From Mya arenaria (taxonomy: Eukaryota; Mollusca; Bivalvia; Myida; Myidae), in contig NC_069124.1 in the NCBI RefSeq assembly GCF_026914265.1, positions 16,079,088 through 16,143,087 on the forward strand: a stretch of 64,000 nt of DNA. The letters run 5' to 3'. Under the pieces are notes generated by a model, which saw only the letters and a program-made list of their open reading frames with translations, did no database searches and was not told where the DNA came from. Position numbers and translations under genes: made by a program. Below, piece by piece: positions 1-64,000 of this stretch (position 1 is the first letter of the stretch; every line of letters begins with the position of its first letter).

Positions 1-3000
1 TTAACTTTAACAATACACTTGACTGTTCAATGAAGTATCTATTCGTAGAAGAAGCACTATACAAACGAATTGTATTTATCTTGTAATTTTCATTTCGTTT
101 CATACAACTTTGAACTCATTAACTGTATCAATGCATATAAACGTCAACCTACCTATTGATGTTTCGACTGAATTAAGCTGTATATTTTGTATTTTGGTTT
201 CTTTCTGTTGATTTAATGAAAATGTTTGCTTTATTTTATGTTTTAAGATTCGACAAATGTGTGTTTTCGCTCATGCCCATGTTGTCCACGTGTATTAATA
301 CAGGTGGAAAATTTGAAACTTAAAAATAGCTTAAAAACTTTTTAAATATAATTACTTTGCTCTTTTCACAACGGTTTAGACTGCTATTTAGAACTGCACT
401 TATATTTTGATATATTTGACAAGCTTGACAAAGGTGTAACACAATCGGGATATGAGTCAACTTTTACAGAGGATCATTTGATCTCTTCCAGAATCTTTTC
501 CGTGTTGGGGTACGGTCGCGTACGAATGAGGTTCCAAATGAAAAACCTTAATTTTCTAACACCACTTAACACTAACAGACAGAAAAACAATCATAAAAAG
601 AATCGGAGATCGTCTATAAGCATCACAAACGCTTCTCAAAGAAATAAGAGTGTTAATAATCGCGATATCCCCTGTTCAAAGATATCGAAGACCCGAATGT
701 TTTATTAATTGCATACATTTAAAAAAAAAAAAATTCAAAGAGTGAACAAATATATACTTTAAATACTCTAAATACTTTGATTGTCCACCATCTCGTATTT
801 TGGTAGAGTAAAACTGTATTCATTTTTGTACAGTTTGATATACTAGTAGTTTTACTTGAACAGCAATAAGCACAATTACAAGATGCCGTTTGAAGAGCTG
901 TACATTGAAAACAAACGTTTCTTGGATTAATAACTCTTTTAAACAAGATCCAGTTTTTACGAATTATTTATAAATCCAAGTTATAAATCAAGATAAGAAT
1001 TTCGAAAAGATTTCAGAAATTATTCATGATCAATGCCGACATATTTGGTTGTTTTAGTCAATTCTCTCGTTTCGGTGATTAGAAATGGCAAAGCTGTTTT
1101 GGTACATAGAATGTAATTTAATGATGAAAAGACGCAAATTGAGCCTAAAAGTAACGCGTTTAATTCGACATGAATGTTCAGCATATTGATACCAGATACT
1201 CCTTTGTAATTAAATTCTTTTGGAGAAAGAAAATCTCCGGAGATTGAAAGTACATGTATACTTCCAATTAGATGCAATTGAAACACTCATGAAATTAAGA
1301 AAACCAAAGATAGCTCAGTCCTCGCAGAAGTTATGTTCTCCAACGGTTTTATTTATGATTTTTTTTATGTTAAACTCATCATCTTTACTGTCTCGTAATT
1401 TAATTCAATCTTTAGCATACGCATTTAAACCTTATTTTTAAATTTCGTATCCCTCACTGCCAGTTTGGGTTAAACGTGCACGTGGTTTCATACAAAAGAG
1501 ATCCTTGCATTTTAGTATACTACAATACTGATGTCGTGCATTGATTTAGATTTTCACGATCAAATTTTGGTAGCGAAAATAATTTTTCACGATCAGATGA
1601 TGATAACGAGTACGAAAAATAAGGTTTAAATAGTATGAATTCAAACTTCTTCATTTCGGCCACACATTGTTAACAAGAATAAAGTATTTAACGATTTCGG
1701 CAGTATTTTTGTCTTCCCTCCGCCAAATGTGATACTATAGGACATATACAAGGTTCTCTTTGTATTTCATTACCTTTAACAATGCAATTGTCTGTGAAGT
1801 GATGTAACAAAGTCGCACAGAAGCACTATAAAAAAATATTTTGTACTTTTAATTCTGTGTAACCTCTCGTATAAACTAAAACGGTAAATTTGATTCCAAT
1901 TTTCAACTGTCAACTGGTTGTGTTGCTATGTCTAGCTAATTTAAAATACTTTTCCCACGCTAGACATTCCTTGCTAATTTCACGAAATTCAATGTTTTAA
2001 GCACGATAAGAACACCAAGGATATTTCGTTAAATTTGGCAAGTAACAAAAGAGTGAACAGAATTGGAACAACAATGAAACATTGCAGAGAACAATTGCAT
2101 CTCTAACAAACGCTCTTCTGTGGGCCTGTATGGACGTTGATGGAGAAGGATTAAAATGACAAATCACAGTTCACTAACACCCATTATGGACTAATGAAGG
2201 AATCAAAGTCATTAGGAGAACCAGATATCGTCTGTAAGCAATAGAAATAGAAATGTGACAAAAGAAAACAATGAAAGAGGTAATAAACGCGATGCCACCT
2301 GATCCAGAAATATCAAGTACTCGGCCGCTCTCTGAATTGTATATATTCATTTATATATCTCTCAAAATGAGAACATTTTTTATAATTTGATTGTCTTTCA
2401 CTTTGTCTCTTATTTCACTAAATATAATGATTGCAATTTAAAAAAATGAAACATGTCGTTTGCAGACAAAAACTAAGTACAAATGAACGATTCCTGAATT
2501 CGACGACGTTTTATATTCAGTACGAGAACGTTGGACATGTTTTACGAATCTTAAAAAGGTACATGCGCATCATATCCAAACATTTCTGCATTATGATTAA
2601 TATCGCCTGACTTTCAGAACCAGAAGTTCATCCTAAATCTCTGTTATTTCCTCATGTTTTGATTGGCATCTAATGATTGAGAATTAATTCAGTCACTCGC
2701 GCTCCGAAGTCATTTGAATAATTGTGTTACCGTTAACAGAATACATATTTTTCCCGGCATTTCTGAACACGCATTTCATTTGTGTTGTTAATATCAGCTA
2801 GACAGAAGCTTAAAATCCATCAGAATATACCATATACATATTGTTAACAATTGCTGTTAATGTTATTTCAACAATCGTGTAAGCGTTTTCCGTAGGACAA
2901 AAGAACGTTGTGCAAAAAGCTTACATCTGCCTCTAATACATTGGGTTAAAATTTTCATTTGTGTATAGACATAAACAGCGAATATTAATTACCGTTGAAC

Positions 3001-3471
3001 TTGAAAACAATGATCCTCTGCCTTTATTCAATCGTACCAGACATGTTCTAAAAATCATCTCAACTATCTTATATGGGATTTCTTGTCATTTAAAGTTAAT
3101 TATTCCAAGAATTAGAATTGAAAATGAATAGAATCCCGTTCCTTTAAGCATGTGATGTCTGGCATGTAACCATTGTGTTTGTATCAATCAAACAACATTC
3201 AAACGTTCAAATTGCACATAAGTTCGAAATAAACCCAAGGACTTCTTGTTTTTCTGTTTTACACTTCCCAGTTGATCCATTATTATTTCCTCCGAAATTG
3301 AAATTAAATAATTCAGTTGCTTTCATTGCGATTTTATCCAATTTTGATTGACATTTAAATGGCAAGGTATAAACAAAATATTTTTTAAAAACATAATTGT
3401 ATTTCAATATAAATATTCTATATCGTTTAGCATGTATGTCTTTGCTTTATTACTATATAATGTCGTTTCAG
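1..3471. other. left flank or intron of subunit 1, no exon recognised
   Basis: AT-rich DNA upstream of the first recognised exon of subunit 1. I looked for a signal-peptide exon and an exon like the subunit 2 YNKLV...LSQLLDV exon and found neither. Short open frames here resemble nothing in the family. It probably includes part of a long intron. Confidence 0.5.
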
Positions 3472-6400
3472 TCAGAAAAGAACCAGATTTTGACCTCCAA
3501 CCTTTGGCTGAGACATGTAAGTGAACTGATTTGTCGTTAACGTCTAATGGCATGGTCATATTCAGCATCATAATTGAAATCGGTTTCCTTATGTTCAAAA
3601 GATCACATTGAACAAATTAATGTATGAAAAGTATACGATATTACACTTAATTTGCGAGATAAGAACCGTTGATTTGTTTATTCTGAATTCGGCTTTTATT
3701 CACAAAGCTATCGTAATGCATATTTGCATGGCAGACAGCATTTGGAAACCGCACAAGACTCAGTTTCCTATCTAAATGTAAAACCCATTCCAAGATTTAA
3801 ATTTGAGCCTTTCTGTGTGCCATTATGTATGGGTGCATGATTGCAAGACGTCAACTCATACGAAAACGAGATCATCTTAAATTTGTTTGTTTTTACATTC
3901 TAACTTTTTAAACCCAATACGAATGACGGCCGTTTTAGAAAAAACTCATGAACAGCTTCTTTGGTCCGGAAAGCTTCACCAGTAACCTGGAAAGTGTGAG
4001 GTTGTGCACGTTTTAGTTTAATTTTCCATTAAGTTCTCGCTAAATTTTACTGTCCGTGCCGATCCGGTTACATCAATACTTAATAATAACAATAGTATGA
4101 TAGATGTGTAAGGTCTGTTGCTTGAGACGCTGTGTTTCTCTTCATTAGTGTCTGTTTGTCCTCGGTATCTTGTCATTGTCTGATGGTTATACATACATGT
4201 ATACAATTTCACTGATTTGATGTCATTCAACCAATATGTGAGTTTATCTAATCTCATGCAAATGTTGTTGAACAATATCTTTGCAAACAGTATAACTAAA
4301 ATGCCATTTAGATACATATTGGTAGATTGGCATTTTTTTTCGATTTTTTTCTAACATTATGACTTGTTCATCTCTGTCACTTTGAAGTGGATTAATGCAG
4401 TTGTCCGAGTTTGTTTTCACACTTGTTCTAAAAGTAAATTAAACTCGAACATATAAGCTGCAGTCTTAAAGTAATTTATTATTAATAATATCAAACTATT
4501 CATTTTATGTCCTAAGGAGTGGGTTGACCACAGATTGCGCTGGGACCCGTCGTCGTTCGGCGGCATCAACTCCACCCACATCCCTTCCGTCGAGCTATGG
4601 AGACCTGACATCGGCCTGTATAACAAGTAAGGATCTTAAGTGAACAAGGTTTAAAGTGTATTATAACGTCTTGAGATCATTATTCATTTTAACTTGGCGT
4701 GTGTTTTGTGCAGAAATTCTTAGGTAACAAGTATAACGAGGGATCAAAGCTAAAGAAGGTATTCCGTGATATAAGATAAAGAAGCCGATACACCCTTTTC
4801 GCCTCTCGATTTGGACATGTGACTTTTTCTATTTTAAAGTTGACCGACTATATATCGTAATGACATTTCATCTTTGCTTTTTGCAATTTATGATCTGAAT
4901 ATTTGAAAGATTTATGATTTACGGAAACGTGTTATCTGAAACAGGATTACTTAAACTAGCATATACGACCATAACCTCACATTTACCCGACATTTACGAA
5001 TAATTACACAATTAAAAATAAAATCCATGGTCATGATTGTAACCTCTCGATGTTTATATCCTGCAGCGCTGACGGCGACTTTGTCGTAACGCTGCTCACA
5101 AAGGCGACCGTTTTCCACACGGGTCTCATAGTTTGGGAGCCCCCGGCTATATACAAGACCTATTGCCCAATCAACGTGGAGTTTTTCCCGTTTGACCAGC
5201 AGGAGTGTTTTATGAAGTTTGGGGTGTGGACCTATGATGGTCATGAGGTATGTCAAGCGTTTGACCTTAAGTTGTTTACTCCATGCAATGTTGTAAATAA
5301 CATTTTTTGTATTTTGCACACTTTTAGATAAGTAATTACTGTTGGCTTTAAAATACAATTAAACAAGCAACATTTATGCAATAGCCTACTTGTCACCGTT
5401 AGAGTAAAAAGTACATGATTATTTTCAAAGTTAACCAATATATTGCTTGCCGTTTGTGAATGAGGTTGCTGTAAAACAATAATTTACTTTTGACTTAAGG
5501 TACGTACTTTTACACGCGACATACAATATCGGTTTTGGTTCAATTTTAATCAACATGTTCAACGTCAGCAAATCTAAATTATTGCGTATCATTTCATTGC
5601 GGTAGGTTGATCTGCAGCATGTTTGGGAGGATCGAGGTGTCATGGTAGGAAACCAGATCGTCATTCCACACGGCGTGGACCTGTGCGACTACTACCAGAA
5701 CGTCGAGTGGGACATCATTAACGTCACAGCGAGGCGCAAGGAGAAATACTACCCATGTTGTCCGGAACCATTCCCTGATATCACCTTTAATATCACTATT
5801 CGAAGGAGGACTTTGTTTTATACTATAAATCTCATCATGCCTTGTGTAGCCATATCTTGTTTGACGGTGCTAGTCTTCTATTTGCCAAGTGACTCGGGTG
5901 AAAAAATTACTTTGTCTATTTCGATTTTGCTGGCATTAACTGTGTTCTTTTTGCTTTTGTCTGACATCAATCCACCAACTTCAATTGTCATTCCATTGAT
6001 AGGGAAGTACCTACTTTTCACAATGATTGTTGTGACAATGTCGATATTCTTGACGGTTACTACGCTTAGTGTTCATTTCCGGTCACCTGCAACGCACAAA
6101 ATGTCTCCCTGGATTAAAAGGTTATTTACAGAAATATTACCAAAGATTCTGTGCATGAAACGACCAATTGTGAATAAGAAACACTTTGCAATGAGGACTG
6201 TGAATGGAATAGAAATGAGAGAGGTTAATTTAGATACTCCACAGATATTTCCTAAATGGGACCGCTCGTCACCCAACTTTTTAAGACAAAGGATACACAC
6301 GACAACAAAGGAAATTCTAGCAAAATATCCACCAGAGATAAGGGAATCTCTTAAAGGCGTGAAATACATTGCTGAGCATCTGAAGAAAGAGGATGATGAA

Positions 6401-6861
6401 AAGTCTGTAAGTGGAGATACATAGTTTTTTTACTTACTATCAAAATTATCTTGAACTTATTAGTCTTTCCGCTAATTAAACAAGTGTGTGTTAAAGTTTT
6501 CATCTGCTGCCATGATTGTCTTTCATTATGATACTTATTTTACTTGCATACATAATATAAAAGAGATAAAACTTAATGATGCATCGAGCAAATAGTGTGT
6601 CTTGAAACAAACTTTTAACGGTTGCCATAAATTTGATTATTGTTTTTGGTTTAAATAGTGCATTGAATTTACATTTTCCCCTGGCCTTCGTTTCAGGAAG
6701 AGCGAGACTGGAACTACGTTGCCATGGTGATGGACCGCTTATTCCTCTATATTTTCACCACAGCATGCGTGTGTGGGACGATGGGTATATTCCTCAACGC
6801 CCCTTCGCTGTACGATCCTAGGGAAGCTATGACAAGGGACAATTTTAACTGTTCCAAGTGA
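3472..6861 (+). CDS. nAChR alpha-type subunit 1, exons 3-7 (5' exons not seen)
   Basis: Subunit of a pentameric acetylcholine-gated cation channel of the plasma membrane. Exons read from splice sites: 3472-3516, 4517-4626, 5067-5247, 5606-6406 and 6697-6861 (stop TGA); all join in frame to give 433 residues. Visible in order: loop D region NLWLRHEW; loop [16 protein letters not shown]; a canonical Cys-loop with 13 residues between the cysteines (PFDQQEC); loop B WTYDG; loop C YYPCCPEP with the alpha-defining Cys pair; TM1; TM2 starting [14 protein letters not shown] with the cation-channel Glu at -1' and Asp at 20'; TM3 ending [10 protein letters not shown]; a cytoplasmic loop of roughly 100 residues; TM4 in the last exon. 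The second loop C aromatic is Phe (PEPFPD), where subunit 2 has Tyr. Exons 1-2 (signal peptide and first strand) are not recognisable in the 3.4 kb upstream; the matching intron of subunit 2 is 4.6 kb, so they may lie left of the window. Family assignment is near certain; the ligand is inferred. Confidence 0.93.
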
Positions 6862-7185
6862 CATTTTGTCATTTCTACTTGTCTGTTCGAAGACTTATAG
6901 TTCAACTGTTTAAAATGTTGTAATGAACCGTTTCATTCCGCTTGTTCGAATGTCTTTATTTGATAACAACTGCTCGTATCAAACTATAAGCAATTATGTG
7001 TGAAACTATTACTATCTATGTTCTAGAAAAGACATGTGTTAAAATGGTCACAGTGCCCCGCTTATTTCAATATAGCATTCAATCCTTGAGAAAGTGATAT
7101 ATTATATAGTAAAATGTTCGAGATGAAGGTAATTGTAATTGTGTAATTAATTCCTAATACAGAAGTTGAGAACGATAAAGATATT

Positions 7186-7281
7186 AATAAATTAAGCAAT
7201 TATCTTCCATCTTTTTATTTATACGTATAATATATGTATGAATCCTTCAGTGAAATTAATTAATTCAATGAATACAATAAA
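7186..7281 (+). promoter_or_regulatory. candidate polyadenylation signals of subunit 1
   Basis: Two AATAAA hexamers at 7186-7191 and 7276-7281, about 325 and 415 bases after the subunit 1 stop codon. The DNA here is AT-rich, so chance occurrence is possible. Confidence 0.35.
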
Positions 7282-9527
7282 GTTAAGAATACGGTAATGC
7301 ACTATATAGAGATATACAGATTGCTATCATCGCGACCGTGACCTTTGACTGCCTCTTTGTCTGCGTGCCATTCTCCATACTCTATTCATAAGTTTGAGGC
7401 CCATAGGCCTTGGCATACTCTAGTTATCAATTACCTTTGTTAATCGAATTTTGACATTTAACTCGTCTGCCTGTAAAGATGATCGATCGCTTGAACCGTG
7501 ACAACCATCGACTGAACTTCTTTCGTGTGAATGTTTTGGAGCTCAAGTACAGCTTTCTAGCTTATACAAAAACACGCTTTTCGCGTGTAATCTTGAAAAC
7601 CTTTCTCCCATGAAAGACATTCCGACGCCCTGAAGTTTCAAAAAGCAATATCTTGGAATGTGAAATCCACTGATATTAATGAACATTAATTCATAATACG
7701 TGCAGTTCAATTTCACTTTCAAGCCCGTCAAAATGAAATTTTAAATTTTGAACGTTTAGACCAAAACAAATAGTCACATTGTCAAAATGCAGACGATGGT
7801 TTTGATAAATACACATTTTTATTTGGGTCTGTCCATCAGGCAGAAGCTGAAGAATAGGTTAAAGGCACTGAAGCGCAAATGCTTCTAAGAACCAAGTGAA
7901 ATACAAATAAGTGATACCACTCATTGTTGTACATTGGATAGCATAATACCACATAAAGACTAGTACCAATTATATAGGACAGCAGTAAGCCGCTCTAGTT
8001 GTTTGTATGGTATTTTTTGTGTTTTACGGTATAATTATGATCTTAAACTAGAATCACATGGTCAAGGCGAGAGACACACTAAATCGATACACAACAAACA
8101 CGGATAATATAAATTAAGACAATAACAAATAATTATGCGGGTTACCGCCCTTGAGGTTACAGTACACTCTCACTATGATAATAAATAAGTTTTACCTTGT
8201 TTCCAGTTTAATTTTACCACTAAGAATTATTTTGAAGTACACAAATGTAGTTATAACAATATCACTCTGCGTGTTTGTGCTTTATTTGCCATAAGTTTAT
8301 TTCTTATCTAGTTTCTATGATACAGATTTATTTAATGCAGAAGTCCTTTTTCCATCTAAGTGATATGAGGAAAACGTGATATTTCCTCTTGATTTCAAAA
8401 TTATGAACCCTGCAAAAAAATATTGCAAAAAATGTGTAGACACAGGTATTTCAGGAACATAAAAATGCATGTTTTGCCTGTTCAATGCATAACTATGAAT
8501 TGTGTAACTCTACCGTGGGATTAAATACTGCAATTAAACTTTTAATCCCATTTTTTTCAGTATAATCTTTAATTGCATTTTTTGTGTGTTCTTCTTTTGT
8601 AAATCATATCTTAATGGGTTTTTTTGAGTGAAACATAGTTTGGATTTTATAATATTAACTTTGAATGTACATTTTTAATACAGTTTTTACCTTTAAAGAG
8701 CAAAACAGATGCATAGTCAATTAATTTCTTTTTTATTTTCAATAGAGTTGCAATAATATATTCTCAACTTTACTTACCAAGATGAAATATCAAAGACATT
8801 TGTATTTAATCCAAAAGCGAAGGTTTGATACCTGATAAATAATGAATAAAAACATTTATATCACGAAACACCTTGGTCTTTCATTTGTAAGACACCCTAC
8901 ATTTCCACAATGAAGACACGTTACAGAAACATAACGGCTACAGAGGATCTACTCACTAACAAAATTATTGCAGTCTTTTTATAAGGTTTTCATATTTAAA
9001 CCAGATTAAAACATCACAGGAAATTTGAACGGACTTTAAAAGTAAAGTGGAATATCTGTAGTAAATATGGTCCAATATGATGCAATAAAACACATCATAT
9101 TTTTCATCATCTTTTAATGTGACAAATACTTCTAAACTCTACGCAAACATTGGAATCTGAAACGATGGCGTTGTATACCAAGCAGAATCCCATGTGACAG
9201 ATACGGGAACAGCAGAGCATGCTTAACGACACTGGTGGTATAGAACAGGACGCTGACAAGATAAAACACAACTCATGATTAAGGCATCGTTTTCAAGCAC
9301 TAATTTTGCGAAACAAGCATGAATAAAGAACAATAACCAGAAAGTGCACGAAACAGAAATTCATTCAAAATCAGCATTTTATGCATCGTTCTTTATAATA
9401 GTTTTAATTTCAAAATACTCAAAAGAATGATTTCCGGGAAAATTTTCTCCATAAAAGAACATATGCACACGAAAACGTTAGATTATGTAGGCTTACATTG
9501 TCAAAACATACTTCATAATAAAACAAC

Positions 9528-9609
9528 ATGGCGTTTTCATGTGGATGCTTGGTTATTTTGGCGTTGCTTTCACATACAGCGTCAGAGGTTGAACATTTTC
9601 GGTGCTTTG
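9528..9609 (+). CDS. possible orphan signal-peptide exon
   Basis: An ATG in good context (acaacATGG) opens 27 codons with a hydrophobic core, MAFSCGCLVILALLSHTASE, and stops at a strong donor (TTTG then gtaagt). It looks like a secretory signal-peptide exon ending in phase 1. Subunit 2 exon 2 needs phase 0 input, so this is not a simple alternative first exon of subunit 2. No partner exon was recognised downstream before 11968. It could be a relic of a lost receptor copy, the first exon of an unrecognised gene, or chance. Confidence 0.25.
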
Positions 9610-11967
9610 GTAAGTGCTTTCAATATATGTTTTACCAATCTAAAATCAATTCCATAGATTAAGAGTTTGAATGTTTTTTCGTAAAAATATATTAATCTGC
9701 TGATAGTTTGAAATCGTTTTTCTGACATCAAATTGTTTCCATTAAATATTTTGCATTAAAGACATAATTATTACAGTGTATGTTTTCCTAATCCACCTAT
9801 ACTGTTCAGTAGTGTTTCAGCATGCATGTCAAACAACACAACATTGATAACATGGTGTGGACATTTGAATATATACGTAATGAATTCTCATTTAATATAT
9901 TTTAAACGAGTGCAAATTTTCTTATCCTATCACATAATCGTGAATCAATATAAACCCCTTATAAGAATGTTTTAGAGTTATTATCAATTTTGTTCACGAA
10001 GGACAAAAATATTTAACCGAAATCGGCGCCAATAACGTAATTGACGCGACGTTTTGATCTCCTAAACCATCAACCCCGTCAAACTCTCGATAAATAAGAA
10101 GCCATTACGACCTTAACTATTGTCGATATGTTTTATTATCAATAGGGCATGTAATGATAATTCTAAAACCTGTTACTCAAATACGATTTTTATATATGCT
10201 TTTAGGCTTCACGTTTTATTATCCACATCAAGCACTGCTGATGTCTTTGGGAAAAAATCCTTATTTTCCTAACTTTAAAATGGATTTTTACAATTATTGA
10301 TTAACTGAAAGAACTACATTTACGAATATTTTAATCGTAAGTCTGCATTTCGTCATATCGAAATTATCCTTTCAATTAAGAACTTTCTTAGATTCTTATA
10401 CGTTCCATATGTCTAGGACAAGAGGATACCAATAAAATCTAAATTATCCCCAATAACCTCGCTATCAACTGTTCTCATTTACTACAATAAAAGCAGATTT
10501 AAGGGCATACAATAGTAGCATATTTACAGATCGTATCTTTGCATATATATGGGATACATCATCTAGATGGGTTAACAATTTGTCAGATTCCGCCGATATC
10601 CACCGGGCTGCTATCATACAGGGTCTTTGTATTGATTGAATGGCAACAGCCGTTTGCATCAGAGAGCTGGCATTTCATCTAAAAGTCTTTACATTGTTAT
10701 AAAAGAGTATTTAAATCAGCCATGAACGAAAACAACGCTTTGCACAGGTAACCTAACAAGTATTGGATTGAATTCCATTTAACATGTTCTGATGTATAAG
10801 ATGTTAATTTAAATGGCCTTCAGTTTCAAAACACAGAGCATAAACATAAAACATCTTTAGAATATACTTTGAAAGACATATGCTTTTATTAACAATTTGA
10901 TATTCACTCGTCCCTACGGTATTGAAAAAAACTATTCACAAAATACATTGTCAATTATGTTTGTCCCTTCTATTCATGAGATATAATTGACTATATAATT
11001 AGGAAAGATGAGAAGATCTTTTGACTTCGATAAGCTGTACTCAAAGCTTATTCCAACATATTGAAAAACAAACAGCTGTGGCATAAGAGTTTTGAACTAG
11101 AAAAATCTGTGTTTAAATGTTCTGCGTAATTTTAAATCAAACCCAAATCTTTAAAATTGCTCTACAATGTTTTGTGGGCGATTTCAATCGTGAGTGTTTC
11201 ATGAAGACGCATTGACTGAAAGGCTCAGTATGATTATACACCAGTACAAAGGAACCGCAAAAGAAAATCAAATAAAATGTCAAAAAATGAATCTTAAATA
11301 CAACAAGGACAAAACATTGAATTATATACCTATTCATTTTATCTTTGAACCAAGATAGTTCAAGTATTCTCGATTTAGCCTATCATTTGTGAAGATATTT
11401 TTCATAAACACGTTCTTTTGAATAATCACCAAACATCTGTTGGCTCATTCAAACAGGAGCTGTTTAGCTGTGCATGTAAAACTAATATATAACTAATGGA
11501 ATACAGTAATAGTTAGTGCGAGTTATGATTTCATTATTTACATCCCAGTGAAGTTGCGTTTTGTGTTTTGTTCATGAAGAGATATACAGGTAGTGGAATG
11601 AAAACTGCAAAGTTGTCTGTGAGTCTAGAACTAGCATCAATAGTGTTTGACATGTGGGGATGTAGGTTATGTCAGTGATAAGGTGATACAAGCACAAGGC
11701 ACGAGATTTAGGTATACAGTGGCATTTATCTCACGGCTTAATAAATACACGAGACAACTGATTTTCATGAAACCTGCAGGATTAAACTTTGAACGCTTGA
11801 ATGAATGTTTATGCAGATCATTAATATGTATTGTGTCCTTAATGATTTGCATAAAAGTGGGACATTGCAATATCAATAGCTCTTAAAGGTATCTATAAAA
11901 GTGTGGTATTCTAAATCAAATCTATAAATCGACAAGTTACAGTGCAGAATATGGACTAAAACACAGG

Positions 11968-14900
11968 ATGGCTACAAATGCACATATAATGTCGTTCATT
12001 CTAGGGCTGGTTTGCATGGTAACAATAACAGACGGAGTTGGAGAGCCCCCAACGGAACAACGCCTGCATCATTTCCTACTTCAGGTACATATATGTTTAT
12101 ATGTTTACATACGACGCTCATGTAAACATAAGACAAGATATTGAGAATTTTGAGATGTCTATATAGATAATAGTATGTATATAGTATAACATTCACCATT
12201 TATATATGTTTATGTAAATATAATATGTGTTCACTATCCACCAATGGTCAGCGCAAATGCAATTATAATTGCATGCAATAAATACAATATCAGTTTATAA
12301 AAGGTTTTAACATCATCATTCTAAATCAAATTAAATAATTCTGTAAATGATCGCCCTCTGCTACATACAAACGAAAATGCGCCAGTTCATTGAAACCAAA
12401 ATTAAACGACTATGGCAGGCTAAAACAATTAAATCGCTGATGACGTATTTCTTATTATCACAAGCGCCTGATGTCATTTAACTGGACAGGCAGTATTTAA
12501 TATTTTTTGCATTGTACCTCCTCAGGAATAGTATTAGTAACTCAATACATCTTTTTTTTATTTAAAGCAGAGTACGAATTAAATGTAGAAAAAAACTCTG
12601 TACCACAATTGACTTTACCATTACAGCGCAACTCTTACAACAAGTTGGTGATGCCAGAGGGCAGTACGATCAACGGAACGGCGGACAGCAAGTTGACCGT
12701 GAAACTGGGGATGAGACTCTCGCAGTTACTCGATGTGGTGAGTTATTGATATATGGTGTACAGTAATGGTCATATGTGGTCATAGAAAATCTTAAAAAGG
12801 ACAAAACACTGATCAATAACCTGGGTATGTTGTTCAACAATCTCCTAGGATAGAGCTGTTGTTTTCTTTTGTTCAAAATTGTGAGTACTTTTTTAATATT
12901 GACACATTATCGTTCCCATACGTCTTAGATATAGTGTGGGCCAAGAGAAAAACTCCAGGAATATGTAATTAAAGGGCCCGATTTCAAAACTATCCTTCGT
13001 TTAAATTTATAGAAGATTAAAACTTTAAACTAAATGTTATTATATCTTTCAGTTCACCGATCTGATTTTTAGTTGTAACATTCTTTTTAATTTTTAACAA
13101 ACGTCCAATTACTTACAATAATCAACATAAACGTTTCAATAATTAAAGAAATGAAAAGTAAACAAATGCATATTAAAACCCCAAAACAATATCTCAACCA
13201 ATTATTGTCTGCTTACATCTAAAAACATTAATAGCTTAAGCAAATGCTTTGCCAAGAATGTAACCGTTTTCAAGTGGCATATTTTTGAAGGTTTTATTGG
13301 TGCTACTAGTATTATTTCCGCTAAATTCCTAGGTAGATCTTCCTAACCGTTGTAAATCCCACGTGTAGGGAAGATAGATAATTAAAATTGCAGAAATAAT
13401 ACCTTTGTGGCGTCAGGAGTTGGTTTATGTCTTTGCAATGAGAAGTTTAAGAAGCAAATACAAACACATATATCTTGTGCTCTTTTACCTGTAAACGAAT
13501 GTTTGTGAATGAGATATAAAATAATCGCTTGAAAAGGTCAACTTCGTCCAAATAATTCAATAATATTCAATGGGAAATGTGAAAATGAATAAACAATGCA
13601 AATTCATAACATCAATATTTAAGACGTTGTTACATATTTCGTATTTCTTCAACGACATATTTAATCAAGCTGAAGTGCTGCGATAAGATATGATTCCGAA
13701 GTCTCAATATTGCGTTGTATACAACTCATAGTCTACTTTTATTTGGAGTTAATTCCGTTTTTTTTTAAATAAAACATTGTCGGCAGCATAGTTACACACT
13801 TTTTAAGTAATAAACAAGTTGAAAGGTGACGTATCAATGATATTTTAAAAGCAATAGTATTGACAAAAAAGAGGGAATGGAGGATTCGAACCTACGACTC
13901 ATTGGTTCATTTATTCGAATCTGATCCTCTGTATTCATTCGGCTTATGTTCAAGTGTGGAAATGTTTGCGTAAGTCTTCAAAGCTTGAAGCTTCGAAATA
14001 ATTAATATATCACCTTGTTTAATTAATAAATCCCAGCGAATATCGGATCGTTTTTATCGAGAAATGTCAAAAGAAGATCAACAACAGATCCTACAGGCTA
14101 TTATTTGTATCAGATTATAGATACATTTTAAAGCTTTATAACTTTACCGCATCTTTAAATATGTTTTCGAAAACATCTTTAAGGCGGAAATGGCAACGAA
14201 AGATGAATACCAGATCCTAGAGACAAAGCCTTTATTTTACTCTAAACGCAGAGCTTGTATTATTTTTATCAGATTATTGATATATTTCAAAGAAATTCAA
14301 CTTTACTGCATGTTTTAAATTTGTTTTAACATTTGAAGTTTTTATGGACTGTCTATGATGTAATTGTGTGTTGTCGTCTACACAGTCATATTGGAATTGT
14401 TGTTAACACGAAGCATAGTTCTCTGAGCATGTAACATACATTTCCGAGCATTTCACGTTCATTTCTGAGCAAGTAAACATGCATGTCTCAATAATGAATA
14501 TGTATTTTATCAGGAAAGTTAAATTATACCACTTTTAACAGGAAGAGCACAAGTCTAATTTAACATCGTATGTGGTATTTGAAAATATGTGGTCTTACTC
14601 TTTAAAAGCACACGAACTAAACGTAAAATGTGAAGTGCAACAGATCAGACAACTTCTCTCCGACAATTGGAATAAGGGATGCGTTATACATTTTCTGCCA
14701 AGAAATTTGGAATGATAATAAACGATATGCTAAAAACACATCATGTGTGATAAGATTAGGAATTGAAATGATAGACGAGTGTATGCTTTGTAATAAACAC
14801 AAGCCTCCAGTGTTTGAAAAGTTAGAAAACAGTCTGGGAGTCCAAAATGGCAAGTATTTGATTTTCTCGAAATTGATACAGTGCACTGATTAATAGATCG

Positions 14901-17900
14901 GAAATATGGCGAGGGAGGCCAGTTATGTATTCTAGTCTTATGTACTATAATTCACCCAAGGGGAATTTGATCAAACGCTTGATTTGAGCAACACAATAAA
15001 ATAATGATCCAAAAGCATACATTTAATAGCTGTAAAGCAGATTTGATCAAGCTTAACAGTACACCAATCATTGTAGTTATACAGGAAGGAATAACATGGC
15101 CGACAAAATTTCATATTCAAAATTTATACAGTTGAGGTAAATGGCACGCTGAAAAGACTAATGACAATTTAATAACAACTGAAACAAAAGAAACACACTC
15201 AAACCAGCTAACATAAATTAAAAATATCAATAATATTGATATTAATACCATATGGGTTTACCGCTGTAAGATGATCAGTGTAACAGCAGTGACAAGAAAT
15301 CAGACCTTTTAAGAAAGCTTGTTTAAAGGTCCATGGTCGATACCGTTAAATCATCTGATTATTCATTCCTTACCTTTATTATTTTATCTCTCTTACTGGT
15401 AAGTCAATATAATTTCTTGATAAAGGCCTCCTTTTTTCATTGGCTTCAATCAAAATTACATTATCTTATGTAAAAACCAAAACGAATATATAAATATATA
15501 AAAAAGTTTTAATGAATCTTTTAGGAAATCGACTTCAGTCAGAAAATATTCCTATCTTTACTCTTGTATTGATTCGCAATTTTAAATGTAAAGATAATTC
15601 ATTCATAATGTTGTTTTATTTCGATAAAATGTGTAATGTAAAACCAGTTAGTTGTAACATAAAGAACACTTTTAAAACCACCATCGCTTTAGAAATAGCA
15701 ATTAATTACAAAATAAACTTTTACTTCTTTTGAGCCTTGAGCCTGGAAACGCCAATTTGTTTCTTAGAAATGCTCTCGGTCAATAAGAGCGCCGCCATGA
15801 CTTGGAGTGAAATCAAGCGTTTTAAGGGAATCTAATAAACATCCGAAAACTGGTAATAAACATGCAAATGACCCGAAAAAGAATGTTGGTGCACGCATCA
15901 GCTCCCTGATAAGCAATAATAGAAGGATTTGGAGAACAGTTTTGGCTTCAATATTGACGTTTCTGAAGTAAACAATATTATACCAACATCAGTGGACATT
16001 GTTCGAAACTATTTGTTTATCAAAATCAATTCACAAATCTAAAATCTGAAAATCTTAAATACATTGAAAAGGTCTATTATTTAAATGCAAATGTGCTTAA
16101 TTATCATGAATAACATATAATGTAGTATGCATAAATAAATGTTCATGCGTCTGCATGTTACTTTTGTTTGAAATGTGTAACGCTCATAAAGTTATTAGCT
16201 GCATCCTTTTCTGGATAATTAAAATGCCTAATGATATATATATGGTTGGTGAACTATTCTTCTTTCATGAATTACTGGTAGCATTCGAGCCCTGGTTTAT
16301 ACAAGCGTGCTCAGCCCACATTTAGTCCTTGTCTAATTTCCACATCAAATCGGACAACCGTAAAATCAAATTGAAGTCAGCATGGCAGACAATAACACAA
16401 GATGAGCAACATCGTAATGATGTTACAACAAGACAAACAGGTCGCTCTGCCAATTTTAATGATATCTTAATGGCTTGGAAGATATTCCAGAATGGTTTCA
16501 TTTAATTAGCTGTATTTTATTCGTCGATGTAATCTGCAGACTTCTATTAAATATAATAAAGCGTTCTACGACCACCAAATGCAAACGAAAAACTGAATCT
16601 AGCTGCAAACTTTAAAGAACAACATTTTAAGAAAGATTTTAACTACAGTAGTTTCAAATGAGTAATCTGAAACTTAATAGGGATAAAAGAATATTGTTCA
16701 AAAGTTCATTAAGTATTTTTACTGATCCTGATATTTTAATATCCATATAACTAAATCCACATGCAATATTTAACACATTCTTTGAAAACTAATTAAATCC
16801 AACACTTACAGAATAATGCATGTACCCATGAAATGTTGAATGTAATCCTGGCATTATAATTAAATTAAGCTCAAGACTTTACAATGTTCACTGGTGAAAC
16901 TTTACAAGGACTTGTTAATTGTTTAAAAACACTTTTACCCCAGGTCAAAGAAGTCCCCCCCCCCCTCCCCCTTATATACAAAACTGAAAGGTTCCATAAC
17001 ATTCTACAAAACTGTTTAAAACTTTCTTTCGAATACAAGCTATAAATATCTTGTTTATTCTTATACTAATACTTCAAATATGTAGAAAAGTATTAATTTT
17101 TTCTAGACATATATTAACAAATACATGCCAAAAGTGTCATAGGAATTTTTTCTGCATATTAATGAATATAGGTCAACATGCGAATAAAGACTAACAATGA
17201 AGTTCTGTATTTAAAATACCTATACATATAACCCATCTATTTGTGAAAATGCTTTTTTCACAACTCCTCCGTCAGATTTGTTAAGATATGATTATTCTTC
17301 TATTTCATCATGTTTACTTTTAAGAGGACCTTTAAAACAAGTGATTCACACATCTTTCTTTATATTTTCAGTCCGAGAAAAATCAGATTCTGACAACGAA
17401 TATCTGGCTTCACCACGTAAGTTGGAAAACAAGATTGCTAATATATAAAAAAAAAGATAACTGACAGTTTGTAACGAAGAGCTTTTCGTCAATTTATGCT
17501 GGTCTATAATTACACTCAAAAAATGGGGATACTTGTTTTGCAGATATTTTATAATTTAATTGTTTATTTATAAAAGACATGTGAAAATTGTCTTATTTTC
17601 GATCCCATTGTTTTTGTAGTTACTGTGTTCAAACAAGTACTAAACGTTTGAGAAAACATTTCCTTAAGCGTCATATATTTTAATCAATAATAATATGAAA
17701 TTTACGTAAGTCTTTTGGATCGGACGCTGACACTCAATGGGAGACACACAAAGCAGCAGACAGAATACATTCAAATTTACCAACAATTCAACCTGTTTAT
17801 ATGGTCAATGGTGTAACTTTTCATTCCAGGAGTGGGTTGATATCCGTCTTCGTTGGGACCCGCAGTTGTTCGGCGGTATCATGAGCACCTTTATTCCTTC

Positions 17901-20141
17901 TTCAGGACTCTGGAGGCCCGACATTACTCTATATAACAAGTAGGCCCTGTTTTTCAGTTGAATTTCTGGTACTTCGCTGCCTTTGGGATTTTTTCTCTTT
18001 TATTTTTTCTTAAAAATAAAATACCGCTTAGGCCGTGCTAGGGGCTTTGACCGGATTATACTTCACAAATTCTCATTTAACTTCTCAATAAAACCTAAAA
18101 GGTTGTGTTCATACTCTCGATTAGAACGGATCGATTTACTACATTTAATTGGCATGTTTTCTTTCAATGCTTTTTTGGTAAACGGATGTTCGTATAATTA
18201 AACCTCATTTTTCAGTACTAAATTCATAAATTGTTTTTTTTGTATGAGATTGCATTTTTTTTGTTATCTTTGTTATCAATGCCTTTTGTTCGATGCTCAA
18301 TATTACCAACGTATAACAAAAAAAGAAAATTATTTTCTTTATTGATGAAACCATGTTTCCTTTTTACCACCAGTGCTGATGGTGACTTTATTGTGACCTT
18401 GCTCACGAAGGCCAAGGTCTTTCATACCGGTCTGATAGTCTGGGAGCCACCGGCAATCTACAAGACCTATTGTCCAATCAACGTCGAGTATTTCCCGTTC
18501 GATCAACAAGAATGCTTTATGAAGTTTAGTTCCTGGACATTTGATGGGCATCAAGTACGAACATATATACATTTTGTTATTGTGTGAACCGATAGTGTAT
18601 AATCAAATCGTTAAACGATTAGGATGCAAAGACATGTACCAAAATTGTGCATATTTATGTACATCTTTCAATGACTAGTCATATCTTATAGGGGTTGTCA
18701 TCTAAGTTATATGCATGCATTCATGTCAGTGTTAGACAAACCAGTCATTTATTAAAACAGCATAAAACAGGCATCATCGTGTTATTAATTTTGACACTTC
18801 AAATATATTTTTGAACTGATGTAGATATGCATGCGTTTAAATTGAACTTATTTCATCAGTCATTTTTAATTTCATGCAGATCGATCTACAGCATGTGCAG
18901 GCGGAGGAGGGAGTGTGGGTTGGCGACCAACTGGTGATCAAGAACGGTGTGGACCTGTGCGACTACTACCAGAACGTCGAGTGGGACATAATCAATGTCA
19001 CCGCAAGGCGCAAGGAGAAGTTCTACCCTTGTTGTCCAGAGCCCTACCCAGATATCACCTTCAACATCACAATACGCCGGAGAACGTTGTTTTATACGAT
19101 CAATTTGATTATGCCGTGTGTCGCCATCTCAGGATTGACTGTTCTTGTGTTTTACCTTCCTAGTGATTCTGGCGAGAAAATTACACTGTCTATCTCCATT
19201 CTGCTGGCATTGACTGTGTTTTTCTTGCTCTTGTCTGATATCAATCCGCCAACTTCAATTGTCATTCCCTTAATAGGAAAGTATCTAATGTTTACAATGA
19301 TAGTAGTGACGTTGTCAATATTTTTGACGGTTTACACACTTAGTGTACATTTCCGATCACCGGCCACACATAAAATGTCACCATGGGTGAAATGGATGTT
19401 TATTGACACTCTTCCAAAGATTATTTTCATGAAACGACCTCCACAACAAAAAATGATAAGAAGATATATAAGGACTGAAAATGGTACAGAAATTAGAGAA
19501 ACACCGATTGGCACGCCAACCCTTCGAGAAAGACATGACACAGTGGACTCAAACAGAAGTAACCCAAATGATGGCAACCTTCGAAGGCGTGCTGTTGAAT
19601 CCCCTATTGGCATCTACCCTCCAGAACTAAAGGAGTCGTTAACAGCAGTCAACTTTATTGCTGATCATCTGCATAATCAAGACGTTGAAATATCGGTAAG
19701 ACCCATTTATTAGTTTTTATTTTTTGGAAATTCTACAAAAATCCGATATATTTCTTCGTATTTATTGACAAACCCGTTGACTCATTAAATAAAACATGAG
19801 TATAATGAAATCGAAATGCATATCATTCATAAAAATGCTAGCATTATTCTTTAAATACGGCCAGAAGTAATGGAAGGATAGATACTATGGTCATGTATAT
19901 GCATTTGAAATATGGAACATTTTTTTGTTTCAATTAGGGTACAGAACCATTTTTAATTATTAATATCATATTTTAGGAGGAGAGGGACTGGAATTACGTT
20001 GCCATGGTTTTGGATCGTATATTTCTGATATTCTTCACGACTGCGTCCTTCCTTGGAACCACCAGCATCTTCCTGCTACCTCCCACACTGTATGATCATG
20101 CAGTGGCGCTCACAAAAGATAACGTCAACTGTTCGCGTTGA
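11968..20141 (+). CDS. nAChR alpha-type subunit 2, complete
   Basis: Complete seven-exon subunit of an acetylcholine-gated cation channel, 514 residues, normal for the family. Exons: 11968-12084, 12627-12737, 17372-17416, 17830-17939, 18374-18554, 18880-19695, 19977-20141. Exon 1 starts at the ATG opening a signal peptide (core [12 protein letters not shown]). Exon 2 carries an N-glycosylation site (NGT, near residue 53). Cys-loop at residues 161-175 (PFDQQEC); loop B Trp about 182; an additional cysteine at about 215 (VDLCDYY); loop [12 protein letters not shown] with Cys 239/240 and all expected tyrosines. TM1 about 258-281, TM2 about 288-308 (GEKITLSIS, Glu -1', Asp 20'), TM3 about 320-341, TM4 about 466-490. 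Exon boundaries match subunit 1 exactly, and the two are very similar through exons 5-6, so they are tandem duplicates. Intron 2 (12738-17371) is 4.6 kb. Confidence 0.95.
12738..17371 (+). other. long intron 2 of subunit 2
   Basis: AT-rich intron of 4.6 kb. It holds a tRNA B-box-like stretch read on the minus strand at 13882-13892 and a short C-rich tract at about 16952-16971. I see no additional exon and no coding-looking transposon. Confidence 0.6.
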
Positions 20142-23100
20142 TAATTGTCCAAATACTTATAATCCAAAAATAATAATAACTTCTTAATTTAGTCTGACGT
20201 CGGACATCGACCTATACTCATACAAAGTGATTTTAACGATAGCTTTAATAGGTATTTAGTTCGTGTCTTTAAAGGTTGATGATTAAAACGCTGAATGAAC
20301 AGTGTAGAAAAGGAGTTACAGATTATAAGTAATATATTTGATGAGTATGATAGTGGTCAAAAACGAATTCAAAACTAAAAATCACAATTGATTTTATTTA
20401 ACATAGGGGATATCATGCACCATGTAGTTATGAAACGGTTATTCAATGTTTTAGATAAGTATTTTATTTCTGAAACATGTTTCCTGCGACTGTACTGTTC
20501 CATTTGTTACATGTTGTTGTCTAAACGTTAATAAGATCATATCGTTTGCTACTAACGGTAATGACAGTTTTGAGTATCATTAAAATGATGCTAATTTTTC
20601 TATTGTCTTCATGTTTCTATTTAACTATACGTGCATTGTTTTCATTTAGTGAAATAAAAACTGCATACAATATGGATTCGTGTAATTGTCGATTTGGGGA
20701 TAGATGGTTTAAGCCACTTATATTGATGCTTCATCTTGTGTTAATAACAGCTATATGATTTACATAAGAATATTATAAATATACTTGTTTGCAACATCTG
20801 TGGGCAGTATTGTGTAACAACCCTCGACAAATTTATTATTTTATTTACATGTACAGACAACCCCTTTGATATCAGTATATTTTCTCTTAACAAACATCAT
20901 CACACTCCCAACTCCTGTTTTATTTGTTGGAAAAACAAACTGTTTCCCGGAATTATCTAGCATCTGTTTCATATTTACAACAGTTCTTTTATAAATCTCT
21001 CTTCTTTAAGTGGTATTTACAGCAGAAAGTCAACATGTTCCTAGAAATTGTGCCTCAACGTGTTTATTTGTTTGCTATTTGTGAGGTAAAAAGCGATTTT
21101 TTTCGATAGGTAAACCACGAGGGGTTGGACTGACTTTTATGAAAGAGAAGTAAAACAATATAACACGGAGAGATAATTATCAGAAATTCAGCTGAATCAA
21201 TGTGATTCCCCCGGATACGAATTATTTATTAGAAAGGTCAATTACGAATGAACTCTTATGTTTATGTGGTATGAGAATATAAACGGAAAACCTGCGCAAA
21301 ATAACAAATCAAATCATTCCGCTATATTTTGGTAGCCCAAACAATGGACGATTAACAAGCTACACGGGTTAGATAAATACTCACTTAGAACAGAACTTGT
21401 TGACCGTGGAATACAGCTGAAATATCAGCCATAAGAGCATGAAATCAAATTTATTGAGCATAAAACTTAATACAAGTAGTAGGAGTGTGTTTTAACTTCA
21501 TTACATACGTTTAAATATTAATTCGAAATATAGGTCTTCAAACTTTGAGAAAATACTATGTTATCATCTATATGTAATCATATGATTTGAGAGATACACT
21601 CACCATTAAACATTACCTTAACTTGATTATAAGCAACATGTTACAGAGTCAAAACTGACTGCGAACTGAACAATTATTTTCTTTTTATACCTATCACGAG
21701 TACGCCGTACTTTTTGAGCACGCTAGCTACACGAAACGTTGAATTATAGTGAAAATATGAGCAAACTAAATCTTGACAGATAACTGTAAGTTCTTAAGCG
21801 ATGATAATTGTCTAAAAGATAAACGGCAAGCGGTCTGGTGGAATTGCGAGATTGAATACAAAACACCATTTAACGGATGATATTATCTAAGAATGAAAAT
21901 CCTGGATTTGCACACTAAACATTGTTGCATTTTCAAGGCAAGGGAGTGTAATAACAATGCTTGTCCTGAAACAAGGATTTGTTCAGATCTGATTGCGTTC
22001 GGTTTTCTGAAACTGACAAGAAAGCCTGCAGATGATGTTTAAATGCACTTAAAATGCTATCTTAGCCCGATTTTATATCAACTGTTCAGATGTATGCCGT
22101 TGGAGTTATAACACACGAATAACGGTTGCATCAGGTTTGAATTTTTGTTTCATTTTCTTTCGTAGATGAAAAAATATTTATTTCAATCCAATGCCACACC
22201 AAATTGATATATTGATCATTTGATTTTTTTCAGAAACAAAAATGAAATAAACGATCGGTAACCTAACTTGTTTTGAAAATCGGTGCGCTTGAAAAAAGTG
22301 ATCATTTTGACTTCTTCATATTGATAACATTTATTTAATCAATTTGCTGCGAGGAACAGTTTCGTGCGTCTTGTATATCAGTAGGAATGAAATTCAGATT
22401 GAATATGCAATCTAAAGTTTTGGTCCTTGGTATCACAAATCTTACTTAGAAGATCATAGGTTCCTTTGCCTTTGACCTTCAAACAGGGTATTTGTTGATG
22501 GTTCGGCTATTGGGTTTGTTCGTTTAGTGTCCATTATGTCGTAAATGGGGAAATGTGTTTTCACAAGTCATCATGATTGTTTGGGTCCGCGTTTGACCGA
22601 GTCACTTTCTAACGACCACTCAATATATTTGCGAAAAGCTACAGAAACAAGTTCAGTAGAAAAAGTTTAAACATAAACCCGGTTTAATGGCACTGGGTAA
22701 ACGTCAAAGAATCAGTTATCGCTTCTTTTTAATCGAGCTAGATTAAAAGAGTTTATCAACTAAATCAAAAAATTGTTTGATAGTGTTTATTCAAATGATA
22801 TGAGTTGTGTTCTATTATACAATAGTGTTTGGATTTTTGCCAAGTTTCCTCATTCCTTACTTCATGTGAAATAGATTAGTGCATTAATGAGTGTGGTTTT
22901 AACACGGTACGAAGTGGGTTATACCTGCAAATCAGTATATGATTCGCGATTACTTCTGTATGCTGCATTTGATTACCGTTTCTATTATCCTGAACGAAAA
23001 CAAATTGTTACAAGGAAATATGGTTGAATGAAAGAACGTTCTACAGATAAATTGTCTTGTTCATATCATTTCTTTATTTGCAAATATGATTGAAAGTAAA

Positions 23101-23229
23101 ATGTATAACTTTTTAATAGCAATAACTAGGGTTTTAATAGTTGGCCAAAGCAAATGGCATTGTGTGAATTTGAAACAAACACTGATCTTTTGTAATATAC
23201 TCATACCTCCCTAAAGTGCTCTTACACAT
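20142..23229. other. intergenic region between subunit 2 and the pseudogene
   Basis: About 3 kb of AT-rich DNA. It contains the subunit 2 3' UTR at the left. I see no intact exons 1-3 of a further receptor before the degraded exon 4 relic at 23230. Confidence 0.5.
20653..20658 (+). promoter_or_regulatory. candidate polyadenylation signal of subunit 2
   Basis: AATAAA hexamer about 510 bases after the subunit 2 stop codon; the position is plausible but unproven in AT-rich DNA. Confidence 0.3.
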
Positions 23230-26200
23230 GAGTAGTGGAATGCAATGGGACCCTTTAGACTTTGGATATATCACTTAAACACTCCTAAGCACAGGTTACA
23301 GAAGGGAGAAAATAAGATCTTTATATGCTTATTAAATATTGCTCTTCCTGAGCCAATTTCTGGCCATTGTGCGCAAGAGTGTAAACAAACTTTTCAATTG
23401 AAGTAAATTGACGAACATACATCGTGCTTTACAACGAGTTTCTCCTCTTTTTTTGTGCACATCTAATAGTACAAGATCAATGTTATTACAACCATGTGAA
23501 TGTCCGACCGCATAATGGATACAGATAAGCAGAACCTTTCTGTACCATATAGTATACAATATTCACACTGCTGACCACATATTTATATCGTTGCTAATTA
23601 ATGGCTCTTGTTATAGCCTTTACTTACATTTTCAGTGGTAATGGCAATATTGAGGTTTCCCTCTCATAAAAGCGTACGTTATGTCAACGGGCAAGTTCAT
23701 AATTGAGCCAGCGACCGTTTACAAGAATAACTGCTTAATTAATGTCGAGTACTTTCCGTTTGATGTGCAGGAATGCTTCTTCAAGTTCAGCTCATGGGCA
23801 TATGATGGCATTGAGGTATTATTGCTAGTGATGTTTGTTTGTAAAGTACGCTCAGGGAACACATCATATGTGCCACTGTTACTAACAAGCGCACATCAGG
23901 CATGAATAAGAAATATGTTGTCTTAGTTTCAGGCTATAGACTATGATAAGGTAACGACATTTATATGTTAAGAGTATTGTACCTACGACAAACGGTCTTA
24001 AACACCCTCTTAAAGACCCTCTTCCATGCTGCATTGATTAAGCACTTGCTCACCTTTCTGATTTCTCATTCCGGACCGAACATGCATGATAGATATGACT
24101 ATTCTGGAATTATTCGAAAGCACAGTTTCTCAGATTGTTTGAAACTTTTCGTTTACTGTAATGATCAGTACGACAATATCTTTGCTCAATAACAACTGGG
24201 TCCGGGGTAAAAAGGCACCCTCGACGAAAACGAAAAAAAAGTCAAAATTATAAAGGCGTCGACGGGCCACAAATAACCACTTAGGACCACAGTTATTTTT
24301 TCTATATGTTTCATTTAAAAACAGTCCAAATGGAAATATAAAAAGTAACTGCTGTTGAACAATCCAAGACGAAACAAATAATCACAAAAAAACATAAGGT
24401 TGACCTATGCAGTGTCTCACAAAATTGTGTAGAAAAACATGAACCTGAGGTAAGGACGAAATAAGGCTACAAACAACCAATTTACATAGTTTCACAGGCA
24501 ATGATTTATTTAATTTTTACACTAGAATCTTTTTTTTTGCAATACAGTGCCAAATTATGTTACGCTTTATGCAAATGGAGCATCCGTTTATTCTTTTTCA
24601 TTCAACTTTAATAAAATATTGATACTTGAACACAAGCACTCTTTTTTCTGTATTAACATCCGGATGAACGGGGAGGGGGCACATAACTGTCGTCTTGGGA
24701 ACGTAATATTTAGTCTTTTAATAATTAAAAAGCCTGTTAAAAGCATTTGCGACGTTTGTTATACGAGTCGTAGTGAAAGTTTTAATGTTAAAAAAAAATG
24801 AAATATAGAACTGTAGACAGCTTAAATCATAGAAATACCAAATTGAGTCAATAAGAATTGTAGTCACATTCGAATACATTTGCATAAGGCAAACTATTTC
24901 CGAAGATATGACGAGAACAATGATGTGTTAAAACACGCATGTAAATTTTATAAAAAGACAATTAGAAGATTCTAGAACACATTAAAGACATTGAAGTTTA
25001 CAAAACTCAAATTTCAAAACATTAAATCTAAGAAAATAAATTTACATGAAATACTTAATATTAAATCTAACATTATCAAATGCATTTCTGTGTTTATGTG
25101 ACAACCAATTGTCCAAGTATGAAAAGTTATGCTGTTTTGTAAAATATTTCTTATCTTAAATATATCTAACATGTTCGTGTTAGGTCTTGTTAAACAAATG
25201 GTTCTCCCGTAATATTTTGCTTTGTATATTTGTTTATTGCATATTCTTTTATCTAAATAGCCCTGGTCTTATTATTCATTTTTTCTCATGTAATCAATTT
25301 TTAATAAACTTATTATTTATAACCTTAACATTATTTTTTTAATTTGCATGGCCTCTCAAAACACAGATGCATACAATTACTTTTTAATGTGCATGACCTT
25401 ATTATTCAGGATAAAAGATCAGCCGGAAATCTGCAGGAAATCTCCAACATGTATGTGAAGAAGATAAACGGATCCGTGCGAACAACCACACTAGTATTCC
25501 CGTCGAGTTTGACCTGTTTGAATACAGTGAAAAAGTTGAGTGGGACATTATCAACATAACCGCTACAAGGAAGATGAAGTTTTGTTCCTGTTGCCATATC
25601 ATACCTTATCCTGACATCGCGTTTTGGATTCATATACATCGCAAAACGTTGTTCTACACTGCTAACCTGACAATGCATATCAACATTGACTGCTCTTGTG
25701 TTTTATTTACCGAGTGAATCTGGTGATGATAAAGCTGTGTCAATATCTATTCTCCTAGCACTTCTTGTTCGTCTTGCTGCTATCTGATATCAATCCTCTA
25801 ACGTCAATGGTGATACCACTGATCGGTAAATATTTGCTCTTCACCATTATATTCCTGACAGTGTACACACTGGGTGTTCATTTTCGCTCCCCTGCAACAC
25901 ATAAGATGACGCTATGGACGAGAAAACTCTTTATTGGAATACTGCCTAACATTTTGTACATAAAAAGACCAGATCAGGAAGATAAAAACAGTTGTGATAA
26001 ACAGATGACAGGGAATTGAAACAAGAAAACTATGGCGAGATTCTCGTATTGATTTGAATTTGAAAAGTTGTTTTTCTTGAGAAAACGACCCTTCTTCTTA
26101 TGATATTAGAACTCTTAATCGAGCACTACTATTAAAGACAACTAAAATGAAAGTTATAGTGATCATTGGTATTCTTTATGTTTAACTCCTATCCAGGAAA

Positions 26201-26336
26201 ACTTGGATTGGAACTATGTTGGCATGGTGATGGACCGCCTGTTTTCGCTCCTCTTTATTTCCGCTTGTTTAGAAGGGACGAAACATTCTTTCTGAGTGCA
26301 CCTTCTATAAATGACCTCCGGAAGCCACTTACATGA
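23230..26336 (+). pseudogene. decayed nAChR subunit (third tandem copy)
   Basis: Relic of a receptor subunit in the same orientation and exon order as subunits 1 and 2. About 23230-23320: weak exon 4 match around a QWDPLDFG stretch, interrupted by stops. 23636-23815: exon 5 with a stop and frameshift after about nine codons, then a frame matching the Cys-loop ([15 protein letters not shown]); the Trp of the usual IWEP motif is deleted. About 25410-26019: exon 6 in at least three frames, with loop C CSCCHIIPYPD, TM1 broken, part of TM2 missing and a deletion in TM3 ([18 protein letters not shown]), then a premature stop. 26197-26336: exon 7 (DWNYVGMVMDRLF) with a frameshift before SAPSIND. Exons 1-3 were not found. 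Several independent lesions exclude a functional subunit. Confidence 0.88.
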
Positions 26337-29300
26337 GCTGACTCCTTCCGTTCTCGGAGATGATAACAGTATCGTGCTGTTATAAAATAGAAAAATGGTT
26401 TAACCATTTTTAACGGATCATCCTTATGATTAATAAAACAAGTCGATGCAAAACAAATCTAATACGATACCGGATATGAAAAAGACAAGGGAACAGAAGT
26501 TTAAATGTTTCGGTTTTACATAATTGAGTATTAACTTAACTTGTGTTATCGGTGAACAAAGCAGTTGAATTAAACCCTTGGTATATGAAGACTTCCGTGA
26601 ATAAAGATACCTCACTTTAAAATTCAAAGTGAAGTAGCAACCTTCAGTATTTTGCGAGTGTCAAGTGTGAAGTATTTTATTTTTAACGGTTATATTTCTT
26701 CCACATTGTATCTGTTTTGACTGCAAGGTTTTGAAAGGTCCGAAATGGACTAGAAGCCTTTTTCATTTCGAGATCAGTCAAAATAACATATACTCTAATC
26801 CTTTCTGTTCATCAATTATTATTTTAAAATTATTGTATTCGTTCAGTCCAATTCTGTCGGAGGAAAAGTGTGATGCTGGTTACTCAAGATTAGTTTAATA
26901 TTCGGCGATAGGGCGATAGGGCAGAGTATCTTGAGGTTACTTCCAACAAATATATACATTTAATTATATTTAAAATAAATACAACATATATATACTCGTG
27001 TAATATAATTTTATGAAAAGCGAAGCGTGTTGGAATGATATTGTGTGCACACATATGTTTATTTTTAAGCAGGAGAATATATTGCGTAATCATAGCAAAT
27101 AATCTCTGGTTTTCCCCTATTTGAAGTGTTTTTGTGTAAGTGCATAATTGAATTTGACATACGCTATTATAAACTTAGCGTCTCTAATCAAAGATCAGTT
27201 CCGGTGTATATTGATTCACGTCACATAAGACGTCTGGCTAAGGTTGCAAGTTTTCTCAGAACTCAGTTGTTTCTTATCCGATTGGATCCAACCAGAATCT
27301 CTGATATTCAATCAGCTTCGGCCGTATTTCCTAAAACAATGAATAATGGCGATGATTTGTTTCCTATTGTAATTCTTGATACCGTGACGTCCATCTCCCG
27401 TCAATTAATAACAGTGTTATCCACATAGGCCCATCCATCAACGACAAGGGGAAGGCCAAGAGAGAAAAATAGACTTGAAACTTGAAATGGAACATTAAAA
27501 AAGCATATTCTGGAAATGTTTCGCATACACCCCTCGATTTCAATATCATAAGAACATTCTGGTAGCATATATATGGCTTTTCTGATGAAGATAATAAAGC
27601 TTATGATTTAATATCATTCATAAAAAAAATCGATCTGTTTCTTTTTCACCTTCACGTTTACAACCCACACCGACATGATTTTTAACAGTATTTTTTAGGT
27701 TAAAGTCGAATTGTAGACAGTATCACATGTTCATTAACTTGAAAGACCATTTTTTATATATGCATTTTGAGAAGGGTTTGGGTAACATTACAAAAGTAGC
27801 TTTATTGTAAAGCAGAACGGGACATTCACGCGTTTCATCTCGCTAAACAATATATTTTATTTTCAGAATCGCCTGACGCTTCATAGAAAATGGCTTTGAG
27901 TTGTTACATGGAACAAGTCATTGCCTTACTAAATGAGACATAATTCTGATTTGATCATTTTCTTTCAAATAAAGAATATCATTTCAATTCTAACAAGTTG
28001 CTTATTTATTTGCACAAACATTAGGCATCGCTCAAACGATAATGTTTGACGTAAAATGTTAACTGAACAATATTAAGAATTGTACATAATTCAAACAATA
28101 TTCTAAAGAATTTAGCAAAACGCATAGATATATTGTGCTAATGGTTATAATTGTCTTTATCTTAAATATGTTTCTTTGCTTTTCTCTACATTTGCAAAAT
28201 TAAAATGTACGAAATTGGAAATACATTTTCGATGAATTTGTTCAGGTCTATTGTATGCATTTTTTTATTGTGAATGATATATGTTCATCAGCACTAAGCT
28301 CTTTTATGTACTAAATTACAAAAGTTTAATTTAACATGTACTAAGTAGCTTTATTTAACATATCATCGAATGGCCATACACCCTTCAAACATTGAAATGG
28401 TATTATTTATAGAATATTTATAAGTAATGTAAGTAGCCTGACGTTAATCCCGGGCGGCAAAGATATATTAATTTAACCTCTTTTTGACATCTGCTTCTCT
28501 CTTCCACGTAATATTTTGCTCAATCTCTTCTTTCTCTATTCCTTTTCACGTCTTTCCTTCCCCTTTCCCTATGTATGTTTTACCTCAACCTTTCTCTAAC
28601 TGCAATCCGTCATTTCTTTTTACTGTTCAACCTCGCAATACCGTCTGAGTCTTCATATCATTATTTTCCCTATGTCCCTTCCATCCACCTCCTTTCGCTA
28701 TCCCCTCTCCCTCTTGTTTGTCCTATCCCCTCTATCCCCCCTCTTTGTAGCCCCTGTCCCCTTCACACTCCCTCTATGTGTACCGCTCTATCGACTCTCA
28801 AATGTTACTCAAACTTTGATATGGAAAAAAGATTATATTGCAAGAACTTGTCATATGTTTAGCAGCAAGGGGTCGTCAACGTCGTCATTGGCTTTTTCGA
28901 ACTAAATGAGAAATCAGAAAATAGTTAAGTGTGCTTATTCCAACCATTTTAGTTACGCCCACACCCCGAAGCATTGAGATTATATCAATTCATCAATATT
29001 AATTTAAAACTTCAATCGCGAGGGTGGCATTGCTGTTTTGCAGCATGTGTTTAAGCACAACGTTCAATAAATAGTATGCGGTTGTCTTTATCCGCCAAGT
29101 AATTATAGAAAGATTTTACTTGTCATCGTTCCGATTTGGGAGTTAATGTGAAGACTTAAAAAAGAAGACACTCACAGACATGATACAACTACCAATAGTT
29201 CATATGTTATCAGAGCAGTCTATTAACAATTGGCAGCGAAAATCGATATATTTCTTCGGGTGGGCTGACATCTGCTTATACACAATAACACTGCCAGTCA

Positions 29301-31412
29301 CATAAAATAATAAAGCATACACAAAATCATTACGTTATCACGAAGAGGATGTGTTTGTTTTATCAAACCATATGTCATCACAATTGTTTATTCCGGGTCA
29401 AGTTGTCTCTCGATCTACCATAAAGCTCTAGCAAACAATAATTGTAATAATAACTTTGAAGACATTTGTTAAAAAATCACAGACACCTTTAAGTAATAAG
29501 TGTACTAGCAGAAAAGATAAGAAGCACACTTCGACTGGATTAAAGACGTCTTATTAAATAAAATATTGCATTGATCGCATGACAGTTGAATTCATGTATA
29601 ATTGTTTCAATTATGAATAAGTTGGAGTGGTACAAGTGTTTGCCTTATTAAGTTTGGCCCACTGCGTGACGCTAAAACACGTCTGTTGCCTCTCATTGCG
29701 CACTCCAGTTTGAACACCGACGATTGACCAGATCTTGTTATTAGTTCTGTAATCGCTAACCACCGATCAAGGCACATTGCTTTTAACGAAATGAATTTCA
29801 ATATAAGTTCCAGATTTACAAATTTTGAAGCATGATCAAATGACATACTGTGTCCAGTATACATGAAGCATAGACATTTTATATATGCACACTACATAAA
29901 GGCTCTAAAATTTACATTACAATGACTAAGCATGTTGTTTTTTATTAAAAGCAATACTCTCTGCAAAGATAATCAATTTCCGCACCCACGAAATGTCTTT
30001 AAAGTATGCAAATTCCAAGCTTTGTCCTGATATTGCTTCACTCAAAGACAAAAGTCGTACAAATCATTGATGCACCTAATGCGATCATTTTTAAAGGTCT
30101 GTTCAAATCCGATATAAAACGAATCGCGCTTAAAACATTTTATGTCGCTATTCCTCGAAGCACAACCAGGCTTCATCTCCATGAAAGGTAATCTAGAAAG
30201 TGTTTTAGTGTCTCGCAGTGGTCTAAAAGCTGTACCAATTTACCTTTTTTGAAAATAATATTTAAGTTGATTTAACTGTCTGTTATTCATCCCGAATCAA
30301 TTTCGAGTTTAAGAAATTTGCTGATAAGATGATTCGATCAACTCGTATTAGTTTATATTTTTATCTGCCTATCTGTTCGTGCTAATGCGAAATTAATGTA
30401 TATAAAGCGTTAGTGCCAACTTGTATTTTATGTTTTAAATTACAACTACATGTAACTATTACTAGATATTAATGGGAGACTGAGTGACTCCAAGGCTCCT
30501 GATAAACATATACCAACAATTATCATGCCATATGGTTTGATAAAACATATGTTTCTTCTTCGCTGTTATCGTAATTGGAAAGACTGTTGTGCTCTATGCT
30601 CTATCATTTTATGTAACTGACAATTCTATTGTTTAGTGCAAGATGTCAGCCCGCCCGTAAAAATATACAAATCATCGTAGCATTGCCTTGATAAACTCCT
30701 CTGATAAGATTTGAAATAATTGGTAATTAATTGGTAGGTATGAGCGCAGGTAATTTAGCTCTCATCTAAATGAAGGTAGATTGGTTCGCAATATCCAAGG
30801 ACGGCGAAAATGGAAGAAAGCACTTTTCGCTGTGTATACATTGTCAATTCCTCGGTATTCATTATGTATAAATAATGAAACATTTGATTGATTATAGACA
30901 ACTTTGTTAAGTAAGGTACAAACGAAATATTGTACGCAAACAAACTAAATAAATATATAGTATTTCGTTTGATGGAATTAAGACATTGCAAGATATGTTT
31001 ATACAATCGATTGCGGGTCATGTTTTTTGCATACGGAAAAGAATGACAATGTTTAACAAGAACTATTCGAACTAAAACAAACACAGCGTATTTATATTTT
31101 TATCTAAGATTATACTAAAAGTTATGAAAAAATACGACAATTCTTAAAAATTAGTTCGAAAAGTATGATTCAGACGCATGTACAGTAATAATCTCCAAAA
31201 TAGAATTATCAAAGAAACATTTTTATTTAACAAATATCATTTAAAACAACATAAAATAGTATATTTAATGTGAAATGCTTTTCATAATAACCAATCGTTA
31301 ATATTTGTGTTTAAATTTGCATTATATTTACAAGGTACAAAGAACATACATTATCAATAATTTTGAAGTAAAATGTTTATGGCAGTGTTAATATTCATGA
31401 CGTGTGAATAGA
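26337..31412. other. convergent intergenic region
   Basis: About 5 kb between the plus-strand pseudogene and the 3' end of minus-strand module B. AT-rich, with a pyrimidine-rich C/T tract at about 28590-28760. I recognise no gene. The right edge (about 31220-31412) is the likely 3' UTR of module B. Confidence 0.55.
31222..31227 (-). promoter_or_regulatory. candidate polyadenylation signal of module B
   Basis: AATAAA on the minus strand about 185 bases past the module B stop codon. Confidence 0.4.
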
Positions 31413-32775
31413 TCAACAGTAGCCCCACTTGGCCGTTTCAGCCGTTAATGCAGATCGGTCGTCGTATATGGTCGGTGCCTGCAGAAGTATTCCAAATGTT
31501 CCAATGATAGACGCTGATGTAAAGACCCAAAAGAACACGCGGTCCAAAACCATAGCAACAAACTTCCAATCTTCAATAACCTGAAAAACGAAAAACAGTT
31601 GAAAATAACTCAGTGTTATCTTGTTAAAATATCAGTTGAATTATAATCAAATAACATGACTTTGTAACAAAACCTGCATAATAAAAGAAATTATTTTTGG
31701 GGTTGTAATATGCGGAATCGTTCATCAACATAAAGTAAGGCGTCTGAGGGAATAGATTTAGCATGCATGCAGTTATAGATTAGTTATTACCGATGAATAT
31801 TCATCCTCATCCTTAAGATGGTCGGAGATGAACTTTACATCGGTGAAAGCGACCTGGACGCGTCTATTAACCGTTGAATCATGTCGGCAATTGGGACAAT
31901 GGTTGTCTTCTTCCAAAAAATGCATCCCTTCATGCGGTTGAGATGTTACATGTCTCTCGTCACATCGTATGAAGCTGGGTTCTAGCCTGCGGTTCCTCTG
32001 TTTTACGCCATTGCACTTCATTAGCCTATATTTTCGCATGATGGGACGTTTCATGCATAACATTTTCGGTAGAACTCTGAGAAACACTGCCTGCGTCCAA
32101 TGAGACATTTTATGCGTAGCTGGTGATCGAAAATGAATTGTTAGGATACAGACGGTGACAATGATGGATAGGGTAACTAAAATCACAGTAAAGAGTAAAT
32201 ATTTTCCAATCAAGGGGATAACGACCGACGTAGGTGGAATCATTTCTGTGAGCAAAAGAAAGAACACAGTAAGGGAGAGAAGCACGGATATACACAATGT
32301 TATCTTCTCCTCACTGTCTGATGGTAGATAAAATACAAGAACAGTTAAAAATGATATAACAGCACATGGTAGAATAAGAGTAACAGTGTGGAATAAAGTC
32401 TTTCTCCGCATTGTTACATGGAAAGTCACGTCAATATACGGTTCAATACAGCAAATGTATATCTTAATATTCTTTTTAGCAGTTACTGAGATTACGTCCC
32501 ATTCGACGCTTTGGTAAAAGTCGCTGAGATCCATTCCATTGAAAATAACCTCTGTTGAATCAGAGTCACTTGCGCAAACATGAACTAAATCTATTTCGAA
32601 TCCATCGTAAGTCCAGGATCCAAATTTTAAGGAACAGTTTTGTACGTCAAAAGGGAAAAATTCGACATCCATGATACAAGCGCTTTTGTAAATAGCTGGT
32701 GGCTCCCAAATGATGAGGCCGGTATACATGATGGTCGCCTTTGTTAGAAGTTGGATTTCAAAATCTCCGTCGGCG
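31413..32775 (-). CDS. C-terminal module B (alpha-type): exons 5-6 and 7
   Basis: Exon 32775-31791 (985 bases) and exon 31580-31413 with TGA stop. It encodes ADGDFEI, Cys-loop [20 protein letters not shown], loop C with [10 protein letters not shown]1, TM2 ([20 protein letters not shown], Glu 20'), TM3, a cytoplasmic loop with a CPNC motif ([10 protein letters not shown]), then TM4 ([18 protein letters not shown]). A further cysteine occurs after loop B (LVHVCAS). There is no upstream exon set of its own within the window. Confidence 0.92.
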
Positions 32776-35700
32776 CTGCAACATATACAGGTATTTATAT
32801 TGCTTTGTATAGATAACAAAGTAAGATGCTGGTGATATTAATACCTGACACTTTTATAAGTATTTAATTCTTCATAGCGCTGTGCTGATTATAGGATTAC
32901 TTAAGTATATCTGTCATGTTATAAATCTAGATTTACTTTCATATTTGTAGGATTTATACCCTTGCACTTGCAGCACAATAAATGAATAACAATGTCAACA
33001 ATTCTTATGAAAGGGTAACAGCTTGACGAACAATATTGCTAATCATCATCGTAAGATTCATGCACAATGTTCTACTGTATGCGACTACTAATTTAGCACG
33101 GACCATGCAAACAGTATACTAAATTAACGGGCAGACGAATTGAAAGAAACCATAGATAGAACATAAATTTATATCCCACAAAGCGTATACTTAAAATATT
33201 TCACCACCTAAGCGTGTGCATCTTTCCTTTTAATGGTAATAATAAGTGACGTAACTCTACTAGCCATTTTACTACACAAGTTTCAAAACAATAGCGAATT
33301 CTTGTTTTCAATCGTTCGAATAGATCACCTTACCGATTAAAAAAACTACTAACCAGTTCACTTGTATATACAGATATTTTTCGCTTTTTCGAAGAAGAGT
33401 TATGCCACTTAAATCTTAATCTTAAAAGATTACAAACTATTTTTGCAAACCGTTATATATTGACTTTATTTCGCAAAAAATAAGTAGTGTTATTAAGCAT
33501 TAACAAAGCAATATTAACATTTAACATTAGTTTGCATCTACAACGAGTATTTGAAAAGCATTAGAAATTGCAAGGTTTTCTCGATCCATACCAATAACCT
33601 ACCCTTTACAGATTCCTTGACGAAAAGCAAAATGAGTTTTCGGACTTACTAGCCGAAAATAATCCTGAAAATAGTTTACACTTCGTTATTTGATGATTGA
33701 GTTTTTATTGTCTGTACATTTACATAAAAAAGATGTATATCCAGATCTAACGTGAAGAAAAATGATTGAAACAGACATTTATTTCCAAGTCTTACGTAAA
33801 GTTAAATTATGATATATAAATCAATGTCTAAATATACGAAAAAAACATACAACCTTGGTCATGTGGTGGTAGGCATTTGTAGGAGCTATCAACCGGGGTC
33901 ATACGTTGTCGGTTGTCATACAGCGTTGGTGCTTGAAAGATTATGCCAAACGTTCCCACTAAACAAGCCACTGTGAATATCCACAAGAATAACCTGTCCA
34001 AAACCATTGCAACATACTTCCAGTCTTCACGAATCTGAAATTATTGTAGTGGAGTGGTTCAACAAATTTTACCACGAAGATTATTCACAAAATTCAAACA
34101 ATTAAACTTGGTCGTGGGCTAGCGGCTCAATGGTGACAGTTTATGATAGCCTCTTATAATTGACAACAGTACTGGTATTTACTCATGATATGAAATGGAG
34201 CGTGATTGTATATGATATCAACTTACGTCACAAATAGACTAAAAGTAGAATGCTTGAAAACAAATAGTAAAACCAATACAAGTGCTTTTGTATGTTTTCT
34301 TTCATGTAGTAACACAACCCTCCTACATCCCTAATTACCGAAGCTGTATGGTCGCCCTTCTTGAGGTGTTCAGCAATGAACACAATGCTGTCAATTGCCT
34401 CCTGAACTTCCTCTGATAATACGCTGCTCTCTGAATCTAGATCCTCATGCGCCGTCAGACGTAACGTCTCGTAGTTGTCTAGATCATGCCTATTTAGGTA
34501 CTGATCTCGCATCTCCATTCCATTCCGAGTCCGCACTATGGTTCGGGCGACCTTTTCGAGCTCTAAGTTTGGACGTCGCATTAACAACATCTTTGGCAAA
34601 ATGTTTAGGAAGACGCGTCTCACCCAAGGTGCCATCGTGTGAGTAGAAGGCGACCGGAAGTGGACGTTCAGTGTTATGACAGTCACAATAATTGATAACG
34701 TGATTAAAATCATTGTAAACAGCAGGTACTTGCCGATCAGCGGAACGACAATTGACGTTGGAGGTATGATCTCTGCCAAAAGCAGGAAAAAGAAATTAAG
34801 TGAGAGCAAAATAGAGATGCACAAAGTAATCTTTTCGCAGCTGTCTGAGGGAAGGTAAAATACAAGAATGGTCAGGCAGGATATTGCAACAGAGGGGATG
34901 ATAAGATTAACGGTGTGAAACAAGGTTTTGCGCCTCATTGTCACATTGTATGTTATGTCTGGATATTCGGTGTTATTATTCACATTCTTTTCTGCAGTGA
35001 CCTCGAGAATGTCCCATTCACCGGATTCGTAAAAGTCACGGAGATCGATACCATTGAATATGACCTCTCTTGCTTTCGGGTTGGTAGAGCATTCGTGAAT
35101 GAGGTCCACTTGATTGCCATCATAAGTCCATGAGGCAAACCGCATGGAGCAAAGTTGAATGTCAAACGGGAAGAACTCGACCTCTATGGTACACGAGCTT
35201 TTGTAAATCGCCGGCGGCTCCCACACAACGCATCCTTGGTAATCGACAGTTGCTTTTGTCATGAGAGTAACTTCGTAATTTCCATCGGCACTGAAAAGTA
35301 AGTCTATTTAGACTACCAGACAAAACGAGAATTTCTTTTGTCTATGGTGATAAGGATTAACAAGCAGTGTTGAGGTAAATATAAGAAGGCAAGGCAGACA
35401 CATGTGGTTTCCCAAAGCCAAAAAAAAACATATAAGTACATCGGGAAATAAACGTTTTAGGATTGCTGTATTGGACTGCATTTGTACTCTCTATGTATGC
35501 TCTCACCCTATCCCAAGTTTCTTTGTATTCACAAAATAGGGCAATCTGCCCGGTAGGGATAGTTTGCACTCGGGGATACCGAGTGACCAGATGATTATTA
35601 AAATAAATAATTAAATTCAAAAAATATTTATAGTCTGTATTACAAAGTGTCGTCTTACCTGAAAATATAGAAAAGAATATAGGCAGAATATAGAACACAG

Positions 35701-38700
35701 TTTCGATATCTAGTAAAACATTGTCTACGATAATAATGTTTCGTTAATCATGCGGTTATAGATTCAATGCGACATGACTTTCTCAAGTATGTAATGTGCA
35801 ACAGTATTTCCTCATCAAGGTAAGTTCAGCAAACATAACTAGTTGTCCTTAAGCGAGCATTAGAATGTCACTTACTTGTTGAAGAGGACAATATCAGGCA
35901 GCCATATGTTTTTGGAAGGCAGCTCGAGTTGTTTGATTGTTCCATATTCCTCCGGATCCCACTGCAGACTGATATCTCTCCACTCCTGGTGAGAAAACAT
36001 AAACTGGTCGTAGAAGAAATCGTGCAAATCTAACTTAAGTAATATAAACTACCATAACCACCACAGCACTTGTTTGACATTCTATAAAAGCACATATACA
36101 ACTATTGAGCAGATTGTTCAGAGCTGCTATAATCTTAACACAACTGTTAAATTCATCGTTGTAAACTTAAAATTGTGAAATAAGTTTTTGATGGGTTTAT
36201 ATATTTACTTCATACAGATACAGCTGAAACAGTTGTCTTTAATCATATTTAAATTTATACGTATCGCAAGTGTGTTTTAAACAATTTAGAGAGGTAAAGA
36301 TTTGAAATTTAACAGCGATGGGTTGTTAACCTGAACAATCGTCGCATTACAAACATTAAACATAACTGCCATGCAAAAATAAACAAGAGGTATTAACAGT
36401 GGACAAAAGGTATTCAGAAAGCAGGGTCTCACAGACATACAACACGATTCTAAATATCAACATCCCATTAAGTCAAAACCGAGTTTGCTTTAAGACGAAA
36501 ACAATAAACTTATACCACTTGGTTCTTCCAAAAAAATTTTTTTATTTTTTTTTTGAAAATTAGGATATTGATACAGAAAAGGCAAACTCTAACTTTATTG
36601 CAATGACCTACTTATTATAAAGGACAATATCGGGGAGCCATATAAGCTCAGATGGTACATAGAGACGATCGACACCCCCGTACTCGGCTGGGTGCCACGT
36701 CAGCTTGAAATCATACCACTCCTGACAAGCCGCAGATAATAGAACAACATATACATATGTGAGTACGTGGAACGATAACTTTGAAATAGTCGAACAGTCA
36801 GACATTATACATATAATGCATATAGTCATACGTAAATAGATCTAAATGATAAAAGTGTGTAACATGGCCAAGGTTTGTGGCAAATAAAATAAATCCTCAA
36901 GCTGTTTTACAACGTTTTTCATACAAATAATTATCCATCGATTTGGGATTTGGTCATTTATGGAGTAATCGACAAATGCGCTTTTATGGGTTAGTGCAAT
37001 GTTCTTCATAAAGTATTTAATTTGGTTAAATTTTAAATTTTGTTTGATATAGGAAGTATTGTTGTCGTTTTCTGAAATAGACTGATATTATATTTCAAAT
37101 AAATTAAATTTGATAGCGTTGCACAAAATCGTTTGTTAAGCAAGACGAGGAATCCTGATTTTCAATTTGGCTGACAGCTTTCTATACATTGATTTTTGCT
37201 GACGTTAATTTTACTCAAGCAAAATATCACTAAGAGCGTTAAGTTCCTGATGAATTATTTTGAGAAACGTTTCGTCGATTCAATGTTTCAATAAATGCGA
37301 AAGCACGAACGATTTCCCTCTTCTCAAATAATACGTCTGTTTCTTTAAAATATTACTGCAGAATAGGAATCGAGCAATATCATTTCCTCATCAATTCGAT
37401 TCGGCAGTTTGACCTGCGGCATCACGCGTGCAAATACAAAAGCGTTAACGTCTGACATTTCATACGATTTCTTACTAGGCTCTTATTGATATTTCGCGTG
37501 GCTGTGCTAATCACGGCGCCTCGTTTGTCTTGGTTAAACAAAGTATCAATCAAAAACCACACGTAACAAAACTGAGACCCTTTCAAGACAAACCTTACTG
37601 ACATCGTTTTTCATAAGGAATATTTTGCGCAAGAAAAAGCTTCGATACGCTTCTACATCATTATCAAGAGTACACATACCTATTTTGGTTAGCCTTTTTA
37701 CTAGTTTTGAAATATCTAATTTTTAATGATCGTGAAGTTGGCAGACTGGCAGCCTGGCAGCCTTCTTACTCCTGTATTTACAATTTGAACATGTAATTCA
37801 ATTGGACGTTTTATCGTTATATCGCAAAAAAATCTCGACCGCTTTTTTATTGCATCTGTCTATTAATCTGAGATTTTTTTCAAATAGTAAAATAGCATGC
37901 ATCACTGATTACGACAAAACGGAATAGACAGTTTTCAAAGAAAATGGTTCGCCTCAAGAGAACGCTGAATTCCGAATTCAAAGGTTTGACCCAGTATGCA
38001 ATCTAGCCAATATATCAAAGTACAATATACGTTTGATACAATTTCAATAAAGACATCATATTCAAATAAAGTTTTGTTGATTTTGTCTGAAGAGAATTGG
38101 TCGACCATAAAAGCTGCACTCTCACAAATTGAACGTTTCGACAACTTTTTTTTTAATTTTTTGTCTCTGATCGAGCCAATTTATTCGAAAATGCATGGAA
38201 ACCAGTCATATAAGACTGCTTACAAAAAATTGATCGCAGATTTTGATTTTTAAGTTCATAAATATACATTATATGCATTTTTTTTAAACCGTTAGTAACG
38301 CTTTTAGCCATAAAACATAAATTTTTGAAGGGAAATATGAAAATCTGCGATGTGTTCTTTGTCAGCAGTCTCTTATAACTGGTTTGCAAATATTAACGGA
38401 AATATTTGCTCATTCCAAGACAAAAAATATAAAAAGTAGTTACAAGGGTAAATCTGTGAGAGTGCAGCTTTAATACAAATATCGTCAATAAATAGTTTGC
38501 CAACTTGGTCCATATTCACTAACGTCTGTTTGTTACTCAGACTTAGCAATGCAATTTCGTAAATTTATCAAAGATCACTTTATATAATTATGTTGAAGTA
38601 AGGCTGAGTAAATAAAGATAAACCAGCCGTGTGTTATGTACACCGCGGTTTTCACCGTTACTGCTTCCGAGGCAGCACGTATTCTACGATGGAATCAAAT

Positions 38701-41700
38701 CTTGCACTTCTGAAACTCAGACTTAAGAATTAAGTGCTTATTGGCCCTTTTTGAACTGTCATTATTCGCTGTCATATGTCTGGCGTCACCACTTACCAAC
38801 AGAGAATAACGTACGTTGTATGCTTTGTATCTTGGTCTTTCATTGTCAGACATGCTTTCTATGTATCCATTAAAGTGCATCTCTTCTGTTATCTTTAGAG
38901 TATTTATTTCAAACTTGGGCTGTGAGTACAAATGTAATTAAGCAAATCTTCAACAAATGCAACGCGTACCTTCACTGTTTTATTCCACAAGTTAAAAGTG
39001 TATTATTAAATGATAAAACAAATACAGATTTGTATCAACGAGCGATAGACAGTGTATGGTTAGATCAAAACAAACACTGATTAAAGATTGCGTTTATGTC
39101 ACAACTTAAATTAAAAATTGGACAATTTAAACTAGATGTGTCTATCATCCAAATCCAAACAACTCAATTCCAAATTAACGATATTACTTTTCCAAATTAA
39201 CGATATTACTTCTTGAGATTTCCAATTCAAAAAAGGTATCACAGTGTCTCCATTATGAACGATTAAATGGAGGGCGTGGGCACCGTATGTATAGCAGCTT
39301 AATTTCAAAGAAAACGTTTGTTAAAGAAAGCATTTCAAATTGTATTCTTCTGCTCAGTCGATATCAAAAACGTTCTTATTAAAAAGCAGCTGCAAATTTA
39401 TTGAGAGTTTATGTAAACTTTAATATATATATATAATTGTGTATGTATTCAAATTATATGTCAGGTTTAGTATTTATGCAACTGTTATGTACGATTTAGT
39501 ATTCAATAAACTTCATAAGTGTTTGGTATTTATACATGTCTCATGTAAAAAAAATAGTATGTATACAACATTATGTAAAATTGTAGCATTTATACAATTT
39601 CATAAATAAATAAAAACTATTATGTGAAACATTGTACTATACAACTTTTACATAAACTTTAGTATGAACAGAAGTGCCATTGTGTCACTTGGTAGTAAAT
39701 GTAAACCCTACATACCTGTCTCAGCCACACATTGGTCGTCATCACCTGGTTCAACTCATCCTGGAATAAAAAAAGATAATCATATAAGTTAGGAATAGCA
39801 AAATTTAAACAGTATTTCGTATCAGCATAAATATCAAGCATTGTATTACGACATTAGCTAAATAACAAACATATGATTGTTACATGGGAACGGATTAAAA
39901 GGAAAGCATGTTTCTCTGCTACGTACTATAATGAAAGAAAGGCAAAGTTTATCCAATAAATGTTCGTTTGATAAAATCTAATATATCAGTATAAAAAGCA
40001 AACGATAAATGTACAGTTAAAACATAATTCGCCTTAAGATTATAATTGGATTTTTAATTAATAGCCACGTGGCCACAAAATCTCTAGTTCAAAAAGTGTC
40101 AAAATATCGCTAATGTTTTTTAAACTGTACACAAATCATACGCTTTTTTGTGTTTATCATTTAAGTCAAACGATGAATTAACATTTAGAAAACAAGAGAA
40201 GAATACATCTTAAGTACATTTTACTGCTGAAATAGATTTAATACTATTAACATTTATTCTACCGATGTATGTATTACCATGTACATATTGAGTGTGTCTA
40301 ACTCGAATTGCACCAAAGATCACCTGCAAACCAATCAATCATTCCAATTATGTTATGGTGTTATAAAATACGATATCTGATATTTTAAGACATCAATAGC
40401 AATGCGTTGTACTTCTCTAAGTCCATAGTATGAAATTAATGTTAAAACACGAATGTTTCATATGGCATGGTTTGATATTGTTATTCTGGTCCTTAGTTTG
40501 TACAGAACTGTATTTGTTACAGAATACGATACTTTTAAATCTTGATAATTAAATCATATATTCATGAGTGAAAGTTGCAAATCTGCAAAAATCTTTCGCA
40601 CCAGCTGTGACACAAAGTCAAATCTGTTATTTGTTGTTGTTTAATTTTATTTTGAAAAAGTCACATGTACATTTTATTGTAGTTATATATTTTTCGTTGA
40701 GAAAAAGACGCACCGATTTTGAATTTGCGAAACTAGGGCCTTGGAACTTAATAATATTAAAAGTAAAACGTACAGACATTAAAACAATAAGATTTATGGT
40801 GTTGGTGATCTGTTATCGACGGTTTCCGAAAACGTGTTCCGTTTGTTTAAATCTTTCACAACAGCTTTTTCTTCTGCGACACTAGACACTGTTATTGGTC
40901 CAGTTGAATAATTAATTGAATTCAACAGTTTTTCTTTGGCAAGGCTGTGTTCTTTTGTAGCAAAAATGACAATCAGCCTATAGAGAAAGTGGTTGCAATA
41001 TATTTCGCTTGATAAAGTAATACATTCTTTTATGAGCAATCAATGAGTGTCTGGACGTATAATTTTGCCGAAAATATGAAGATCTATTTAATGCTTTGAC
41101 GACCAGCATGTCTGCTTATAGGCAGATTTTATTTTTTTCTGTTATATCAGCTACGCAGAGTAAAATTACTTGATGATGTGGACTAGTATTCAAAAACGGT
41201 CAAAATATATTGCTGCAAGTATATCACATACAACATTATTTAAGGAATCGCCCTTTGAACGTTTGATTTCAAGGCAGAACTTACTGTTTTAAAGTCAAGT
41301 CTTTATAAGGTTCAATATTTAGCATGCATGATACTTATGTCCTTTTACATGTGTATTGGTGGTTTTAGAGCGAAACAAACTTTACAAAAGAATATTTTAG
41401 CATAATCTAGTTCAAAAAGCATTTGCATTCAAATGAAAGTGCCATTATAGTAGGAATAGTTTCATTTGCACTCTCCAATCAATACTTTTCCCGGCCTTGA
41501 CGTATATTACATCTAGACTTGGGTAGATTGAGTCAGAATTGTGTTATTTTGAAAGGTTTGGTTTGTGTTCACCAAGCCGGACAAATGGAAACCTTCTGTG
41601 TACTCCTGTTTCCCCCACAACACAAGATCAGATTCGCGTGCATTTCGCGTGCCAACAAATGGAACTTAGCATACTAACTTAATTCACAATCGCTGTAAGA

Positions 41701-42561
41701 AATATCAAGCATAGCCTAATTGTGTCATTTTATAATGTGCAGGGCGAAGAGAAACTTTTCAATATGTATACCAGTACTATATAATGACCGTGTACAGATA
41801 ATTCACTGGTGCCACACACATAATATGTGTATGTATTATACGGAGAGTTCCTACTTGGCAGCTCTTCTTAAATCTACGCAAGTATTGAAGGTAATTTACT
41901 ATAATAACAGCGCAACATGTGTTCCAATAATTTACTCCGGCACTCATGGGGAGAAAATATTCACAGTATTATGTTAAATAATAGAAAATATGTCCCTACC
42001 AATTATTTTATGAATATAATACTCGAACATAACGTACGTTATAACATGGACATCTATGGTTTCGTCTCCTTCATCTCTGGTATTAAACAGATCATTATTT
42101 AGAATAGCTAAAATTTGCTGAACTTCAGCACCAACATCTTTTTCATCATGCAATTGCCGCTTTCGAAAAGAAGAAAAACTACACTAATGGTTGAAATATC
42201 ACCTGCTGTTACACGGTATCGACTGTTTCAATCAAGTATACATATCATACAAGTAAAATTGCGAAACATGTTGTTAATCAAAATAAAAAAAATACTGAAA
42301 TATACTTAGTTATATTGTTGATTTAAGATTACTTACGACGTCGATGATTTGTGACAGCCGAATTCCCATCTTCACCGTGAGCGGTTTGTTTGTGTTGTTT
42401 CCGATGGGACGAATCAGTTTATTGTACTTGTTCTGAATCAGTAGATCGTGATACAAGCGTTTTGCGTCGTCGTTGCTGTCGGCATACCCCAAAAGTTCGC
42501 AAATGATAAGCGCCACAAGACATCCCGTAAAACAAAATTTTAGTTTTCGCACGGCCGCCAT
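31413..42561 (-). CDS. compound nAChR locus, alpha-type form (exons 1, 3, 4a, module B)
   Basis: Predicted alpha-type acetylcholine receptor subunit of 510 residues from exons 42561-42337, 39760-39716, 36721-36612, 32775-31791 and 31580-31413. Every junction is GT/AG and in frame. The start is the ATG at 42561 (AAAATGG context) opening a signal peptide. Module B supplies the Cys-loop, loop B WTYDG, loop [11 protein letters not shown] with the Cys pair, TM1-TM4 and the stop. Exon 4a supplies the loop A Tyr (IVLYN). I pair 4a with module B because both carry alpha-type ligand-site residues; this pairing is inference. The 3.8-kb intron between 4a and module B contains exon 4b and all of module A. 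No separate exons 1-4 for module B were found between 32776 and 33827. Compared with subunits 1 and 2, the introns between exons 1/2 and 5/6 are absent. Confidence 0.75.
33778..33783 (-). promoter_or_regulatory. candidate polyadenylation signal of module A
   Basis: AATAAA on the minus strand, 45 bases past the module A stop codon and about 1 kb before module B. If used, it would end the non-alpha transcript before module B. Confidence 0.45.
33828..35290 (-). CDS. C-terminal module A (non-alpha): exons 5-6 and 7
   Basis: Exon 35290-34339 (952 bases; exons 5 and 6 of the plus-strand genes fused) and exon 34034-33828 with TAG stop. It encodes ADGNYEV, Cys-loop, loop B, a shortened loop C without the Cys pair, TM1-TM3, a cytoplasmic loop ending [12 protein letters not shown], then TM4 ([18 protein letters not shown]). 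The tail beyond TM4, about 28 residues, is longer than in module B. A further cysteine lies after loop B (LIHECS). An AATAAA lies 45 bases beyond the stop. Confidence 0.9.
33828..42561 (-). CDS. compound nAChR locus, non-alpha form (exons 1, 3, 4b, module A)
   Basis: Predicted non-alpha receptor subunit of 512 residues from exons 42561-42337, 39760-39716, 35985-35876, 35290-34339 and 34034-33828. Junctions are GT/AG and in frame. Module A has a normal Cys-loop ([15 protein letters not shown]), loop B WTYDG and four membrane segments, but loop C reads [13 protein letters not shown] with no vicinal cysteines, so it should not form the principal face of an acetylcholine site. TM2 keeps Glu at -1' and 20' but has Asn 12' and Phe 13' in place of the usual Thr-Val. 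Exon 4b has Phe at the loop A tyrosine position (IVLFN), which fits a non-alpha role. No private exons 1-3 were found for this form, so it appears to depend on the shared 5' exons. That sharing is inference from gene structure. Confidence 0.75.
35876..35985 (-). CDS. exon 4b (proximal alternative exon 4)
   Basis: 110 bases from acceptor ...ctcaccag to donor gtaagt, same phases as exon 4a. Reads [16 protein letters not shown] then [10 protein letters not shown], with Phe in place of the loop A Tyr. Splicing 4a directly to 4b would add 110 bases and shift the frame, so productive transcripts must choose one. Confidence 0.88.
36612..36721 (-). CDS. exon 4a (distal alternative exon 4)
   Basis: 110 bases from acceptor ...cttgtcag to donor gtaggt, with phase 0 entry and phase 2 exit as in the other exon 4 copies. 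Reads [16 protein letters not shown] then [10 protein letters not shown], with Tyr at the loop A ligand position. Open and undamaged, with normal splice sites, so it is not an obvious relic. Confidence 0.88.
36722..39715 (-). other. intron between exon 3 and exon 4a of the compound locus
   Basis: About 3 kb. It holds the foldback element at 38109-38473 (listed separately). I found no second copy of exon 3. Confidence 0.6.
38109..38473. mobile_element. foldback (MITE-like) element, copy 1
   Basis: Ends are inverted copies: AAAGCTGCACTCTCACA at the left and TGTGAGAGTGCAGCTTT at the right. Internal segments also pair: ACCAGTCATATAAGACTGC near 38202 with a complementary stretch near 38370. No coding capacity. 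A second copy lies at 48347-48637. The structure fits a non-autonomous DNA transposon with long inverted repeats; the superfamily is not assigned. Confidence 0.75.
39716..39760 (-). CDS. shared exon 3 (loop D region)
   Basis: 45 bases, 15 residues, [15 protein letters not shown], flanked by a pyrimidine-rich acceptor (ttccag) and a gtatg donor. Same length and phase as exon 3 of subunits 1, 2 and 6. It contains the Trp of the complementary-face loop D. It is the only copy seen between 36722 and 42336. Confidence 0.92.
39761..42336 (-). other. intron 1 of the compound locus
   Basis: About 2.6 kb of AT-rich intron between the shared exon 1 and exon 3. I see no receptor exon and no clear repeat. 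Confidence 0.5.
42337..42561 (-). CDS. shared exon 1: signal peptide and N-terminal strand
   Basis: 225 bases, 75 residues, in phase 0 at its end (GACGTC then gtaagt). It starts at the ATG in an AAAATGG context. Hydrophobic signal core [18 protein letters not shown], then an alpha-helical start, the family motif [13 protein letters not shown] with an NNT glycosylation site, [15 protein letters not shown]. In subunit 2 the same stretch is split by an intron after the signal region. This is the only such exon seen for the locus. Confidence 0.92.
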
Positions 42562-44265
42562 TTTGGAATTTCTTTTTAACACTGAAAAATGTTAGTTATT
42601 ATAGTCCAAGCATTACTTTTTATCTATCTACTGGCACGTTTAACTAGCCGATAAACTCGTTTTAAAGCTATGTCATATATTTAGTGTACAAACATGAATA
42701 AGTAAGTATTCGATTAACGGGAAGAAAACGCGTATCAGAGCGTCTAGCGAGATGTTTGATATTGTATTTAGCTACACTATCCCTATACCTCCTTGCCATC
42801 TATCGTATTGGAGAATTCTCTATATTCCGTATGCTATGGCAGGACTGGGTAGCAATCATGAGCGTTACAACACGTTATTTGTTGAGCTTACCTTTGTTAA
42901 TTGCTTTCACATACTCTGTCGGCAATGTTTCGCTGTAAATATTGTTCTGGAAACATACAGTTTCGGAGGTTCATTGTAAAACAGCTGTCTATCATCCGTA
43001 AGAAATTCTGTATTGATAAAACCATGAATCAGTGTGCACAGATGTTGCCATATCGTTTGTATTCAAAGTAGTTCAAGGAATTAAATGTTCGACTTGTGAT
43101 GGTGATTCTATTCTTTCCTTTAAATCAAGAGCTTTTTGAACATGATTAAATGTTAAAACTTTTGTAAACTGTTTTAAATAGATTCGTGTAGGATATTCTG
43201 ATATTACAGTTGTAGTTTTAGCTATTTCGATCGAAGTACAAGTCAATTGAATCACGTTTTACCAAATTTATTAGGGTGCTTTCATTTTATTACTGATTGA
43301 ATTTAAAGATGCTATAAAGATTTTGAAAAGATGTGTACTGAGATGCGAACCTATCTAATTGGCAATGCATTTGGGTGTTCAGTCTGTTTGATTTATTCAC
43401 GAACTAATTTCTACTATCTCTGCTTTGAATAATCTAATGTACAATTTTAAGAAGCTTGCATTTACTTTATGTGGTAAATACCATTCAAACATCATGAAAT
43501 ACATCTCAATGGCTAAACACAAGATGATTGTAACTCCGTATAAGTAAAGAAGAAGTTACTGCCGTATTGCACCGAGCCTACATTATGTTTCTGTATATGG
43601 TTCTGTATCTGTTTATGTCCTCATTGTGTGTATTTTCCTATAAATTAAACAATTTGATATTCAAATGATCATTGCCTTAGTTATAAATTCAAGTTTACGT
43701 CGGTCTGCTGTGCTTTTTCCGGAGACTGACTTTAAATCGAAACATCTATTTGCAAGTTTGTCTCTGTAGTTTTTCAGTTTTTGCATTTTCGAAAGAGATC
43801 AATCACAATTGATTGAAATTTTCCAAGCAAGAATCGAAAAAAATGTAAAAATGTTTCGTTATTAAATTTCATTTCAAGTTCAATGTATTTAGTTCTCTAA
43901 TAATTCTAAAATCTCGTTGCACAGTTCAGTGTAATAAACTGAATATAAAATAGTTACTATAGATATATGTTTTAAATGCAACACAAACCGTATGGAAAAA
44001 TACGAATTTAATATCATCAATAACAGGCAAAACGATTCATCAATCTGTATTTTTTTAACTAATATGCGCGATATTTCAAGCTGTATGGAGCAATTCAATC
44101 CACTTAGGATCTAAAAGCATGATTGCATAAAATATTAGGAGCTTCATTTGAAATTAATTACGCCGGTTGATTCTATAACTTGATTTCATCTCATTATGAT
44201 ATTCGATACTTTCCTATCGGGAAATAAAAGTTGTATTTCAATCAATGAAGAATTTTAACTGCCAC
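42562..44265. other. upstream region of the compound locus
   Basis: AT-rich DNA directly upstream of the shared exon 1, so it probably contains the single promoter of the compound locus. I could not identify a convincing core promoter motif or another gene. Confidence 0.4.
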
Positions 44266-45070
44266 TATTAAAATCTGATCTGCGTTTTCTTGAAATGGTG
44301 GGGATTGTTTTTCCTCCTATAAGAACATAAGAACTGGCAAGAATATATGAACTGGCAAGAACATAAGAACTGGCAAGAACATATGAACTAGCAAGACATA
44401 AGAACTGGCAAAACATAAGAACTGGCAAGAACATGAACTGGCAAGAACATACGAACTGGTAAGAACAAAAAAAACTGGCAAGAACATAGGAACTTGCAAG
44501 AAAATAAAAACTCGCAAAAACATATGAACAGCAAGAACATAAGAACTGGCAAGAACATACAAACTGGCGAGAACATACAAACTGGCAAGAACATAAGAAC
44601 TGGCGAGAACATTCAAACTGGAGAGAACATACAAACTGGCGAGAACATACAAACTGGCAAGAACATAAGAACTGGCAAGAACATACAAACTGGCGAGAAC
44701 ATACAATCTGGCAAGAACATACAAGCTGGCGAGAACATACAAACTGGCAAGAACATACAAGCTGGCGAGAACATACAAACTGGCAAGAACATAAGAACTG
44801 GTAAGAACAAAAAAACTGGCAAGAACATAGTAACTTGCAAGAACATAATAACTCGCAAGAACATACAAACTGGCGAGAACATACAAACAAGCAAGAACAT
44901 ACGAACTGGCAAGAACATATGAACTGGCAAAAACATAACAAATGGCAAGAACATAAGAACCGTCAATAACATAAGAACAAGCAACGTTACGTACCCTGAA
45001 AACCACAGTCATTGTCAGTTGTCACTCATATCGCGTCTGAGGCTCGATCTACCAGAGAAGCGCAATTTGA
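44266..45070. repeat. duplicated segment, copy 1, carrying the minisatellite
   Basis: Its left edge (AAATCTGATCTGCGTTTTCT) and right edge (CGATCTACCAGAGAAGCGCA) match the edges of a second segment at 45162-45548. The middle is filled by the 18-bp minisatellite. The second copy carries only about one matching unit. Confidence 0.65.
44320..44982. repeat. 18-bp minisatellite
   Basis: About 36 copies of a unit like AAGAACATACAAACTGGC with variants (ATAAG/ATACA, GGCA/GGCG). Because the unit is a multiple of three, several frames stay open on both strands and give Cys-rich or Asn/Thr/Gly-rich pseudo-proteins. There are no splice sites, start context or homology to support coding. Confidence 0.93.
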
Positions 45071-45161
45071 ATTGATCTTGAACTATATTCGGTATAATTC
45101 GATCGAGAAGAAACAGGGGTTTTATTCCCAATAATTGATGCTCTGTCATTCATCTAGTATG

Positions 45162-45548
45162 CAAATCTGGTCTGCACTTTCTTGAAATCATTTGTCAGGA
45201 TTATTTTTGTTAATGCCGAAACTGTATTGAAATATCTAACGTCCTTTTTTGTTGTTGTTTTTTTTTCTTTGAAAAATGAAGCCAAATTTTAGCAAGGTTT
45301 AACCTCGTTTTCGGGTAAGACGCAATGCAAAACAATGACTTAGGTTAGCAAATATCATATTATGAAAAACAGTTCATACAATCTAAAGCAATACAAATAC
45401 TTATTTTTGATAGCATAATGCATATAAACATAAGAACTAGTGTATTGACATGCCGGCGTTTGTCTCCGCATCGAGTGTCCATCTTCCCCAGTCAATTGTC
45501 ACTCAAATCACGTCTGTGACTTGATCTACCAGAGAACCGCAATTTCCG
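45162..45548. repeat. duplicated segment, copy 2, nearly without minisatellite
   Basis: Paralogous to 44266-45070: left edge AAATCTGGTCTGCACTTTCT, right edge TGATCTACCAGAGAACCGCA. At about 45427-45440 it has a single AACATAAGAACTAG stretch matching one minisatellite unit. Confidence 0.6.
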
Positions 45549-45820
45549 AGATAATGAAGAAGCCAGAAATAATGAAGCAGGCGTATGTAAACTTATCTCC
45601 AGTTATGACAACTCCGTTGCTGATAAAATCCCTGCATCCATACAAATTATATATCTAATTTTAAATTATTAGGGGAAAATTATGTCTACCGCGAAATAAC
45701 GAATCTCTTCAGCGTGATTGCTTGCTTTTTCATCTGTCAGATCTTATTTTCATCCTGTTGCTTTGTTATTTATTATGGTTTCAGCAGAATCAATGGACAT
45801 GAACCTTCTTCAGTGCTATA

Positions 45821-45996
45821 CAGTCGAACCCCGTTGGCTCGAACTCCCAGGGACCAGCACAAAAAACATCGAGACTCGTAAATTTGAGCCAAACGGGAAT
45901 GCTTACATTCAGTCTCAAGATATCGATCCTTAACATCGAGTTCGAGCCAACGAGGAATTCGAGACAAGCGAGTTCGAGCCATCGGGGTTTAGACTG
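45821..45996. mobile_element. pogo/Tigger-like MITE, copy 1
   Basis: Terminal inverted repeats: CAGTCGAACCCCGTTGGCTC at the left; GAGCCATCGGGGTTTAGACTG at about the right, slightly diverged. Flanked by TA (ctata / ttat), as in TA-target Tc1/mariner/pogo elements. About 176 bp, non-coding. Family placement is from terminal-repeat style only. Confidence 0.65.
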
Positions 45997-46077
45997 TTAT
46001 GCGTTAAAAAGAAACTACAGAGACAAGCTTAGCATCAAAATGTTTCGCTTTAACCTTGTTTCATGAAATAACAGATA

Positions 46078-46252
46078 CAGTCGAACCCCCTTGGCTAGAA
46101 GCCCTAGGGTCCAGCGAAAATACATCGAGCCCCATAAAATTCGAGTCAAACGGGAATGCTCACCTTCAGTATGGAGAAATCGATCCTTTACATCTAGTTC
46201 GAGCCTACGAGGATATCGAGCCAAGCGAGTTCGATCCAACGGGGTTCGACTG
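46078..46252. mobile_element. pogo/Tigger-like MITE, copy 2
   Basis: Same element: starts CAGTCGAACCCCCTTGGCT, ends CCAACGGGGTTCGACTG, with TA on both sides. The 65 bases upstream (ACAGAGACAAGCTTAGCATC onward) are repeated upstream of copy 3. Confidence 0.7.
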
Positions 46253-46418
46253 TATATTTTATGCGAGTTATTCCAATTAAAGTGTATATGTACTGTCAGA
46301 AGATATATACTTAGACTTATTATCCATATTTGGCTTAAAATTCATACAATGGAAACCACAGAGACAAGCCTAGCATCAAAATGATTCACTTTAACCTTGC
46401 TTCATGAAATAACGGATA

Positions 46419-46587
46419 CAGTAGAACCCCGTTGGCTCCCAGGCAAAGGCGAAAATACCTTGAGCCTCGTAAAATTCGAGCCAAACGGGATTGCTCACCT
46501 TCAGTATAGAGAAATTGATCCTTTACATCTAGTTCGAGCGAACGAGGATATTGAGCCAAGCGAATTCGAGCCAACGGGGTTCGACTG
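46419..46587. mobile_element. pogo/Tigger-like MITE, copy 3
   Basis: Starts CAGTAGAACCCCGTTGGCT, ends CCAACGGGGTTCGACTG, flanked by TA. It shares the upstream flank with copy 2, so it arose by tandem duplication of about 340 bp rather than a separate insertion. Confidence 0.7.
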
Positions 46588-47986
46588 TATTACGATTTCA
46601 TTGCACCTATAAGCTGGGTTTAAAGGGGCACGTTATAGGTCTACCACTTTCTCGTTCATCAGACGTTTAATGATGACAAATCTGTTGTACACAGAGCAAC
46701 ATTGCTCGGGTGTCCCTTGTGATTGCGCAAGAGAAACGTATTAGTTTTAATGCATTGTTATGTCTACCTCATTTGACTTTAATGATCAAAACAAAAAAGA
46801 TTATGAATTGTGCACAGATAAAAAGTGTTAGCGATAAGTTTGTTCTTTTTTTCCACTGGGGATTTTGCGGCCACGTAGGTATTAATTGCAAAACCCGTTA
46901 AGTATTGTTTTACATTTATCTTGAGTGTAAACCTATGTTGCACCTTTTTAACATATGTTTATGTTGTTCAATAAAGAGCTTTTGCATTCAGATCATATCT
47001 GAATCTGGTTGCATTAAATAGTCTTTATAAAACTTTTAAGTTCTATAAAAGTATTATTTCTATTCGCACAGATGCTACCATGGTGTATTTTGTTCTTGTT
47101 TATATACTCCTTGGGTTTTCTTGTGACTATTACTTTCTTTGTGCGCAAGGCATCACGGCAGCGGGCTTCACGCCAACGTCTTCGCCGTCTTCCGTGCAGT
47201 CACATTTCCGCTCTCTAACTATGGAAATTTTACAGACCTAGGTCCCAATGTGTATAAACAGGCAGACCGCACAACTTAAGCCAGAGTTATTGCCATTGAA
47301 GTGTCACATCTGATCGAAACTAAAAAAAAATAAGTCTAAATTTTGACAATTTTTGTTTATATTGAAAAGGGTTTTCAACGATTGTTATTATATATGTATG
47401 CGCGGGTGTGTGTGGATGTGTGTGTTTATATTTATAAAAAAGGTTTTTCGTAGTATCAAAAAACCTATTCATACCAATCCAATTTATCTAATGTAAGTTA
47501 TGATATATGTGGGATTCATCGCTCATACTATATTTGAATGACTAAATTGATCGAGCATGGATCCTCCAGACATGACAATGGTTACATTTCCGTCTGCTTG
47601 TCTTGTCCCTGAACTTTACATTGTATTCCAGATGACTCGAGAACTACTTATAATAATCAATATTTCACCAATCGACAAGACATCGATACATCTCACAAAT
47701 GCAACTCATGTATTACCCCTGATACGGGTAAGCCGTGACCGATGCCAATTTCGATAAATTTCACTCTATGGTATGTATATATACAAACTTTATCTTCAAA
47801 TAGGTGTCAATTCGACTCGGGTCTGAGAGCAAGACGTACCTTTATCATTTCAAATATGACCCACGATGCTATTAAATCGTTAACTGTCTTTGTAATTATT
47901 ATAACTATGATGTTATTAAACCAACGATTACGACGACAGATACTGGGCCAAGACCAGAAGCCGGAAAATAACTATTAGATAAACCA

Positions 47987-48259
47987 GGGACGAATCCAGG
48001 AATTAATGTTAGATGGGGCTTAACTTAGGGGCGCAACCTTTTAACATGCGCCTCTCCCTCAGAACCAAAAGTGCATGGCATAAAGTGTGTGCATGTGGAT
48101 TTTGGGTTACTCCCTCAAGGACGATTTAGCAATTTGCAGTCGGAAATGATGCATTATGATTGTATTTTATTACTTTTTGCCCATATTGATATGAAAAGCA
48201 AACTTCGACGATATTAGAGGGGGCGCGCATCGGGTGCGCCCCCTTCTAAAACCGCTAGT
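47987..48259. mobile_element. possible non-autonomous DNA transposon relic
   Basis: A block starting CAGGGACGAATCCAGGAATT and ending GGGTGCGCCCCCTTCTAAAA then CCGCTAGTG. The ends are weak inverted matches (CAGGGACGAATC versus CACTAGCGGTTTT read from the right). The composition (GGGGCGC islands) differs from its surroundings. It resembles hAT-type MITEs; low certainty. Confidence 0.35.
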
Positions 48260-48346
48260 GTAACCAACGCATTAAGACCTTGCTGAAAGTCAAAGAGTGA
48301 CACTCAACTACATATCCTGTTCTTTTGGTATGTATGAGTATATTGT

Positions 48347-48637
48347 TTTAAAGCTGCACTCTCACATACTGAACGTTTTGACAACTTTTTTTTTATTTTT
48401 GTCTTGGAACGAGCCATTTTTTGCGAAAATCCATGAAAACCAGTTATATAAGACTGCTGACAAAAATTAAATCACAGATTTTTATATTTAAATTCAAAAA
48501 ATGATGTTACATGCATTTTTCTTTAAATAATTATCTTATATAATTGGTTTGCAGATATAAGCGCAACAATTTGCTCTTTCCAAGACAAAAAATAAAAAAG
48601 TTGTAAAAACGGTATATCTGTGAGAATGCAGCTTTAA
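48347..48637. mobile_element. foldback (MITE-like) element, copy 2
   Basis: Homologous to 38109-38473. Ends TTAAAGCTGCACTCTCACA and TGTGAGAATGCAGCTTTAA are inverted repeats of about 19 bp. Shares internal segments ACCAGTTATATAAGACTGC and TTTCCAAGACAAAAAAT with copy 1. Confidence 0.78.
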
Positions 48638-49370
48638 TAGTAAGGCCAAAATAAATTAATTGCTAGATTTTCATCCGTTTTGTAAATAATGGGGGGGGGG
48701 GGCGGTGGGTGGTTGGTAGTTTATTTTTATTTTTTAATTTAATGAATGTTTTCGTGCTTTTCTTTCAGCATAATGGACCATATAAATATGTTTCTAGACG
48801 AGCCACGATCGCTACTATTATCCTTTTTGAAAAGTGATAAACATCGACACCGTAGGTATGAATGAACGCCGTTCCCTGACTGTACCGGGCTGATACGGAA
48901 ATACAGACCCTAGTTCAACATTTTATTTGAGTTAATAACATTTAAGGGGCTGCGGGAAAAAAGAGCGGGCTGGGATAAAAACCTCTTGAGCAATTACTTT
49001 ATAGTCGCTTAAGAGGAAACTAGAAACAATACGCAGAATATAAAATAGACTCTTTATATTCACAATATCAACAATGCATTTCAACATGCATAGTACAAAT
49101 ATTAATACAGTGGTTTACTTAGTATGTTAATTGGCTCTAATAATTATATTTGCATAGGTGAATGCCAGTAAACATCTGTACAAAATATCAAGATCATGTA
49201 TTACAGTTAAATAACAAAATCCATATCAAAACCGAGGAAACTAGCTACACATGTATGGTTTGACAGAGATTCATTTAAGTACATGAACATATTTTCGGAC
49301 AACGATTGCTCTTGTTTGAAGGGAACAACTTAACTAAATAAAAAAAGATTGTAATCTGATTATCAACAAA

Positions 49371-49933
49371 CTTAACTCATCTAAATAATAATGCGCTGAC
49401 CAATTTCTCAGACCAAATGAACTATTTTTCATTAAAGGCATAGTTTAAGCCTTCTATAAGTGACCCCCCCCCCCCCCCACCACCAAAAAAACACCGTGTA
49501 TTTTTACACAACCTCTGTTAATTGATCTTAATCTTATTGCCTAATTGTCTTATCAGATTTCAAATCTGAGTATCCTGCTGTGCAGTTGTGGATGTTTTAT
49601 TATAAAAAAATAGACCCTAAATGACCCTGAGCCAATAAACGATACACAGGAAAGTGGCCCCTACTACGACACCAGTGCAATTAGCAGGAAATGCACAGCA
49701 GGGAATTATTATGCCAAACATTACTTAAACTAGGCCTTGAACTTATCTCATTTAAATAATAATGTTGTGACCATTTTCACAGACCAAATCAACTATTTTT
49801 CATTAACTTAACTCATCTAAATAATAATATGCTGACCAATTACTCAGACCAATTTAACAATTTTTCATTAACTTAACTCATCTCAATAATAATGTGCTGA
49901 CCAATTACTCAGACCAATTTAACTATTTTTCAT
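49371..49933. repeat. dispersed-to-tandem repeat of about 64 bp
   Basis: Four copies of a unit containing CTTAACTCATCTAAATAATA, TGCTGACCAATTACTCAGAC and AACTATTTTTCATTAA: one near 49371-49436 and three head-to-tail at about 49741-49933. Confidence 0.8.
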
Positions 49934-50150
49934 GATTAAAAATTAGCAGCATTTAGACACATCCATACAATGGAATTGACAAATAATCATCGCTGAGTTG
50001 TCTATATTGTTCAATCAATCATCACTTAATTCGGAACTCCTTGGCCATTATTATCAAAAACAACCTCGGAAATATGCCGGTACATCAGTTGAAGTAGTTC
50101 GTATTTTTTTTAATTAAATAATGAATTAAATGTAGTGTTTTAGAGTTGTA

Positions 50151-50156
50151 TTTATT
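50151..50156 (-). promoter_or_regulatory. candidate polyadenylation signal of subunit 6
   Basis: AATAAA on the minus strand about 260 bases beyond the subunit 6 stop codon. Confidence 0.35.
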
Positions 50157-50416
50157 GATCTAAGTTTAAATTGATTGCAAGTGAAGTGTATTAATGCAAA
50201 CATAATTAAGATTCCCAAGAGTTAAGTCATAAAGTTTAACTGCTAAAGAAAATTAGTGCGCGATCTACTTGCAGCGGACTTAAACGTACCGCTTTTCGAG
50301 TATGTAAACCGTCCAAATACATCCGAGGTTGTTTTCGATAAAAATGGCCGAGGAGCTCCAAATATCATCACATAACTGACGATTAACACTGTTTCCAGAA
50401 AGCAACATATGAAATG

Positions 50417-51012
50417 TCAAGTAGGCGGTTGTTTAGCCCTGTCCCAGTTTGCATTATATCTAGCGAGAATTTCATCCTGGTTGATCTTCTCGAAGATGTG
50501 AGGAGCCTTGAAGAAGATGCCCAGAGTCCCAGTAAAAGTGACAATGAAGAAAATTGTGAGCAGCAATCTGTCAACCACTCGGGCAATATATCGCCAGTCA
50601 TCTATCACCTGCAATGGCAGTGAGGAATAAAGTCATTATCGTCAAAAAAACGCAACAAAGATAGACATATCTAACGTCTGAATATAATAAGTAATATGCC
50701 TCAGTAATAATTGTTATACAGTGGAAACTCACTAAACCGGATCTCCACAAAACCGGAATCCTCGGGATTCCGGACTTTTTTCAGAGCCCCGGTTTTCCCC
50801 TTCTGTTTTCAATGTAAAATAATCCTTACAAAACCGGAATCTCGGAATTCCGGATGTAGTTGTTGTGAAGCTGAATTAGTAACAACAGTAACAATGTGTT
50901 TCTTTGGTGGTGGTGGTGGTGGTGGTGGTGGTGGCGGTAGTTGAGGAGGAGGAGGAGTAAGGGTAGGAGTAGTAGTAGTAGTAGTAGTAGTAGTAGCAGT
51001 AGCAGTAGCAGC

Positions 51013-51080
<68 letters not shown>

Positions 51081-51130
51081 CAGTAGCAGTAGCAGCAGCA
51101 GAAGCACTAGTTGTAGTAGTAGTAGTAGTA

Positions 51131-51176
<46 letters not shown>

Positions 51177-51185
51177 CAGTAGTAA

Positions 51186-51275
<90 letters not shown>

Positions 51276-51345
51276 CAGTAGCAGCAGCAGCAGCAGTAGT
51301 GCGCTAGTAGTAGTAGTAGTAGTAGTTGTAGTAGTAGTAGTAGAG

Positions 51346-51388
<43 letters not shown>

Positions 51389-51404
51389 CAGTAGCAGTAG
51401 CAGT

Positions 51405-51460
<56 letters not shown>

Positions 51461-51578
51461 CAGTAGCAGCAGCAGCAGCACTAGTAGTAGTAGAAGTTGT
51501 AGTAGTAGCAGCAGCAGTAGTATCAATAGTAGTAGTAGTAGTTGTAGTAGTAGTAGTAGTAGTAGTAGTCGTAGTCGT

Positions 51579-51610
<32 letters not shown>

Positions 51611-54600
51611 CAATAGTAGTAGTAGTAGTAGTAGTAGTAGCAGTAGCAGTAGCAGCAGCAGCAGTAGCAGTAGTCGTGGTAGTGATAGTAGAAGTAGTAA
51701 TTGTGGTAGAAGTTGTAGCAGTGGTTGTAGTAATAGTCGAAGTACATATAATTCTTACTGTAGTTATAATAAGAGAAGAGGACGGAGTAGTACTAACTGT
51801 AAAAAAAAAGTGTGAGAAATTTGTTTTCTTTACTTACAGTGTGATATTCGTCATCTTTCTTTTGATGTTTCTGTATAAATGATATGGATTCAGCAGCCTT
51901 GAATATCTCCGGTGAGAACTGAATGTTAGGTGCATCCACTGGGACATTTTCTGTGAAACTCGTCTCCGCTGTGTCGGGAACACGTCGGTCTGTCAGCCTA
52001 CAGTTCGGGTGGTGCGTCTCTATCATACTTTCAAGACGAGACCCACCGATAGATTGAGCAATACCACTGATTTGTGTATTAGGCACCGAGTGTATCGTTG
52101 TACTATGAGTCAAATCTGGATGACCTTTTGGGTCCTTCTTATTATCTTTTTTGCCCCGCCAACGTTTATCATGATCGGGGCGTTTCATGAATAACAGTCT
52201 TGGAAGCCAATTAAGAAGAAACACTCGCATCCATCGAGGCATCTGATGCGTTCTTGGGGTCCTGTAGTTGCGATTTATAACGATCACGGTGCTAATAATA
52301 GCGAGTATGTTCATTATAAATGTAAATAACAGAAACTGCGATATGAGTGGAATTGTCAGAGATGGTGGAAGAATTTTTGATATCAGCAAAAGAAACACAA
52401 CCAAAGCAAGCAAAATGGAAATACACAGAGTTATCTTTTCGCCAGCGTCGGCCGGCAGTATAAACACTGATACAGTCACAAAAGAAATTAGAACGCATGG
52501 AATTATTAGGTTCACTGTGTAGAAGAGAGTTTTCCTTCTCAGTTTGAGTTGAAATGTGACCATGGGTTTATATTTGTTGCCCACGGGTACGCGGACGATA
52601 TCTGCCTCCCCGCTGACAATGTCCCAAGCCCCGTTCTCTAAGTAGTCGCTTACATCAAAGTGAGTCACATCCAGGAAAAAGGCAAATTGTAATTGTTCTT
52701 CCTGTAAGAAAATCAAATATTTACATGATGTTGAATCCAGCCAATAAGTAAGTTAGTTTTCCAACACAAGTAATAGCTTCATTAACAATAATGTAAAATG
52801 GTGATGCTTGTTGACGGCAATGATTTTGTTATCATTGGAAATGCATTTGCTTGAATAGTATAAATATCTTAAATAAATTACCGAAAGTACATACAAGATA
52901 CAAGATACAAGAATCTTTATTTAAAGTCGGGTATGTGTTAACAAGAAACATTAGCTCAATAAGCTTCTTTCCGACATGAATAACAGACATACATAAAATG
53001 TCTAAATAATTATAAAAAAAATGAGCTTGTGACCTGGAAATAAAAGCATATAGGTTAAAATGAACAAAAAATGGAACAAGTATTTATAGAAGCCGTTCGT
53101 TATCATATGCATGCATACAGTTACAAATAGTAAATTGGATTAGAGTATTAAAATCATTGATAACATCAACAAGTTTTCCCGGCTGTACGGGGAATCCACA
53201 CGCACGGGTCCGTTGACATAACACTGTATAATGGTTAGATATTTCAAGAGTATAACTGAAAGGATAATTGTGTACATAAAATTAGCAAAATGACATTGTA
53301 CATTTGGACACCAAAGTGTTTATATTTGCTCTTTATTTCAACTCAATTCAAGCGCATAAAAAGACCAATTTTGAAATATTTGAGGGCCTAAAACTTTTTT
53401 TGGTTATATACATTTTGGTAAATAATGAACATTTCATTTTTGTTCACACAAACCTCTTAGAAATTATGTAGAAATATTAATGGGTCACCAGGCAAACAAA
53501 AATTCTCTCATAACTAGGCAATTCTTAAATAGGATACTTTATCATTAAGAATGTCAACTTTTGCGGGTGTTTAAAGGTCTGCCTACTACCAGTCATCCGA
53601 TACACACTCCCTGCGTCAGATTTTGCGTTGACAATGAATCAGCCAATGAAGTTGTATTCTCAGTCAGTTACATGAAATGAAGTAAAACCTTAATGATTAA
53701 GGAGGGCTCATTCGCTACACTCATTCCGCCAATTCTTAATCATTAAGAATGTACTTCATGTCATATAACTAATACAATTATCACGCGAAACAACAATTAT
53801 TATAGATTAACGGGCTCGCTTTCTAGTAACGCCACAAGATATGTCGCATGTACACAGAAGCTTTATGTACATTTAAACACGGTTTATCTGAACACCGTTT
53901 ATCCGAAATTTTTGCTATTTCGGACTTATTTTTCGGTTGCGATTTTTTTTCTTCTTTGTAAACTCAAATTTTCATCAATAATCCGAAATTGTTTTTTCAA
54001 AATATCGCTACCATAGTTCCATTATTTCTACGAGTTGTTTATGTTTTATAGACAAAAAACTTGCAAACATGTTTAAAGAGTGATTTTGAGTAAAATGGCG
54101 AAGCCAAACATGTTTTATTATTAAACTTATATAGCTGAGCTGTTTGAAGCATAGATAGAAAAAAATATCTACTGAAACTAATATGAAGAATAAGATGTTT
54201 GACCTTGGGGATGCGTCATTTATGTCCGATTTTAGTTGAAATGAAGAACAAATAAACAAACCGTAATACCTTTATTTACATATTTGAAATCAGTCAACAA
54301 ATACTTAAACTGAATGACGAGCACGTTCCGCAAATTATATTTGCAAGCAGTCGTAAGTTCGTAAACAAGTATTTACCGTAAACGTCCAGGAGCCAAATTT
54401 GAGATCACAGACTTGCTCATCAAAGGGGAAGTACTCTACGTCGATGAGACAGGAGCTTTTGTAGATGGCAGGCGGGATCCAGTTGACGTAGCCACTCTTG
54501 TAAATAACCACGTTGGACATGAACGACACCTCGTAGTTGCCATCAGCACTGTTTGTAAAGTAAAACAATATTAAAATATAATTAAAACTATAGGCCTACA

Positions 54601-57600
54601 TGCTCACTACAAGGACATTCTTTTAGTTGTTTACAAAGGGGATATCATAGACTATGAGGGAAAATGGTTTTGTAGACCATGATTTTACGAAAGTGTATCA
54701 TCTCATAAACATTTTAAGACATGTCTACACCTTGGTCGTTGGGGCGTTTGAAAACTACAGCATTTTAAAATACATTACCAAACAAATTTCAACGTTCGAG
54801 TATAATTTTCACTTGTACATGGAAGACACAATGTTGATAAAACTAAAACTAACTACTTAGGGTAACGTAGTTTAAATGTCCGATACTCAATTATTCCCCC
54901 TCTCTCAGAGCGTAAACATATCTAAAACTTATTTGGTGGTGATTTTCTTAAGCTTTGGAAAAATCATTACCTTCAAAATTGCCCCTGGGGGGAGGGGGGG
55001 GGGCAGGGTCAATTGACAGCTGAATGTCTATCAGACTGAACACAATTCAGGCCATTTTGATGACATTTAAAAAGAAACTACAGATATCAAACTTAAATCT
55101 TGGTGCGGATATTTGAGCATTACAGAACAGGTCCAAATTGCTCAAAACAGGTTAAGTCCTTTATAACCAGATTAAGGTTGTAAGCTATTTTTGGTTTGAT
55201 AAAATATGTGTTATATACAATCTTATGAGTTCTTGGACTTTAAAACGAAATTATCTTTATGTATCGCTATTTGCCAGACTTTATGTAATTTCAAAGGGTT
55301 GGCTTAAAAGTTTAAAATGGTCAAAAATAATTACTGTTGAATACAGGCATTTAACAAGGTGTCTCATAGTTGTCTTGTGGCGTTATTTCTCGTTGAATGT
55401 CTGTCATCATGTGGCGTTATTTCTCGTTGAATGTATGTTGTCATCTGGCTTTAATTTTCGTTAAATGTATGTTGTCATGTGGCTTTATTTCTTGTTAAAT
55501 GTCTCTGGTCTGATGACGTTTTGTCTCGTTAAATGTATGTTGCGTTTTGTGTTATTTCGCCTTTAATGTGTGTTGTCGTGTGGCGTTATTTCGCGTTTAA
55601 AGTCTGTTGTCGTGTGGAGTTCTTTCTCGTTGAATGTGTGTTGTCATATGGCGTTATGAATCGTTGCATGCCTGGGATCTTGTGAGGTTATTTCTCACTG
55701 AATGTATGTGGTCTTTAGGCGTTATTTCTCGTTGATTGTATGTGGTGTCTCGTTTAATGTGCTCTTAAGGAGTTGTTCGTCTTGGGGCGTTGTGTCTCGT
55801 TTAATGTGCTCTTAAGGAGTTGTTCGTCTTGGGGCGTTGTGTCTCGTTTAATGTGCTCTTAAGGAGTTGTTCGACTAGGGGCGTTGTGTCTCGTTTAATG
55901 TGCTCTTAAAGATTTGTTCGACTAGGGGCGTTGTGTCTCGTTTAATGTGCTCTTAAAGAGTTGTTCGACTAGGGGCGTTGTGTCTCGTTTAATGTGCTCT
56001 TAAAGAGTTGTTCGACTAGGGGGGGGGGGGGCGTTGTGTCTCGTTTAATGTGCTCTTAAGGAGTTGTTCGATTAGGGGCGTTGTGTCTCGTTTAATGTGC
56101 TCTTAAAGAGTTGTTGGACTAGGGGCGTTGTGTCTCGTTTAATGCGCTCTTAAGGAGTTGTTTGACTAGGGGCGTTGTGTCTCGTTTAATGTGCTCTTAA
56201 AGATTTGTTCGACTAGGGGCGTTGTGTCTCGTTTAATGCGCGCTTAAGAAGTTGTTCGACTAGGGGCGTTGTGTCTCGTTTAATGTGCTCTTAAAGAATT
56301 GTTCGACTAGGGGCGTTGTGTCTCGTTTAATGTGCTCTTAAAGAATTGTTCGACTAGGGGCTTTGTGTTTCGTTGAATGTCTTAAGACTTATGGCTTTGA
56401 TAACTCGTTGAATGTTAGATGGGCTTTATTCCTTATACTTTTAAACAAGCTTTTGTTTATATTTGACTGTTGGGCTGGTACCTTAATTTGTTGAGTATTG
56501 AATACGTTTTCTGATGTTGATTATACTTTTACCACACCCTGTTGTTTGTAAAGTAAATGATAGGTTATATGGAATATAAAGTGTTCATTTGATGCTTTTA
56601 TACAATATAATACTATTAAACCGCAAAGGATTGTATTACTTGTTAAAGAGAACAACATCCGGTCTCCATGCATATTCAGGGTTGATTCGAATAGCCTCAA
56701 TTTCATTGTAAACGTCATCGTCCTCCCATTTTAGCTGAAAATCCGTCCAGTACTGAAAATACAGGGAAATAGTTAAGCTGCACTGATAATGTCAATAATT
56801 GTGATATATTTTTTTATATCTTTAAACGTTACGCCATTTAAGTCGCTTGTTGTTTTCATTATTTGTTAAAAATATTAATATAGTTCATCGGTCGTAATGC
56901 ACTACTCTTCTACAAATAAATAAAAATGATCCTCTCCTCAGTATATGACTGGTTTATGCGGAAAGCCGGATTGAAGTAGAATCCTTCAATTTGATGAATA
57001 TTATTTGGTAGCAGGGTGTATGTTTAAAGAGTAAAAACTAAAGGCTGCAGACCCATTTTCACACTGCTCCGAACTAGTTTTAGTTTGAGATAAATCATAT
57101 TCATAGTGGTCGTAAATATCATGCTGAGAAATATTTTGACTTAAATGTTTAATTAATGGTTAAATGTTGGATTTATGAAAGGAATAAAAACCACAAAAAA
57201 GGTGTTCATATTCACACTTGTCTTTAATATTACGTTGACAAATATTCTCATCGGATTCCACGAAGAATGGATAACGCTTTTGAATTAATAAACGCAACGT
57301 TTTTCTTAATTTGACCTAGTGACCTAGTTTTTATCCGAGATAACCCATACTCGCACTTGCCTTTATATTTCTGAGAAATAAGCTGACGGAGTTTCTTTAC
57401 GATTAGAAGAATACTCAATAGTTTGTAATAGTAATAAGACACTTCAACAGTAAATGTTGTCTTAAACTTTGACTATATGACCTAGTTTTTGACCAGAGAT
57501 GATCCATTTTCACAGTGGTCTAAAGTAAAGTCAATATAAGAAGACAAATATTCTGACCACGTTTTCTGAAGATCGGAACATTAGATTCGATAAAAATAAT

Positions 57601-58107
57601 TCGGCAAAAAATCAATAAGCGCCCAAAGAAGCTATTATCCGTCTTAATGTACAATGCAATGAACTAAGACTTAACCCATACCAGTTGAAGCCAGACGTTC
57701 GTTTTCATGATCTGATTCTTCTCATCCTGCAAAAAGGTAAGACATATACTAAAGGCATATAAATGTTCAAATTGTTATATCAAACGCACTCAACATGATG
57801 TTAAATTATTTAACGGACTTGCATGGATGGGGTATTCTCTTGATAGATTAGTTAAGAATCGTACAAAGTATAATTATATTAAACTATCGATAGAAACAAA
57901 AACTCTTATAAGTGTACAGGAAATCCATTGCATTGCAGATCCGACTAGATCTTACCAAGTTAACTATCTGGGACAACTGGACGCTGAAGTCTACATCGAC
58001 AGTATTTGAAATATTGCTGACGGGCCTCACAAGCGGGCTGTAGTTGGCGGGATCGAACAGCTTTTCCACGAGACACTCGTACTTCTGCTGCTTTGTAAAC
58101 TCGCCAC
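50417..58107 (-). CDS. nAChR non-alpha (beta-like) subunit 6, exons 2-7
   Basis: Subunit of an acetylcholine-gated channel lacking the alpha Cys pair. Exons: 58107-57956, 57726-57682, 56752-56640, 54548-54377, 52701-51838, 50608-50417 (TGA). Junctions are in frame and give about 509 residues. It shows [41 protein letters not shown], Cys-loop [19 protein letters not shown], a loop C segment [14 protein letters not shown] without cysteines, TM1, TM2 [14 protein letters not shown] with Lys at 20' (ISKILPP), TM3, a long basic cytoplasmic loop ([14 protein letters not shown]), an amphipathic end ([16 protein letters not shown]) and TM4. Lys 20' and ISKI resemble vertebrate beta2/beta4. Exon 4 is one codon longer than in the other genes. 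The first visible exon enters in phase 1, so a signal-peptide exon must lie at higher coordinates; I did not find it. It would act with alpha subunits as a complementary or structural subunit. Confidence 0.92.
50718..50855. mobile_element. pogo-like MITE fragment in subunit 6 last intron
   Basis: Starts after TA with CAGTGGAAACTCACTAAACC and contains repeated ACAAAACCGGAAT motifs and inverted CTCGGAATTCCGG pieces. The style matches pogo/Tigger-type terminal repeats. The right end is not clear, being replaced by the trinucleotide repeat region. Confidence 0.45.
50905..51765. repeat. long trinucleotide (GGT/GTA) repeat in subunit 6 intron
   Basis: GGT units then hundreds of GTA units with GCA, GTC, GTT and AGA interruptions, nearly 900 bases in total. 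It sits in the intron between exons 6 and 7 of subunit 6, ending about 75 bases from the exon 6 donor. The long poly-Ser, poly-Val and poly-Leu frames are products of the repeat, not proteins. Confidence 0.95.
52905..53100. mobile_element. possible retroelement 3' tail
   Basis: A GATACAA tandem (ACAAGATACAAGATACAAGA) abuts TTTATTTAAAGTCGGGTATG, which read on the minus strand gives an AATAAA followed by a short tandem tail, as at the 3' ends of some non-LTR elements. No coding part is present. Confidence 0.25.
53669..53766. repeat. inverted repeat in subunit 6 intron
   Basis: Left arm with ACCTTAATGATTAAGG and right arm with TTCTTAATCATTAAGAA, extended by ACATGAAATGAAGT and ACTTCATGTCAT on the outsides. 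Arms of about 30 bases around a loop of about 35; possibly a small MITE. Confidence 0.55.
55375..55745. repeat. degenerate 34-36 bp tandem repeat
   Basis: Variants of GGCGTTATTTCTCGTTGAAT followed by GTATGTTGTCATGT, about ten degenerate copies, running directly into the 47-bp array. Both share the TCTCGTTNAATG core, so the longer unit probably derives from this one. Confidence 0.8.
55746..56375. repeat. 47-bp minisatellite in subunit 6 intron
   Basis: About 13 near-identical head-to-tail units, each containing GTTGTGTCTCGTTTAATGTG, CTCTTAAAGAGTTGTTCGAC and TAGGGGC. One unit carries an expanded G tract near 56021. Lies between exon 4 and exon 5 of subunit 6. Confidence 0.93.
57040..57600. repeat. 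repeat of about 160 bp with TGACCTAGTTTTT motif
   Basis: About three diverged units sharing TGACCTAGTTTTT, GAGATGATCCATTTTCACA and GAGAAATATTCTGACC-like segments, in the intron between exons 3 and 4 of subunit 6. It looks like a dispersed, locally tandem repeat; no coding capacity. Confidence 0.6.
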
Positions 58108-61100
58108 CTGAAAAAAATTTAAACATTAATTTAAGATTGTATTGAAATGAAAATAAATGATAGTTGTAAGGTCTGGTTAACCCTGAGAAGGACTAAAAGT
58201 TGCAATGTTCTCATAGACAACGCATTTTATTGTTCGTTGATATAGTCTCTTATAAGTAAAACTTGAGTGGTTGTGTACATGTCATTGTACACAACAACTT
58301 TTTTACACTCCGCCAGTCTGTCTGTCTGTCTGTCTGTAAATGGTTCAAAGTAGCCTTTTGTGAAGAGGTTTTGAACACATGGCTTTCTGTAACGTAATGT
58401 TTCATTTTTATTCTTCGTAATGTTCCATTTTTATTCTTCGTTATGTTCCATTTTTATTCTTCGTCTTTGCAACATGATCTTATGAAGTGTCTACGGTGAT
58501 GTGCAAATTGTACATAACACATGTTTGAGGGTTTATATACTCGTTTATTTGCGATTTCTACTTGTTCGCAATTGAGACGAAAACAAACAGCTACTTTATG
58601 TACAGCACAACAATAATTGCTATTTTGTTTCGCTTGTTCTGTAAATACACATATTGAACAAGAATAGTTTATGGCAGTTGTGTGTTGGCGATACTGTAGA
58701 ATGCACATAATCGTAAATTGAAGTGAGTGGGAGATGCGTTATAAGAGCTTTACATCGCTTCTGTTATCAGTTAGATTCATTTACTTTGTTACACATACAA
58801 AGTACAGTCAAACCGACGTTTTACGTGAATTAAGTTTTTTTATCATTTAAATGCTTATTTTGTTGCTGCTGCTGCTGTTGCTGCTCCTGCTGCTGTTTTA
58901 TTTGCTGATGATGATGCTGTTATTGTTGCTGTTGCTGCTGCAAGTGTTGTTGTTGTAGTTTTTGTTGGTATAACTTTTAATCTCATATGAACTGAAAAAA
59001 GTCCGACCTTAAATAACTTAAGTGAAAATATTCAAAAGTTTAAAAGAACTTTTGGCACATGGTACGTTTTAACAACTGGACAAAGAAAACACAAATTGGT
59101 GCTAATAATTTCTTAGTAAACATTGACATCTAAATATAACAGTAATGTGAACAGCGATGAGCTAAGAACAAAAACCGTTTTAGGCAAATGAGCTGTATGC
59201 ATTCAAAAATAACATGGTTTTATGTGGCGCCCTTACAACCAAAAAGAACATTCTAATAGTGCTATCAATTTTAACAAGGGATCATTTTTAGGCTGCATAA
59301 CGCAAAAATTTGAACCGCTAATCGAAATCAGGTACCGTGAGATCAATTTTTCGACATCACATGTTAAAAAAAATGCGTTGGAGTTAAAAATGGAACGTAT
59401 GGTGTTATGCGGTTTAAAATAGTTCGAATTGAAAGACCCCTTTATTTCAATACGTTCATAAGATTGCAACGCTTATGTGAATTGAAAGAGACCTGAATAA
59501 TCTTAAATAAGTCTTGCAGAGAATATATATATTCTAACCAAGAAAATGGAAATGTATTGAATAAAAGACCCTGCCTTGTTGTACCTATTACAAATAGTGA
59601 AAACGTCCTTAGCCAAAATTGGGATTCATTTGATTAACTTTACATTAGCAATACACTCAAAAGATGAATGAAATGTTCACATATCCGAGTACATATAGGT
59701 TTATTAGTTACTGTTATGAACATCGCTAATTGTTAAAAGTTCAAGACTTTACAATACCTATTCTTAGGTAATAGCAGGCATTTATCGGTTACAGTTTGAG
59801 GCCACTTGGATTTTTACTGCCTGTGAATGGTAACTACAGTAAAATCATGATTGTTTAGACTACAGCCTTTCAACACATCCAGCACTTTTTTCGTTGAGTG
59901 CCCTTAATCTAATCGTTCGGGCGTGCCTAATTTAACAACCCTAGCAGATGAAGTTCTTTGTTTAGAAAATGCAATGTACCCATGTTTGTATCCAAACACA
60001 CAATCTATTCTAGAGTCTAAATGTATCTTTGGTGTAAAACCCACCGGGTAGAAATGATTATAAACGCATTCGGGTGTTTCAAATTCGCTCTGCAGGTGGC
60101 GTACTTATTGCTAATTGCCACAGACAATGTTTATAAGTAATTATTCAACAACAATAAACCCATTATGAACTTGAAAGTTTTAGGAATTCCGAGTAACGGT
60201 TTGTTTGGTACTCAGTGCATTAGCTTGAAAACTGTCAAACTTGATTTATTTTTCCTAAAAGTATAAGTTCTAAGAATTAGGTTTATGGGAAGTGATAATG
60301 CAAGAATAAAGGTACTGGCGAGATAAGATGTTCTTTGTTGATGCTCTGACGGTAGGACTCAAAAGAAAACTTATTGTTTTGTTTTATCATGTATGACCTC
60401 TATTCCTAAGCCAATTCTGAAGAGCGGCATTTCCTTTATTATACACACACTCAATCACCTTTCAAATTAACATATTTCCAAACCAAAAGAATGCTTGATT
60501 CAAGCAAAATGTAATATTCAATAAACTATGTTTTACATACATATATATTTATTATCTCAAAATATATGTTTATATAGTTCGATTGTGAAAGTCATGGCTT
60601 GTCCTTGTTATATCCATTGTTTTATAAAAAATCTTCCGAGCATTACAATGAGTCAAAAAATGGTGAGGAATGCCAACAAGTGGGAAAAACATTATTTAAA
60701 TTATTTCCTGGCTACAAAATGGCTAATATCCGTTTCTAAAATAGCTGCAATCACCACAAAGCCATAAGACAATGTTGATTGGGTAGTGCTGACTTTTTTG
60801 ACAAAAACAAAACATATTTAAAGCCAAACACTTCTACGATTTCTTTTAACTTGTAATGTTCTGTGATGAAATGAGATTGAGAATTGACTTGAATATGTTT
60901 GTGATATTAGGATACGGGCTAAACTGTCGACAGCTGTATTACTTTGAAACTAATATAATCGTTGGAAAAAGAAGTCCATAGAAACTGCAAATGTGTTCTT
61001 GAAAGTAAACTGTGGAGGTTCTTTTGAATTATGTCAGGTATGAAGTGTATATATAGCCAGGAAATAGCATTGATACATTACAAAATACTCAAGTCTTTGC

Positions 61101-61575
61101 TGTAGGGTGTTTTTATTCTGATCTTAAGGTTTTAAACAACATGTTCTTTTGAGAGAGAAAAATTACGTTTTTCAATAGCTTTATAATGTGTTGATGCCGA
61201 GATCATAACTTATGTCTTAACTAACTGATTTTAAACCAAGAACTACTCTTTGCAAAAGCATGTTCTTTCAAAGAACATATTGATAAGGAAAAACATGTAG
61301 GCAAATACTGACTGCACATGAACCTAGTTTATTATTGTTGGGTTATAACTGAAGAAAATGTAATTCCTCTAGACTTACTTTTCTTAAGTATGTATAGCAA
61401 ACATAATACACAAGAAAATCCGCTTCATAACAGTAAAACATACACAATTTTGAACCATGTCATGTTGTTATTTGGAAGGTGAGATTGAGAAAAGAATTCA
61501 GTGTTTCGTAGTAACGGGGGCTAGGCAAGCCTTATGAAAGAGTCTACGTATGAGTAATCCGTTTCACCTATCAAA
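58108..61575. other. upstream region of subunit 6
   Basis: About 3.5 kb that should include, or lead to, the missing signal-peptide exon and promoter of subunit 6. It contains short TCTG (about 58317) and ATTCTTCGTAATGTTCCATTTTT-type repeats (about 58400-58460), and the CTG/GTT-rich tract listed separately. No exon identified. Confidence 0.45.
58858..58970. repeat. CTG/GTT-rich trinucleotide tract
   Basis: Imperfect runs of TGC, TGT and GATGAT triplets over about 110 bases. No splice sites or domain context to support a polyglutamine or polyleucine coding exon. Confidence 0.8.
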
Positions 61576-61598
61576 GCACGCACACACACACGCACGCA

Positions 61599-61630
<32 letters not shown>

Positions 61631-61642
61631 CACACACACACA
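61576..61642. repeat. CA/CG microsatellite
   Basis: Compound (CA)n-(CGCA)n-(CA)n tract of about 65 bases. Confidence 0.95.
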
Positions 61643-63799
61643 TTTGCATGATGCGAAATCACGTGACTTAGAGGGCTTCTCACATGGGTCACCACGGGCT
61701 ACAACCGATATTAATAAAATAAGTAAGTGATGTTAATTTCTAAACAATATCTTTGACAGAAAAGATATTCTTAGCCTATACAAGAACATGTTTTATTTCC
61801 AGTTTCTACACGTGTGAAATAGGTTAGAGTTTCAATGATTGAATCCTTGGCCAAAATTTCAAATTCACTGAATTTTGTAGAACGATACAACGCTAAAAGA
61901 TAATTTAGAAATTAACGCCACTAAGTTGTTTGTCTATATCGGCTGTGGCCCGTTTTGACCAATGTGAGAACCCCTTTAGGTCACGTGTTTCCTCATCCTA
62001 ATTTGGTTGGATGTGATATATCTGGACAGTAGTATGAAAAGTTATGACAGATCTGGCTGGGCTATCCCTAAGACACAGAAAACAGACACTACACGAATAC
62101 TTGCCCGATTAAATAAGGTTACTCATAATCTCCCAATTTGTCTCACCTTAGAAACTACGAAGGCTATCGGATATAAAGAAAACATTTCTGACATGAACCG
62201 TATTCTGCTAATTAACAATCAACAGAATCACAGTGCATGTTGTCTAAACAAATAACGGTATGATTATTAACAAGATTTCTGTATATAAGCGTCGAGTTCG
62301 CTGTCCGGCCGAAAATGACAGACTGTGTAATACGTCTGTAGTGATCAGTGGGTGATGCTGGCCATCACCAGTGCGTCGTGTCCGGTGACATAAGCATTGT
62401 TTGCCTTTGATTAGGGCTTATTTCACATATAAATAGATGGCAGATCACCAGATAAGCCATATGTTTTGTATGTGTATCGTGTAACGATCTGTTGTTCCTG
62501 GTCAAGACTTTAACTGTATTTGATTTATGGTATCTTATACGTCATTATGTGTCAGAGAAGGTTCGATATACAATAGTTTTGCCTCCTAAATGTTTGCCTT
62601 TGAAAATATTTTCCTTGAGGATTAAATCTTTTAACACATCCACGATATACAACAACTGCTTTACATCAACGGAACAAATATAATCACTTTTTATCATACT
62701 TTGTTTGAGTATAAAATATGTGCATTGCAATTTAAGAATTTAACCTTCGATATGAATGGAACTCGTGCCAAATGGTCGAAATATCGCTTTTACACTTAGA
62801 TAACTGCATTCCATTTTGTCAGAGTTTTTGTAAGACGATATATACCCGGCTTCTGCTGGTATTTACAGACAATTTGTAACTCAAAGCAATGTTAAAGCAA
62901 AATAATTGTCTGAAACTAAAGCTGTTCTTAATTTGTTTAAACAATGTTACTAACATACGTTGTTCTTGTTACATATTGTGTAATGTAAGTTTGATTAATT
63001 CCTTGGTATTTGAATGGGATTCTGTACGTTCGTGCCATGCGGACTTCATGTAGAATATTTCAACTTATATAAATAGGTTTGCTTCACCAAATTATTGTTC
63101 AATTTGTTAAAATATTTGGATAAACTACATTTTTCCACTGAAATCCTTTAGATCGGTTAATCGATTTAATCCGCAAGTATATTTTACTTTATATTGGATC
63201 AAAGAACTCATTCAACTCGTGTATAAGTTTCAGCCAAATAAAAAAGTGTATAGTTCGTAATGATATGTATTTATGGATTAAAAACGGTAATCAACAAGCA
63301 TATACATGTTATAAAACACGCCTTCTGCTTTTCAAATCTTTTTTGATGATCCATATGTTTTTAACATTTTGTCGGTTCATCGGGTAAATACTATCAGATG
63401 GCTTCTCAAGTACGCCACATAAAGTGGACAAAATACAACTGAGAAGAAAAATGAAACACTTCTCACCTAAAGTATAGCTTTTACTTATAATTGCTCAAAT
63501 GATTTTCTAACGCGAAAACTCGTTAAGGTACACTCAAATTATCATCTCAAAGTGATATCATCTTTTAGAGAAGCATTTATGAATTTGTGAGTTTTTCTCA
63601 AAGGTGTGGACTTGCGTCCTTATGGACCAAGGAAGTCATTACGATGAGGTTTATTAATTATAATGTTGGAATACTGTACTATTGTGTACACGTTTTATCT
63701 AGGTACCCGGTCGAGTCGCAATCACATATCAGCTATACAATGGAAAATACAGGGACAAGCCCGGTAGCCAATTAACCGAGACCATTTTTACAGGCTGGA
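61643..63799. other. right flank, no gene recognised
   Basis: About 2.1 kb of AT-rich DNA. One short hairpin, GGTGATG with CATCACC, at about 62350-62367. No exon of the receptor family seen. Confidence 0.45.
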
Positions 63800-63935
63800 G
63801 AGTAAGAGTGGTCTAGTGGTATATGTGTCCTCCTCTATCCCAAAAGGTCTGTGAGGAGTTCGATCCAAACAAGGGGTAAATTCTCATGGATACCAGTACT
63901 AGTTTGTACCAATAAAACGGACACGCGCGTGGTTA
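63800..63935 (+). mobile_element. tRNA-derived SINE (5' part)
   Basis: Shows RNA polymerase III internal promoter boxes at tRNA spacing: A-box-like TGGTCTAGTGG at 63809-63819 and B-box-like GAGTTCGATCC at about 63856-63866, followed by CATGGATACCAGTACTAG. The tRNA-like part is diverged and cannot be a working tRNA gene. Its full length may run to the window edge. Confidence 0.6.
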
Positions 63936-64000
63936 TAAAAGTCGTCGGCTTATGGTCACAATCGAGCTTAAAGAAATAAGCATAAACGAACGGCTAGAGG

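Follow-up and report, generated by a model that had tools for sequence, protein, structure and literature searches.

The 64,000-nt window analysed here, a stretch of contig NC_069124.1 of the bivalve Mya arenaria, contains a locus that is surrounded by a cluster of nicotinic acetylcholine receptor (nAChR) genes and gene wrecks on both strands. This locus, designated copy W (its sister copies on the same contig are U, P, Q and R), comprises a single exon 1, a single exon 3, two 110-nt versions of exon 4 (4a and 4b) and two C-terminal modules (A and B), all on the minus strand. The initial annotation had listed one exon 1 and one exon 3 together with two exons 4 and two modules, and each of these was found in place, on the same strand and open (Table 1). 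It had also proposed that one subunit is nested within the other. The order of the parts (4a, 4b, A, B) bears this out, with 4b and A located inside what would be the intron between 4a and B. Exon 1, the donor of which is GTAAGT, already includes the equivalent of vertebrate exon 2, so that no exon is absent between '1' and '3'. The two poly(A) signals listed in Table 1 are candidates identified by motif matching without a chance control: AATAAA is common in AT-rich DNA, and more AATAAA and ATTAAA motifs are found close by.

Table 1 Parts of copy W (positions in the window) and the sister copies of the locus (positions on the same contig)
Feature	Position	Strand	Description
Exon 1, coding part	42337..42561	minus	Putative signal peptide and mature N-terminus to ...IIDV; common to both predicted arms
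Exon 3	39716..39760	minus	45 nt; common to both predicted arms
Exon 4a	36612..36721	minus	110 nt; C-terminal residues DIVLYN (alpha type); alive in W and U
Exon 4b	35876..35985	minus	110 nt; C-terminal residues DIVLFN (non-alpha type); alive in W and P
Module A main exon	34339..35290	minus	Remaining ligand-binding domain, TM1-3, cytoplasmic loop; without vicinal cysteines (non-alpha)
Module A last exon	33828..34034	minus	TM4, C-terminus, stop
Module B main exon	31791..32775	minus	Remaining ligand-binding domain with YICC loop C (alpha), TM1-3, cytoplasmic loop
Module B last exon	31413..31580	minus	TM4, C-terminus, stop
Candidate early poly(A) signal AATAAA	33778..33783	minus	44 nt past module A stop; motif match only
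Candidate distal poly(A) signal AATAAA	31222..31227	minus	185 nt past module B stop; motif match only
Copy U	16045970-16057063	minus	Exons 1, 3, 4a and module B open (511 aa); 4b and A dead
Copy P	within 15815001-15831000	plus	Exons 1, 3, 4b and module A open; 4a and B dead
Copy Q	from 15946501	plus	About 96% like P; 4b with nonsense codon (stop at codon 102)
Copy R	15979510-15981769	plus	Decayed A and B only
Twin of R	15848513-15850390		Search matches only

Judged by their Pfam matches and by the solved chains closest to them, both modules are nAChR subunits (Cys-loop LGICs). Module A scores 185.1 bits against PF02932 and 112.4 bits against PF02931 (profile 93-216), module B 185.6 and 116.2 bits (profile 94-216 for the latter), whilst exon 1 matches PF02931 (profile 2-40) at 25.2 bits, slightly below the 26-bit cut-off. 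The closest solved chains to module B are those of neuronal alpha-6 (289.9 bits), alpha-4 (284.2 bits) and beta-2 (265.8 bits), and the closest to module A those of alpha-4 (290.1 bits) and beta-2 (284.8 bits). With Pfam matches of 112-186 bits to the ligand-binding and TM domains and dN/dS values of 0.068 and 0.117, the presence of two modules in copy W is far beyond chance.

Clues to the class of each subunit come from two sites. Vicinal cysteines (YxCC) in loop C are the mark of an nAChR alpha subunit: module B has YICC at this site in both W and U, and module A does not have the pair. The second site is the tyrosine near the end of exon 4 (DIVLYN), which belongs to loop A. Among ordinary genes chosen in the 15.96-16.22 Mb stretch, with decayed genes excluded, an exon 4 ending in Tyr-Asn accompanies YxCC in all four alpha genes, and one ending in Phe-Asn accompanies the absence of YxCC in both of the other non-alpha genes. 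Because the exon 4 and loop C signatures of copy W agree within arms, 4a suits B and 4b suits A. On these residues, the 4a-B arm is an alpha subunit and the 4b-A arm a non-alpha subunit.

The splice sites of copy W are GT-AG with compatible phases, and visual inspection of the donors (GTAAGT, GTATGT, GTAGGT, GTAAGT, GTAATT and GTAATA) revealed no U12-type sites. Exon 3 ends in phase 0, both exons 4 are 110 nt long and both modules start in phase 2. When the parts were joined by script, each of the four combinations with a single exon 4 was open to the end, with the stop at codon 511 if B was used and at codon 513 if A was used; 1-3-4a-B encodes 510 aa and 1-3-4b-A 512 aa. Inclusion of both 4a and 4b leads to a stop at codon 174 and omission of exon 4 altogether to a stop at codon 133 (A) or 96 (B). 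Since having both exons 4, or neither, breaks the frame, the choice of arm would be exclusive in effect. The two exons are 58% identical at the amino acid level and equal in length and phase, and are therefore homologous tandem exons whose joint inclusion is frame-breaking: in homology, phase and frame they have the properties of putative mutually exclusive exons.

Because 4a-A and 4b-B can be read through as well, the pairing of the arms is not imposed by the reading frame. Either exon 4 might thus be spliced freely to either module, generating up to four subunits, all of them in frame at full length, and there is a precedent in Tribolium alpha6, for which one study reports the detection of all six combinations of alternate exons (PMC2064938). 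We consider free combination unlikely in copy W. The exon 4 and loop C signatures agree within arms only, and in each of the two half-lost sister copies described below the partners died together, 4b with A in U and 4a with B in P. From these two copies and the residue signatures, we infer strict 4a-B and 4b-A pairing in the mRNA.

The locus has been copied along one chromosome, with the copies retaining the part order of W and differing in which parts survive. In copy U, exon 4b has lost its acceptor AG and carries a 7-nt deletion, and module A has accumulated 13 indels (11 of them frame-breaking) and four stops over 869 aligned sites. Exon 4a of copy P is reduced to the acceptor region and around 25 nt of exonic sequence, in which the second codon is a stop. 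For module B, nothing related to the first ~199 residues was found in P, and the remainder of the module contains five stops and two frame-breaking indels; the last exon of the living module A of P has its stop 12 residues beyond that of W. Living parts and remnants of U and P between them give all six parts in W order. In copy R, no relative of exon 1, 3 or 4 stands out.

We also searched the genome as a whole (1.216 Gb in 18 contigs). Exon 1 is present at 83% identity or above at four places (W, U, P and Q), the other six of the ten matches being at 63% or below. Exon 4a is found at at least two places at 97% or above (W and U; 150 of 198 candidates scored) and exon 4b at at least three places at 89% or above (W, P and Q, the last with its nonsense codon; 150 of 187 candidates scored). 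Intact module A is found at at least three places at 96% or above (W, P and Q; 125 of 577 candidates scored) and intact module B at at least two places at 91% or above (W and U; 122 of 1156 candidates scored). Both arms are alive in copy W only, and the dual state is thus that of one locus in one genome. The two half-lost copies dropped different products, the non-alpha in U and the alpha in P, and kept the shared exons in both cases. Loss of a different product from each duplicate with retention of the shared parts is the pattern that complementary loss after duplication (DDC) would be expected to leave, and splitting of the duplicates by complementary loss of alternative exons is our best reading of it.

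In a neighbourhood filled with near repeats, where P and Q are so alike that they may be haplotypes, the possibility arises that copy W is an assembly artefact in which an alpha gene has been joined to a non-alpha gene. This is scarcely credible: W differs from both U and P (the arms have dS values of 0.38 and 0.34, respectively) and so cannot have been pieced together from them, and the remnants in U and P show the same part order.

Selection on the arms was measured in two ways. For the alpha arm, comparison of W with U gives a dN/dS of 0.117 (bootstrap 0.075-0.165; 419 codons; Nei-Gojobori) at a dS of 0.38; for the non-alpha arm, comparison of W with P gives 0.068 (bootstrap 0.039-0.106; 421 codons; Nei-Gojobori) at a dS of 0.34. 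Pairs made up of a living and a dead module have values of 0.40-0.62, matching the expectation if one side alone drifts. We also compared copies three at a time and counted, at codon positions 1/2/3, the changes found in just one of them. For module A, the counts are 4/4/25 in W, 4/3/24 in P and 61/53/54 in U, and for residues 200-328 of module B they are 2/2/14 in W, 4/4/12 in U (weakly uneven, p = 0.042) and 31/22/25 in P. When R is used as the third row, module B gives 9/5/25 for W, 4/3/30 for U (p = 6.5e-9) and 43/43/44 for R, and residues 158-317 of module A give 3/3/18 for W, 5/3/8 for P and 38/24/38 for R, the pattern in R being near flat in both modules. The unevenness of the P-unique changes is not significant in this part of module A with R as the third row (p = 0.32) and is significant over the whole module with U as the third row.

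Of the changes unique to W, 76% (module A) and 78% (module B, residues 200-328) are at third positions; for the modules that have died in U and P, the share is 32%. This difference in codon-position pattern indicates that both arms of W are maintained and that each dead arm drifts: both modules of W are under purifying selection. Arms do die in this family, as U, P and R testify, and one arm of W could conceivably be a pseudogene that is not yet visibly broken, with the copy caught in mid-decay. Given the third-position bias and the low dN/dS of both arms at dS values of 0.34-0.38, we view this as highly improbable. Module A as a decaying copy is ruled out by the codon-position pattern.

What of the 5' exons? 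In P, exons 1 and 3 are intact and accompany a living non-alpha arm and a dead alpha arm; in U they are likewise intact, and it is the alpha arm that lives and the non-alpha arm that is dead. The protein encoded by exon 3 is the same in W, U, P and Q. At codon positions 1 and 2, changes unique to P number 1 in 118 in the mature part of exon 1 plus exon 3 versus 53 in 253 in its own dead module B (Fisher p = 6.4e-9), and those unique to U number 2 in 118 versus 114 in 581 in its own dead module A (Fisher p = 4.2e-8). Per-position tests on the shared exons alone, with too few changes, are not significant (p 0.07-0.25). The mature part of exon 1 has a dN of 0.020 between W and U and 0.010 between W and P, with a dS of 0.28 for both pairs. 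The signal-peptide part varies freely, and dN/dS for the whole exon ranges from 0.27 to 0.60 in comparisons of W, U, P and Q, with broad intervals; exon 1 of U is read one codon late there and its signal peptide is misaligned, which inflates the dN of U.

Since the constraint on exons 1 and 3 persists whichever arm survives, they would appear to serve both. In P, they would be free to decay if they served the alpha arm alone, yet they are constrained, which argues that they serve the non-alpha arm also. In this way the sister copies lend support to the suggestion made in the initial annotation that one 5' end serves two modules.

Evidence of a different kind comes from the search for private 5' exons. 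If copy W were two separate genes, one arm, most likely 4b with A, would have its own promoter and short unrecognised 5' exons ahead of 4b. Small divergent first exons can evade a search, and exon 3 and 4b are 3.7 kb apart in W, an interval in which W and P share a single strong block and a few short, weak similarities (47 bp at E = 0.002 and 39 bp at E = 1e-4 coming next after the block). That block, however, is the remnant of the 4a acceptor (87 bp, E = 1e-18), and in P the distance from exon 3 to 4b is just 1.9 kb, with 203 bp between the 4a remnant and 4b. In the stretches read, a search for an additional exon 1 or exon 3 belonging to either module found none, and there is no candidate for a second exon 3 in W, P or U. 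Likewise, tblastn, blastn with 7-letter words and a scan for AG-45nt-GT frames, applied to W, P and U, turned up no 5' exons that arm A might have to itself. The scan returned 16 (W), 11 (P) and 15 (U) stop-free frames, of which the best besides exon 3 itself match at most four of its 15 residues (2, 4 and 3, respectively). Furthermore, exons 1 and 3 of P would serve nothing if there were two genes, yet they are constrained. Overall, the existence of two separate genes appears very unlikely.

Our preferred reading, to which we would give a probability of around 85% on the strength of the genomic sequence, is that copy W is one transcription unit for two nAChR subunits, alpha and non-alpha, produced by alternative choice of arm. 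Exons 1 and 3 would provide both proteins with the same first 90 residues, including the putative signal peptide. Joining of exon 3 to 4b and module A, with polyadenylation at the early site near 33778, would give the non-alpha subunit. Joining of exon 3 to 4a and module B, with 4b and all of A being skipped and with polyadenylation near 31222, would give the alpha subunit. Following duplication along the chromosome, U would have lost the non-alpha arm, P the alpha arm and R both, with W keeping both. The anatomy, the phases, the living or dead state of the parts in each copy and the selection on them are results of the sequence comparison. Splicing itself in copy W is predicted from the DNA, as is the coupling of polyadenylation to arm choice, and the alpha and non-alpha products may meet in one receptor. 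More tentatively, copy W could be one gene for the ligand-binding alpha and the structural non-alpha of one receptor, in which a coupled choice at the RNA level (4a-B with late and 4b-A with early polyadenylation) sets the supply of subunits and whose duplicates have 'divorced' into single-subunit genes. We regard this fuller picture as possible, at somewhat less than even odds.

Receptor subunits of opposite class are normally encoded by separate genes. In a locus that makes both from one promoter, the supply of both would be tied together, and production of alpha and non-alpha from one locus offers a possible route to new heteromeric receptors. The presence in one genome of W (both arms), U (alpha), P (non-alpha) and R (neither) also amounts to a natural experiment on the splitting of an alternatively spliced gene into two. 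Common 5' exons with alternative 3' modules are found in Drosophila lola and mod(mdg4), and VAChT is nested in ChAT, a gene inside an intron with a 5' exon in common. These belong to other protein families, and we know of none that gives two subunits of a ligand-gated channel. Subfunctionalisation of an alternatively spliced gene has reportedly taken place with mitf in fish; the mitf paper and Cusack and Wolfe (2007) are both cited in PMC3597508.

In fungi, PMC3597508 reports for SKI7/HBS1 and PTC7 that a gene with alternative products was duplicated and that a different product was then lost from each duplicate. Copies U and P resemble these, as far as they are described there, in the loss of a different alternative product from each duplicate. 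Unlike SKI7/HBS1, PTC7 and mitf, however, the locus described here is represented on a single chromosome of the same genome by a complete copy, half-copies of both types and a dead one, and the predicted products of W are two classes of receptor subunit. Closer to home, the insect nAChR genes alpha4 (exon 4/4') and alpha6 (exons 3a/b and 8a-c) have alternative exons, which in alpha6 are largely mutually exclusive, as reported in PMC1919356 and PMC2064938. Like copy W, these have tandemly duplicated nAChR exons that provide alternatives from one 5' end. In the insect genes, as they are presented there, single exons are swapped within one subunit, whereas in W everything past residue 90 would be exchanged, turning alpha into non-alpha, and the two arms have separate TM regions and 3' ends.

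Tandem nAChR arrays are known in bivalves (Jiao et al. 2019). In the text available, these consist of ordinary and intron-poor genes with no shared 5' end described, in contrast to W; 'alternative' occurs 0 times in that text and 'splic' once. Among the titles and abstract openings listed in a literature search covering few subscription journals, none described an nAChR gene in which one 5' end serves two subunit modules. Copy W is a variation on these known arrangements, and with its sister copies it presents an unusually full range of outcomes within a single genome.

As to the origin of the copies and modules, dS over exons 1 and 3 is 0.31-0.33 for all three W/U/P pairs (with exon 1 of U read one codon late) and so does not separate the order of duplication. 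In a tree without outgroups, a clade of A and B is not rejected (AU p = 0.241) and the fork is undecided. In a tree with outgroups, B groups with the ordinary alphas at 87/87, with the A plus B clade again not rejected (AU p = 0.178). Both modules are without the intron that divides the ordinary alpha module after ..TYDGHE/Q.

Outside one substitution-free stretch, P, the plus-strand sister copy of the receptor locus, and Q, the P-like copy, diverge by about 0.4-8% per 500-bp window (stretch L029 compared with the Q twin in L030). Across the 2.5 kb of this stretch, which covers the exon 4b donor, module A and the last exon of module A, the two copies show zero substitutions and three gap columns, and a nonsense codon in Q exon 4b lies immediately upstream. 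The identity over the module A region could reflect a gene conversion event in the recent past, or P and Q may be affected by haplotype differences.

Within intron 1, a 98-bp block is 85% alike between W (the window copy) and P, the other long W/P block (162 bp) being less alike at 72%. The shorter block may be a regulatory element.

Coordinates of the features (C3, contig NC_069124.1)
Feature	Position	Strand
Decayed alpha-type nAChR gene	window 23240-26280	+
Intron 1 block, 98 bp	window 41865-41961	
Open frames resembling a short tandem repeat	window 44255-45021	
Trinucleotide-rich repeat	window 50809-51883	
P/Q substitution-free stretch	L029 7501-10000 = C3:15822501-15825000	
Cluster	C3:15.69-16.16 Mb	

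The cluster appears to be made up of repeated blocks in which plus-strand alpha genes accompany a dual unit (shared exons 1 and 3, then two arms); match coordinates suggest that the pattern recurs about every 65 kb and 131 kb. The decayed gene, which contains stops, is flanked by a plus-strand alpha gene (12.6-20.1 kb) and the dual unit of W. The segment at 44255-45021, open in several frames over long runs, resembles a short tandem repeat (SYVLASLYVLA...) and is probably a minisatellite. The large trinucleotide-rich repeat lies mostly within the last intron of a minus-strand non-alpha gene (about 50.5-58.0 kb).
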